Assembly: GCA_021808485.1 (NCBI GenBank)
Contig: JAKBBN010000009.1
Span: forward strand, 1-55,719
DNA from: Planctomycetota bacterium
GTDB lineage: Bacteria > Planctomycetota > Phycisphaerae > WQYP01
Reading direction: 5' to 3'
Length of the DNA stretch: 55,719 nt
The notes beneath the pieces are model-generated. The model did no database searches. It was not told where the DNA came from and saw nothing but the letters and a program-made list of their open reading frames with translations. Shown piece by piece: positions 1 through 55,719 of the stretch (position 1 is its first letter; each line of letters begins with the position of its first letter). The position numbers were made by a program, and so were the translations under genes.

Positions 1-338
<338 letters not shown>

Positions 339-380
339 TCAATACAGCCGTGCAGCTTCCAATTCCGCCGCCGGCGGACA

Positions 381-1397
381 CTAATGAACCGGGCGCACCG
401 CCCGCAAAACAAACAAATCCGGAACGGCCCAGCGGCTTTCCGGCGAACGACTTTTTCGGGACGGCAGCGTATGCCGGCGGATATCCTTGAATCCGGCAAT
501 CGTCAGCTGCTGTGCCAACTCATCCGGGGCAAAACCCATCCACCGGTGGCCCATTTTTTCCCGGAATATTTCGACCGTATGCGGCAGAAGATCAACGATC
601 AGCGCTACGCCGCCCGGTTTAAGTGCACGCTGGATTTGCGTAAGCGCCGCCGGGATCCGCACCACATGATGCAGCACCAGAATGGTCAGCGCCGCGTCCA
701 GCGTCTGATCCGCAATCGGCAGATCCTCCAGGCTTCCGGACAGCAATTCCACGTTATCAAGCTGCGCCATTCGAATACGATTGCGCGCGGCTTTCACCAT
801 ATGCGGGGAAGGCTCCACGGCGATTATTTTCTTCACATGCGGGGCGATCAGTCCGAATGCAGTCCCCGTCCCGGCCCCCAAGTCGCCGACGGTCCACTGC
901 GGATTCAGCAGCGCCAGCATGGCTTCCATATGGAAGGTGTCGCCAAACCACTGGCTGCGAATGGCGTCCCATTGCGGCGCGGCGGCGCCGAAAAAATCAA
1001 CCCTTAAATTCTGCCGGTCCTGCAAAGCCTGTTTCAGCCGGCTGGCATCCGTGGTGAGTTGTTCATCCGTCAGAAGTTGATGCTTCACCATCACCCGCAA
1101 TTGGCGGGAAATCGCGTTTTCCGCGGCATTGCTGATACGGTAAAGCATGGATGTTCCGTCGCGGCGCCCCTCCGTTATCCCGGCATCCACCAGGGCCTTC
1201 ATGTGCCGGCTGACCGTGGACTGCGGCAACTTCATGGCTACCGCCAGTTCACCGATGCGCAGGCCGTCAGTTCCGGTTCGCTCCAGTAGACGAAGCATGC
1301 GCAGGCGCATCGGATCCGCCAGCGTCCGCAGCAATTTCACCCAGCGCCTCAACGGCATCGGCGTATTGCCGGTATGTGTTGTCAACAATCCGTTCAT
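381..1397 (-). CDS. ArsR-family HTH fused to SAM-dependent methyltransferase domain (SahR-like regulator)
   Basis: 338 residues. Residues about 20-95 form an ArsR-type winged helix: LADPMRLRMLRLLE, then the recognition helix in LPQSTVSRHMKALVDAG. Residues about 165-310 are a class I methyltransferase fold with motif I VGDLGAGTGTAFG near residue 170, an acidic residue in IAVEPSPHMV and a motif IV-like stretch ending ILVLHHV. The classical ArsR metal-binding cysteines are absent, so it should not be an arsenic sensor. Fusions of this shape next to ahcY resemble SahR, a repressor that responds to S-adenosylhomocysteine and controls methionine-cycle genes (family knowledge). The methyltransferase domain would then be a ligand sensor; this is inference. 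The ATG at 1397 has no clear ribosome binding site and sits close to a possible -10, so the message may be leaderless. It is divergent from manA. Confidence 0.85.
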   Translation of the reverse strand: MNGLLTTHTGNTPMPLRRWVKLLRTLADPMRLRMLRLLERTGTDGLRIGELAVAMKLPQSTVSRHMKALVDAGITEGRRDGTSMLYRISNAAENAISRQLRVMVKHQLLTDEQLTTDASRLKQALQDRQNLRVDFFGAAAPQWDAIRSQWFGDTFHMEAMLALLNPQWTVGDLGAGTGTAFGLIAPHVKKIIAVEPSPHMVKAARNRIRMAQLDNVELLSGSLEDLPIADQTLDAALTILVLHHVVRIPAALTQIQRALKPGGVALIVDLLPHTVEIFREKMGHRWMGFAPDELAQQLTIAGFKDIRRHTLPSRKSRSPESRWAVPDLFVLRAVRPVH

Positions 1398-1521
1398 CCG
1401 GATATAATGATAGTAACTGTGGGCGACGGCTGCAAGCCCTTCGCCCGCGATCCGGCTCTACCGCAATTCCCCGGGCGGCACCGCCGGTTTTCGGCAGGCC
1501 GGCGAAACAGGCGGTGACATT

Positions 1522-2544
1522 GTGTATCCATTGAAGTTTTCTCCCGTGCTTCAGAAACGCATCTGGGGCGGACGGCAAATTGAACGCGTTCTCGGCCGCG
1601 GTATTCCACAGGCGCTGGCCGGGCAACCTGTAGGCGAATCCTGGGAAATTGCCGACTTGCCGCCCGGCTCCGTCAAGGCGGATTCCGCCGGCGCGGCGAC
1701 AGACGGATCTCTTAGTTCCGTCATTGCCGGCGGCGCCTTGAACGGACAGACTCTGCATCAGGCGATCTCCCGCCATGGCAAGGAGATTCTGGGACCCGCC
1801 GGCGAAGAGTGGTTTCCACTGCTGATTAAATATCTGGATGCCAATGACGACCTGTCCGTGCAGGTACATCCAAACGCCGCCTACGCCGCCTCGCACCCCG
1901 GCGCGCATCTTAAAAGCGAGGCATGGTATGTGATTGCCGCTCGCCCCGGGGCAAAAATTTACAAAGGGCTGAAGCCCGGCACGGACCGCCGAAGTTTTGT
2001 CGCCGCTGTGGAATCCGGCCGGGTTGACCAGGTTCTTCAGGCCATACCCGTTCGCCCCGGGGATTGCCATTATCTGGAATCCGGAACGGTGCACGCACTG
2101 GGTGCGGGCGTTTTGGCCGCGGAAGTGCAAACACCTTCCGATACAACCTTCCGCGTATTCGACTGGAATCGCCTTGGGCCGGACGGCAAACCGCGGCAAT
2201 TGCACCTGGATGCGGCGATGGAAGTTATTTCATTTGATACCTTGCCGGAAAGCCCGGTGGAACGCCGGGAAACGTCGAACGGAAACATCCATGTGACGGA
2301 ACTTGTTCGCTGCCCGTATTTCCATTTAAGCCGGCGAACCGTCAACACCGGCGATGAACCTCTGCCCAGCGGTCCGGCCGCGGTCTGGATTCTGCTTTCC
2401 GGACAGGGCGTGATTGAATGCGACGGCCGGGCCGGTGTGGCCGTTGCCGCAGGTGATACTGTGCTTATTCCGGCTAAAATGGAGAATACGGTGCTGCGTG
2501 TCGTCAGCCCGTGTTCCTGGCTTCAGGCGGATCTGCCGTTGTAA
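1522..2544 (+). CDS. manA: Mannose-6-phosphate isomerase, class I short type
   Basis: Interconverts fructose 6-phosphate and mannose 6-phosphate, feeding GDP-mannose and mannose-containing surface glycans, or allowing mannose use. 340 residues, close to the short Bacillus-type enzymes. Zinc-site motifs are visible: SVQVHPN near residue 113, the glutamate in KSEAWYVI near 130, and SGTVHALGAG near 188. FRVFDWNRLGPDGKPRQLH near 215 is typical of the family, and the C-terminus is a second cupin-like half. The start is GTG at 1522, with a weak AGGCGG upstream. Divergent from the ArsR-methyltransferase gene with about 124 bases between them, so the promoters may overlap. It stands alone, followed by an 80-base gap to rluB. 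Confidence 0.93.
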   Translation: MYPLKFSPVLQKRIWGGRQIERVLGRGIPQALAGQPVGESWEIADLPPGSVKADSAGAATDGSLSSVIAGGALNGQTLHQAISRHGKEILGPAGEEWFPLLIKYLDANDDLSVQVHPNAAYAASHPGAHLKSEAWYVIAARPGAKIYKGLKPGTDRRSFVAAVESGRVDQVLQAIPVRPGDCHYLESGTVHALGAGVLAAEVQTPSDTTFRVFDWNRLGPDGKPRQLHLDAAMEVISFDTLPESPVERRETSNGNIHVTELVRCPYFHLSRRTVNTGDEPLPSGPAAVWILLSGQGVIECDGRAGVAVAAGDTVLIPAKMENTVLRVVSPCSWLQADLPL

Positions 2545-2624
2545 TGCAGGTTCGCCGCGGCCGGTGAATTGTCGCCGGCGCAATTAAGGCACCGCCGGCA
2601 TCAAATGTGTATTGACTGGGCTGT

Positions 2625-3560
2625 ATGATGACAACACAAAAGGTAAGACTGCAAAAATTCATGGCGGATTGCGGTGTGGCGTCCCGCCGGCGGTGCGAAG
2701 AACTGATCGTGCAGGGACAGGTTCGGGTCAACGGGCTGGTTGTCAGCCGATTGCCCATCCTGATTGACCCCCGGCAAGATGAAGTGATGGTGGGTGATGA
2801 AATCGTCGAATCGCTGGCCCCGGAAGAACCTGTTTACTTTGTGCTGCATAAGCCCAAGGGCGTGCTGGTGACTTCGCAAGACCCGTCGGAACGCAAAACC
2901 GTGCACGAATTGCTGAAATCCGTACCGCAACGGGTATTCCCGGTCGGCCGGCTGGATATGGATGCCCGCGGGGTTCTACTGATGACCAATGACGGTGAAC
3001 TGGCCAACCGCCTTACCCACCCGCGTTACGGAATTGAAAAGACCTATATCGTCACGGTGGACGGCCGGATTCATCCGCAGGCATTGGAAGAAATTAAAAA
3101 GGGAATGTGGCTTGGTCCGGCACATGCCGGCGGCAAAGCGGAAAAAACGCACGGCCTTAAGGCAAAGGTTCTATCCGCAGACCGGCGCCAATCCATTCTG
3201 GAAATCCGCCTGAATGAATCAAAAAACCGGGAAATCCGCCGCGTTCTGGCGCGTGTCGGCTTCCGTGTCCGGGACCTGTTTCGCGCGGCTCTGGCCGAAA
3301 AGATCACCGTCAAGGGCCTTGAACCCGGGGCCTTTCGCCCCCTGACACCCCAGGAATTGCAATGGCTCAAAAAAATAAGTTCGCCGGAACATCTTCAGCA
3401 GCGAAAGGAAGCAACACAGCAATGGTATGAACAAAAGGAAATGGACAAGGAGCGAAAACGCCTGGAATCGCTAAAACGCAGCACTCAAGCCTCCACCGGA
3501 CATCGGCCGGCCGGGTCCGGAGCATCGCGGCGAGGCGCCAAACGACCGGGGCGATCATAA
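2625..3560 (+). CDS. rluB: 23S rRNA pseudouridine synthase, RluB/RsuA family
   Basis: Converts a specific uridine of ribosomal RNA to pseudouridine; the RluB branch acts on the 23S peptidyl-transferase region. 311 residues. An S4 RNA-binding domain occupies about residues 6-55 (LQKFMADCGVASRRRCEELI), and the catalytic domain follows with the hallmark GRLDMDARGVLLMTNDGEL near residue 107; the aspartate of RLD is the catalytic one. ESKNREIRRVLARVGF is the family's C-terminal motif. Beyond residue 255 the protein ends in a charged, low-complexity basic tail, common in RluB proteins and likely to bind RNA. ATG at 2625 and 2628 are alternative starts with no strong ribosome binding site. Assignment to RluB rather than RsuA or RluE is likely from length and tail, not proven. 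Confidence 0.9.
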   Translation: MMTTQKVRLQKFMADCGVASRRRCEELIVQGQVRVNGLVVSRLPILIDPRQDEVMVGDEIVESLAPEEPVYFVLHKPKGVLVTSQDPSERKTVHELLKSVPQRVFPVGRLDMDARGVLLMTNDGELANRLTHPRYGIEKTYIVTVDGRIHPQALEEIKKGMWLGPAHAGGKAEKTHGLKAKVLSADRRQSILEIRLNESKNREIRRVLARVGFRVRDLFRAALAEKITVKGLEPGAFRPLTPQELQWLKKISSPEHLQQRKEATQQWYEQKEMDKERKRLESLKRSTQASTGHRPAGSGASRRGAKRPGRS

Positions 3561-3579
3561 TGGCGATCATATTAATGAT
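3553..3579. promoter_or_regulatory. Candidate operator: repeated GATCATA and inverted ATCAT-N4-ATGAT upstream of metH
   Basis: At 3553 and again at 3565 the word GATCATA occurs, and the second copy is part of a perfect inverted repeat, ATCAT (3566-3570), ATTA, ATGAT (3575-3579). It lies about 125 bases before the preferred metH start, in the region where a promoter would sit. ArsR-type proteins bind AT-rich inverted repeats of this size, and the ArsR-methyltransferase at 381-1397 is the obvious candidate binder. The shared heptamer TAATGAT also occurs just upstream of that gene (about 1402-1412). This is a guess from symmetry and context. Confidence 0.3.
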
Positions 3580-3704
3580 GAATGAATCCGCGGCCGGCGC
3601 CCGGGAAACGCTGCAATAAACAGTCGCATCATCAGGCGACGGGCGGACCAATGTCCGCGAGGGCCGCCAGGCAAATGCCGAGGGAATCAACAGGAATAGA
3701 ACGC

Positions 3705-6700
3705 ATGACAACGCCACTTAAGCACAGCACGAAGCAACCGGAAAAACCCGCGGCCGCCGACAGCGAAATCAGCGCGATTTCATCGCCAAGCGCCCATCCA
3801 TTTCTGGAGGTGCTTAAATCGCGCGTGATGGTGTTTGACGGCGGACTGGGCACGCAGATTTTTGCAGCCAATCTTCAGCTTTCCGATTTTTGGAATCTGG
3901 AGAACTGCCCGGAAGTACTGGTGCTTTCGCGTCCGGACGTTATTGAGGAAATACATAATTCCTATTTCGCCGCCGGAGCCGATACGGTTGAAACCGATAC
4001 ATTTGGGGCAAGCAAAATAACACTTGGTGAATTTGGACTGCAGGATCGCTGCCGGGAAATCAATTGCGCCGCCGCCCGGCTCGCCCGGCGCGCCGCCGAC
4101 GCACACAAAACAACTGAAAAACCGCGTTTTGTCGCAGGCTCGATCGGGCCGGGCACCAAGTCAATTACGCTGGGCAATACCACCTTCGCATTGATGCATG
4201 ACTCCTACTGCCAGCAGGTGCGCGGTCTACTGGATGGCGGCGTGGATGCCATACTCATTGAAACATGCTTTGATCTTCTGCAGGCCAAAACCGCGGTCAT
4301 TGCCGCACTTGACGCCATGGACGAACTGGGCAACCGCGTGCCCATCATGGTGCAGGTGACCATGGAACAGGTCGGGACCATGCTCCTGGGAACGGACATG
4401 GAAGCCGTTATCACCACACTCCAGGCATTGCCGGTGGATATTATCGGCATGAATTGCGCGACCGGACCGGAATTAATGCGGCCGCACGTGGAAACGCTCA
4501 GCCGCCTGTGCAATCGGTATATCTCCATTCAGCCCAACGCCGGTTTGCCCGTGCTGCACGAAGGCAAAACGCATTTTCCGCTGGGAGCGGCGGAACTTGC
4601 CGTTGCCCATCGGAATTTTGTGGAGGAATTCGGCGTTAATATTGTCGGCGGCTGCTGCGGCACCACTCCGGATCATATCCGCGCCGCCGCCCAGGCGGTG
4701 CGCGGCCTTTCGCCGAAATTCCGCGAGGCCTTTCAAAAACAACCGGACGGCAAAGCCGCGGCGGTCTCCTCGCTTTATTCCTCCGTGCCCGCCCGGCAGG
4801 ACAACTCGATTCTTATTATCGGCGAGCGCACCAATACCAATGGCTCCAAAAAATTCAAGGAATGCCTGCTCGCCCAGGACTGGGACACTCTCGCCGCCAT
4901 GGGTCGCGAAGCGGTCAAGGAAGGCTCGCACGTCGTGGACGTGTGCGTCGATTATGTGGGCCGTGACGGCGTACCGGATATGACCGAAGTCATCCGGCGC
5001 TTTGCCAAGGAAGTCACCGCGCCGCTGATGATTGATTCCACACAGCTTGATGTGTTGGAGGCCGGTCTTCAGGCTGCTCCGGGCAAGTGCATTGTCAATT
5101 CGATAAATCTTGAGGATGGTGAGGAAAAGCTGGCAAAAATGTGCCGCCTGCTGCGGCGATACGGCGCCGCCGTCGTTGCCGGCACCATTGACGAGGATAA
5201 AATCGAAGCGATGGGCAAAACGGCCGATCGCAAGCTTGCCATCGCCCGGCGTTTGCATGATCTTCTGGTGCATAAATACGGCATACCCGCTTCGGACATT
5301 TATTTTGACCCGCTTATTTTTCCCATTGTGACCGGACAGGAGGAAGTCCGCCGCCTTGCGCTGGAAACAATTGAAGGCATCCGGCGCATCAGTGCGGATT
5401 TTCCGGATTGCCATACCACGCTGGGACTTTCCAATGTCTCGTTCGGCCTGAAGCCCTATGCACGGCTGGTGATCAACAGCGCTTTTTTTAATGAATGCGT
5501 CAAGGCCGGGCTTACCTCGGCCATCGTTCATTCCAGCAAAATCCTGCCGCAAAATAAAATTGAGGCGGAGCATTACCAATGGGCGCTGGACCTTATTTAT
5601 GACCGCTCCACCGACTCTTACAATCCGCTGGGATTGTTGAGCACGCTTGGCGCGCCGGTGCAATCGGTGGAGAAACTCGCTTCACTGAGCCTCGAAGAAA
5701 GATTGCAACGGCATATCATTGACGGCGACAAGCAAAACCTCGCCGAAGACCTTACTCAAGCCATGGCCAAATATGCCCCGCTGGACATTATCAACGATCA
5801 CCTGCTGGCCGGCATGAAAATAGTCGGTGAACTGTTCGGCAGCGGCCGCATGCAGCTTCCGTTTGTTCTCCAAAGCGCGGAAGTAATGAAATCCGCCGTG
5901 GCGTTCCTGCAGCCGCACATGCCCAAAGCCGCCGGTCAAAGCCGCGGCCGCATGGTGCTGGCCACGGTAAAAGGCGACGTGCACGACATCGGCAAAAATC
6001 TCGTGGACATTATTGTCTCCAACAATGGCTATACCGTTCATAATCTGGGCATCAAACAGCCCATTTCCAATGTGATTGAGGCCGCAAAGAAGTATGATGC
6101 CCAGGCCATCGGACTTTCCGGCCTGCTTGTGAAATCCACCCTTGTAATGCGGGATGATTTGATGGAACTTAACCGCCTTGGCATCACCACACCCGTCATC
6201 CTTGGCGGCGCCGCCCTGACCCGCAAATATGTCGAAAAGGATCTGCGCGACATATACAAAGGCCCCCTCTTCTTCGGCAGGGATGCTTTTGAAGGGCTGA
6301 AAATCATGGATCATGTGTCCACGGATAAAACCGTTGAATTACTGGTTCAAACCGGCGACGCCCCGGAAAAGGCCGCCGCCAGATGCCGCGGCGGTACGGT
6401 CACGGCCATATCTCCGCCGGCCGCATCGACCGGCCCGGCAACCACCGATTATGCCGCCAATTCCATCTCCCGCGACAACGCCATTCCGCGGCTGCCGTTT
6501 TACGGCGCCCGCGTGGTAAAGGATATTCCAATCGACGCGGTCTTTCCGTATATAGATGAAGTGGCCCTGTTCCGCGGCCAATGGCAATTCAAAAGCGGCG
6601 TCATGCCGCGGGATGAATTCCGCAAATGGACCGAAGATCATGTCCGCCCGATATATGATCGCATCAAGCAAAAGTGCCGGGATATGAATCTGCTTAATCC

Positions 6701-7277
6701 GGCGGTGGTATATGGCTACTTTTGGGCGCAAAGCGATAAAAACGATCTGATTATTTACGCCGAAGATAAAAAGACCCAGATACTTCGTTTTCATTTTCCA
6801 CGGCAGACCGCCCGGAAGCGATGGTGTCTGTCCGATTTTTTCCGCAGTGTGGATTCCGGGCAGATGGATATTGCCACCCTGCAATGCGTGACCGCCGGTC
6901 TGCAAATTGCGCCCTACGAAAAACAGTTGTTTGATTCCGGTGATTTTACCGAATACCTGTATATTCACGGTATGGGCGTGCAGATCGCCGAAGCGCTGGC
7001 GGAAATGTGGCACAAGCGCGTACGGCAGGAGTTGGGAATTGCCGACAAAGACGGCCAATCCATGCGCGATATTTTTGCCTGCCGCTATCAGGGCTGCCGA
7101 TACAGTTTCGGCTATCCCGCATGCCCGGACCTGCAGGATGAGGAAAAGCTGTTCGCCCTGCTGGATCCTTCGCGAATCGGATGTTCGCTTTCGGAAAACT
7201 GGATGATTCAGCCGGAACAGTCCACCTCCGCATTGATTGTGCATCATCCGGAAGCGGTCTATTTTAATGTAGATTAA
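3705..7277 (+). CDS. metH: Cobalamin-dependent methionine synthase
   Basis: Transfers a methyl group from methyltetrahydrofolate to homocysteine through bound cobalamin, making methionine. All modules are present. Residue numbers count from the preferred start. Homocysteine domain with zinc cysteines in GMNCATGP (about 250) and GGCCGTTPDH (about 316). Pterin-binding domain beginning IIGERTNTNGSKKFKE. Cobalamin cap and Rossmann domain with the B12-ligand histidine in GDVHDIGKN (about 758). C-terminal activation domain, containing SFGYPACPD (about 1133), for reductive reactivation with SAM. About 1190 residues, normal for the family. An in-frame ATG at 3582 would add 41 residues, but these do not look like family sequence; ATG 3705 follows AGGAA at good spacing and is preferred. 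No B12 riboswitch is apparent upstream. It forms a methyl-cycle group with ahcY and the SahR-like gene. Confidence 0.95.
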   Translation: MTTPLKHSTKQPEKPAAADSEISAISSPSAHPFLEVLKSRVMVFDGGLGTQIFAANLQLSDFWNLENCPEVLVLSRPDVIEEIHNSYFAAGADTVETDTFGASKITLGEFGLQDRCREINCAAARLARRAADAHKTTEKPRFVAGSIGPGTKSITLGNTTFALMHDSYCQQVRGLLDGGVDAILIETCFDLLQAKTAVIAALDAMDELGNRVPIMVQVTMEQVGTMLLGTDMEAVITTLQALPVDIIGMNCATGPELMRPHVETLSRLCNRYISIQPNAGLPVLHEGKTHFPLGAAELAVAHRNFVEEFGVNIVGGCCGTTPDHIRAAAQAVRGLSPKFREAFQKQPDGKAAAVSSLYSSVPARQDNSILIIGERTNTNGSKKFKECLLAQDWDTLAAMGREAVKEGSHVVDVCVDYVGRDGVPDMTEVIRRFAKEVTAPLMIDSTQLDVLEAGLQAAPGKCIVNSINLEDGEEKLAKMCRLLRRYGAAVVAGTIDEDKIEAMGKTADRKLAIARRLHDLLVHKYGIPASDIYFDPLIFPIVTGQEEVRRLALETIEGIRRISADFPDCHTTLGLSNVSFGLKPYARLVINSAFFNECVKAGLTSAIVHSSKILPQNKIEAEHYQWALDLIYDRSTDSYNPLGLLSTLGAPVQSVEKLASLSLEERLQRHIIDGDKQNLAEDLTQAMAKYAPLDIINDHLLAGMKIVGELFGSGRMQLPFVLQSAEVMKSAVAFLQPHMPKAAGQSRGRMVLATVKGDVHDIGKNLVDIIVSNNGYTVHNLGIKQPISNVIEAAKKYDAQAIGLSGLLVKSTLVMRDDLMELNRLGITTPVILGGAALTRKYVEKDLRDIYKGPLFFGRDAFEGLKIMDHVSTDKTVELLVQTGDAPEKAAARCRGGTVTAISPPAASTGPATTDYAANSISRDNAIPRLPFYGARVVKDIPIDAVFPYIDEVALFRGQWQFKSGVMPRDEFRKWTEDHVRPIYDRIKQKCRDMNLLNPAVVYGYFWAQSDKNDLIIYAEDKKTQILRFHFPRQTARKRWCLSDFFRSVDSGQMDIATLQCVTAGLQIAPYEKQLFDSGDFTEYLYIHGMGVQIAEALAEMWHKRVRQELGIADKDGQSMRDIFACRYQGCRYSFGYPACPDLQDEEKLFALLDPSRIGCSLSENWMIQPEQSTSALIVHHPEAVYFNVD

Positions 7278-7586
7278 ATGGCCTTGCAGTCTTATGGCCG
7301 GAACGCCGCCAACTGTCCCCAGCCATTACCAGGCTGAAATGGGGTCGGCTGAATCCGGCGCAACGGCACCCTGCCTATTGATGCATAATCTACATATCTT
7401 TTTATTCACTCTGCTGTAACTTTGCATATTTATTCGCGTGATGAATTCAGGAGCTGCTGCGGCCGCGAGGAACGCCCGCGCGGCGGCTTTTCGGATACCC
7501 GGACCGAATTCAATATCGGGGGCAGGTGTGTCACAGCGGTATCAACCCGTTGATTGCACTCAATGGTTTAACAGAGGAGTTGTGCC
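7278..7586. other. Gene-free stretch between metH and a small exported-protein gene
   Basis: No coding signal. Around 7316-7343 a CCCC-AGCC/GGCT-GGGG arrangement could fold as a hairpin and might end the metH transcript, but no T-run follows it. A second GC-rich inverted repeat, GCCGCG/CGCGGC at 7462-7484, is followed by GGCTTTTC and is a weak terminator candidate. The AT-rich part around 7380-7435 probably holds the promoter for the next gene, although no convincing -35/-10 pair was identified. Confidence 0.4.
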
Positions 7587-7877
7587 ATGGTCAATTTCAC
7601 CAAACCGATTGTCAGCTTTGTTCTTGGTGGCGTGGTCAGCGCCGGTATTATGACCGCGGTATTGGCCATCGGATCGGCGGGGCCGGCCTCGGCGGTGGTT
7701 GCGGCGAGGCATGAACGGCATCCGTTTCTGGCCCGGGCGTTGCATGGCCTGATCTTTGCCAAACGTCAACTCGCCAAGGGGGCACATGACTTTCAAGGGC
7801 ATCGTGCCGCGGCACTTAAATTAACCAATAAGGCGATCGCACAGGTGCGGATAGCAATACGCATCGATCGGCATTAA
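7587..7877 (+). CDS. Small exported or membrane-anchored protein with a GHR motif, function unknown
   Basis: 96 residues. The N-terminus has a hydrophobic stretch, about residues 8-38 (SFVLGGVVSAGIMTAVLAIG), which can be a signal peptide or membrane anchor, with a possible cleavage site after PASA. The mature part is short, basic and predicted helical: HPFLARALHGLIFAKRQL, then HDFQGHRAAALKLTNKAIAQ. The second piece recalls small secreted proteins common in Planctomycetota and Acidobacteriota, in which an alanine-rich first helix is followed by D-F-x-GHR-x-x-A-L and a closing helix. I know of no established function. The ATG at 7587 is preceded by AGAGGAG at good spacing, so it is likely translated. 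It is not obviously linked to neighbours and ends before a strong hairpin that separates it from the convergent GH2 gene. Confidence 0.75.
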   Translation: MVNFTKPIVSFVLGGVVSAGIMTAVLAIGSAGPASAVVAARHERHPFLARALHGLIFAKRQLAKGAHDFQGHRAAALKLTNKAIAQVRIAIRIDRH

Positions 7878-7914
7878 CCGGTTTAAATATCGCACAACGA
7901 GATATCCCACTTCT

Positions 7915-7962
7915 CCGCCGCCCCTTCTGCCCGCTTTGCGGGCAGAAGGGGCCGAACGGCGG
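7915..7962. terminator. Strong nested hairpin between convergent genes (probable bidirectional terminator)
   Basis: A perfect 14-base stem, 7921-7934 pairing with 7938-7951 around a TTT loop, is flanked by a second pairing, CCGCCG (7915-7920) with CGGCGG (7957-7962). It lies between two convergent genes, where a shared terminator is expected. There is no long T-run on either side, so it may slow polymerase or protect RNA ends instead of acting as a classical Rho-independent terminator. Confidence 0.55.
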
Positions 7963-8042
7963 CGCAAGATCGCGTAACAGGCCGTGGCCAAAAGTTCGTC
8001 AGCTTGCCGGGGCCGCCGGATGTGGTTCAAGTCACGTTGGTA

Positions 8043-10037
8043 TCAAATTGTCAATTCCGGGCACTGCCTTTGGGCCAGCGTAAGTGACGCCTCAATCGCC
8101 GCGCGTATCTCTTTGGCGTCCACTTTCCAGATTGCGCGGTCGTAACTTAAAAGGCCGTCGCACTCCGTTTCCACATCCACAATCTGACAGTAAAAATCGC
8201 CGCTTTGTGCGCTCTGGTTGGTATTGGTTATGAAATTGCGGAACAGCCCCGCCACGGCCCGCGTCATCCAGGCTTTGGAAGCGTCCATCACAACCGGTAT
8301 TTGCAAATTCTTATTCTTTTTCTGTGCTGCAAGAAAATCCATGGTGCGACCGGTCAGAGAGTTGTAACTGCGGTACGTCCAGGCTCCCGGCCATGTATGA
8401 CCGGGAGCGGCAAGTCCCCAGCCGCCATCTTCACTGGTAATTCCGAATTGCCGCGGGAACTTCGGCGTTATACCGCCGTGGTTGTCGCGCACATCGCCCG
8501 TGCCATGCCAGGGAAAGCCGCTGGATTCATCAACAAACCGGCTTGGATCAAGCGATTTGGCCCATCGGGCATTGCGAATGTAATCAAAACCGCCAAACGC
8601 CTCATTAAACATGATCCAGCAGACCACCGACGGGTGATTTCTCAGTTGCTCAATGTGATGGCGTACTTCCGCCTCCCATTGATCCGCCGCTTCCGGCGAC
8701 GTCGGACGATCTGTCCATGGATCGCCGTCATTACCGGTGGGCATATCCTGAAACACCATCAGCCCCAATTTGTCCGCCCAGTAATACCAGCGTTGCGGTT
8801 CCACCTTGACATGCTTGCGCACCGTATTAAAGCCAAGCTGCCGCTCGGTTGCAATATCAAATCTCAGGGCTTCATCGGTCGGTGCGGTATAGACCCCATC
8901 GGGCCAGAATCCCTGATCCAGTGAACCCGGCATGAGTATTGGTTTGCCATTCAGCATGGCACGGGTATTGCCCAACGCATCATGCCCGACCTTCAGGCTT
9001 CGCATCCCAAAGTAGCTGGTTACGGTGTCGAGTACAGCTCCATGCGTATCCCTCAACTCGACTTTCAGATTGTACAGATAGGGGCTGCCCGGCGACCAGA
9101 GTTTGGGATTGGCAATGGGCAATTCCAGTTCGGTGGAAACCCAACTTGACCGGGCCTTGAAAAAAGTCACCAGATTATTGCGAATGACCGGTGTAAACTC
9201 CTGACCAATGGGAGCGGCGACCTTGCAGACAGGCGTGGTTTCCTCCAGGGCCGTAGCCTGCACGGTCATGGGTTTACAATCAATGCGCCCGACCACTTCC
9301 AGCCGCAACACGCCCTTATCCAGGTCCGGCGCCATCTTGAGCTTTTCAATATGTGACAGCGGTACTGGTTCCAGCCATACCGTCTGCCAAATGCCCGAAG
9401 TCGCCGTATAGGAGCATCCACCGGGGTGCAGAGTCTGTTTGCCGTGCGGCTGCCACCATGTATCCGTCGGATCCCATACGGATACCACAATGCTGTGCCG
9501 CGCCCCGGCCTTGACGTGCCTGGTAATGTCAAAACTGAACGCATCGTACCCGCCACGGTGGCTGCCGAGATGTTGCCCATCAACATAAATGGTCGCTTCC
9601 CAGTCCACCGCGCCAAAATGCAGCAGGACGCTTTGACCGGCCCATGAATCGGGAATAATTACGTCGCGCTGATACCAGAGCCGCTGCTGGGGCAACAATG
9701 GTTTCATTACTCCGGACAAGGCGGATTCAATACCGAATGGAACCATGATTTTACCGGCATCATATTGGCCGGGAATATCGGTTTGATCCTTGTGGGTAAT
9801 CTGATAATTCCAAAGCCCGTTAAGATTCATCCAGCGATCACGAACCAATTGTGGTCTGGGATATTCCGGCAACACCTGCTTCGGTGTCACATCCCCGCTC
9901 CAGCGCGTCATCAAATGGGCCCGCTTGGACAGCCATCCGGTCCGATTCGTCACCCCCTGTGCAGCTGGAGCTATCGTCGTCAAACCTGAAGCCGCAACAG
10001 CGGCGCCGATCAACATTTCCCTGCGCGATATAGGCAT
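8043..10037 (-). CDS. Secreted glycoside hydrolase family 2 enzyme
   Basis: 664 residues. The N-terminus SRREMLIGAAVAASGL ending near PAAQG is a twin-arginine-like signal, suggesting export of a folded enzyme to the periplasm or outside. Then follow the GH2 sugar-binding beta-sandwich (about 60-210, with ALSGVMKP and LLHFGAVDWEATIYVDG), an immunoglobulin-like domain (about 225-335) and a TIM barrel. The acid/base glutamate is in IMFNEAFGGFD near residue 477 and the likely nucleophile is the glutamate of ITSEDGGWG near 535. Members act on beta-galactosides, beta-glucuronides, beta-mannosides and related links; the substrate cannot be read from the sequence. Translation starts after AAAGGG. It belongs to a secreted glycan-degrading group with the GH43-like and beta-helix proteins to the right, and operator-like repeats lie about 205 bases upstream. 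Confidence 0.9.
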   Translation of the reverse strand: MPISRREMLIGAAVAASGLTTIAPAAQGVTNRTGWLSKRAHLMTRWSGDVTPKQVLPEYPRPQLVRDRWMNLNGLWNYQITHKDQTDIPGQYDAGKIMVPFGIESALSGVMKPLLPQQRLWYQRDVIIPDSWAGQSVLLHFGAVDWEATIYVDGQHLGSHRGGYDAFSFDITRHVKAGARHSIVVSVWDPTDTWWQPHGKQTLHPGGCSYTATSGIWQTVWLEPVPLSHIEKLKMAPDLDKGVLRLEVVGRIDCKPMTVQATALEETTPVCKVAAPIGQEFTPVIRNNLVTFFKARSSWVSTELELPIANPKLWSPGSPYLYNLKVELRDTHGAVLDTVTSYFGMRSLKVGHDALGNTRAMLNGKPILMPGSLDQGFWPDGVYTAPTDEALRFDIATERQLGFNTVRKHVKVEPQRWYYWADKLGLMVFQDMPTGNDGDPWTDRPTSPEAADQWEAEVRHHIEQLRNHPSVVCWIMFNEAFGGFDYIRNARWAKSLDPSRFVDESSGFPWHGTGDVRDNHGGITPKFPRQFGITSEDGGWGLAAPGHTWPGAWTYRSYNSLTGRTMDFLAAQKKNKNLQIPVVMDASKAWMTRAVAGLFRNFITNTNQSAQSGDFYCQIVDVETECDGLLSYDRAIWKVDAKEIRAAIEASLTLAQRQCPELTI

Positions 10038-10239
10038 CGGCTACCCTTTCTTTGCTTTCGGTGCATGGTCTAATTTGGCATCGACGGAATATCCATTATG
10101 TCCAACCCTCCCCAGCGTGCACGGTGGTTCAGGTAATAGACAAGCCACAGGAATGCGGGCGGCCACCTGCGTACACTTAAATCCACCCGAGCCGATTACT
10201 GTGGGGCTTCGGTTCACCAGTACACGAAGCGTAAAATGC

Positions 10240-10275
10240 TTTGCGATCAAATGCAAATTGCGATCAAATGCAAAT
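10240..10275. repeat. Exact 17-base tandem repeat, LacI-operator-like
   Basis: The unit TGCGATCAAATGCAAAT occurs at 10242-10258 and again immediately at 10259-10275. With the flanking T residues each copy reads (T)TTGC, eight bases, GCAA(A), an inverted repeat like the half-sites of LacI-family operators. The pair lies about 205 bases upstream of the leftward GH2 gene and about 400 bases from a truncated LacI-type gene, consistent with cooperative regulator binding. The repeat is directly visible; the operator role is inferred. Confidence 0.5.
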
Positions 10276-10610
10276 AATGTTGAATAGAGATCACACCTGG
10301 TTTTGAAAGTCATTAATAGCCGCGAATCCATCATTATGAATTGTTATGCCGATCACTCCTTTCAGCCGAGCCTGCCAAACCGGTACTCGCCTTCCGGGTC
10401 GACCGGCTTAATTATTAACCCGCCTGGATATCATCTATTTATCACATCATAACCTCATTATTACCAACACATTAACCGTTTATTACGCCTGTTTGTGCAC
10501 GGTAACAATGCATTGGCAATACCCTTCATAAGCCAATTCCACACAACACTCGTGCCACCGCAGGATTCAGGCACATGCATTCCACAACAGCACGCACAAA
10601 CCAACTCTAA

Positions 10611-10640
10611 TATTGCAATAATTTGCACTTTATTTTGCAC
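10611..10640. promoter_or_regulatory. TTGCA-repeat cluster and promoter region of the LacI remnant
   Basis: TTGCA occurs at 10613-10617 (inside the perfect palindrome TATTGCAATA), 10623-10627 and 10635-10639, spaced 10 and 12 bases apart, about one helical turn. The same TTGC/GCAA half-site is found in the tandem repeat near 10.25 kb. TATAAT at 10661-10666 is a good -10 box. The arrangement suggests autoregulation by the original LacI-type protein. Confidence 0.35.
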
Positions 10641-10666
10641 CAACCTTTTCCTTTGAGTATTATAAT

Positions 10667-10888
10667 ATGATCATGAGAGCCAGTCAGACCGCTATTGCCG
10701 AGGTCTTGAATCTTTCCGTGGCCACGGTCAGCCGATCTTTGCGCAATCATCCTGCCGTCGCCGCGGAAACTTGTGCCCGCGCGGCCGGGGCAGCTGTGCG
10801 GCTCGGGTACCGTATTGCGGACAACAAACCGGCCGCCGCACGGGACCGTCCACTGCGGGCCTCGCTGCCATGCTCGCCGGTCAAATAG
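10667..10888 (+). pseudogene. Truncated LacI-family regulator (DNA-binding domain only)
   Basis: 73 codons, of which residues about 5-52 are a clear LacI-type helix-turn-helix: SQTAIAEVLNLSVATVSRSL, then NHPAVAAET and RLGYRI, matching the hinge end of this domain. A complete LacI protein has some 330-350 residues, but here the sequence loses similarity right after LGYR and stops at 10888. No remains of the ligand-binding domain are visible in any frame downstream, and an IS5-type fragment follows. The remnant therefore lacks its sensor domain. TATAAT touches the first ATG (10667); starting at the ATG at 10673 would make the message leaderless. It once probably controlled the neighbouring glycosidase genes. 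Confidence 0.75.
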
Positions 10889-11645
10889 CCGCGAGAGGGC
10901 TTCGTTCATCTTGCGACAATCCGCTGCGGCAGGAGAAAAAGGATATGTTAAACGACGTGGTCAAACATTATTGGTCTCATGCAAATCGTGCGCGAATAAA
11001 ACGTGGTTTTCATATGTTCTTAGAGCGTGTTTGAGAAGTTTCGTTAACCTGGTTTGAGTCGATGTACCATCAAGTTGATCATGGCCAAATGGATCCAAGT
11101 CTCGCTGCTGGCGGTTTGGGCCTCGTAATCCTTGCTCAGTCGGCGATAACACCCCAGCCAGCGTTTGGGCAGGACTTTGAATCCTTTTATATCATCCGAT
11201 CGCTTCACGATCTCCAGGGTCCAGTTCGCGATCCACGCCGCCCAGGCTGCCAACTGCCCGGCGTAGCCGCCACTCGCCCGAAAAGGCCTGCGTGCACCGC
11301 AGGATTATTCCGCACGCGGATTTGATAGCTTTGATCCACCGGCTGGCCTGCCCAAACCGACTGCAATTGACGGCCCACTTGAAGCCATCGGAGAAATAGC
11401 TGTCGCACGGCTGACGCGGCCGTTTTTTTTAACGGACGATGCAACCTGTGCACCTTCTCCCGCCCGCGCGGTTCATCGCCGGAGAAAGCAACGGCCGGAA
11501 GGTGGGCAAGAAGCCACCCGGACGTGATAATGTCATGGCCCGGCGCCGGTTCGCGCGGATCAATAATCCGGCGGGCGCAAACATAAATTCCAGGGCACTA
11601 TGCCGCGGGATTTTTCTTTCAACCTGTTTTCCGGAGTCACATATT
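10889..11645. other. Gene-free stretch holding a decayed transposase
   Basis: Apart from the IS5-type remnant at 11023-11280, no gene can be supported. A minus-strand reading just left of 11440 gives a short peptide with YFSDGFKWAVN and RWIKAIKSACG that runs into the transposase remnant. It is not recognised and may be a piece of another gene left by the insertion. The part from 11440 to 11645 is upstream leader of the GH43-like gene; an open frame extends back to 11439 but has no family similarity. Confidence 0.4.
11023..11280 (-). mobile_element. IS5-family transposase remnant, C-terminal end with terminal sequence
   Basis: On the minus strand the reading ASGGYAGQLAAWAAWIANW followed by TLEIVKRSDDIKGFKVLPKRW, LGCYRRLSKDYEA and ETWIHLAMINLM, ending RLKPG, matches the C-terminal third of IS5-type DDE transposases. 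Intact relatives have about nine more residues, VVERTFAW-like, between KRW and LG. They carry the catalytic glutamate, so an internal deletion has killed the enzyme. Upstream the frame breaks and similarity ends. GAGCGTGTTTGAGAAGTTT at 11023-11041 resembles an IS terminal repeat; no inverted partner is visible to the right, so the other end is lost. The element probably helped destroy the LacI gene next to it. Confidence 0.75.
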
Positions 11646-12779
11646 ATGTCATGGCTCACTTCGTTTGGTATCCGGATATCCGCGGTACTGTGCCTTTCAA
11701 TACCGGCGGCGGCCGCAACGGTCAGTTCACGAATGGAGCCAAATCAGATTTTCAGTGCTCCACATTTTTTTCAATACTCAAATCCGATTTATCCGCTGGG
11801 GCGGCACGGCGCCAATGGGGATAACACATTGCGAGACCCGTGCATTATCCGAGTAAAGCACACGTATTACCTGGTTTTCACCATGTTTCCATTTGGAAAC
11901 TGGACTTCGCGAAACCTCTCCTTGCCGGATCAAAACAGTTCACCCGGCATTCGCATATATTCCTCCACAAACCTGGTACATTGGAAGCCGGGACCGTGGC
12001 TGTACAAATCTTCAACATTGCCGGACAACTGTCCCTACAAAAATCAATTCTGGGCGCCGGAAATTCATCAGATCGACGGCAAATTCTACATTATATTTGG
12101 TGCATCCAACTGGCTAAAAAGACGCTACAATCCGGGGCATCACTTCGGCTATTGGACCTATGTGGGCGTCGCGAGCAAAGTTACAGGCCCTTATCGGCAC
12201 ACCACACTTCTGCCGGGCGGCTCCGGTTGCGACAGCGATTTATTGCAGGACACGAACGGCAAAATCTATGATATTTTTCCGTTGGGGAACATGTACGTTC
12301 AGCAGGCGGATCTAAGCCGCATCGCCGAACACAACATTTCACTTGTCGGCCCGCGTGTACTGGCGGTCACATGCAGCAACAAAGATATCGGACTTCCCGT
12401 TTCAACCAGCTATATTGAAGGCCCGTGGGCCACAAAAATCGGCGATTGGTATTACCTGTTTTATGCCGAACCATATACATTGCGCAACAAACAGTTTCCA
12501 AAACTATATGGCTACCGGACTGGGTGCGCCTACGCCCGAAACATCATGGGACCATGGAAAAAGGATCCGCGCGGCACGGTATTCTTCGGCGGACATCTTG
12601 CATTGTTCCGCGGCCCCAATAATCGGCCATGGTTCAGTTACAGGATTGAAAAATCGAGGAAATATAACGGCCTGCTGGGAATTGATCCGCTGCAGTTGCA
12701 GGCCGACGGCCGAGTCGGCAATCAAAGCCCCTCCATCGGACTTCAGCGGGTTTTGCTTCCCGGCGGACGGCGTAACTAA
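11646..12779 (+). CDS. Secreted GH43-like glycoside hydrolase
   Basis: 377 residues from the preferred ATG at 11646, which follows CGGAG and begins a clear signal peptide (MSWLTSFGIRISAVLCLSIP, cut near AAAA). The open frame extends to 11439, but the extra residues are not protein-like. The mature part fits a five-bladed beta-propeller: LRDPCII near residue 60 (general base aspartate), FWAPEIH near 136, and YIEGPW near 256, where the glutamate would be the general acid. These are the expected GH43 landmarks. Activity is likely on arabinose- or xylose-containing glycans, but substrate cannot be assigned. It forms a set with the GH2 and beta-helix genes. Assignment to GH43 rather than the related GH117 or GH130 propellers is probable, not certain. 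Confidence 0.8.
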   Translation: MSWLTSFGIRISAVLCLSIPAAAATVSSRMEPNQIFSAPHFFQYSNPIYPLGRHGANGDNTLRDPCIIRVKHTYYLVFTMFPFGNWTSRNLSLPDQNSSPGIRIYSSTNLVHWKPGPWLYKSSTLPDNCPYKNQFWAPEIHQIDGKFYIIFGASNWLKRRYNPGHHFGYWTYVGVASKVTGPYRHTTLLPGGSGCDSDLLQDTNGKIYDIFPLGNMYVQQADLSRIAEHNISLVGPRVLAVTCSNKDIGLPVSTSYIEGPWATKIGDWYYLFYAEPYTLRNKQFPKLYGYRTGCAYARNIMGPWKKDPRGTVFFGGHLALFRGPNNRPWFSYRIEKSRKYNGLLGIDPLQLQADGRVGNQSPSIGLQRVLLPGGRRN

Positions 12780-12911
12780 TCCGAAAAACCCGGAATAAAC
12801 CGCCGCAGGACCGCGTTTAACTTTGGCCGGGGGCAAGTTGTCCACCGCGACTGGAAACCGTGTACCGGCGACAGGGCGTAATCAGCCGCAAACTTGAACA
12901 GGAGCGTTGTT

Positions 12912-14627
12912 GTGTGCCTGAATAAAGAATCAATGCCGGCAAAGCTCCGGCGAAACAATTGGTATCGCCGATCAATAGCGGTTTCGGCACTATTGATGCT
13001 GTTGACTCTGTCCGCGCCTTTTGCACGGGCCGCCGCGATGGTTCGAATTGGAAATCCTCAGGATGCGGCCGCACTTCCCGCCGCCATACGCGCTGCGTAC
13101 CGCAATGGCGCCCGCAGAATTGTGATCAATCCGGGCATGTACCGGCTGCCGGCGACAGGCCGCTCAACATTTCATCTGAATCATTGGAAACATGTCACCA
13201 TTCGCGCCCGTAAAGTCACCTTTATCATGCGTGTGGCACATGGCGGAAATTGCTTTGTTTTTGATCATTGCCGCCATGTCGTATTGGACGGGCCCACCAT
13301 TACCCAGACGCAGGTCACGTTTTATCAGGGCCGTGTGGTGAAGGTGGCTCGCGCACCCGGTGGGTATGACTGCGACTGGAAACCGGATGCCGGCTATCCG
13401 GTCCCGGACAACGCGGACAAATCCTTCCCGACAGGATTTGATGTGGTCGATGGAAAGTCGCGCCGCTTGCGTGTGGGCAGCGGCGATATCAGTGCAAACC
13501 GGCATACACAATTACCCGGTGGAATCTCTCAACTTTTTTTTCATATGAACCGGCAGCGCTTTAAAGTTGGGGATTGGCTTGTAGCCCGTTGGGGTAATCC
13601 GCACACGAAGATTTTTCTCCTGCACAGCCGCCATTGCACAATTCGCCATGTCACGCTCATACGCAACGGATTTGCGCCAATTTTTGAAGTGGGCGGCGGC
13701 GGCAACCATCTTTTGTATTGCCACTGGACCCTTGGCCCCCCTCCCGTCGGGGCCGTGCAATTGCCGGTGGTGACCAATCAGGCTGACGGCTTTCATTCCG
13801 TTAATGCTGATCCGGGGACGGATATTGAGCATTGCACATTCAGCGGCGTCTTTCTGGACGACTGCATCGCCATTCACGGCGAGTTTCAGACGGTGCTCGC
13901 CGCGAACGGAGCTGCCATTACCATCAAAGACAATCGCAACTCCGGCCTCCGGGCAGGCGGGCCAATTCAAATTTCCAGTAAAACCGGCTATTTCGCCGTT
14001 TCCCACGTACTGGCCATCAGCCGTTTATCCAACGCCACCAGCGTTATCACGCTGGCCCGCCGCCTGCCTGTGCCCGTGGGTGCTTACGTCACCAATCCGG
14101 ATCGTTGCGGCAAAGGCTACCGCGTTATTGATTGCACATTGGGCGATACCCGATCCCGCGGCATGCTGCTCAAGGGGTCGGACGGCATCGTCATTGGCAA
14201 CACCGTTCGCGGTTGCGGTATGGCCGGCATTTCCATAGGGCCGGAATTTTGGTGGCGCGAGGCCGGTTATTGCCGCAACGTTATTGTGGAAGACAACCGG
14301 CTCATTCATGACGGCAAGGGCGGCCGCGGTCCCGGCTTTGCGGCGGTTTTTGTGCACGGCGACGGCGCCATCGGCAACAGCCATATCGTCATCCGCCACA
14401 ATACATTCATCAAAAACTACGGGGGAGATATTTTCATGCAATGGACTGCAGGCGGGATAATTTCCGGTAACCGGTTCACCGCACCAGGATTGATCCCCGC
14501 GACCGGCAGCTATCTTACACCCGCGATTACCATTAAGAACGCCCGCCATATTTATGTTGCGGACAATCATTTCACCAATCCGGCGCAATATGCCGCGCGA
14601 TCAACGTCGCGGCAAATTAACCATTGA
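12912..14627 (+). CDS. Secreted right-handed beta-helix (pectate-lyase-like) protein
   Basis: 571 residues if it starts at the GTG at 12912, chosen because AGGAG lies seven bases before it; TTG 12894 and ATG 12933 are alternatives. A signal peptide is clear: basic residues, then SIAVSALLMLLTLSAPFARA. The body has repeated short strands typical of parallel beta-helices, with turns such as NHWKHVTIRARKVTF, HCRHVVLDGPTI, HCTIRHVTLIRNGF, IEHCTFSGVFLDDCIAIHGE and the later GNTVRGCGMAGISI. DDCIAIHG resembles the acidic active-site segments of GH28 and related helix enzymes. The fold is well supported; whether it is a glycosidase, a lyase or only a binding protein is not. It follows the GH43-like gene by 132 bases on the same strand. 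Confidence 0.8.
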   Translation: MCLNKESMPAKLRRNNWYRRSIAVSALLMLLTLSAPFARAAAMVRIGNPQDAAALPAAIRAAYRNGARRIVINPGMYRLPATGRSTFHLNHWKHVTIRARKVTFIMRVAHGGNCFVFDHCRHVVLDGPTITQTQVTFYQGRVVKVARAPGGYDCDWKPDAGYPVPDNADKSFPTGFDVVDGKSRRLRVGSGDISANRHTQLPGGISQLFFHMNRQRFKVGDWLVARWGNPHTKIFLLHSRHCTIRHVTLIRNGFAPIFEVGGGGNHLLYCHWTLGPPPVGAVQLPVVTNQADGFHSVNADPGTDIEHCTFSGVFLDDCIAIHGEFQTVLAANGAAITIKDNRNSGLRAGGPIQISSKTGYFAVSHVLAISRLSNATSVITLARRLPVPVGAYVTNPDRCGKGYRVIDCTLGDTRSRGMLLKGSDGIVIGNTVRGCGMAGISIGPEFWWREAGYCRNVIVEDNRLIHDGKGGRGPGFAAVFVHGDGAIGNSHIVIRHNTFIKNYGGDIFMQWTAGGIISGNRFTAPGLIPATGSYLTPAITIKNARHIYVADNHFTNPAQYAARSTSRQINH

Positions 14628-14672
14628 TTCCGACGGGCCGCGCCGGCATTTTTCGGATAGAATTGCCTTTCT

Positions 14673-15953
14673 ATGAACCGTACCATGCGCACAACAGACG
14701 GCCCATCGCAACCGGCCATCCGGACCTGGCTGCAATCTCTGGCGGATGACATCGCAGCCCGCAAGCGCGATCATCTGTGGAGACGCCTGCCTGAAGTCAG
14801 CAGTGCCCAGGGGCCGCGAATTTTGATTGATTCCAGCGAATATCTGCAATTCTGCACGAATAATTATCTGGGGCTTGCCGCCGATCCGCGGGTGATTGAT
14901 GCGGCGCGGCATGCGATGGAGCGGTACGGATTCGGGGCCGGCGCATCGCGGTTGGTCGCCGGGTCAATGGAAACGCACCAGGCTCTGGAAGCCGCATTGG
15001 CGGAATTCAAGCAGGCTCAGGCCGCTGTTCTTTTTCCCAGCGGTTATATGGCCAACATGGCGGTGCTGACGACCTTTGCCGGCAAAGTTGATCGAATCAT
15101 TTCTGATAAGCTTAATCATGCCAGCCTGCTGGACGCGGCGAAATTCAGCCAGGCGGAGCACCGTGTTTTTCCACACCTTAATTACCATCGCGCCGCCAGA
15201 TTATTAACCCGGCCGGCCGGTACGCGGCAAACCGCCAATCAGGCTAATGCGGAGGTTGCGGCCCGCCCCAGGCAGTTTGTCGTCACCGATACGGTATTTT
15301 CCATGGATGGCGATACTGCCGATCTGCCGCAGTTGTGTGCCGCCGCTGCGGAGGCGGACGCACTGGTCGTGATTGACGAAGCCCACGCAACCGGCGTACT
15401 GGGACCGCACGGACGCGGCTTGGCGGAATTGCAGGGGGCGGAACCGGACATTGCCGTCACCGTTGGAACGCTTTCCAAAGCCCTGGGAAGCATGGGTGGC
15501 TTTGTGACTGGACCGGCGGAAGTCATAGAAGCCCTGGTGCAGCGTGCACGCAGCCTTATTTTTACCACTGCCATGCCCGCGGCATGCAGTGCCGCGGCCA
15601 TAGCCGCACTGGACATTGTTCGCGGCGAACCGCAGCGGCGGCGGCGACTGCTGGCCGTATCACAACAGGTGCGGAAATCACTGGAAGAAATGGGGTTTCA
15701 TTGCGGTCGATCCACAACGCCGATCATTCCGGTTCTGCTTGGCGAGGCGGCGACAGCGGTTGCGGCCGCGGAATGGCTTAAATCCAAGGGAATTTTCATC
15801 CCGGCCATTCGCCCCCCCACCGTCGGTCCGGGCACGTCGCGGCTGCGGATAAGCCTGATGGCAACGCATTCGGATGGCGACATCAATCAACTGCTGGAGC
15901 GCATGGCCGAATTGCGCCATCAATCTTTTTACATGGATGCGGCCTATAGTTAA
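14673..15953 (+). CDS. bioF: 8-amino-7-oxononanoate synthase (PLP-dependent alpha-oxoamine synthase)
   Basis: Condenses pimeloyl-thioester with alanine to give 8-amino-7-oxononanoate in biotin synthesis. 426 residues, somewhat long because of about 20 extra residues around 180-200. The PLP lysine is K269 in GTLSKALGSMGGF. DEAHATG (D235, H238) holds the cofactor-ring contacts, and FCTNNYLGL and GASRLVAGSMETHQALE are family motifs. The C-terminal IRPPTVGPGTSRLRISL is the BioF form; the sister enzyme Kbl (2-amino-3-ketobutyrate CoA ligase) differs there, which favours BioF. No other biotin genes are nearby, so Kbl-like function is not excluded. ATG 14673 has no clear ribosome binding site; TAGAAT nine bases upstream suggests a very short leader. 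The VOC gene follows after three bases. Confidence 0.83.
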   Translation: MNRTMRTTDGPSQPAIRTWLQSLADDIAARKRDHLWRRLPEVSSAQGPRILIDSSEYLQFCTNNYLGLAADPRVIDAARHAMERYGFGAGASRLVAGSMETHQALEAALAEFKQAQAAVLFPSGYMANMAVLTTFAGKVDRIISDKLNHASLLDAAKFSQAEHRVFPHLNYHRAARLLTRPAGTRQTANQANAEVAARPRQFVVTDTVFSMDGDTADLPQLCAAAAEADALVVIDEAHATGVLGPHGRGLAELQGAEPDIAVTVGTLSKALGSMGGFVTGPAEVIEALVQRARSLIFTTAMPAACSAAAIAALDIVRGEPQRRRRLLAVSQQVRKSLEEMGFHCGRSTTPIIPVLLGEAATAVAAAEWLKSKGIFIPAIRPPTVGPGTSRLRISLMATHSDGDINQLLERMAELRHQSFYMDAAYS

Positions 15954-15956
15954 TGA

Positions 15957-16967
15957 ATGGATATGCAGACGACATCCAACCTTTCCTCCGCAACCGCGGG
16001 GATACATCACGTGACCGCCATATGCAGTGATGCGCAACAGAACATTGATTTTTTTTGCGGCATCCTGGGGCTGCGGCTGGTAAAAATTACCGTTAATTTT
16101 GACGATCCGGGAAGTTACCACCTCTACTACGGCGATGAGGGCGGTTCGCCAGGCTCCCTTTTAACATTTTTTGTATGGCCGGGCGCCGCTCCATCCATCT
16201 CCCCGGCGGCAATAGCCGCAGTACGACTGGCCGCTCCACGGGAATCCATGGACTTCTGGCTGGGCCGGCTGGAAAATTCGGCAGTCCCCTGCCGCAAAAT
16301 CCAAAGCGTTGATGGCTCACCGGCGATTCATGTAACGGCTCCGGACGGGTTGCATGTGGAGCTTGTAAGCGGCACGGAATGCCGACCTCCGGCGTCCGCA
16401 TCCGGCGTGATTCCCCCATCAGCGGCGATAGGCGGAATTGCCGGCGTGGTATTCGCCAGCAGGCGCAAAGCGGAATCGGCTTTTTTATTTTCGTCGGAGC
16501 TTGGTTTGCGAGCGTGGGAGCCTTCGACCGGGGAATTGCCTCAGACGGATCTCCTGCTGCGCCCCAGCACCGGCTCATATCCGTGCGTGGCAGTAACGGA
16601 CCGCAGCAAAGCCGCGACCGGTCATTTTGCTCCGGGCATGATACACCATGTGGCGTTCCGCGCCCGGGATGAGGCCCAGCAGGCGGCATTCCGCGGCGGT
16701 CTGATCCATGCCCGCCATAACGCTACCGAGCCGTTAAACCGGGTCTATTTCCGCTCAATTTATTTTCTTGAACCCGGAGGCGCGGTTTGCGAAATTGCCA
16801 CGGATGGTCCGGGCTTTGCCGTGGATGAACCGCTGATGAAACTCGGCCGCAGGTTATGCCTGCCCCCCTGGCTGGAGGATCAGCGTCCGCAGATTCTTCA
16901 ACAGCTGCCGCCGCTGAATTTTCCCGACGGCCGAAGCGGATCAGCCGTTACCTCGCGGCGAATCTAA
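15957..16967 (+). CDS. Two-module VOC-fold protein, ring-cleaving dioxygenase type (MhqO-like)
   Basis: 336 residues with two glyoxalase/VOC units. The N-terminal unit begins GIHHVTAICSDAQQNIDFF and contains the Y-H-L-Y-Y-G-D segment typical of this group. The C-terminal unit begins MIHHVAFRARDEAQQ and ends with PGGAVCEIATDGPGF. The histidines of IHHV and MIHHV and the glutamate of CEIATD are the expected metal ligands of the MhqO/MhqA-type hydroquinone-cleaving group. Such proteins detoxify quinones or electrophiles in Firmicutes; the role here is unknown and the catalytic name rests on similarity alone. It starts three bases after the bioF stop, so it is probably translated from the same message. 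About 97 bases separate it from aguB. Confidence 0.8.
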   Translation: MDMQTTSNLSSATAGIHHVTAICSDAQQNIDFFCGILGLRLVKITVNFDDPGSYHLYYGDEGGSPGSLLTFFVWPGAAPSISPAAIAAVRLAAPRESMDFWLGRLENSAVPCRKIQSVDGSPAIHVTAPDGLHVELVSGTECRPPASASGVIPPSAAIGGIAGVVFASRRKAESAFLFSSELGLRAWEPSTGELPQTDLLLRPSTGSYPCVAVTDRSKAATGHFAPGMIHHVAFRARDEAQQAAFRGGLIHARHNATEPLNRVYFRSIYFLEPGGAVCEIATDGPGFAVDEPLMKLGRRLCLPPWLEDQRPQILQQLPPLNFPDGRSGSAVTSRRI

Positions 16968-17063
16968 TGCAAATCGGACAAACCACCATTAAATTGCTAT
17001 ACTCTTCGCGTTTCGCCGGAACGGCTTTGCAGGCTGCCGGCACACTGGCAGCAGGAGCATAAT

Positions 17064-17984
17064 ATGGCAACGAACAGCGAATATCGTGCAGCCGTCTTGC
17101 AGATGCGATGCGGCGCCGATGCCCGGGAAAACCGGGAAAAAGCCGCCGGACTGATCCGGCAGGCTGCCGCCGGCGGCGCCCAGGTCATCTGCACCCAAGA
17201 ATTGTTTTGCAGCGAATACTTCTGCCAGCGTGAGGCGACGGAAAACTTTGATCTCGCGGAAGAAATTCCCGGCCCAAGCACGGAAATGTTCGGCCGGCTG
17301 GCCCGCGAACTCGGGGTCGTGATCGTGATTTCCCTGTTTGAGCGACGGGCGGCCGGCCTGTATCACAACACCGCCGCGGTATTGGATGCGGATGGTTCAC
17401 TGCTGGGTATCTACCGGAAAATGCACATTCCCGATGACCCGCTTTTTTATGAAAAATATTATTTCACGCCCGGTGATACCGGCTTTAAGGCATTTGACAC
17501 AAAGTTCGGCCGCATCGGTGTGTTGATATGCTGGGATCAATGGTTTCCGGAGGCCGCCCGGCTGACCGCCTTGTGCGGGGCGAACCTCCTGTTTTATCCC
17601 ACGGCAATCGGATGGCATCCCTCTGAAAAGGCTGAATTCGGCGCTGCCCAGGTGGATGCATGGCAGACCATTCAACGCTCACACGCCATCGCAAATGGTG
17701 TTTATGTGGCGTCCGCCAATCGCATCGGTCACGAAGGACCGGCGGATGGCGGGCTGGAATTTTTCGGCAGTTCATTTATCGCGGATCCATTCGGCAGATT
17801 CCTCGGCAAAGCGTCCGTCGATAAAGAGGAAATCCTTACCGCGGTGATTGACCCGCGGCATCTGGAAACGGTACGGCGGAACTGGCCGTTCATAAGAGAC
17901 CGCAGAACCGATGCCTACGGCCCCATACTTAACAGATTCAATCATGATCGAAGTCTTACCCGGCACGGCGTCAGGCAGGCCTGA
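17064..17984 (+). CDS. aguB: N-carbamoylputrescine amidase
   Basis: Hydrolyses N-carbamoylputrescine to putrescine, CO2 and ammonia, the last step of the agmatine route to polyamines. 306 residues, a single nitrilase domain. The catalytic triad is visible: glutamate in CTQELFCSEYF (about 46), lysine in YRKMHIPDDP (about 118) and C156 in GVLICWDQWFPEAARL. The FYEKYYFTPGD stretch is characteristic of the AguB branch. ATG at 17064 follows AGGAG at six bases. The agmatine deiminase gene follows after 27 bases on the same strand and supplies the substrate, which strongly supports the assignment. Confidence 0.94.
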   Translation: MATNSEYRAAVLQMRCGADARENREKAAGLIRQAAAGGAQVICTQELFCSEYFCQREATENFDLAEEIPGPSTEMFGRLARELGVVIVISLFERRAAGLYHNTAAVLDADGSLLGIYRKMHIPDDPLFYEKYYFTPGDTGFKAFDTKFGRIGVLICWDQWFPEAARLTALCGANLLFYPTAIGWHPSEKAEFGAAQVDAWQTIQRSHAIANGVYVASANRIGHEGPADGGLEFFGSSFIADPFGRFLGKASVDKEEILTAVIDPRHLETVRRNWPFIRDRRTDAYGPILNRFNHDRSLTRHGVRQA

Positions 17985-18011
17985 ATCAACCTTCATTGAG
18001 AGCGTATTAGA

Positions 18012-19154
18012 ATGCCCCAGCAACACCTGCAAATTCCGGATTTCCAACCTGCGGAGCGCGGCTATTCCATGCCTGCGGAATGGGAACGTCACGACGCCAC
18101 ATGGCTGGCCTGGCCGCATCATGAGCCGGACTGGCCCGGAAAATTCGGCCCGGTTCCGTGGATATATGCCGACATCGTGCGGCATATTGCGTCCGCGGAA
18201 CGTGTGCATCTGCTGGTGCAATCGGCGGAAGCTTTGCGCAACGCCCGAAACACTTTAAAGCAATCCGCCGCCGCTTTGCCGCGCATCACATTTCATGTTC
18301 AACCGACGGATAGAATCTGGACGCGTGATTCCGGCCCCATTTTTGTCCGCTCCAATTCACGCAAGCCCCAACTCGCCGCCGTTGGCTGGCAATTTAATGG
18401 ATGGGCCAAATACCGGAATTACCGCAATGACGAACATCTCCCGGGACTGGCGGCCGAAGTCCTGAAAATCCCTTTGTGCCGGCCGGTTGCCCCGGATTCC
18501 CGCGGACGCTTAAAACGCCTTGTCCTGGAGGGCGGCAGCATTGACGTGAATGGCCAAGGCTGCCTGCTGACAACTGAAGAATGCCTGCTTTCACGCATTC
18601 AGCAGCGCAATCCCGGATTCACCCAATCACAAGTTGAGGCCTTTTTGTGCCGTTATCTTGGCGTCCGGAAAATTCTGTGGCTGCACCGCGGAATTGCCGG
18701 AGATGATACACACGGCCATGTTGATGATACCGCGAGGTTTGCCGTACCGGGTCTTATTCTAACGTGTACCGAAGCGAACAAACGCGACGCCAACCATGCC
18801 CCGCTGCGGGAAAATTTGCGGCGTCTTAAGACCATGCGTGATCCGTCTGGAAGGCAGTTTACGATTGCTGAATTGCCCATGCCGCGACCGGTGATTTTCC
18901 GCGGGCAGCGCCTGCCGGCAAGCTATGCAAATTTTTATATTTGCAACGCCGGTGTGCTGGTTCCGGTTTTTAACGATGCGGCGGATGTTACCGCCTTGAA
19001 AGTTATCGAGCAGGCCTTCGCCCCACGCCCCATTATTCCCATTTATTGCCGCGATCTGGTATGGGGGCTTGGTACAATACATTGCATGACGCAGCAGCAG
19101 CCCGCATTGCAGGGGAAACCGAAATCACGGCCTTCGTCAAAAGCAGCGAATTGA
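18012..19154 (+). CDS. aguA: Agmatine deiminase
   Basis: Converts agmatine to N-carbamoylputrescine with release of ammonia; member of the Porphyromonas-type peptidylarginine deiminase fold. 380 residues. Motifs: MPAEWERHDATWLAWPH near residue 20, RIWTRDSGPIFV near 97, VLEGGSIDVNG near 174, LHRGIAGDDTHGHVDDTARF near 223, and the catalytic cysteine C358 in GTIHCMTQQQPA. The ATG at 18012 is used by default; ATG 18069 would start at MPAEWE, where many relatives begin, so the true start is uncertain. It pairs with aguB upstream. No arginine decarboxylase is in the window, so the source of agmatine is not shown. Confidence 0.95.
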   Translation: MPQQHLQIPDFQPAERGYSMPAEWERHDATWLAWPHHEPDWPGKFGPVPWIYADIVRHIASAERVHLLVQSAEALRNARNTLKQSAAALPRITFHVQPTDRIWTRDSGPIFVRSNSRKPQLAAVGWQFNGWAKYRNYRNDEHLPGLAAEVLKIPLCRPVAPDSRGRLKRLVLEGGSIDVNGQGCLLTTEECLLSRIQQRNPGFTQSQVEAFLCRYLGVRKILWLHRGIAGDDTHGHVDDTARFAVPGLILTCTEANKRDANHAPLRENLRRLKTMRDPSGRQFTIAELPMPRPVIFRGQRLPASYANFYICNAGVLVPVFNDAADVTALKVIEQAFAPRPIIPIYCRDLVWGLGTIHCMTQQQPALQGKPKSRPSSKAAN

Positions 19155-19179
19155 AGCATTTTAAAACTCAGGAGTAGTT

Positions 19180-20070
19180 ATGCGAATACTGGTTACTGGC
19201 GGTGCGGGTTTCATTGGATCCAATCTGGCCAAACATCTCCTTACGGCCGGTCATCAGGTCTCGATTCTTGACAATTTCTCCTCCGGGGATTTTCGCAATC
19301 TCGTGAAATTTACCGGCGATGTGATCTCCAGCGGATGCGCCGCCAAACCTGCCGGCCGGTTTGAGGTTATTTTTCACGAAGCGTCCATCACAGACACCAC
19401 CGTGACTGATCAATTTCACATGATGCAGAACAACGTCGAAGGTTTTAGAAATGTTCTGTCGTGGGCGGCGGATTTCGGCGCCAGGGTCGTGTGGGCGTCA
19501 TCCGCGGCGGTTTACGGAAATCTTCCCGCGCCCATGCGCGAAAATATCGAACCTCAACCATTAAATGTTTACGGTTATTCCAAACTGGCCATGGAGCATA
19601 TGGCCGCACGCTGGCATGCGGAAACCCATCTTCCCATCATCGGTTTGCGCTATTTCAACGTGTATGGCCCGGGCGAAGGCCACAAGGGAAAATTCGCTTC
19701 CATGATTTACCAGCTCGCCCAACAGATGCAGGCTGGCCAGCGGCCGAAAATTTTTCATGACGGCGGCCAGAAAAGGGATTTTGTGTGGATTGGGGATGTT
19801 ATCAACGCCAATTTAAAAGCCATGAGCGTTGATTCACATGGTGTGTTCAATGTCGGCAGCGGCGAATCGGAATCGTTTAACGCGGTTGTCGCCGCACTGA
19901 ATTCCGTCCTGCATACCAAGCTGGAACCGGAGTATATTCACAATCCGTACAGCTTCTTCCAGAACCACACGGAGGCGGACATTTCATCCGCAAGAAAGGT
20001 GCTCGGTTACGCCCCCACCTGCGGACTTATGGACGGCATCCGGGCGTATCACGCGTCCGGCCGGCTTTAA
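19180..20070 (+). CDS. hldD: NAD-dependent sugar epimerase, HldD (ADP-heptose 6-epimerase)-like
   Basis: Extended short-chain dehydrogenase of 296 residues. The dinucleotide-binding motif is TGGAGFIGSN at residues 6-15 and the catalytic pair is in YGYSKLAMEH near residue 132-136. The stretch RYFNVYGPGEGHKGKFASMI, with the following HDGGQKRDFVWIGDVI, is the pattern of HldD/RfaD, which makes ADP-L-glycero-D-manno-heptose for the lipopolysaccharide inner core. Other epimerases such as GalE lack the GxxHKG element. No other heptose genes are near, so the substrate assignment rests on this motif. ATG at 19180 follows AGGAG. It lies 25 bases after aguA and may be co-transcribed. Confidence 0.75.
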   Translation: MRILVTGGAGFIGSNLAKHLLTAGHQVSILDNFSSGDFRNLVKFTGDVISSGCAAKPAGRFEVIFHEASITDTTVTDQFHMMQNNVEGFRNVLSWAADFGARVVWASSAAVYGNLPAPMRENIEPQPLNVYGYSKLAMEHMAARWHAETHLPIIGLRYFNVYGPGEGHKGKFASMIYQLAQQMQAGQRPKIFHDGGQKRDFVWIGDVINANLKAMSVDSHGVFNVGSGESESFNAVVAALNSVLHTKLEPEYIHNPYSFFQNHTEADISSARKVLGYAPTCGLMDGIRAYHASGRL

Positions 20071-20129
20071 TCTTCGCCGCGTTCGGAAGCCGCCGCGGCT
20101 CCATCCGCACCAGCACAAGGAGTCAACCA

Positions 20130-20918
20130 GTGCCGACGCCCGCCGCTGCTTGTTTTCTGTCGTCCGCCACAACATGGACCGCGGGGATTGCGGCCGTCGG
20201 GTTGGGAGCAACGTCGCTGGGCTATGCCGCTCTTTATAACAACAGCCAGGTATTCGCTCCCGTTATCAGCGAAATTCAGGATAAAGGCGCGGTTGCATTA
20301 AGCTTTGATGATGGCCCCACATCTCCATTCACACCGCAAATACTGACAATTCTGGACACATACGCCGCCAAAGCGACATTTTTTCTGATCGGCGTAAATG
20401 CGGCGAGGGAAAAGCAGCTGGTCCGCGAAATTACCGATCGAGGTCACACCATCGGCAATCACACATGGAACCATGATCACTCCGGCACCCTGCGCGGAGC
20501 AGGTTACTGGCAGGACGAAATGATGCGAACGCAGGATATTCTGCATCATGCCGCCGGCCTGATACCCGCACTGTTTCGCGCCCCCATGGGATTCAAGACC
20601 CCCGCACAGGCCAAAGCGGCACGGCAGTTGGGTTTGCATTACATTGGTTGGCGTCGCCGCGGATTTGATACGCTCAAAACGACGCCGCAGCATATCAGCC
20701 GGCGCATTTCCCTTGGTTTGCGCCCCGGGGCGATTGTCACGCTGCATGACGGCATTGAACCGGCGCGGCTTCATCTCTCGCAGCAATGCACGGTTGATGC
20801 ATTGCCGCAAATATTGCAATCCATGCGTGATAAACAGTTGGCCGGCAAAGCCCTGCACACGGCCCTGCCATTTTCAGCCTACCAAAATCTGCCGTTAAAC
20901 ACGCCGCGGCACACATAA
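20130..20918 (+). CDS. Polysaccharide deacetylase (NodB-type, CE4)
   Basis: 262 residues starting at GTG 20130, preceded by a good AAGGAG. An N-terminal hydrophobic segment (about residues 15-35) may anchor or export the protein. The NodB core follows: SFDDGPTSPFTPQIL (catalytic base and metal aspartates), ATFFLIGVNA, GHTIGNHTWNHDH (the metal histidines, H-x-x-x-H), FRAPMGFKT and ending with TLHDGIE. Members remove acetyl groups from N-acetylglucosamine polymers or from peptidoglycan; the substrate here is unknown. It follows the HldD-like gene by 59 bases, in keeping with a role at the cell surface. Confidence 0.88.
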   Translation: MPTPAAACFLSSATTWTAGIAAVGLGATSLGYAALYNNSQVFAPVISEIQDKGAVALSFDDGPTSPFTPQILTILDTYAAKATFFLIGVNAAREKQLVREITDRGHTIGNHTWNHDHSGTLRGAGYWQDEMMRTQDILHHAAGLIPALFRAPMGFKTPAQAKAARQLGLHYIGWRRRGFDTLKTTPQHISRRISLGLRPGAIVTLHDGIEPARLHLSQQCTVDALPQILQSMRDKQLAGKALHTALPFSAYQNLPLNTPRHT

Positions 20919-20987
20919 CCGGATCAATTCCGGGCGCCTTAATGTGCAAAAAAGACTTCATCACGGCTCAAAGATATAATATTCCCC

Positions 20988-22085
20988 ATGGCAGATCACT
21001 CCTTGCCGCTGCTTCCTGCTGACCGCCCCGGCCCAAAAGGCCGCGGCTGTGCGGAAAATCCGCCGAATCGTTTTGAATCCTCATATTTGGCGAATGATCC
21101 GGATTCCGATGAAGCGCCGACACTGAATGCCTCTACGCAAATCCTCACCGATCACGCGAAAACAGTCATCCGCCGCAACAACAGTCCGGACCTTGGCTTT
21201 GAATACTCCATCAATGTGTATCGCGGCTGCGAACATGGGTGTATTTATTGTTATGCACGTCCCACACATGAAACACTTGGATATTCCGCCGGTCTGGATT
21301 TTGAAACCAAAATTCTGGTAAAAAGCCGCGCGGCGGAAATTCTACGCGAAGAACTGATGCACCCCCGCTGGCGCGGCGACATGATTACCATGTCCAGTGT
21401 GACAGACTGTTATCAACCGCTGGAAAAAAGGCTGGGAATCACCCGCCAATGCCTGGCGGTTCTTGCGGACTTTTGCAATCCACTGACGGTGATCACCAAG
21501 AATTTTCTGGTAACACGGGATATGGACCTGCTTGCCCGGATGTCCCAAGCCGGTGCGGCACGCGTTTATATTTCCATGACGACTTTACGCAAGGAATTGA
21601 CCGCCGTCATGGAGCCGCGAACCTCCGCACCGCAGCGGCGGCTCGATGCGATTCATCAATTGTCCGTTGCGGGCGTCTCCGTCGGCGTTCTGGTGGCACC
21701 TGTTATCCCCGGCCTTACCGATTTTGAAATTGCCGACATTGTCCACGCCGCGGCCGCCGCCGGCGCGCAATTCGCCGACATGACTCCGGTTCGCCTGCCT
21801 TACGGTCTTAAGGATATGTTCACAACATGGCTGGAACGGAATTTTCCGGACCGGGCATCCAAAGTACTGGCCCGGATACGCGATATCCGCGGCGGCAAGC
21901 TCAACGATTCAAATTTTTATTCCCGCATGACAGGGCAGGGCGAATTCGCCGATCAAATTCACGGCCTTTTCAGGATGGCCTGTCGAAAATCCGGCTTTGC
22001 CGACGGCCCGCCGGCGTTCCGCCCTGATACTTTTCAGCGGCCCGCGGCACTGTGCAAGCCCATGGTACAGGGCGAACTTTTCTAG
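20988..22085 (+). CDS. Radical SAM protein, PA0069/SplB-like family
   Basis: 365 residues. The iron-sulfur cysteines are in YRGCEHGCIYCYARPTHE near residue 80, a CxxxCxxC motif. The following sequence (LGYSAGLDFETKILVK, and MSSVTDCYQPLEKRLGITRQ) matches the PA0069 subfamily, which is related to spore photoproduct lyase but lacks known chemistry. The role is therefore not assigned; a link to DNA repair is speculation from the relationship. TATAAT at 20975-20980 ends seven bases before the ATG, and no ribosome binding site is visible, so the transcript may be leaderless. It ends 52 bases before the convergent gltD. Confidence 0.85.
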   Translation: MADHSLPLLPADRPGPKGRGCAENPPNRFESSYLANDPDSDEAPTLNASTQILTDHAKTVIRRNNSPDLGFEYSINVYRGCEHGCIYCYARPTHETLGYSAGLDFETKILVKSRAAEILREELMHPRWRGDMITMSSVTDCYQPLEKRLGITRQCLAVLADFCNPLTVITKNFLVTRDMDLLARMSQAGAARVYISMTTLRKELTAVMEPRTSAPQRRLDAIHQLSVAGVSVGVLVAPVIPGLTDFEIADIVHAAAAAGAQFADMTPVRLPYGLKDMFTTWLERNFPDRASKVLARIRDIRGGKLNDSNFYSRMTGQGEFADQIHGLFRMACRKSGFADGPPAFRPDTFQRPAALCKPMVQGELF

Positions 22086-22137
22086 CGCGAATAGCCGGCC
22101 AAATGAGCAGAGCATTACCATTGGCGCCCCGCCGGCT

Positions 22138-23613
22138 TCATGGCAGGGTCGTCGCCCCCATCAGGTAGCGATCACATTCACGGGCCGCCCCGCGGCCTTC
22201 ATTAATTGCCCATACCACCAGGGACTGGCCGCGGCGGCAATCACCGGCGGCAAACACGCCTTCCACGGAAGTGGCAAATTTTCCGTATTCCGCCTTAAAA
22301 TTCGATCGCTCATCCGTTTGCAGGCCGAACTGCTGTGCCAGTGTTTCCTCCGGCCCCAGGAAGCCCATGGCCAGAAGAACCAATTCCGCCGGCCATTCGC
22401 GCTGCGATCCGGGCACTTCCGTCATGGCGATTTTTCCGTTCGTTCCGGTCCATTGCACCTGAACGGTTTTTACAGCCCGGACATTGCCCTTATCATCACC
22501 AAGAAACTCCTTGGTTAAAATGCTGTATTGCCGCGGATCCTGACCGAACACGGCACGAACTTCCTCATGCCCGTAGTCCACGCGATAAATCCGCGGCCAC
22601 TGCGGCCATGGATTTTCCGGAGCGCGCGTCGCCGGCGGCTGGGTCAACAGCTCAAAATTCACCAGGCTGCGGCACCCGTGCCGCATGGATGTACCAATGC
22701 AATCGGTACCGGTGTCACCGCCGCCGATCACTATCACATTCTTGCCCTTGGCGGAAATATATTTGCCGTCCGCGAGTTCCGAATCAAGCAGGCTGCGGGT
22801 GTTGGCATGCAAAAATTCCATGGCAAAATGAACGCCGTTTAATTTACGTCCTGCCACCGGTTTGCGGTCCGCCCCCAGCACATCGCGCGGTTTTGTGGCA
22901 CCGCAGCAGAGAATCATGGCGTCAAACTGGCGCAGCAGGTTATGAACATTCACTTCCAACCCCACATGCACGCCGGTGACGATGGCCACGCCTTCCTGCT
23001 CCATGAGCTTCACCCGCCGGTCCACGATCTGTCGTTTATCCAGCTTCATGTTGGGAATGCCGTACATCAGCAGCCCGCCGATGCGATCCGCCCGTTCATA
23101 TACCGTTACCAGGTGGCCGGCCTTGTTAAGCTGGTCCGCCGCCGCCAGCCCGGCCGGGCCGGACCCGATCACCGCCACCTTTTTTCCGGTGCGAACCGCC
23201 GGAGGCCGCGGCACCACCCAGCCGCTGGCCCAGGCATGATCAATGATAGATTGTTCAATGTTTTTAATCGTTACCGGGGGTTCGTTAATGCCCAGCACAC
23301 ATGAGCCCTCGCACGGCGCCGGACAGACGCGGCCGGTGAATTCCGGAAAATTATTCGTCTTCCAGAGCCGTTCAATGGCGGCTTTCCACTGATCCTTATA
23401 AATCAGGTCATTCCATTCCGGGATGATATTGTTTACCGGGCAGCCATTTTGGCAAAAAGGCACACCGCAATCCATGCACCGGGCGCCCTGCTGGCGCAGT
23501 TTACCGTCCGGCATATGGTCATGAAATTCGTTCCAATCAAGAATGCGGAGCCGCGCCGCCCGATCCGACGGCAACTCGCGGGCATATTCCATGAATCCTG
23601 TCGGCTTACCCAT
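22138..23613 (-). CDS. gltD: Glutamate synthase (NADPH), small subunit
   Basis: Passes electrons from NADPH to the large subunit for the transfer of glutamine amide nitrogen to 2-oxoglutarate. 491 residues from ATG 23613, chosen because AGGAGGTG lies just upstream; an in-frame start nine codons earlier is less likely. Cysteines C46, C49, C54 and C58 ([13 protein letters not shown]) bind an iron-sulfur cluster. Two dinucleotide motifs follow: [17 protein letters not shown] for FAD and [13 protein letters not shown] for NADPH. The C-terminus has [18 protein letters not shown], typical of the family. The start overlaps the end of gltB by eight bases, so translation is probably coupled. Confidence 0.96.
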
Positions 23614-26600
23614 GTCGCACCTCCTGCATCTGCGAGGCAACCTGCTTCGCCTGCTGCTGGAGGGCCCGCTTGTAATCCGTGGGGATCACTTTGTGGAACC
23701 GCGGCAATTCGCGGGTCCAGTCTTCAAGAATTTTTCCGGCCACGGCACTGCCCGTGGCCGCCCGATGCTCTTCAATCATGGTTTTAAGTTCCGCAATGTC
23801 CGTTGGTTCCGTCATCTTTTCCAATTCCACCATCGCCAGATTGCAGCGTGACAGGAACTGATCATCCGGATCATATACATACGCCACGCCACCGGACATT
23901 CCCGCCGCGAAATTGCGCCCGGTCGTGCCAAGAATAACCGCCCGACCGCCCGTCATGTATTCGCAACCGTGATCGCCCACACCTTCCACCACGGTCCAGG
24001 CGCCGGAATTTCTGACACAAAATCTTTCACCGGCCATGCCGCGGAAGAAAGCTTTCCCGCTGGTGGCGCCGTAAAGCGCCACATTGCCGATGAGAATGTT
24101 TTCACACGGCACAAACGTACTGGCACGATCCGGATAAACCGCAATGCATCCGCCGGAAAGCCCTTTGCCGACATAATCGTTGGCGTCGCCTTCCAGTTCA
24201 ATGGACACGCCGCGCGCCAGCCACGCGCCAAGACTTTGCCCGGCGGATCCCCGCAGCTTAATCCGAATTGTTTTATCCGGAAGCCCGGCATCGCCGTGGC
24301 GTTTGGCGATTTCGTGACTCAGCATGGTTCCCACCGTGCGATTGGTATTCTTGACCGGAAATTCAAGCTCCACAGCCGAGCCGCCTTCAATCGCCGATCG
24401 AGCCAGACGGATAATCCGGTTGTCCAGTGCCGATTCCAGACCATGGTCCTGTTTTTTAGTGGCGTAAACCTCCACATTGTCGTGAAGTTTCACCGCCGGT
24501 GAAAGAATCGGCGCGAGGTCCAGCCCCTGGGCCTTCCAATGTTGAACGGCCGCATCCACTTCCACCCGGTCCACCCGCCCGATCATTTCATTAAACCTGC
24601 GGAAGCCCATAAAGGCCATCAATTCGCGAACTTCTTCCGCCAGCAGGAACATGAAATTCACCACATATTCCGGCTTGCCGGCGAACTTGGCCCGCAACAC
24701 CGGATCCTGCGTGGCGATGCCTACGGGGCACGTGTTCAAATGGCACACGCGCATCATAATGCAGCCGATGGTCACCAGCGGCACCGTGGCAAAACCGAAT
24801 TCTTCCGCACCCAACAGCGCGCCGATCACCACATCGCGACCGGTCTTTAACTGACCGTCCACCTGCACGACAATGCGGCTTCGCAGATCATTAAGCACCA
24901 GTGTTTGATGCGCCTCGGCCAGGCCCAATTCCCACGGCGTGCCGGCATGCTTAATGCTGGTCAGCGGCGAAGCACCCGTCCCGCCGTCGTGGCCGGCAAT
25001 CACCACATGATCCGCGTGCGCCTTGGAAACGCCCGCCGCCACTGTGCCCACGCCCATTTCCGCCACCAGCTTCACGCTTACACGGGCCGACGGGTTGGCA
25101 TTTTTAAGGTCGTGAATAAGCTGCGCCAGGTCTTCAATGGAATAAATATCATGATGCGGCGGCGGACTGATCAACTGCACGCCCGGAGTGGCATGCCGCA
25201 ACTGCCCGATATACCGGTCAACCTTGTGGCCCGGCAATTGCCCGCCTTCACCTGGCTTGGCCCCCTGGGCCATTTTGATCTGAAGTTCATCGGCATTGGC
25301 CATGTAATTAATCGTCACGCCGAAGCGGCCGCTGGCCACCTGCTTGATGGCAGAGCGCCGCAAGTCGCCGTTGGCATCCGGCTTGAACCGGCGGGAATCC
25401 TCGCCGCCTTCACCCGTATTGGATTTTCCGCCGATACGGTTCATGGCGATAGCCAGGGTTTCATGCGCTTCCGTGGAGATGGAACCCAGGCTCATGGCCC
25501 CGGTGGCAAACCGCTTGACAATTTCAGCCGCCGGCTCAACTTCCGCCAGCATCACCGGTTTGTCCGCCGGCTTTAATTTGAACAGCCCGCGAAGCGTGCA
25601 CAAATGACCGGCCTGTTCATTAATCAACCGGGCATAACGGGCATATGCTTCACGCGAATTGGTTCTGGCCGCATCCTGCAGATGGGCGATCGTTTCCGGA
25701 TTAAGCAGATGATGCTCGCCGTTTTTCCGCCATGAATACTGGCCGCCCTCCGGCAGCATGGGCAGGTGAACATCGGCCGGATTCACCGGAAATCCGACGG
25801 CATGGCGGCGCAGCGCCTCGGCGGCAAGCACATCAAACCCGACGCCGTCGATTTTTGACACCGTGCCGGCAAAACAACGGTCAATGACCGCCCGCGACAA
25901 TCCGACAGATTCAAATATCTGCGCGCCTTTATAGCTTTGGAGCGTGGAAATGCCCATCTTGCTCATCACTTTTAAAATGCCTTTTCCACACGCCTTGATG
26001 TAGTTCTTGGTCAGTTTGTCTTCATCAAAGGTGGGATCAATCGCTTTTTCCAGCCGCAGGTTCCACAGCACCTCAAACGCCATGTACGGATTGATTGCAT
26101 CGGCCCCGTACCCGATGAGCATGCAATGATGATGCACTTCCCGGGCTTCCCCGGTTTCCAGAATCAGCCCGATACGCGTCCGGGTACCCTGCCGCACCAG
26201 GTGATGATGCACCGCACCGCAGGCCAAAAGCGTGGGAATGGCGACATGTTCCGCGTCCACCCCGCGATCCGTTAGAATCACCAGTTCACAGCCGTCTTCA
26301 ATGGCCCTGCCGGTCTGCGAGCACATCTCATCGAGCGCCGCGAGCATCGCTTTTTCGCCGCCGCTGCGTTTGAATACCATAGGAATGGTGCGGCTGGTCC
26401 AGCCGCGAACCGGCGATTTTTGCAAGGACTTAAGCCGCGCCAGATAGCCATTGGTCAGAATCGGCTGCGACACCAACAACCGATGGCAGTGTTCCGGCTT
26501 TGCCGCCAGCAAATTCTGCTCCGGTCCGATATAGCTTTCCAGGCTCATGACGATGGATTCCTTATCGGAATCCAGCGGCGGATTGGTAACCTGCGCAAAC

Positions 26601-28186
26601 GCCTGTTTGAAATAGTCGTACACCACGCGCGATTGGTCGCTCAGGCAGGCCAGCGCCGCGTCATTGCCCATGGAACCAAGGGCTTCCTGCCCGTTTGTAC
26701 CCATCGGCAGCAGCAATTTATAAACATCTTCCGTGGTATATCCCATGCACTGCGCTCGCCGCAGCAGGGAAGAGGCTTCCAGTCCGGGAACATCGGCGGC
26801 CGTCGGCAGGTCTTCAATGGTCAGGCGTTGTTCCTGCAGCCACTGACCGTAAGGATGTGCGGCGGCAAGCTGGCCTTTGAGTTCCGAATCATCAATAATG
26901 CGGCCCTGTTTGAAATCAACGAGGAACATCCGCCCCGGCTGCAGTCGCCCTTTGCGCGCCACATTCGCCGGATCCACTTCCAACACACCCACCTCGCTGG
27001 CCATGATGACCAGATCGTCCTTGGTAACGTAATAACGGCTGGGGCGAAGACCGTTGCGATCCAGCACCGCGCCGATGTAGTGGCCGTCGGTAAACGCCAC
27101 CGACGCCGGACCATCCCATGGTTCCATCAGGCAGGAATGGTATTCATAAAATGCCCGCCGCCGCGGATCCATTGATTCATGGTTCTGCCATGCTTCCGGA
27201 ATCATCATCATCACGGCATGGGGCAAAGAACGGCCGGTGTGCAGCAGCATTTCCAGGCAATTATCGAATTCGCCGGAATCCGACGTACCCGGTTCAATCA
27301 CCGGCTTGATCAAATCCACATCGGATTTGAACAGCTCGGAACTGAACAACCCTTCACGCGCGTGCATCCAGTTGCTGTTGCCGCGCCGCGTGTTGATTTC
27401 TCCGTTATGCGCCATAAACCGCATCGGCTGGGCGCGATCCCATGATGGAAACGTATTGGTGCTGAAGCGGGAATGAACCAGCGCCAGATGGCTGACATAA
27501 TCCGGGTCGTTTATGTCCGCGGCAAAATACTGCCGCACCTGCATGGATGTAAGTTGTCCTTTGTAAATCAGCACTTTGGTGCTAAGCGAACAGACGTAAA
27601 AATATTCCGCCTGATCCATTTCCGAATTGCGAATTGTCTGCGTGGCGAGCTTCCGCACAACATAAAGCTCCCGTTCCAGACTTTCCGCATCCATCCCCGG
27701 CTTGCCCCGCACAAAAATCATCCGCATGCGCGGCTCGGTGCGCCGCGCGGATGGGCCGATCATGGAATTATCCGTCGGAACGTCACGCCAGCCGATTAAA
27801 ACCAGGCCGCGTTCGGCGATCTGCCGGGCAACGGTCTTTTCGCACCATGAACGCTGTTCATTATCCGATGGCAAAAACACAATGCCCGCGCCATATTCAC
27901 CTGCGGCAGGCAGCGTGAGTCCGGCGTCCCGCAGGGCAACCTTGGTTAGAAATATGTGGGGCAGCGCGGTTAAAAGACCCGCACCATCGCCGGTGTTGTC
28001 TTCACATCCGCAGGCGCCGCGATGCTCCATATGCTCCAGCATCGTCAGCGCATTGATGACAATTTCATGCGATTTACGGCCTTTTACATGGGCAATAAAG
28101 CCCACACCGCAGCTATCATGCTCCAGGGCCGGATCATACAGGCCCGTCTTGGCCGGCCTGACGCCCGGATGATTCACTTTTTCCAA
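23606..28186 (-). CDS. gltB: Glutamate synthase, large subunit
   Basis: Makes two glutamates from glutamine and 2-oxoglutarate. About 1526 residues. The start is set at TTG 28186 because GGAGGT lies seven bases upstream and no ATG is in a suitable place; the frame stays open to TTG 28273. The glutaminase cysteine, C26 in HDSCGVGF, would become the N-terminus after removal of a 25-residue propeptide. Later come the FMN-binding synthase domain ([15 protein letters not shown], then [17 protein letters not shown]) and the 3Fe-4S cysteines in [19 protein letters not shown] near residue 1140. The C-terminal GXGXG-type beta-helix domain begins after about 1270. It leads an operon with gltD. A sigma70-type promoter candidate is at 28277-28306. 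Confidence 0.96.
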
Positions 28187-28545
28187 AGTACCGACCTCCA
28201 AGTGAGGCGCACCCTCGGCTAAACACAACTTCTTCCGCCAACGACCTGCAAGCCTTTCTACAGTCGCGAGCAATGTATTCTACTATAGATTGGCCCCTGC
28301 TATCAATTCCACCACAAAATTTTGGGACTGCCCATTGGCCCGCAATAACCCCGGCCTTTCACAAATATAAATGTCGACCGCCGCCGATCTCTCAAAATTA
28401 CCGAGAAAATCCGCCAGAATTCTGTTATGCTCAAGGGTTGAAAAGCTGCCCGAGATCCGGGCAACCACCGGAATTTGCTTCCGGGGAAACCGCTCGTGTC
28501 GCCGGATAATTCCGCCGTCCGATTTTTTTACAAAGCAGGAATTGA
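28187..28545. other. Divergent regulatory region between gltB and mnmG
   Basis: No gene is supported. On the gltB side it carries a promoter candidate (28277-28306). On the mnmG side, TATGCT near 28431 could be a -10 box for rightward transcription, and AGGA stands before the mnmG ATG. A longer leader precedes gltB (about 90 bases). Confidence 0.5.
28277..28306 (-). promoter_or_regulatory. Sigma70-type promoter candidate for gltBD
   Basis: On the minus strand TTGATA (28301-28306) is followed after 18 bases by TAGAAT (28277-28282), close to the consensus for the housekeeping sigma factor. The predicted start of transcription is about 85 bases upstream of the TTG start of gltB. No operator sequence was recognised around it. 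Confidence 0.5.
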
Positions 28546-30543
28546 ATGCCCCCTGTCCCGAATCCCAACGCCGACCCCTGCCAACCATTGACCTGCGCTG
28601 ATCCGACGGGCACTTTTGACGTTATTGTCGTCGGCGGCGGGCACGCCGGCGTGGAGGCCGCCTGGGCTGCATCCCGTATGCTTACCGGCCGCGGCCGCGT
28701 TGCCATGATCACGATGGACCGCCGCGCCATCGGCCGAATGAGTTGCAATCCGGCCATCGGCGGTTTGGCCAAAGGACAGATTGTTCGCGAAATAGACGCT
28801 CTGGGCGGTTTGATGGCCCATGCCACTGATGCCGCCGGAATCCAGTTTCGAATTCTAAACCGATCCAAGGGGCCGGCCGTGCAATCGCCGCGTGCCCAGG
28901 CAGATAAATACCGCTATGCCGTCGCCGTGCAAACTCTCCTGGCTGCGCACTGCCCAAACCTGACAATCGTGGAAGGAATTGTGGATGAACTGCTCGCGTC
29001 CCCGGTTCACGCCGCGATGCGGACCAATGAATCCCCCTCAAATGCGAAATGGACGATTGAAGGCGTAAAACTGGAATCGGGATTAATTTTGAGCGCCAAA
29101 ACCGTCATCCTTACCACCGGGACATTCCTGCGCGGCCTTATGCATACCGGTGAACAGAAAACCCCGGGCGGCCGCGTCGGGGAAAAAACCGCCGCCGGGC
29201 TTTCCGCCAGCATGGCGCGGCTGGGCCTTGAACTGGGCAGGTTGAAAACGGGAACACCGCCTCGCCTGGCACGGGATTCCATTGATTTTTCCGGCCTGGC
29301 CCCCCAACCCGGTGATGCTCCGCCCGTGCCGTTCAGCTATCTTTCCGGAACGCCCCTTTCGCCTTTGTGCGGCAGTTTTCCCGCCCAACCGCAGGTGGAC
29401 TGCCACATCACCTATACCAATGCGGCCGTTCACGATTTAATCCGTGAAAATCTGCATCGGGCGCCGATGTACAGCGGCCAGATTCAAAGCCGCGGCCCCC
29501 GGTATTGCCCCAGTATTGAAGATAAAGTGGTCCGTTTTGCGGACAAATCGCAGCACCAGATTTTCCTTGAACCGGAAAGCCTGGATACGGATGAAATTTA
29601 TTGCAACGGCATTTCCACGTCTCTGCCCGCGGATGTGCAGGATCGCATTGTTCATTCCATAGCCGGCATGGAAAAGGCGAAAGTTCTCAAATGGGGCTAT
29701 GCCGTGGAATATGATTTTGCTCCCACGCATCAAATCAGTGCGTCGCTGCAGACCCACGCGGTACAGGGCCTGTTTCTGGCGGGCCAAATTAACGGCACCA
29801 GCGGTTATGAGGAAGCTGCCGGCCAGGGATTGATGGCAGGGCTTAATGCCGCGCGACTGGTGCAGCAGGTTTCCCCGGTTATTCTTTCGCGCCACCAGGC
29901 CTATATCGGCGTGATGATTGACGATCTGGTCACTAAAATTCCCACTGAACCTTATCGTATGTTTACGAGTCGGGCGGAATTCCGCCTCTCTTTGCGCAGT
30001 GACAATGCCGACCAGAGACTGACGGACCTGGCCTGTTCAATCGGTCTGGCCACGCCGCAGCGTGCCGCCCAATTGGCCCAGAAGCGCCAGACGATGGAAC
30101 GCATCACCCGCGAGCTAAAACATGCCTGCATCGCCGGCGGCGCCACGGCCTGGGAACTGCTGGCCAGGCCGGATACCGAAATCGCCGCACTTTCCGCCAT
30201 GAATTTTATTCGCGGCCGGGAAATTTGTGCCGTGCTTCGCGATCCGGCACTGTTGCCCATGGTTGAACAAGTGCGGATTGAAGCCCGGTATCAGGGCTAT
30301 ATAGACCGTGAACAGCATGCCGTGCAGCGGCTGACGGAATTGGAAAGTAAAGCCATACCCCGCGGTTTTGATGCCTCAACCGTCATCGAACTTCGTCGCG
30401 AAGCCCGCGACGCCCTGCTGAAATTCCGCCCGCAGACACTGGGGCAGGCCTCCCGCCTGGAGGGCATTACACCGGCGGATCTGAGTATCGTGCTGATGCA
30501 TATCAGTTCACCGCGCCGCAAAACTCCGGCCGCGGCGGGATAA
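28546..30543 (+). CDS. mnmG: tRNA uridine-5-carboxymethylaminomethyl modification enzyme MnmG
   Basis: FAD protein that works with MnmE to install the carboxymethylaminomethyl group on wobble uridine 34 of certain tRNAs. 665 residues. FAD-binding motif VVGGGHAGVEAAWAA near residue 28, followed by NPAIGGLAKGQIVREIDALG and by SKGPAVQSPRAQADKYRY, all invariant family segments. The FLAGQINGTSGYEEAAGQGL stretch near residue 410 and the C-terminal GidA-associated domain (EIAALSAMNF, then ARYQGYIDRE) are present. ATG 28546 follows AGGA at a suitable distance. The N-terminus is about 20 residues longer than in E. coli and carries two extra cysteines. lepA follows after 170 bases. Confidence 0.96.
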   Translation: MPPVPNPNADPCQPLTCADPTGTFDVIVVGGGHAGVEAAWAASRMLTGRGRVAMITMDRRAIGRMSCNPAIGGLAKGQIVREIDALGGLMAHATDAAGIQFRILNRSKGPAVQSPRAQADKYRYAVAVQTLLAAHCPNLTIVEGIVDELLASPVHAAMRTNESPSNAKWTIEGVKLESGLILSAKTVILTTGTFLRGLMHTGEQKTPGGRVGEKTAAGLSASMARLGLELGRLKTGTPPRLARDSIDFSGLAPQPGDAPPVPFSYLSGTPLSPLCGSFPAQPQVDCHITYTNAAVHDLIRENLHRAPMYSGQIQSRGPRYCPSIEDKVVRFADKSQHQIFLEPESLDTDEIYCNGISTSLPADVQDRIVHSIAGMEKAKVLKWGYAVEYDFAPTHQISASLQTHAVQGLFLAGQINGTSGYEEAAGQGLMAGLNAARLVQQVSPVILSRHQAYIGVMIDDLVTKIPTEPYRMFTSRAEFRLSLRSDNADQRLTDLACSIGLATPQRAAQLAQKRQTMERITRELKHACIAGGATAWELLARPDTEIAALSAMNFIRGREICAVLRDPALLPMVEQVRIEARYQGYIDREQHAVQRLTELESKAIPRGFDASTVIELRREARDALLKFRPQTLGQASRLEGITPADLSIVLMHISSPRRKTPAAAG

Positions 30544-30713
30544 TTCCTTCTACCCAGTCAGCTTCTACCGGGCCGATTAACCCCGCCCGCGCCCCCGTCT
30601 GCCCCCCCGTCCGGAAGATGAAAACCCGGGCCAGCGCAAAATCATCCGTTTTCCGCTAAAATAACCTTTTTGCGGGAGGGTATGCCCGCACGGTTTAGAG
30701 GCGTTTTTCACTG

Positions 30714-32501
30714 ATGGAAATTCGTAATTTTTGCATTGTCGCCCATATTGACCATGGTAAATCCACCTTGGCGGACCGGCTCCTGCAAATGTCCGGCGCC
30801 ATCAGCGAAAGGGAAATGCAGGCGCAGTTTCTGGATGATCTGGACTTGGAACGCGAACGCGGCATTACCATCAAAGCCAGCGCCGTTACCGTAGGTTATC
30901 AGCTTGACGGCAAGCAATACATGCTGAACCTGATTGACACCCCCGGCCACGTTGATTTCCATTACGAAGTCGCCAAGGCACTGCAGGCCTGTGAAGGGGC
31001 CTTGCTTCTGGTGGATGCCACACAGGGCGTGCAGGCCCAAACCGTCGCCAACGCCTATGCGGCCATCGAAGCCGGCCTTGAAATCATTCCGGTGATCAAC
31101 AAAGTGGACCTGCCCAGCGCGCGGCCGGATGATGTGGCCGAGGAAATGGAGCAGGTTCTGGGCATCGACGCCTTAAGTTGCATCCGCGTTTCCGCCAAAA
31201 GCGGGCTGGGTGTCGAAGACCTTTTCCGCAGCATCTGCACGCGGCTGCCCGGCCCGCGCGGCGATGCGGAAAAGCCGCTCCAGGCCCTTATTTTTGACAG
31301 TAAATATGATGATTACCGCGGGGTCATTGTGTATGTGCGTATGATGAACGGCAGGCTTTCCATCGGACAGAAGATCCGGTTAATGGGGAAGCAGACCATC
31401 CATCAAATTACCGACTTGGGAAAATTCTCCCCCAAACCGATTCATGTCGATGCACTGGGCGCCGGCGAAGTCGGCTTTCTTGTCGCCAATATCAAAACGC
31501 TCAGTGATGTCACCATCGGGGATACCGTTACGGATGCGGCAAACCCCGCACCGGAGCCTCTGCCCGGTTACCGCCCACCCAAGCAGATGGTGTATTGCGA
31601 TTTTTATCCCGGACCGGATACGGAATACACGCAGTTGCGTGAAGCATTGGAAAAACTGCGGCTTAATGACTCCTCGTTTACCTTTGAACCTGAAAACTCC
31701 GATGCCCTGGGCTTCGGCTTTCGCTGCGGATTTTTAGGGCTTCTGCACATGGAAATTGTGCAGGAACGGCTGGAACGTGAGCAAAATGTGCAGGTTGTGC
31801 AGACCGCGCCCACCGTGCCTTATGAAATTATGCTTAACGACGGCAGCGTGAAAATGATTGACAGTGCCTCCGGCCTGCCGGACTTAAGCAAGGTCAAAGA
31901 AATCCGCGAACCGATGATCAAAGCCTCTATTATTGTACCGGCTGAAAATATCGGCGACATTTCCAAATTATGCCAGGATCGCCGCGGCATTTACCGAAAG
32001 ACGGAATTCCTCAGCCAGTCGCGGGTTATTATTGAGTATGAAATGCCCCTGGCGGAAGTTATTTTCGATTTCTTTGACCGGCTGAAAACCGCCACCCGCG
32101 GCTACGGCACACTGGATTACGACCTTATCGGTTTCCACACGGATAACCTGGTCAAAATGGATATTCTGGTGAATGGCGAGGCGGTGGATGCATTAAGCCT
32201 GATCGTGCACCGGGACAAAGCCGAATCCCGCGGCCGGGCCATTATCCGGAAATTAAAGCAGGAAATCGGCAAGCATCTGTTTGAAGTTCCGCTGCAGGCG
32301 GCAATTGGATCGCGCGTGGTGGCCCGGGAAACCATCAGCGCCATGCGGAAAAATGTGACCGCAAAATGCTACGGCGGTGATATCAGCCGTAAACGAAAAC
32401 TTCTGGAAAAGCAAAAAGAGGGCAAAAAGCGGATGAAACAGGTGGGCCGCGTGGAAATTCCGCAGGAGGCGTTCATGGCGGTGCTGGAACCCGGAGATTA
32501 G
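30714..32501 (+). CDS. lepA: Translation elongation factor 4 (LepA)
   Basis: Ribosome-associated GTPase that affects translocation and ribosome assembly. 595 residues, the expected size. G-domain motifs: AHIDHGKSTLADRLL (G1), RGITIK (G2), DTPGHVDFHYE (G3) and NKVDLP (G4). The downstream domains include DALGFGFRCGFLGLLHMEI and the LepA-specific C-terminus with RETISAMRKNVTAKCYGGD, then RKRKLLEKQKEGKKRMK. This C-terminal end distinguishes it from EF-G and from TypA. ATG 30714 is preceded by GAGG eleven bases away. It converges on purF, about 116 bases downstream. Confidence 0.97.
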   Translation: MEIRNFCIVAHIDHGKSTLADRLLQMSGAISEREMQAQFLDDLDLERERGITIKASAVTVGYQLDGKQYMLNLIDTPGHVDFHYEVAKALQACEGALLLVDATQGVQAQTVANAYAAIEAGLEIIPVINKVDLPSARPDDVAEEMEQVLGIDALSCIRVSAKSGLGVEDLFRSICTRLPGPRGDAEKPLQALIFDSKYDDYRGVIVYVRMMNGRLSIGQKIRLMGKQTIHQITDLGKFSPKPIHVDALGAGEVGFLVANIKTLSDVTIGDTVTDAANPAPEPLPGYRPPKQMVYCDFYPGPDTEYTQLREALEKLRLNDSSFTFEPENSDALGFGFRCGFLGLLHMEIVQERLEREQNVQVVQTAPTVPYEIMLNDGSVKMIDSASGLPDLSKVKEIREPMIKASIIVPAENIGDISKLCQDRRGIYRKTEFLSQSRVIIEYEMPLAEVIFDFFDRLKTATRGYGTLDYDLIGFHTDNLVKMDILVNGEAVDALSLIVHRDKAESRGRAIIRKLKQEIGKHLFEVPLQAAIGSRVVARETISAMRKNVTAKCYGGDISRKRKLLEKQKEGKKRMKQVGRVEIPQEAFMAVLEPGD

Positions 32502-32617
32502 CCCGCGGCCGGCACGCCGCGCAACTTTACGGCGGCGAGCGACGGATTGAATTTTCCGGCATCTTCGCGGCGGCTGTTCGCCGGTCAAAGCCCGGCTGCG
32601 GCCCGGCCGCGACAGGG

Positions 32618-34156
32618 TTAAAACATTTTCATCTGATTGCGTTCAAAACCGAACTTGCTGAGGCTTTCATCCACCGGAATCGGATAATTGCCGGACCAGC
32701 AGGCCGTGCAATAGCTTTCTTTCGGCCTGCCAAGACACGCCAGCATTCCTTCCAAAGATAAATATGCCAGGGAATCCACTTCAATAAAATCGCGAATTTC
32801 CTCAACCGTGCGGCCGTTGGCGATCAGTTCAGTGGGGGTTGGAAAATCAATGCCGTAAAAGCACGGAAAGCGAATGGGCGGACAGCTTACCCGCATGTGA
32901 ATTTCCCTGGCTCCCGCGCGGCGCAACGCCAGAATTTTGCCGCGGGTGGTGGTCCCGCGCACAATGGAATCCTCCACCACAATAATCCGCTTGCCCCGCA
33001 CCATTTCCGGAATCACGATAAGTTTCATCTGCACGGCAAGGTCGCGCAATTGCTGCGACGGCTGAATAAAGGATCGTCCCACGTACCGGTTGGGAACAAT
33101 CCCCTCCTCAAACGGAATGCCGCTTTGCTTGCTGTAGCCCAGCGCCGCGGAACGGCCGGAATCGGGAATGGGAATTACAATGTCCGCATCCACGGGATTT
33201 TCAATTGCCAGCCGGCGGCCCATGCGCTGACGCACCATCATGACCGTATCACCGAACAGCGTGCTGGACGGGCTGGCAAAATACACATGCTCAAAGGCGC
33301 AGTGGGCCGGCGCCTCGGGCTTGTCAATGAAATACCGGCTGCTTAACTGCTGGCCGTCCATGGAAATGGTGACGATTTCCCCCGGCTCCACTTCCCGAAT
33401 AAATGTGGCCTGAATGCTGGATAGCGCACAGGTTTCAGACGCGACGCAGTAAAAGCCGTCCTTGGTTTTTCCAATCACCAGCGGCCGGAAGCCCCATGGA
33501 TCACGCGCGGCTTCCATGCGGTCCTTAAACAGGAACAAAAAGCTGAACGCCCCCTGCAGATGCCGCAACACATGGCCCAGCGGATCCGGCTTTTCCTGGT
33601 GCCGTGGCTTGGCCAGCATATGAATCACTATTTCCGTATCCGATGTCGAATAGAAAATGTGCCCGTACTTCTGATATTCCGCCCGTAACTTTGCGGCATT
33701 AATCAGATTACCGTTATGGGCCACGGCCACCTGGCCGTCAACATATTCTTCCAGGATGGGCTGGGCATTGCATTTGCGGTTGGACCCGGCGGTGGAATAG
33801 CGCACATGCCCAATGGCCGCCGCACCATGCAATTCCTTCAGCACGCTGCGGCTGAACACATCCGCCACCAGACCCAACCCGGTATGGCAGTTAATTTCGC
33901 GGCCGTCGGTTGCGGCGATCCCCGCGGATTCCTGCCCACGATGCTGCAGGGCATAGAGCCCATAATAACAGCGTTCCACCGAATCCACCGGACCGGCAAC
34001 GCCGAATATCCCGCATTTTTCTTTTTTTTCGTATTCAGACAGGTCCGCAGAAAGGTGTGCATCCGGCCCGGCAGGACAGCCCTGCTCCGCAGCCAGCGGA
34101 AGTGGAATAGGTGTCCGCGCATTTTCCCGACCGGAACCGGACTCACTTCCTGCCAT
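32618..34156 (-). CDS. purF: Amidophosphoribosyltransferase
   Basis: First committed step of purine synthesis: glutamine plus PRPP gives phosphoribosylamine. 512 residues from ATG 34156, chosen because GGAGG lies seven bases upstream. The mature enzyme should begin at C48 (EKCGIFGVAG), giving a 47-residue propeptide, longer than the 11 residues of the Bacillus enzyme. Then HRGQESAGI (glutaminase), the PRPP-binding loop VVEDSIVRGTTTRGK, and the later SCPPIRFPCFYG with SYCTACWSGNYP, whose cysteines match the 4Fe-4S ligands of Bacillus-type PurF. So this is an iron-sulfur, propeptide-processed form. It lies apart from the other purine gene of the window, purN. Confidence 0.95.
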   Translation of the reverse strand: MAGSESGSGRENARTPIPLPLAAEQGCPAGPDAHLSADLSEYEKKEKCGIFGVAGPVDSVERCYYGLYALQHRGQESAGIAATDGREINCHTGLGLVADVFSRSVLKELHGAAAIGHVRYSTAGSNRKCNAQPILEEYVDGQVAVAHNGNLINAAKLRAEYQKYGHIFYSTSDTEIVIHMLAKPRHQEKPDPLGHVLRHLQGAFSFLFLFKDRMEAARDPWGFRPLVIGKTKDGFYCVASETCALSSIQATFIREVEPGEIVTISMDGQQLSSRYFIDKPEAPAHCAFEHVYFASPSSTLFGDTVMMVRQRMGRRLAIENPVDADIVIPIPDSGRSAALGYSKQSGIPFEEGIVPNRYVGRSFIQPSQQLRDLAVQMKLIVIPEMVRGKRIIVVEDSIVRGTTTRGKILALRRAGAREIHMRVSCPPIRFPCFYGIDFPTPTELIANGRTVEEIRDFIEVDSLAYLSLEGMLACLGRPKESYCTACWSGNYPIPVDESLSKFGFERNQMKMF

Positions 34157-34279
34157 GCAGCCGCCTCCAATGTTTCGCATTCACCATGTCACGCACACCA
34201 ACGCCTCGCAGGATTATAGCATGAGATGAACCGGACTCAATGCGCCATCCATGATAATCGGTCGGCCGACAGGGACGCA

Positions 34280-35371
<1,092 letters not shown>

Positions 35372-36590
35372 AAAAACCTCCCGCAAAGCATCGATGCGTT
35401 ATCTTCAATCGGTTGCAGGATACCACCGTTATGTTCGATAAACAACTGCAAATATGAATTTTTTCGGTGCGGATTGTCCCCGGCTTATATCCGGCGCCAT
35501 CATGATACCGGCATCTCCCGGAACGTTCGTTTTTTCACAAAAAGGGGATTCTTATGCTCAATCCAACGCTCAGGTCGACCGGCGATGCCGGCCATTCCGC
35601 CGCCCGCGAAATGTCCCGGCCCGATCGCCTCCGCCACATACGGCAATGGGATCATTTGAGCCAATTTCATATCGATTCAATCCGGTTCGAATTTAATTGC
35701 CGATGTGTTGGCCGGAGCAACGTTCGAAGATGGAGTTAAAAAAACAGGCCGCCTGATTTGTCTTGACTTTTAACATGGCCACTTTTGATAGTATCTCAGG
35801 GTGCGTTTCCGGAAATAAGACTAACGGTCTGCGGTCCGGCGAGCCGCAGATTTCTCGCAAGTGCGCCTGCGGCTTCGTGTCGATATGCCTTTCCGGTGAA
35901 AATGCTCATCCAGCGCGATCATAGGTCCGCCAAAAAGGCCAGTTATTCGAAATCGCGGATTCCCGCAAATCCAAATCGGTCGCAAAGCGAATCCACAAAA
36001 GCTGCGTTCGTAACGCGACCTTCGTCTACCCTTTAACTTCCCGCGGCTTCTTTAACCGAGCTTCGAACTGACGGATGCCCCCGCCGCAGCGAACAGGATG
36101 AGTAATAGCGCCAGCCAAGCCGCGAATCGGGACTGGAAGATTTTTCCATTAACGGCTGTCATGCACAACAGTGTACCCCCGCGGATCGGGGCCGCAACAC
36201 CGACTTGGAAGCGACAAAAGCTGACGAAAGCTTTTGTTTTCTGGTCATTGTTCATTGCCTCTCGTTCCTCCCCGTTCCTCTGCGTCCCCCGCGGTGAATT
36301 CCCGTTCGCCCATTTTGGTCATTGATCCTTAATCCTTGATCACTGTTCATTAATTTTGTGCCTCCGCGTGTCTCCGCGTCCCCTGCGGTAAAATCTCCCT
36401 TGTGCCGCCGATAAAGAAAAACTCACCGCGGTGTACACAGTGGCCCGCAGAAGTTGAAATAAATGTGACTACAAATCAGCGGCGCGCAGCAATAATTATC
36501 CACCAATGACAGGCACAGATTTTGTTTATTCCTGAAGATACGAAGATCCCGGCGGATCGCTCGCGGAATTCAATTTGCACCGCTTGTCAT
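35372..36590. other. 1.2 kb gene-free, repeat-containing region
   Basis: No reading frame here looks like a real gene: the longest ones have no family motifs and lack ribosome binding sites. A promoter-like TTGACT (about 35762) with an AT-rich segment near 35782 starts no recognisable gene. The right half holds the GC-rich phrase repeats annotated separately, with TCATTGTTCATT-type words around 36244 and 36320. The stretch from 35800 to 36060 may be decayed coding sequence, but no family could be named. Confidence 0.5.
36244..36440. repeat. Intergenic phrase repeat: CCTCTGCGTC...GCGGTGAA and related copies
   Basis: Two copies of a phrase of the type CCTCxGCGT...CCCxGCGGTxAA are visible, at about 36277-36298 and 36361-36393, the second with an internal duplication of CTCCGCGT. 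A short inverted piece, CACCGCGGTG, is at about 36424-36434. They are surrounded by TCATTGTTCATT and TTGATCACTGTTCATTAATT words. Phrases of this kind recur in intergenic DNA of many environmental bacteria with large genomes, including Planctomycetota. Their function is not known. The copies are visible; the genome-wide abundance is not. Confidence 0.5.
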
Positions 36591-37193
36591 TTAAAACCGC
36601 AGGGTATTGTCCGGAACGGGAAATTGCCGCAGATATTCGGCGACCATGGCATGGTAGGAGTTGGAAATCGTTTCCAACCCGTCCATGGCCAATTGCGAGC
36701 GAACGTGAAGAACTGTCGGCTCATCCGGCCCTTCAATTTCCACAAAAATCCCAAAATGCGGCAAGCGATCCAGCTCAATCCGGCAGGCAGTCAAAGACCA
36801 TGACTCGCGAATCTTTTCAAACCCGGCCGTGCGAACGTACCCAAGTGCCGCCAAAAACGCCGGCGCCAGCGCCGCCGGACTGGCGCGGAGATCAATGGAA
36901 GGCCGGTTGTGCATAATGCCCGGAGCAAGAGGCCCCTTCCATGTCAAAAGTGACTCGGCATCCGCGGCGCCATCGCGGCGAAAACTCCGGATCCGCAGCC
37001 CATTGCCCGCCTTGCGAAGCGATGCATCCGGACGATCAAAAAACTCATTGAGTTCATGGACCGTTTCAATATGTGCAGCGCCCGCGGCCTGCAGTGCCTG
37101 CCGGGCGATATTCAGATCCGTGATGCGCATTTTGATTTCAATTTCCCGCGGCGCAACGGAGACGGCGGGATCGCCGAAAGTGAAGGATTGCAT
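36591..37193 (-). CDS. CYTH-domain protein (class IV adenylate cyclase or triphosphatase type)
   Basis: 200 residues. The CYTH hallmark ExExK is EIEIK at residues 17-21. It is followed by GNGLRIRSFRRD, LLTWKGPL, IRESWSL, and IELDRLPHFGIFVEIEG, an order that matches class IV adenylate cyclases and related inorganic or thiamine triphosphatases. The fold is an antiparallel beta tunnel binding a triphosphate and two metal ions. Cyclase and triphosphatase activities cannot be told apart from sequence alone. It lies 56 bases after the FIST gene on the same strand and is probably co-transcribed. The start ATG at 37193 has GGAG about ten bases upstream. Confidence 0.85.
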   Translation of the reverse strand: MQSFTFGDPAVSVAPREIEIKMRITDLNIARQALQAAGAAHIETVHELNEFFDRPDASLRKAGNGLRIRSFRRDGAADAESLLTWKGPLAPGIMHNRPSIDLRASPAALAPAFLAALGYVRTAGFEKIRESWSLTACRIELDRLPHFGIFVEIEGPDEPTVLHVRSQLAMDGLETISNSYHAMVAEYLRQFPVPDNTLRF

Positions 37194-37249
37194 GATAACG
37201 CGGCTCCATATAAACGGGATCGGGCTAAACGGCCGGAAAAGCCGGTCAA

Positions 37250-38419
37250 TCAGCGAAACAGGGCGAGACTGACAGTCTGACCATGGATAAAATTCCGCCC
37301 CCCTACCGGCCCAAGCTCGCCGGCGCAGAAAAATCCGGCAACCGGGATATTACCCAGTACATTCTGCAGCGTCCGCAGGTCATGGCCCGGCTGATCAAAC
37401 AACCGTGTTCCACGGCCGTTACAACTGAACATCAGGGCGCCGCACGGCGGCGGGCCAAGCTGCATCTGGCCATCCAGAAGCAGGCGAAGATCTTCTTCAG
37501 CGGTGCGGGCGTCCTGAATATGAAATTGCACAATCTGACCGCTTTGCACCATATCTCCAATCAACAGCCCGTTGCTGGGCCGGTGCACACCCAGAATGTT
37601 GCGAACCAAAAAATCACCGGGTCCGAAGTTGCCCTTGCGCTCATCAATAACGCGCCCCACCTGAATGCTGCGCTGCTCCACCAGGTCGCGGTCCTTTACC
37701 GGCAAGTCCTGAATAATGTGGCGGAGCACCGCAACGGCCGGTTCATCATCCAGTTGTTCAATAACGTTATCATGGCCGCGACTGACCACAAAACTTCTTC
37801 CAACCGGCCGGCATCCCTGGGAAACAACACAATCCACCTGCACCGGGCCGGAAAGTGAAACACCGATCAGGCCGGAGCTGAACTGATCATCATTAATCAT
37901 GAGCCGGGTTTGACCCGGATGTGAAATGCCGCTGGCCATGCCGCCCACAACCGGGGCGGCGGGAAATTCGCGCGAGCAGGCGTCCAGCAACTGCACGACC
38001 GGTGCGGTGAACGGATCGCCGAACATGATAAACAGCCGCAGGTCCGGCCCGGCATCCAGACGAGAGCGAAGGGTCCGGGCTTCACCAAGCAATTCCGACC
38101 ATTCTTCATCGGCCAGGTGAAAATGGTCGATCGTCACGCCGGGTATTGATACGGCCATGGCGGAAACGGCGGATCCGCGTTCAATTTCACCGCCGCTGCC
38201 CAGCACGCTTTCCGCGGTAACCGCAAGCATTTTCCGGGCGGCAACCGCCTTCTGCAGACCCGCGGAAATTTGCGAAAACTGCGGCAGCAGCGGGGCGGAA
38301 ATAAATAAAAACAGCAAATCCGCCGGCCGGCCTTCCAAACCGGCCTGCAACTGAGTGCTGAGGCCGGCAACAATTGTGTCGTAATCGGAACCCTCAACCA
38401 GGGCGGAGGCCATCTGCAT
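37250..38419 (-). CDS. FIST-domain signal-transduction protein
   Basis: 389 residues from ATG 38419, preceded by AAGGAG at eight bases. It has FIST_N (about 20-210, with LLFLFISAPLL and the following AVTAESVLGSGGEIERG, VVGGMASG) and FIST_C (about 215-375, with FHIQDARTAEEDLRLLLDG, ALMFSCNGRG and PVAGFFCAGELGPVGG). FIST proteins are sensory domains thought to bind small ligands such as amino acids. Here the domain stands alone, without a fused kinase, methyl-accepting or cyclase part. The next gene encodes a CYTH protein, which if a cyclase would make a sensor-output pair. No transmembrane segment or signal peptide; cytoplasmic. Confidence 0.9.
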   Translation of the reverse strand: MQMASALVEGSDYDTIVAGLSTQLQAGLEGRPADLLFLFISAPLLPQFSQISAGLQKAVAARKMLAVTAESVLGSGGEIERGSAVSAMAVSIPGVTIDHFHLADEEWSELLGEARTLRSRLDAGPDLRLFIMFGDPFTAPVVQLLDACSREFPAAPVVGGMASGISHPGQTRLMINDDQFSSGLIGVSLSGPVQVDCVVSQGCRPVGRSFVVSRGHDNVIEQLDDEPAVAVLRHIIQDLPVKDRDLVEQRSIQVGRVIDERKGNFGPGDFLVRNILGVHRPSNGLLIGDMVQSGQIVQFHIQDARTAEEDLRLLLDGQMQLGPPPCGALMFSCNGRGTRLFDQPGHDLRTLQNVLGNIPVAGFFCAGELGPVGGRNFIHGQTVSLALFR

Positions 38420-38551
38420 GCAAACAACTCCTTGCACGGCAACCAAACAGGGTTCGCCAACCCGGGCGCCTTATCAAATTATAGAATCCCCGCTGCGGCA
38501 GGGCGAGCGGCCGAATCGCCGGGCCGGCCGAAGCCCCCACGCTGGAATCGG

Positions 38552-39178
38552 TCAGATTAAGCCACGTTCAACAAGCAGTTGGCGGATGGCCTGGGGATAG
38601 GCAATGCATTCCTCCGCAAATACGCGGGCGGCCAGCGATTGCGGGGAGTCGTGCGGTAGCACCGGACAGGTGCGCTGCAGCAGCACCGGGCCATGGTCGT
38701 AAACGTTATCCGCCAGATGCACGGTGCATCCACTAATCTTTTCTCCGGCCTTGAGAACCGCCTCGTGAACCTTCAAGCCATGCATACCCTGCCCGCCGAA
38801 TTTGGGTAGAAGTGAGGGATGAATATTTACCACGCGGCCGGCGAACTGCGACGGTATGTTCCAGAAGCAGAGGAACCCCGCCATACAGACCAAGTCAGGG
38901 GACCATCGGCTGAGAACGGTCAAAAGCCTGTCTGAAAAAGCGACGGAATCCGCGAAGTTTCGGCGCTCCACTATTTCCACCGGGAGTCCAAGCTGCCGGG
39001 CCCGTTGCACACCGGCGACGGTCGGTCGGGATGAAATCACGCCTGCAATGTTGACCGGCAAAATGCCCGCCGCAGCCTGCCCGGCCAGGTTCACCAGTGT
39101 TGTGCCGGAACCGGAGATCAGCACGGCGATGGAGGCGCGTTTTTCCGCGGATTGCGGGGCGATGGGTGAAAGCGTCAT
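38552..39178 (-). CDS. purN: Phosphoribosylglycinamide formyltransferase
   Basis: Transfers a formyl group from 10-formyltetrahydrofolate to GAR in purine synthesis. 208 residues, a normal length. Motifs: VLISGSGTTLVNLA near residue 20 (phosphate loop), MAGFLCFWNIPSQFAGRVVN, and HPSLLPKFGGQGMHGLKVHEAVL containing the catalytic histidine and the family's HPSLLP; then SGCTVHLADNVYDHGPVLLQ, whose D is a catalytic residue. Its ATG overlaps the stop of the MFS transporter gene by four bases (ATGA), so the two are likely translated in a coupled way. purF is elsewhere in the window, so the purine genes are dispersed. Confidence 0.95.
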   Translation of the reverse strand: MTLSPIAPQSAEKRASIAVLISGSGTTLVNLAGQAAAGILPVNIAGVISSRPTVAGVQRARQLGLPVEIVERRNFADSVAFSDRLLTVLSRWSPDLVCMAGFLCFWNIPSQFAGRVVNIHPSLLPKFGGQGMHGLKVHEAVLKAGEKISGCTVHLADNVYDHGPVLLQRTCPVLPHDSPQSLAARVFAEECIAYPQAIRQLLVERGLI

Positions 39179-40458
39179 GGCAGGCTCCGGCCGGACTCAT
39201 CGGCGGGTGAATCGGCGATTTTCGCGATGCCGCGTGCACGGGGCGCCATGCCGAACAGGCCGCATCCGCCGGCGACGAGAATGCTCAGCAGCACGGCGGT
39301 TTTGGGGGGCAGGGAATTGGGACCGCCGACCAGCGCGGCAAGCGTGGGGCCGATGACCGTTCCCACGCCGATGACGGCCTCGTGAATGCCGGCGTTTTCA
39401 CCCGACCCATGGCTTAGATGCATGGAGTAATAAAGAGATCCGCTGTAAAGCATGGCCCATGTAAGGCCGAGAAATATCTGGGTATCCACGAGGACCACAA
39501 TATTGCGTGCCATAAGCACGCCCGCGGTGGCCACGATCATGGCACAAAAGAAAATCAACATCCAGTGGACCCGGTAATGCCAGCCGGTCCAGACGCTTGC
39601 AAAGAAAAAGCCGATTAACCGGGTCAGCGAGGCCACGGAACCCACCGCGGTGGCGACGGCCGCCGAGGTGATGCCGGCTTGCAGCGTCAACGCGGGCATC
39701 ACCGGCCCGAGTGTGTTGGCGGAGACAAAGGCAAGTGAATTGGAAAGCCACGCCATCCAGAGCAATGTTTTGGACTTTCCACTGGCGCGAATCGCATTGC
39801 TTTTGGCCTGATCTTCCGGATTATCTTCCACATGGTGCGTGCCGATCATGGACTGCGGCACCGCGATAAAAACAATAATAACCAGCGCCACCACCTGCAC
39901 CATCGCACAAAAAAGGAAAACCCCTCCCCAAGATACCACGTGCGCGATGCTGCCGGTGAGGAACGTGGCCAAAAAGCAGGTGCAGGACCACACCAGATTG
40001 TAACACGTTATACGCGAGGTAAGTTTCATGCGGCCGCGGCTGCGGGTCAGGGCGGACTCCACTGACGGCCACATGGGCGAGACGATCAGATTGGACATCG
40101 CGACTTCCAGGAACAGGAGCATTACACTGCCGCGCGCAACGGCGGCATAACCGATGAGAAACATGGGCACGGCTAAACAGCCGGCAATGATAAAAACGCG
40201 CTTCTGACCGAACCGGTCCGCCAGCCGGCCGCCGAAAATTGAGGAGAAAATGTAGATAAATCCGCCGCAGGCCGCCATCCACAGCATGTCAACAAGCTTG
40301 GTGTGCAACTGGTATTTTGCGTAAAAATAAACCGTGCTTCCGCCCAGAGCCGCCGCAAATGACGCCACGGCATGGGCGGCAAACCATGGAACAAGCGTGC
40401 GGCGGTCGGAAAGGACTGCCGTCGCAGCCGGTTCTGGTGACAGCGGAGCCGCGGTCAT
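39175..40458 (-). CDS. MFS transporter
   Basis: 427 residues, mostly hydrophobic, with about 12 membrane segments expected of a major facilitator. The loop between helices 2 and 3 has GGRLADRFGQKRVFI, matching the family's signature. The N-terminus is short and cytoplasmic. The substrate is not predictable. It sits between the dehydrogenase and purN genes with four-base overlaps at both ends, which indicates one transcript and suggests a stable arrangement, although the three products have no obvious shared pathway. Confidence 0.88.
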   Translation of the reverse strand: MTAAPLSPEPAATAVLSDRRTLVPWFAAHAVASFAAALGGSTVYFYAKYQLHTKLVDMLWMAACGGFIYIFSSIFGGRLADRFGQKRVFIIAGCLAVPMFLIGYAAVARGSVMLLFLEVAMSNLIVSPMWPSVESALTRSRGRMKLTSRITCYNLVWSCTCFLATFLTGSIAHVVSWGGVFLFCAMVQVVALVIIVFIAVPQSMIGTHHVEDNPEDQAKSNAIRASGKSKTLLWMAWLSNSLAFVSANTLGPVMPALTLQAGITSAAVATAVGSVASLTRLIGFFFASVWTGWHYRVHWMLIFFCAMIVATAGVLMARNIVVLVDTQIFLGLTWAMLYSGSLYYSMHLSHGSGENAGIHEAVIGVGTVIGPTLAALVGGPNSLPPKTAVLLSILVAGGCGLFGMAPRARGIAKIADSPADESGRSLP

Positions 40459-41771
40459 GGAAAAATCCCTCTCTGCTGGTAGCTGCGGGATATATGTTCA
40501 AGGGCCACGCAGAACGCGGCATTGCACATATCCGTGTCCAGTGAATGGGCGGCCAGCCTCACGCGGCGCGCGGCGAGCGTAATTGTTTTGCGAAGTTCGC
40601 GGTCCACATGGACGGCTTCCCAATGCACGCCCGTCTTGTTTTGCACCCACTCCAGATAACTGACCGTCACCCCGCCGGCATTGCACAGGATCGCCGGCAA
40701 AAGCGTGATGCCGCGCCGGCGGAGAATTGCCGCGGCTTCCGGTGTGGTTGGTCCGTTACCGCCTTCGGCAACGATGCGGCAATTCAGCCATTGTGCAACC
40801 TGATGATCCACCATGCGTTCCAATGCGGCCGGAATAAACAGGTCCACCTCGGTGCGGTAGAATTCTTCACGGTGGGCCGGCCTTACGCCCGGTGCGGCAA
40901 AGCCGGCGATGGAGCCATGCTGGGCCACATAACTGCGTAGAGGCTCAACGGGAATGCCCGCACTGCCGATGATCGAACCACTGTGATCCATGACGGCGCG
41001 TACGGTGGCGCCCGCCGCGGTCAGAATGGATGCGGCATAGCCCGCAACATTTCCAAAACCCAAAAGGCTTACGGTCATGCCGGACAGTTTTATTTTAAAT
41101 TCGGGCAGCAATTCCAGCAGCACATACACCAGCCCCTGCCCGGTGGCTTTATCACGTTCTTCGCTGCCTCCGCAGGCGATTGATTTCCCGGTCACCACGT
41201 GGCGCAGGCCGATGCCGCTGTTGCCGTGGGTATTAAGATAAGTGTCCATCATCCAATCCATCACCTGGGAATTGGTGCCCACATCCGGTGCGGGAATATC
41301 GGTTTCCGGACCGATATTGGCGGCCAGAGCGGTGGTAAAACGGCGTGTGACCCGCATGAGTTCCGCGGAAGATACGCTGCGCGGGTCAATTTTAACGCCG
41401 CCTTTGGCGCCGCCAAATGGCAGCCGCATCAGGGCGCACTTCATGGTCATCCACAGCGCCAGGGCCTTGGTGTCATCCAGTGATAGATCGGGATGGTAAC
41501 GAATTCCGCCCTTGTACGGCCCCAAGACATTGTTGTGCTGGATGCGATAGCCCTTGAAAATACGGTAACGCCCGTCATCGAGGCGCACCGGAAAATGCAC
41601 AATAATTTCATTTTTGGGCTGACTGAGAATCGCCCCGACATATTCGGGCAAATGGCATAGCGCGCCGGCGGTATTGACGTTGTCCACCGCCATGGCGAAA
41701 AGCGATCCGGGATCCTGCGGCGCCAGGGGTTCTGCACCGGGCAGAGGCGGGGACGAAACGTCGATGGACAT
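40455..41771 (-). CDS. Glu/Leu/Phe/Val dehydrogenase (glutamate dehydrogenase type)
   Basis: 438 residues from ATG 41771, which follows GGAG; the open frame extends a further 20 codons upstream. Catalytic region: GPYKGGIRYHPDLSLDDTKA, MKCALMRLPFGGAKGGVKID with the reactive lysine of GGAKGG, and the GPETDIPAPDVGTN loop. The dinucleotide motif is LLGFGNVAGYAASIL. Length and motifs fit NAD(P)-dependent glutamate dehydrogenase of the shorter hexameric type, interconverting glutamate and 2-oxoglutarate. Leucine or phenylalanine enzymes share these motifs, so the substrate is likely but not proven. It leads the overlapping set with the MFS transporter and purN and is divergent from the LptD-like gene. 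Confidence 0.9.
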   Translation of the reverse strand: MSIDVSSPPLPGAEPLAPQDPGSLFAMAVDNVNTAGALCHLPEYVGAILSQPKNEIIVHFPVRLDDGRYRIFKGYRIQHNNVLGPYKGGIRYHPDLSLDDTKALALWMTMKCALMRLPFGGAKGGVKIDPRSVSSAELMRVTRRFTTALAANIGPETDIPAPDVGTNSQVMDWMMDTYLNTHGNSGIGLRHVVTGKSIACGGSEERDKATGQGLVYVLLELLPEFKIKLSGMTVSLLGFGNVAGYAASILTAAGATVRAVMDHSGSIIGSAGIPVEPLRSYVAQHGSIAGFAAPGVRPAHREEFYRTEVDLFIPAALERMVDHQVAQWLNCRIVAEGGNGPTTPEAAAILRRRGITLLPAILCNAGGVTVSYLEWVQNKTGVHWEAVHVDRELRKTITLAARRVRLAAHSLDTDMCNAAFCVALEHISRSYQQRGIFP

Positions 41772-41917
41772 GAAACATTCTCCGCCGGAACTTTTTTTGC
41801 GGCCTGCATCCGCCGTGTGAAATACACACACGCGACGTCCGGTTTAAACCGCCAACATGATACCAAATTTATTTCGAGCCTTAAATCGACGGTTAAGTTT
41901 GTCGGCATTCGCCCGAA

Positions 41918-44900
41918 ATGACGGCCGACGGCCGGTTTTGGCCGGCGCCAACGGGGCATGGCGGATCGCCGGGCCGGATGCGAATATTTCACAAGGCAAC
42001 GTGTCACTTTCCATGGCGCGGTCGGCAAGCTATGATTCGCCTGTTTGGAAAACGGGACTTGAATTGGAAATACCCCTTGGCCACTAAGCGAAAACATGCG
42101 ATTTCAGGCAACGGCCGAGCGGAGCCGTCGGCCTGCGGCCGTCGCCGACAATTCCTGAACTGGCGGCATATTCTGCCGACAGCGTGTGTTGTCGGGCTGG
42201 TTGGGACCGGCGCGCCCGCCGATTCATTGATGGCCGCGCCCATCGAGCCGACGGTGTTTCCGGTCCTGCATCCGGGAGTCGCGGTAAACGTACCGCTGCT
42301 GGCACAGGCCGCACACACACAGGTCTGGGTTTCGGCGGACGGCGTGCAGCATATTCTGCTGACCGGCCGGGTGCTGATCAGTGTGGGCTATCGCACATTG
42401 CGTGCGGATCATGCCGCGGTATGGCTGACGCCGTCCGGCGTCGGCAATTCCGGCATTTATAAGACGGAAATTTATCTGGCGGGGCACGTTTCAATCAGCG
42501 AAGGCCGCCGCGGACAGGCGGTAAGCCGGGCAAATGAACTGCTGGTTACGACGCTGATATCGGGCGGGGTAAGGCTGGGAAAAACCCAACCTGTCGCACA
42601 AAATGCGGCCTCTTCCGCCATTGTTCTGCGCGGCGAGAAGCTGATAAAGAATCTGGCCATGCGGCACGTCGCCCTGACGTACATTCCAACCATACAGGTG
42701 CAGCCGACGGAAAAAGCCTTAGGACTCGGATGGCTGGCTCGCGGGTCGGGAAACCGGGTGGCGCCGGTGGTAACCAGCCCGCATCAGGCGGCGATGAAAA
42801 CCGCCCGCCCGCCCAACCGGCCGGCGCTTGTTTTTGCGACGGGCGACAAAATCTCAATTTCGGTCGTTGGGAACCAACGGGTCACGACGGCGGAAGGCGA
42901 GTTTATTCTGGTGCGGCAGACGGCGGGCCAGCCGGCGCTGGAATTGCGGGCCAACAATGCGGTGCTTTTCAGTCCGGCGGGATCGGCCGGGCACGCCGCA
43001 CCTAAAGGCCCCCATCAGTCAATCGCGGAGAAAGTGCAGGGCGTTTACCTGGATGGCGATGTCACCATCACCCAGGGCGACGAAACGGTGCATGCCGATC
43101 AGGTCTATTACGATTTTACGACCAATCGCGCGATCATGCTTCATGCCGTGCTGAGCACATACGATGCCGCCCATCATTCGCCGTTGTATATGCGCGCCGC
43201 CAAAATTTTGCAGCTTGCACAGGGAAGTTTCGCGGCGAAATCCGTGGAGCTTTCCACGGATGATTTTTACGTTCCGCACTATTACATAGGCGCCGGCGCC
43301 ATGACCGTGCGGGCAATTTCCGGCCCCGTCGTGCGGGCGCCGGGCCGCCGGGCCACGCCGATATACGCCTATACCGCGGACTCGGTAACGGGTAATTTCA
43401 TGGGGTTGCCGATTTTTTACTGGCCGAAAGTTGCCGGTACAACGGCGCAACCCAATACGCCGCTGCGATCATTCAGCACCGGTTATTCCAACACATTTGG
43501 AGCAACGGTCACCACGAACTGGAATCTGATGGAATTGCTGGGGCAGAATCCGATTCCGGGTATCGATATGGGTTTGAAACTGGACGAATTCTCCAGCCGC
43601 GGCCCGGGAATGGGAATTGATTCACGGTTTCATTTACCGGATCAAGCCAATGCTCATGGTTCAATCGACAGTTTCATCATGTATGATGACGGCACCGACC
43701 AGCTTGGCGCCAACCGCGACAATCTTCCGTTGTCGTCACACATTCGGGGTTTTGCCTCCGGGCGGTATCAGCAGGACCTGACGCGGCAATGGACGCTCGC
43801 GGTGCAGGGATCGTATATTTCCGATGAAAATTTTCTGGAACAGTATTTCCCGACGCAATACGCCACGGCCCCGGAACAGCAGACGTCGATCGATCTGCGG
43901 CAACAGCATCATACCGAGGGATTCACGGTCATCGGCAAATGGAACCTTAACCGCTTTGTCGCCAATGCGGATCTGGAGGACAATGAATTTTCCGTCCAAC
44001 GGTATCCGGAAGCCCATTACTGGCGGGATGGGGATAAACTGCTGGGAATCTTCACTTATTATTCCGACACCAGCGGCGGCATATTGAACGATAAATTCAG
44101 TTCGCTTACACCGGCCGAGCGCGCACTCACCCTCAATTTTCCGGGGATGAACCCGAATGAAAGCTTCAGCAGCTATTATCTTGCCAACGGCTGGACGAAC
44201 AACAGTGTGGCCCGGGGCGACACCCGGCAGGAACTTGACCTGCCGCTGGCCGCCGGCCCGGTTGAATTCACCCCATTTGTCACCGGCCGATTAACTTACT
44301 GGAACACGCGCTTTCCGGTAGTCAACAATCAGAACGGCGGCGACACCACCCGCGCCTGGGGCGCGGTAGGATTCCGTTCCACCGCCACGTTCTGGAAGGT
44401 TTACCGCAATTTCAATTCCGATTTTTTGGATGTGCATTCCCTCCGCCATATTATTGAACCGGAAGTCGACATGTTTGTATCCGGGGCCAATGTGCAACGC
44501 GGTTATCTGCAACCCTTTGACCGCAACGTGGAAGGCATAACGGATGCCAGCGGTGCGGAATTCGCGCTTCGACAGATTTTCCAAACGAAGCGCGGACGTC
44601 CCGGTCAGCGGCAGATTGTGGATTGGATCACGATGAATGTATCGGCGGATATGTTCTGGAATATTCCCACCGGCGGGCCATTTAATGCAGCCAATCCAAT
44701 GTATGCCGGCGCGCCGTTTTCCACCAGTGACTTCGGCCAGCCGGTGATCGGCTATTATGACTTCAGCCGGCCGGAACTAAGCCAGGTGGCGGATAGCATC
44801 AACTCCAATGTGACATGGCGGGCAGGCGCCAATGTGCGGGTGCTGGCGGATGAAAGCTATAACCTGGATGTAAGCCAACTGGAAGAATTTGATAGCGGCG

Positions 44901-45229
44901 TAGTGGTGGATCAATCCCCGGACATCTCTTATTTCCTTGGCAACAGCTATATTCGGGCGCTGGATACCGATCAATGGACGGCATCAATCGATTACCGCTT
45001 AACGGAAAAATACTCCTTTGCCCTGACCCAAAGCTACGACTTTGCGATTTCACACAATATTCTCTCCCAGATTACCGTCGTGCGGAAACTTCCGCGGTTT
45101 TATACAGGCATCACACTTAGCTACAATGCGGATACCAGGTCGGAAGCCGTATTCTTCAGCATTTGGCCGCAAGGTTATCCACAGTACGGCATTACCAACA
45201 CATCCGCACTGCAGGGAGCATTGCCCTGA
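41918..45229 (+). CDS. lptD: LptD/OstA-like outer-membrane lipopolysaccharide assembly protein
   Basis: Up to 1103 residues. An OstA-type N-terminal domain of repeated strands spans about 135-460 (VQHILLTGRVLISVGYRTLR, VYLDGDVTITQGDETVHADQ and the following VYYDFTTNRAIMLHAVLST). It is followed by a large beta-barrel region with alternating aromatic strands. SLRHIIEPEVDMF near residue 850 is a good LptD landmark. Apart from the N-terminal leader there are no cysteines, so the disulfide switch used by E. coli LptD cannot occur. The start is uncertain: a signal-like segment (HILPTACVVGLVGTGAPA) begins near residue 83. Residues before it are basic and unlike a normal signal, so the real start may be at M39 (42032) or later. 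It implies an asymmetric outer membrane, in keeping with the HldD-like and Rfb genes. Confidence 0.8.
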   Translation: MTADGRFWPAPTGHGGSPGRMRIFHKATCHFPWRGRQAMIRLFGKRDLNWKYPLATKRKHAISGNGRAEPSACGRRRQFLNWRHILPTACVVGLVGTGAPADSLMAAPIEPTVFPVLHPGVAVNVPLLAQAAHTQVWVSADGVQHILLTGRVLISVGYRTLRADHAAVWLTPSGVGNSGIYKTEIYLAGHVSISEGRRGQAVSRANELLVTTLISGGVRLGKTQPVAQNAASSAIVLRGEKLIKNLAMRHVALTYIPTIQVQPTEKALGLGWLARGSGNRVAPVVTSPHQAAMKTARPPNRPALVFATGDKISISVVGNQRVTTAEGEFILVRQTAGQPALELRANNAVLFSPAGSAGHAAPKGPHQSIAEKVQGVYLDGDVTITQGDETVHADQVYYDFTTNRAIMLHAVLSTYDAAHHSPLYMRAAKILQLAQGSFAAKSVELSTDDFYVPHYYIGAGAMTVRAISGPVVRAPGRRATPIYAYTADSVTGNFMGLPIFYWPKVAGTTAQPNTPLRSFSTGYSNTFGATVTTNWNLMELLGQNPIPGIDMGLKLDEFSSRGPGMGIDSRFHLPDQANAHGSIDSFIMYDDGTDQLGANRDNLPLSSHIRGFASGRYQQDLTRQWTLAVQGSYISDENFLEQYFPTQYATAPEQQTSIDLRQQHHTEGFTVIGKWNLNRFVANADLEDNEFSVQRYPEAHYWRDGDKLLGIFTYYSDTSGGILNDKFSSLTPAERALTLNFPGMNPNESFSSYYLANGWTNNSVARGDTRQELDLPLAAGPVEFTPFVTGRLTYWNTRFPVVNNQNGGDTTRAWGAVGFRSTATFWKVYRNFNSDFLDVHSLRHIIEPEVDMFVSGANVQRGYLQPFDRNVEGITDASGAEFALRQIFQTKRGRPGQRQIVDWITMNVSADMFWNIPTGGPFNAANPMYAGAPFSTSDFGQPVIGYYDFSRPELSQVADSINSNVTWRAGANVRVLADESYNLDVSQLEEFDSGVVVDQSPDISYFLGNSYIRALDTDQWTASIDYRLTEKYSFALTQSYDFAISHNILSQITVVRKLPRFYTGITLSYNADTRSEAVFFSIWPQGYPQYGITNTSALQGALP

Positions 45230-45310
45230 CCGGGTTTTGTCAGCCGGCCGCGAGGTTCAAACGGACGCACAACAGGGCGACAGCGATGGAACCTTTAAAT
45301 GGAGCCGCCC

Positions 45311-46888
45311 ATGACCGGCCTGTTTGACGACACTCCTGCTCCAAAGCGGGCCACGGTGCGCCGCAAACTCCGGAAATCGCCTGCCGCTACGGACCCACCT
45401 GCAAGCGTGCCTCCCCCGGTACAGGCCGACGCAGCCGCAAAGCCGCCACTGCCGAGCCCGGAACCTGCCGACAACGGACCGACCATTTACAGCGTCTCCC
45501 GGATTAACCGACTGATTCAACAGGCGCTCGCCGCGGGACTGCCGGGAGCAGTGCTTGTGGAAGGGGAAATCTCCAATTTTTCAATTTATGGCAAGGGACA
45601 TGCATTTTTTAAACTTAAAGATGCGGCCTCTGAAATCTCCTGCATGATGTGGCGCGACACACTTGAAGCATTGCGGTTTACGCCGCAGAACGGTCTTGCG
45701 GTTCTGGCCCAGGGGACGGTCAAGGTTTATGAGCCGCAGGGCAGGATCAATTTCTACATAAACCGCCTTACGCCGCTGGGCGCCGGCGCACTGGAACTCG
45801 CTTTTCGTCAGCTTTGCGGGAAACTGCGAGCCGAGGGCCTGTTTGACAGCGATCGCAAACGGCCGCTTCCGCAATTGCCGCGGCGTATCATTGTGGTAAC
45901 AAGCCCGACCGGGGATGTTATTCACGATGTGTTGATTACCGCATGGCGGCGCTTTGCCGGTCTGCATGTGATGATTTATCCGGTACAAGTTCAAGGTACC
46001 CAGGCCGCCGGCCAGATTGCCGCCGCCCTGAAAAACATTAATGCCTGTGCGCAAGAACTTCGGCCGGATCTTATTTTGCTGGTGCGCGGCGGCGGATCCA
46101 TGGAAGACCTGTGGGCCTTTAATGAGGAAATTGTGGCACGTGCGATTGCGGCAAGCGCAATTCCCATCGCCACCGGAATCGGGCACGAGCCGGATATTAC
46201 TATTGCCGACTTGGTGGCGGATCTTCGGGGCCCCACGCCGACAGGGGTTACCGAGCTTACAATTCCGGACGTCCGCGTTTTACGGGATACGTACAATGGC
46301 CTGGCCGGGACACTGCGCCGACAACTGGACCTTGCACTACTGGGGGCGGACCGGGAGTATCAGGCATCGGCAAGGCGGCTTTCCGACGCCATGGATGCCC
46401 AATTTCGTCAATGCCGGCGCCGGCTCGCCGCGGTAACGCCGCAAATTGCGGCCATTGAACCGCGGTACACCATTGCGGAGGGTTGGAGACGAATCGAAAG
46501 CGCACGACGCCAACTCATCGCAACGGCCCAACGCGAACTGCGCCGCGGGCGGCAGCATCTGGCAATTATGGAAGCTGGACTGCGCCGCGAATCACCGACG
46601 ATTATGCTGGCCCGCTACAGTGAAAGGCTCACAACATTGCCGCGGATCTTAACCGATGCCGTTCGTGTGGTTTATCAGGACAAAGCAAAATCCATGCGGG
46701 CGGTGAGCCATAAACTGGAGTTGGTGGGGCCGCAGGCAGTCTTGAACAGGGGATTTTCGATTACAACGGATTCTTCCGGTCAGGTACTGCGGAGCGTCCG
46801 ACAGGTGACGCCAGGGATGGAGATTACCACTCGATTGTCAGATGGTTTGCTGAAAAGCGACAATGCAAAAATTTCTTCGCGTTCATGA
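45311..46888 (+). CDS. xseA: Exodeoxyribonuclease VII large subunit
   Basis: Degrades single-stranded DNA to oligonucleotides. 525 residues from ATG 45311, chosen because GGAG lies six bases upstream; an ATG four codons earlier is possible. Residues 1-60 are a proline- and alanine-rich extension. Then comes the OB-fold domain, beginning YSVSRINRLIQQAL and continuing with VEGEISNFSIYGKGHAFFKL. The catalytic domain follows with VVTSPTGDVIHDVLIT, LLVRGGGSMEDLWAFN, TGIGHEPDITIADLVAD and DLRGPTPTGVTEL, and a long charged coiled coil runs to the C-terminal LNRGFSITT. The small subunit XseB is not next to it. It follows the LptD-like gene by 81 bases. Confidence 0.95.
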   Translation: MTGLFDDTPAPKRATVRRKLRKSPAATDPPASVPPPVQADAAAKPPLPSPEPADNGPTIYSVSRINRLIQQALAAGLPGAVLVEGEISNFSIYGKGHAFFKLKDAASEISCMMWRDTLEALRFTPQNGLAVLAQGTVKVYEPQGRINFYINRLTPLGAGALELAFRQLCGKLRAEGLFDSDRKRPLPQLPRRIIVVTSPTGDVIHDVLITAWRRFAGLHVMIYPVQVQGTQAAGQIAAALKNINACAQELRPDLILLVRGGGSMEDLWAFNEEIVARAIAASAIPIATGIGHEPDITIADLVADLRGPTPTGVTELTIPDVRVLRDTYNGLAGTLRRQLDLALLGADREYQASARRLSDAMDAQFRQCRRRLAAVTPQIAAIEPRYTIAEGWRRIESARRQLIATAQRELRRGRQHLAIMEAGLRRESPTIMLARYSERLTTLPRILTDAVRVVYQDKAKSMRAVSHKLELVGPQAVLNRGFSITTDSSGQVLRSVRQVTPGMEITTRLSDGLLKSDNAKISSRS

Positions 46889-46950
46889 AACGTCTTGCCT
46901 GTTGATCGCCCCGTACACGCTTGTCAATTATGTCCCGTTTGCAAGTAGCA

Positions 46951-47937
46951 TCACCCACCACGGATCAGCTTGTCGGCAAATCTGCGGCCCAAGCGGGTTA
47001 ATTCTCCGGCGCCATGGTATTGCAGACGCTGATATAGACGCTGCGTGCGGGGAGCAAAGATCGCCTTTTCATCCTGCATCCAGGGGTGAACGGCAAGAAA
47101 TGCGGGAAACTCCGTTCGGTAACGGGAATACAGGCGGTTCCAAGCGGCCGTGAAATCCGTGGAAATAGCGTCGTCAATTGCACGGCCTAATAATAAATTA
47201 TAAACATCAAAGGCCAGTGGCAGTAAAATGGGCGCCTGAATTAAATCCTCTGAAACTCTGGTCGCATGTTCAAGGGAAGGATCAATAAATTTATTTTCAT
47301 AAAATTGCATTTCTTTTTCAAGAACACGTGATTCCCAGTGAAACGCATGAGCGATTCGCTGCAGTTGCCGCCGGGGATTGGTCAAAAGATTCTCATAGCT
47401 GATCACCACACCGGGCCTTTCCAATGTGTCTTGTATCGCCGATACGGTGCACTCCAGCCAGAGAGCCAGACCGGCAAGCGGTCTTAACCCCGACGATGCA
47501 CAAAGTGAGGTGGCTACCTTAGCCGGATCGCGCAAGGCGTAAATATAAACGTCGCGGCAGGAGTTTTGCGAAAACAGTGATTGCCAGAACCAGACCAGCC
47601 GTGTGGCACGCGGATCCTTAAAGGCCCATAAGTCCATATTTGCAAGGCGTTGGCGAAGCAAAGCGCCGGCTTCCTGCCGCAAACGACTGAAATCACGGGC
47701 GGATTCGGCCTTTTTGCGATCAAACCCCGGCCATTCGATATGCCGCCCCGCCGTTTCCAATAACCGGGTGTTAATCCATTGCACGGCGGTATCTTCAAAA
47801 AAGCCGCGAGGATTATTGGGATTAGGCGGAACCATGTCATCGCCAAGCCCTATGCCCAGAATCGGAAGCAGCCGGGTAATTGCACTCGTACCGCTACGAG
47901 GCGCACCAAGCACCATCACGGACGTATTGTTTTGCAT
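46951..47937 (-). CDS. Sulfotransferase-family protein
   Basis: 328 residues from ATG 47937, taken because GGGAAG stands upstream. The open frame extends to 47985, but those codons have no counterpart in the family. The P-loop-like PAPS site is LGAPRSGTSAITRLL at about residues 10-24. The 3'-phosphate region is likely in YALRDPAKVATSL near 140. YENLLTNPRRQL near 190 is also typical. It would transfer sulfate from PAPS to a carbohydrate or protein, but the acceptor is unknown. Base composition is lower in GC than neighbours, with several A/T-rich stretches near 47280-47340, so transfer from elsewhere is possible. It converges on xseA with 62 bases between. Confidence 0.75.
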   Translation of the reverse strand: MQNNTSVMVLGAPRSGTSAITRLLPILGIGLGDDMVPPNPNNPRGFFEDTAVQWINTRLLETAGRHIEWPGFDRKKAESARDFSRLRQEAGALLRQRLANMDLWAFKDPRATRLVWFWQSLFSQNSCRDVYIYALRDPAKVATSLCASSGLRPLAGLALWLECTVSAIQDTLERPGVVISYENLLTNPRRQLQRIAHAFHWESRVLEKEMQFYENKFIDPSLEHATRVSEDLIQAPILLPLAFDVYNLLLGRAIDDAISTDFTAAWNRLYSRYRTEFPAFLAVHPWMQDEKAIFAPRTQRLYQRLQYHGAGELTRLGRRFADKLIRGG

Positions 47938-48211
47938 ATGTTGTTTACTTCCCCATTTCGCCCCTCTTTCATCCCTCTTGCCCAACAGTCGCGGAGACCG
48001 TGCCCGCAGGATGCCTGAAAGCGGGCGTTGCCCACCCCAACAGGCGTCCGAAACGGATCATCGGCAAGATAGACGCATAAAGATAATTTGTGTTGCAGAC
48101 TTGTAGAAAAAATGTGGTACGGGCTATGACCGGGCAATTATCAATTGACCGTTATACCCCCCCACGGCACCGGATCAGAGCCGGTGCGATACCAAAAGTA
48201 TTCGTTTCACG

Positions 48212-50278
48212 TCATACACGGATAGGATGAGAAACGGATGACTTTTCATGCGGCCAGGCGGGCGCTTTGCCCAGTATATCCTCCCAGCAGCAGCGCAGCA
48301 CTTCGGCGACGGACCATGCCTGGGCAATACAGCCACGGGGCTGGTGAGGCGACTCCCCATCGGCAATTTCACTGATGGATCCAAGACCCGCCACCTGCAG
48401 GTGGGCTTCAAATGGCTTGATGAATTCCCATGCTTTTTGCCGGGCTTCGGCGGACCGGCCATGCACGCCTACAAATGCCGAAACAAACGGCCCGATGAGC
48501 CATGGCCATGCCGTTCCCTGATGGTAAGCATGGTCGCGGCTGTTCTGGTCGCCAACATAATGGCCGGTATAGCCGGGAGAGCCGGGGGACAATGTGCGCA
48601 GTCCCAAGGGGATCAACAGGTCCCGCTGCACCACATTCACGACTGAAGCGGCTTTATCCGCAGGCAGCATACAGAATGGAAGACTGACCGCCAGTATCTG
48701 GTTGGGCCGTACCGCATCATCCGGCTTGCCATCCGGAGCGATAACGTCATATAAACATCCACGGGTGGAATTCCAGAATTTCTTCACAAAATTCTGCGCA
48801 CAAAGCTGCGCGGTCTGGGCGAATAAACTGGCGTTGGATTCATCGCCGGCGGCACGCGCCACAATCTCCATGATGCGCAGAGCGTTATACCAGAGCGCGG
48901 CAATTTCAACCGGTTTGCCATGGCGCGGCGTCACCACTTCCCAGCCGATCTTCGCATCCATCCAGGTAAGTTGCAGGCCCGGCTCGCCGGCGGCAATCAG
49001 TCCGTCTGAATCCATATGAATGCCGAAAAGGGTACCCGCGCGATATTTCAGGATAATCTGGCAAAGTGGAGAATAGAGATAGTCCCGCAGCAGCGCACCG
49101 TCGCCGGTATAACGCCAATACTGATAGGCCGCGTGCACAAACCACAGCGAAGCATCCACCGTGTTGTAATCCGGGTGATCACCCTCATCCGGAAAGCGAT
49201 TCGGCGTGAGCCCGTCGCGGATGTGATCGGCGAACGTCACCAGAACGCCGCGGGCGGCCGCATGATTGCCGGTAACCAGCGCAATGCCAGCCAGGCTGAT
49301 AAAGGTATCGCGGCCCCAGTCTTCAAACCAGGGATAGCCGGCGATGATCGACATTTTATTCAAATCCGCCTTGCCGGCGCTGCGACTGACAAGAAATTGA
49401 TCCGCTGCAATGCTGAGCTTGGATAGAAAATCCGACAAATCGGCGGACTGCCCCGGCGGCGAACCAAGCTGCCGGTACCGCTGGCGGCAACCATCGATTA
49501 TCTTCTGCTGTTCCGTGATGGCAATTGGATGTACAGACGCGATTAAAACGGCCGGGCACCCGGATTTGAGCGTAAATTCCAAGGCGCCGGGGGTCCACAG
49601 ATCATCCGTATCCGGATAACCGCGGCTGCGTTCTTGGCGCAGCACAAAGTTGTACCACCAGCAGCTTCCTTCGCTGAAATGGTCCGCATTGTGGCTGATA
49701 TACACCTTCAGCGGACACTGCGGAGCCGTTAGAAGAAGAGGCTCGTGCGCCCCGGCGCTTACATCCACTCGCCATCCGGCCCGGTTGGCCGCCGTGGTGG
49801 TGGCATGAAAATGCCTGCCTGCCATCATGGGCTGGACATGCAACAGGACATCTGATTTGCCCGCGGGCGGCCGAATCAGATCATAGCGGATAACCACCGC
49901 ATCCTGACCGTACGGCATATACACGGACTTTTCGATAACGGCGTCGGCACATGCATACCGCCAGACAGGCCCGGCCGCCACAGCGCACGAAATGAGATTC
50001 TGGTACCCCTGCGGATCAATCAGATCAGGAAATTCATTGGTGGACAGGGGAAAGCTTTTCTGCCCGATCCAGATGCGGTCTTCCACGCGTGACAACAGCA
50101 CGATCCGGTCCACCGGCGGCCGGTTTGGCGCCACGAGATAGCCATGGTACTTGCGCGAATTAAGACCCGCGATGGTGCCCGATGCATAGGCCCCGCGACC
50201 GTTGGTGCACAACCACTCGCGTGAGACTGATGCGTCCAGATTCCGGCACGTATTCTGATCCAGAGCGATCGGATTCAT
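48212..50278 (-). CDS. Amylo-alpha-1,6-glucosidase / glycogen debranching-type enzyme
   Basis: 688 residues from ATG 50278, which follows AAGGAG at eight bases. An N-terminal GDE_N domain (about 15-230) includes WLCTNGRGAYASGTIAG and KYHGYLVAPNRPP. The C-terminal GDE_C (alpha/alpha barrel, GH133-like) contains GYPWFEDWGRDTFISLAGI near residue 325, NTVDASLWFVHAAYQYW near 385 and a late GTAWPWLIGPFVSAF. It likely removes alpha-1,6-linked branches left on glycogen, in the cytoplasm; there is no signal peptide. It lies 41 bases after the M42 aminopeptidase gene and is probably co-transcribed with it. No other glycogen genes are in the window. Confidence 0.9.
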   Translation of the reverse strand: MNPIALDQNTCRNLDASVSREWLCTNGRGAYASGTIAGLNSRKYHGYLVAPNRPPVDRIVLLSRVEDRIWIGQKSFPLSTNEFPDLIDPQGYQNLISCAVAAGPVWRYACADAVIEKSVYMPYGQDAVVIRYDLIRPPAGKSDVLLHVQPMMAGRHFHATTTAANRAGWRVDVSAGAHEPLLLTAPQCPLKVYISHNADHFSEGSCWWYNFVLRQERSRGYPDTDDLWTPGALEFTLKSGCPAVLIASVHPIAITEQQKIIDGCRQRYRQLGSPPGQSADLSDFLSKLSIAADQFLVSRSAGKADLNKMSIIAGYPWFEDWGRDTFISLAGIALVTGNHAAARGVLVTFADHIRDGLTPNRFPDEGDHPDYNTVDASLWFVHAAYQYWRYTGDGALLRDYLYSPLCQIILKYRAGTLFGIHMDSDGLIAAGEPGLQLTWMDAKIGWEVVTPRHGKPVEIAALWYNALRIMEIVARAAGDESNASLFAQTAQLCAQNFVKKFWNSTRGCLYDVIAPDGKPDDAVRPNQILAVSLPFCMLPADKAASVVNVVQRDLLIPLGLRTLSPGSPGYTGHYVGDQNSRDHAYHQGTAWPWLIGPFVSAFVGVHGRSAEARQKAWEFIKPFEAHLQVAGLGSISEIADGESPHQPRGCIAQAWSVAEVLRCCWEDILGKAPAWPHEKSSVSHPIRV

Positions 50279-50319
50279 TGCGGGTATCTCCTTGATCAAT
50301 CCCGGCAAACAGCAGGGAC

Positions 50320-51348
50320 CTATGCGGAAAGCCAGGCGGCCAGCAGATCACGGACGGCGTGCAAATCGCCTTTGTGAGTCATTTCCGTAACCGTGTGAAT
50401 ATACCGGGTAGGAATGCTCAATGTGATCGTTTTCATGCCGCTGCGGCTGCGCTGCATGGCGCCGGCGTCCGTTCCGCCCAAGGGCAGCACTTCCAATTGA
50501 AAATTTATTTTTTCCCGGCGGGCGATGTCCACGAATTGATCCACCAGCCCCCGGTCGCTGATCGATGCGCCATCCATTATTTTAATACCTGCGCCCTCGC
50601 CGGCCCGCGTGACGGCCTGATCATCCGGAATACCCGGGGTGTCACAGGCCAGCGTGGTATCAAGAGCGATGGCGATATCCGGCTCCAAGCCAAATGTCGC
50701 CGGCCCGGCGCCTCGCAGGCCCACTTCCTCCTGAACAGTGAAAACAACGGCAATTTCATAGCGCGATTTTTTGACACGCTGAACCGCCCGGACCGCCGCC
50801 CAAACCGCCGCGCGATTGTCCATCGCCTGCCCGCAGACAAAATCACCGATTTGACTGAATGGCTTTACCAGAGTGACAGGATCGCCTATGCGGACGATTT
50901 CACGGACTTTTTTCGCGGGCAGGCCGGTATCCACAACAAAATCGCTGACAGCGAATATTTTGCGGCGTTCATCTTCCGTGGCGATGTGAATGGGTTTGCC
51001 GCCGGGATTCAGCACGCCATGAATGTCTTTACGGCCCTGAATCAGGACGGTGTTGGCCGCCAGATTACGCGTATCAAATCCGCCCGCGTTATGCACGCGA
51101 ATGAACCCTTTATCGTCAATATGCCGCACATAAAACCCTATCTGGTCCATGTGCGCGGCGATCATAACGCGCTGCGGCTTTTCGCCGGTTACGACCTTGG
51201 AAGGTTTCCGCACGCATACCAGATTTCCCATCGCATCCACGTGGGTGTGGTCAAATAGATCGGCAATTTCATTCTGCACAACCGCACGAACGCGTTCTTC
51301 GCGCCCGGGCACGCCCGGTGTTTCCGTCAGCAATTTCAGAAATTCCAA
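50320..51348 (-). CDS. M42-family metallo-aminopeptidase
   Basis: 342 residues starting at TTG 51348, preceded by AGGAG at good spacing; no ATG lies near. The two-metal site residues are visible: H66 and D68 in AAHMDQIGF, the aspartate of GQAMDNRAA, EE of VQEEVGLRG, the aspartate of IALDTT, and the histidine of PTRYIHTVTEM. Family members are tetrahedral dodecameric aminopeptidases that remove N-terminal acidic or neutral residues from peptides (PepA or FrvX-like); some act as endoglucanases by annotation only. Exact specificity is not deducible. It precedes the debranching enzyme gene in one transcription unit. Confidence 0.9.
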   Translation of the reverse strand: MEFLKLLTETPGVPGREERVRAVVQNEIADLFDHTHVDAMGNLVCVRKPSKVVTGEKPQRVMIAAHMDQIGFYVRHIDDKGFIRVHNAGGFDTRNLAANTVLIQGRKDIHGVLNPGGKPIHIATEDERRKIFAVSDFVVDTGLPAKKVREIVRIGDPVTLVKPFSQIGDFVCGQAMDNRAAVWAAVRAVQRVKKSRYEIAVVFTVQEEVGLRGAGPATFGLEPDIAIALDTTLACDTPGIPDDQAVTRAGEGAGIKIMDGASISDRGLVDQFVDIARREKINFQLEVLPLGGTDAGAMQRSRSGMKTITLSIPTRYIHTVTEMTHKGDLHAVRDLLAAWLSA

Positions 51349-51824
51349 GGCTGGTTCTCCTGTGCAAGAGCAGTGTGCACCGGCGACGCCGCCGGGCCGG
51401 TTAAATAATCAGCGCAAGGCATTATCCGGCATAACCGTTAAATGGCAACCGGGGCGGCCGGGACAGGCGCCGGATGCGTTGTTTATCACATGGCATATTG
51501 CCTATCCGGGAATCATCGGACGTGCGGGCGTAACGTGCATACGGTCTGCGGAAAAATCGCTATTCCCCTATGACCTGTAAACATTATCGTGTCCGGAAAG
51601 CTTTATGGCTTCATGCCGTTGTGGCGAATATCCATCCCATGCACGGGCACCCGACCAATGGGCAAATCAAATTGACCTGTCCCGATCCGTCCGTCCGGTT
51701 TTTGGGGATTCTTCCGCGCATTTATTTCCCGGCGGACCGTAGCGCAGCCCACCTGGCCGCGCCAACGCAATAGATGCAGGCGCCGGGCGCTTAGCTTAAT
51801 GGATCGGACGGCCAATGACCGGAT
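51349..51824. other. Gene-free stretch, possible decayed transposase pieces
   Basis: No intact gene. Two short plus-strand readings, ALFITWHIAYPG (around 51480-51520) and LHAVVANIHPMHGHP (around 51610-51650, another frame), vaguely recall REP-associated tyrosine transposases, which carry FxTW and VVMPNHVH-like segments. The frames differ and key residues are missing, so this is weak. The remainder holds nothing recognisable, and promoters of the leftward gene pair probably lie at its left end. Confidence 0.3.
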
Positions 51825-52760
51825 TTATAGTTTTACCGCCGCAATCAGGTCTTTTACGTGCTGCACGGATGCTTCAAACAGCTTTCTTTCGTCGGCCGTC
51901 AGTTTCACTTCAATTACTTTTTCCACGCCGCGCGTGCCGAGTTTCACCGGCACACCCACAAAATATCCGCCCACGCCGTATTCTCCATCGCAATACGCCG
52001 CACACGGCAGTACCCGCTTTTTATCACGGATAATGGCCTCGGTCATTTGCACGGCGGCCGCGGAGGGGGCGTAATATGCGGAACCGGTTTTAAGCAGATT
52101 CACGATTTCCGCGCCGCCGGACCGGGTTCGCTTGACGATCGCCTCGATTTTGTCCGCCGCCATGAGTTCCGGCAACGGAATTCCGCCTACGCTGGTATAG
52201 CGCGGAAGCGGCACCATATCGTCGCCGTGGCCGCCCATCAGCAAAGCCTGCACGTCTTCCACGCTTACATCAAGTTCCGCTGCGATAAAGCTGCGATAGC
52301 GCGCCGTGTCCAGCACACCGGCCATACCCACGACGCGGTGCGCCGGGAATCCGCTGGCTTTATGGGCCACATATACCATTGCATCCAACGGATTGGAAAC
52401 CACCACCAGTACGCTATTTGGCGATGCCGCCGCCACCTGTTGCGATACGGATTTTACAATTTCAGTATTTCTAAGCAGAAGGTCATCGCGGCTCATCCCG
52501 GGTTTTCGCGCCAGCCCCGCGGTAATAATGACCACATCACTGTCCTTGGTGGCATCATACGAGGTTGCGCCGGTAATGCGCGCATCGTAGTCTTCAATTG
52601 GAGCCGCCTCGGAAAGATCCAGTGCTTTGCCCTGCGGCACGCCGTCAATCTGGGGAATATCCACCAGCACCACGTCACCAAGTTCCTTGGCTGCAGCCCA
52701 GTGGGCGGATGTTGCGCCTACGTTTCCGGCTCCGATAATACTGATTTTTGCACGTTTCAT
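51825..52760 (-). CDS. mdh: Malate dehydrogenase, LDH-like type
   Basis: Interconverts malate and oxaloacetate with NAD. 311 residues from ATG 52760; the open frame runs further upstream, but those codons do not match the family. Motifs: [16 protein letters not shown] (NAD), [19 protein letters not shown], the substrate loop [17 protein letters not shown] (arginine pair), [11 protein letters not shown], and the catalytic histidine in [15 protein letters not shown]. The arginine in LARKPGMSR favours malate over lactate. It is divergent from rfbB, with about 286 bases between them. Confidence 0.95.
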
Positions 52761-53046
52761 GCCATTGCCTTTCGTGTTTTTCTGTGCGCAGCCTGATACC
52801 CGCGGCGATCCAATGCCGCCGCCGGGAATGTTGTAAGCTATCCGGCCCGTGTATGCAACGGTCGGCAGAAGCCATCGGACAGATGAGCGGGCGTATGGCT
52901 GTTTTGACGGCAAGACCGCGGCAGCGTAGCATTTGGTGAAATTTTAGTTGTGCGCCGCCATCGGTGCATGCCGATGGAACATGCGATACAGCAGTTGATG
53001 ACGGGCGGTTTATCGGACCGGGCTGGATTACGGGAGTTCATTGTCA

Positions 53047-54138
53047 ATGGTCAGACCACAGCTACCCTCTGATCCAATATTGGTCACCGGCGGTGCGGGC
53101 TTTATTGGATCGAACTTCGTGCGCGACTGGATCAGTGCCGTTGGAACCCGGGTAATTAACCTGGACAAACTTACATATGCGGGAAATCCGGATAATCTCA
53201 AGGATCTGGAAAATGACCATCGATACGTGTTTGTGCAGGGAGACATTAACGATCGGGCCTTGATGACCGAGGCTCTGGCAGCGCACAAACCATGGGCAAT
53301 CGTGCATTTCGCAGCGGAAAGTCATGTTGATCGAAGCATTCTTGGACCGGAGGAATTTGTCCGCACCAATGTAAACGGCACGTTTTGTGTACTGGAAGCA
53401 GCCCGCGAATATTGCAGGAATCTTCCACCGGATACCCGCAATAGTTTTCGATTCGTGCACGTTTCAACCGACGAAGTTTATGGGGCGCTGGCGCCGGCGG
53501 CTCCGGCGTTCTGCGAAACGACGCCCTATGCCCCGAACAGCCCCTATTCGGCATCCAAGGCGGGGTCGGACCATCTGGTGCGGGCATACCACCATACCTA
53601 CGGCCTGCCGACACTTACCACCAATTGCTCCAATAATTATGGTCCCTATCAATTTCCCGAAAAACTGATTCCGCTGATGATTCACAACGCTCTTCACGGC
53701 CGCACGCTGCCGGTATATGGGGACGGCATGAATGTTCGTGACTGGCTGTATGTGGACGATCATTGCGCGGCGATTCGCGCGGTGATGGGCGGCGGCCGGC
53801 CGGGTGAAACCTATTGCATCGGCGGAAAAAACGAAATGAAAAATCTGGATGTGGTGCAAACCATCTGTTCAGTGCTGGATGAACTTTGCCCGGACTCGCC
53901 GCATCGGCCGCACAACAAATTGATCAAATTTGTCACCGACCGTCCGGGACATGACCGCCGGTATGCCATTGATTGCCGCAAGCTGGAACAGGAACTCGGC
54001 TGGCAGCCGCAATTGTCATTCGCGGCGGGTATCGCCCGGACCGTGCGCTGGTACCTGGATCATACGGACTGGGTCAACCGCGTGGTTTCCGGCGAATACC
54101 GCCAGTGGGTAAGCCGCAATTATGCGGAAAGGAGTTAA
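53047..54138 (+). CDS. rfbB: dTDP-glucose 4,6-dehydratase
   Basis: Second step of dTDP-deoxysugar synthesis: dTDP-glucose to dTDP-4-keto-6-deoxyglucose. 363 residues from ATG 53047; TTG 53041 is too close to the GGGAG. NAD motif VTGGAGFIGSNFV, HFAAESHVDRSI, the catalytic region VHVSTDEVYG with YSASKAGSDHLV (Y and K), TNCSNNYGPYQFPEKLIPLM, and the late DRPGHDRRYAIDC are all RfbB signatures. It opens an operon with rfbA (three bases later) and rfbC, all rightward. Confidence 0.96.
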   Translation: MVRPQLPSDPILVTGGAGFIGSNFVRDWISAVGTRVINLDKLTYAGNPDNLKDLENDHRYVFVQGDINDRALMTEALAAHKPWAIVHFAAESHVDRSILGPEEFVRTNVNGTFCVLEAAREYCRNLPPDTRNSFRFVHVSTDEVYGALAPAAPAFCETTPYAPNSPYSASKAGSDHLVRAYHHTYGLPTLTTNCSNNYGPYQFPEKLIPLMIHNALHGRTLPVYGDGMNVRDWLYVDDHCAAIRAVMGGGRPGETYCIGGKNEMKNLDVVQTICSVLDELCPDSPHRPHNKLIKFVTDRPGHDRRYAIDCRKLEQELGWQPQLSFAAGIARTVRWYLDHTDWVNRVVSGEYRQWVSRNYAERS

Positions 54139-54141
54139 CCG

Positions 54142-55020
54142 GTGCGACGTGGAATAATTCTGGCGGGCGGTTCGGGGACCCGGCTGTCGCCTATTACATT
54201 GGCGGTATCCAAGCAGATGCTGCCGATTTATGACAAGCCGATGATTTATTACCCGCTCACCACGCTGATGCTGGCGGGAATCAGGGATATATTGATCATA
54301 TCGACGCCGCGGGATCTGCCGCATTTTCGCGAATTGCTGGGAAACGGCGGGCAATTCGGCATTCATCTGGATTACGCCGTTCAGCCTTCCCCGGATGGCC
54401 TGGCGCAGGCGTTTGTCATTGGGAAGACATTTGTCGGAAACAATCCCAGTGCACTGGTGCTTGGGGACAATATTTTCTTCGGGCATGACCTGGCAAAACT
54501 GCTCCAGCAGGCCAACGCCAACACCGCCGGCGCCACGGTGTTTGCCTATCCGGTCATAGACCCGGAACGTTATGGCGTGGTGGAATTTGACACCGCCGGC
54601 CGGGCGAAATCAATTGAAGAAAAGCCGAGTGCGCCAAAATCCAGGTTCGCGGTAACCGGGCTGTATTTTTACGATAACGACGTTCTGGACATTGCGGCCA
54701 ATCTGAAACCAAGCGCTCGCGGTGAACTGGAAATAACCGATGTCAACCGTATATATCTGGAACGTGGAAAGCTTAACGTGCTGGCGATGAGTCGTGGAAT
54801 GGCGTGGCTGGATACCGGCACGCATCAGTCTCTTCTGGACGCATCCATGTTTGTGCATACGATTGAAACCAGGCAGGGCCTTAAAATTGCCTGTCCCGAA
54901 GAAGTCGCATGGCGGCAGAAATTCATCAGCACCGAGCAGCTCGCCGCAGCCGGCAGGGCCATGGCCAAAAATGACTACAGCCGCTACCTTCTGGAACTCG
55001 CCGAAGGAAAACTGGGGTAA
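54142..55020 (+). CDS. rfbA: Glucose-1-phosphate thymidylyltransferase
   Basis: Makes dTDP-glucose from glucose 1-phosphate and dTTP. 292 residues starting at GTG 54142, which follows AAAGGAG at seven bases. The nucleotide-binding N-terminus is [13 protein letters not shown], followed by [27 protein letters not shown], and [20 protein letters not shown], all typical. The RfbA-specific ending ([15 protein letters not shown] and the following [10 protein letters not shown]) is present. Gap to rfbB is three bases and to rfbC three bases, so the cluster is one unit. Confidence 0.96.
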
Positions 55021-55023
55021 ATC

Positions 55024-55584
55024 GTGAAATCAACCGCAATGGATATACCGGAAGTTCTGCTGCTTGAGCCGCGTGTGTTTCGCGATGCGCGCGGCTTTTT
55101 TCTGGAATCTTACAACCGGCGGACTTTCGCCTCGATTGGAATTCCACATGAATTCGTGCAGTGCAACCACTCCTTTTCCACGTGCGGCGTCCTGCGCGGG
55201 TTGCACTATCAGATTCAGCAACCCCAGGGGAAATTACTGCGGGTGACCCACGGCGAAATTTTTGATGTGGCCGTGGACATCCGGCGCAGCTCGCCGACAT
55301 TTGGCAAATGGGTCGGAGCGATCCTTTCCGCCGAGAACATGGCGATGTTCTGGATTCCTCCGGGTTTCGCCCACGGCTTTCTGGTGCTGTCCGCGACGGC
55401 TGATGTGCATTATCAGGCTTCGGACTACTACGCCCCGGCGCATGAACGCACGCTGCTGTGGAACGATCCGGCCGTGAACATTCAATGGCCCGCGATCGGC
55501 GGAGACGGCGCCCCCGGCCAACCAATTCTGTCCGACAAAGATCGTGTGGGAAAGCGCCTGCATGAAGCGGAAGTTTATCCGTAA
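55024..55584 (+). CDS. rfbC: dTDP-4-dehydrorhamnose 3,5-epimerase
   Basis: Third enzyme of dTDP-rhamnose synthesis. 186 residues starting at GTG 55024. Cupin motifs: DARGFFLESYNRRTF, FVQCNHSFSTCGVLRGLHYQ with the catalytic H of GLHYQ, and HGEIFDVAVDIRRSSPTFG, then IPPGFAHGFLVLS. The fourth gene, rfbD (dTDP-4-dehydrorhamnose reductase), is not in the window, and the unit ends with a strong hairpin after rfbC, so the last step must be encoded elsewhere or the sugar may differ from rhamnose. Confidence 0.95.
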   Translation: MKSTAMDIPEVLLLEPRVFRDARGFFLESYNRRTFASIGIPHEFVQCNHSFSTCGVLRGLHYQIQQPQGKLLRVTHGEIFDVAVDIRRSSPTFGKWVGAILSAENMAMFWIPPGFAHGFLVLSATADVHYQASDYYAPAHERTLLWNDPAVNIQWPAIGGDGAPGQPILSDKDRVGKRLHEAEVYP

Positions 55585-55682
55585 GCAATAGCCTGGGCGG
55601 TTCAGCGTCGCCATTTTCGGGTCGCAGGACCCCGATATTGTCCGGGCGCCGCTTCTTAAGCTAAAAGGTTCAAAACGTAAAA

Positions 55683-55710
55683 GGCCGGGTGGTAAAATTA
55701 CCACCCGGCC
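55683..55710 (+). terminator. Hairpin terminator after rfbBAC
   Basis: A near-perfect inverted repeat: GGCCGGGTGGTAA (55683-55695) pairs with TTACCACCCGGCC (55698-55710) around a very short loop; practically the stem is 11 base pairs with a TAAAATTA loop. It is followed by ATCGCTTTT at the window end, giving a short T-run. It lies about 100 bases after the rfbC stop. An A-rich run just before it would also suit termination in the other direction. Confidence 0.7.
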
Positions 55711-55719
55711 ATCGCTTTT

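Follow-up and report, generated by a model that had tools for sequence, protein, structure and literature searches.

The gene at 381 to 1397 of contig JAKBBN010000009.1 from a Planctomycetota bacterium raises the question of what a protein that joins an ArsR-type winged helix to a methyltransferase fold does next to ahcY, the gene for S-adenosylhomocysteine (SAH) hydrolase. The window, the whole stretch of DNA that was analyzed, comprises 55,719 nucleotides; the features discussed are collected in Table 1. An initial annotation had described an ArsR winged helix without metal-site cysteines fused to a methyltransferase fold, and profile searches bore this out (HTH_metalloreg, the NCBIfam model, 72 bits; Methyltransf_11, 2.8e-20), with matches of residues 21 to 91 to Pfam HTH_5 and HTH_20 as well. 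The 338-aa protein contains no cysteine at all. ArsR/SmtB metal sensors are recognized by winged-helix cysteines that form a metal site; such a site is therefore ruled out here, as is an arsenite site of the ArsM type.

Residues of the SAM-binding pocket were strongly conserved among 64 homologues, both in motif I (D/E172 in 64/64, G174 in 62/64, G176 in 64/64, and G178 in 59/64) and at the ribose-binding acidic residue E195 (D or E in 64/64). Two further residues just C-terminal of the core methyltransferase domain, H273 (98%) and G288 (100%), are conserved family-wide and may be candidates for coupling ligand to DNA binding. In the AlphaFold model (mean pLDDT of 92.8, poor at the first residues only), the winged helix is followed by a long helical linker and then by a Rossmann-type domain. 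A sequence search found no solved chain covering both domains, and the top fold matches of the model, RdmB, Rv2258c, and DnrK, matched it domain by domain rather than as a whole (TM of about 0.41, rmsd above 20 A).

Table 1. Positions of the regulator gene, its domains, its control region, and neighboring genes in the window
Feature	Position	Strand	Details
ahcY (S-adenosylhomocysteine hydrolase), truncated by the contig end to its N-terminal 108 aa	3..326	(-)	TIGR00936, 6.7e-41
sahR-type regulator (ArsR winged helix + class I SAM-methyltransferase fold), predicted	381..1397	(-)	338 aa from ATG 1397; 325 aa from ATG 1358
Methyltransferase-type SAM/SAH-binding domain core, aa 172-267	597..884	(-)	Methyltransf_11, 2.8e-20; Rossmann-type strands and helices in model
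SAM-binding motif I DLGAGTG, aa 172-178	864..884	(-)	Conserved among 64 homologues
Cysteine-free ArsR/SmtB winged helix-turn-helix domain, aa 21-91	1125..1337	(-)	NF033788, 72.4 bits (cut-off 55)
Divergent promoter TTGTCA-18-TATAAT toward manA-rsu-metH	1379..1408	(+)	Overlaps operator; 11/12 consensus matches
Predicted operator ATCATTATATCCGGATGAACGGAT	1388..1411	(-)	ATC-N10-GAT dyads at 1396-1411 and 1388-1403, overlapping with an 8-bp offset
-10-like TATCAT of sahR-ahcY promoter	1407..1412	(-)	Overlaps operator; conserved in family alignment
-35-like TTGCAG of sahR-ahcY promoter	1430..1435	(-)	17-nt spacer to TATCAT; read from sequence
manA-like phosphomannose isomerase, first of divergent cluster	1522..2544	(+)	TIGR00218, 116.9 bits
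RsuA/RluB-type pseudouridine synthase	2625..3560	(+)	TIGR00093
metH, cobalamin-dependent methionine synthase	3582..7277	(+)	TIGR02082, 1303.5 bits

The gene context is that of the SAM cycle. The regulator gene does lie directly upstream of ahcY, as the initial annotation had stated, with a gap of 54 nt on the same strand, and the two genes form a putative operon. metH, noted before as lying about 2.3 kb away on the other strand, was found there (2.2 kb between the two starts), not as an isolated neighbor but in third place in the divergent cluster manA-rsu-metH. The intervening manA-like gene and pseudouridine synthase gene are retained between operator and metH family-wide and have no obvious link to the SAM cycle.

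We assessed how constant this linkage is, first in the family of the source genome, where the order ahcY-sahR / manA-rsu-metH was kept wherever contigs suffice, with few exceptions, and then in a phylum sample of 392 Planctomycetota, 122 of which had a regulator match at E<=1e-20. From this sample, 60 homologue loci were read out to about 7 kb per side. The initial annotation had named a missing link to ahcY or metH among homologues as evidence against its reading; in the survey, one or the other gene was downstream in 56/60 loci. ahcY was downstream on the same strand in 38 loci (within 250 nt in 35 of these) and metH in 18 (all within 260 nt), and the 4 loci with neither gene in the stretch read included 3 from a single family, f19. 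Similar fusions occur outside the phylum: at seven alphaproteobacterial plasmid loci the fusion precedes metF, with metH next in several, and in Leptospira interrogans (locus L084, 5938-6954) the same fusion lies directly upstream of ahcY in the run fusion-ahcY-(4Fe-4S protein)-metH, and the start of the fusion gene carries a perfect ATCAAGATATCTTGAT palindrome. The Leptospira locus differs in having metH on the same strand, and its protein is only about 29% identical. In a tree of planctomycete, Leptospira, and alphaproteobacterial met-linked fusions, which holds neither Desulfovibrio SahR nor an outgroup, most ahcY-linked, the metH-linked, and the alphaproteobacterial metF-linked proteins formed separate groups, some deep forks being weakly supported. 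The partner labels required 4 changes on this tree, compared to a mean of 23.5 for shuffles.

Upstream of the regulator gene, alignment of 21 distinct family loci revealed a near-invariant block, TATCATTNTATCCGGATgaACGGATT, in otherwise unalignable DNA, and this block holds two overlapping ATC-N10-GAT dyads. When dyads were counted without a preset motif, ATC-N10-GAT came first in the metH-linked group and at or near the top in the ahcY-linked groups. It was present at -90 to +50 of the start in 47/60 loci but in only 61/1198 (5%) of the gene starts taken from these loci as controls, and other dyad spacings were present in 0 to 12 of the 60 loci; since the loci are related, the binomial p value of 4e-49 for this enrichment makes them look more independent than they are. 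The core corresponds to the "ATC-10 nt-GAT" consensus printed for SahR/SamR (Leyn et al. 2014, PMC4239095). In place of the planctomycete dyad, the metF-linked alphaproteobacterial genes carry a 20-bp palindrome of type ACATAAAGATATCTTTATGT, the sequence of which is consistent with the reported 20-bp SahR palindrome, said to vary slightly between alpha- and deltaproteobacteria.

The predicted operator overlaps both divergent promoters (Table 1), so that one bound repressor could shut both arms. No conserved block was found directly before metH in the source family, and metH there is probably reached through the divergent promoter. The annotated ATG of the regulator (1395-1397) falls inside the operator, the next one is at 1356-1358, and relatives disagree, the first ATG being lost in four of them (L033-L036) and two others (L007 and L009) having no other ATG before the domain; the true start is thus uncertain. 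Since the annotated start codon is also near the predicted transcription start, some members may have nearly leaderless mRNA.

The dyad was also found at unlinked genes of the same cycle. In the source genome, metF lies on another contig, and its promoter carries the same double dyad, TATCATCAGTTAATCCGGATTAAAGGATGAATG, which was detected by a looser dyad search and not by the full-operator search; at up to 3 mismatches, there were no other copies of the full family operator in this genome. Within the family, the dyad precedes metF in 18/25 orthologues, and three more are near misses; the 7/25 without an exact dyad include those of two regulator-holding genomes (G010 and G016), and the metF loci of two genomes without a regulator match (G007 and G015) have no dyad. 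In other families of the class, where metH does not adjoin the regulator gene, the dyad was present before metH in 17/18 regulator-positive and 0/10 regulator-negative genomes (Fisher p=8e-7) and before metF in 7/18 and 0/10, respectively (p=0.03), and in family f19 it was present at ahcY, linked or unlinked, in 8/9 genomes compared to 0/16 ahcY loci of regulator-negative genomes (p=8e-6), p values that are not strictly independent because the groups compared are different taxonomic families. One of the seven metF sites, that of G420, lies 296 nt upstream within another reading frame and is probably due to chance. The dyad carriers of family f19 include the unlinked ahcY genes of G389, G412, and G420, and the exceptions to synteny therefore become support.

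Two further ideas were considered and rejected. The metK locus of the source genome (L154) has no dyad, and metK was dropped as a target; neither the window nor 40 metH/metF loci contained an Rfam riboswitch, and riboswitch control was dropped likewise.

Given the linkage and an operator of the SahR consensus at its own gene and at unlinked metF, metH, and ahcY, the sequence evidence argues that the open reading frame 1397..381 (-) very probably encodes a repressor of the SahR type that controls transcription of SAM (methionine) cycle genes, and the SahR-like reading of the initial annotation stands. We infer dimerization, and repression rather than activation. Presumably in dimeric form, the protein would use its ArsR winged helix to bind the tandem ATC-N10-GAT operator at 1388-1411 and thereby cover the -10 elements of both the sahR-ahcY promoter and the divergent manA-rsu-metH promoter; in trans, it would also occupy the matching site upstream of metF. 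The sensor would be the methyltransferase fold: accumulated SAH would occupy the SAM pocket, the SAH-bound regulator would leave the DNA, and AhcY, MetH, and MetF would be made, with the effect that SAH is removed and methionine is regenerated. SAH is the likely inducing ligand by analogy with Desulfovibrio SahR, for which PMC8877191 gives SAH as the signal at second hand, and because ahcY is so constant a partner, although the sequence by itself cannot separate SAH from SAM.

The protein shares with SahR its ArsR family, its predicted targets (ahcY, metH, metF, and itself), and the ATC-N10-GAT operator core; the core regulon of sahR, ahcY, metH, and metF was recovered in silico by operators. 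Novichkov et al. in 2014 reportedly found the SahR effector domain to be related to SAM methylases. The same relationship appears here, in homologues as well as in the Methyltransf_11 match, motif I, and the acidic residue of the window protein. The initial annotation had valued a methyltransferase fold used as a sensor as something new; that claim falls, as this is already the architecture of SahR itself and also that of the metF- and ahcY-linked alphaproteobacterial and Leptospira homologues. Unlike SahR of Proteobacteria, the regulator described here belongs to Planctomycetota and has a staggered double dyad, ATCATTNTATCCGGATGAACGGAT; manA lies between it and metH, and many planctomycetes outside the class have two gene-dedicated paralogues. 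The lack of an operator at metK is a further difference, metK being a variable member of the SahR regulon and not essential to the family. The novel elements are the phylum, the paralogue pairs at ahcY and metH, the regulon reconstructed for planctomycetes, and a divergent promoter that carries a staggered double operator. A literature search on SahR in Planctomycetota listed papers that seemed to match the author name Sahr, none of them evidently about such a regulator. SahR-type control of the SAM cycle, known from Proteobacteria, would reach Planctomycetota and also Leptospira, which shows the same signature; the predicted operator and regulon are directly testable, and the annotation of homologues deposited as "metalloregulator ArsR/SmtB" would be corrected.

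A repressor that responds to SAM, with SAM as corepressor so that plentiful SAM shuts methionine synthesis and SAH is not the signal, is unlikely. Such a regulator would resemble SamR of Xanthomonadales, a SahR-like ArsR regulator that shares the ATC-10nt-GAT consensus and the linkage to metH (Leyn et al. 2014); the fold accommodates SAM and SAH alike, the operator consensus is common to SahR and SamR (PMC4239095), and metF and metH are synthesis genes. The most constant partner in Planctomycetota, however, is ahcY, which encodes the SAH-removing enzyme. The argument of Leyn et al. for SAM as the SamR ligand was precisely that the SamR regulon lacks ahcY and other SAM-cycle genes (PMC4239095), metK being the sole exception; here, by contrast, ahcY is the main target and metK has no dyad.

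Less probable still, and very unlikely in our estimate, is a bifunctional protein whose methyltransferase domain still catalyzes methyl transfer, the activity claimed for ArsR-M from Brevundimonas sp. M20. That protein is also a fusion of ArsR and methyltransferase in a methionine-gene context: it heads an arsRM-metF-HMT-metH operon, binds its own promoter, and has been reported to methylate arsenite (PMC10190100), and the window protein has the same architecture with motif I intact. ArsR-M, however, is claimed as an arsenite methyltransferase with Cys134, and the cysteine-based As(III) site beside the SAM site that marks such a protein is absent from the 338 cysteine-free residues of the window protein. 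Since the sole common Cys column in the family, moreover, lies inside motif I, thiol-based arsenite handling is not a conserved function; the partner genes identified, too, are SAM-cycle genes throughout. By its architecture and its metF-metH operon, ArsR-M is itself probably an alphaproteobacterial SahR, in which case the description of this probable relative as an arsenite methyltransferase would be corrected as well. A plain methyltransferase with a winged helix solely for dimerization, as in the O-methyltransferases RdmB, DnrK, and Rv2258c, is barely credible despite these being the best structural matches, as the matches are to single domains, the helix-turn-helix scores above the cut-off of a DNA-binding ArsR model, and the matching operator, at the gene's own promoter and at unlinked ones, is confined to genomes that encode the protein.

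The SahR-type repressor appears in duplicate in about 35 genomes of the 392-genome sample. One copy was at ahcY and the other at metH in 8/8 two-copy genomes read (L110-L149, outside the source class). In the metH-linked copies, the WD motif that precedes the fold has been lost and SAM motif I is altered; the operators diverge as well, ATCA-N8-TGAT being common at the ahcY copies but not at the metH copies. We tentatively raise the possibility, itself on the doubtful side, that the ahcY- and metH-dedicated copies sense different ligands (e.g., SAH and SAM, respectively); if so, a single SAH switch would have been split into two-input control of the SAM cycle. The pairs offer a natural experiment on the conversion of a methyltransferase pocket into a sensor and on shifts in its specificity.

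AhcY itself also varies within the class. Over the first 108 residues, AhcY of the source family (L007-L037) is about 36 to 48% identical to that of other families of the class (L040-L047), a divergence that suggests replacement by a different AhcY type in the source family.
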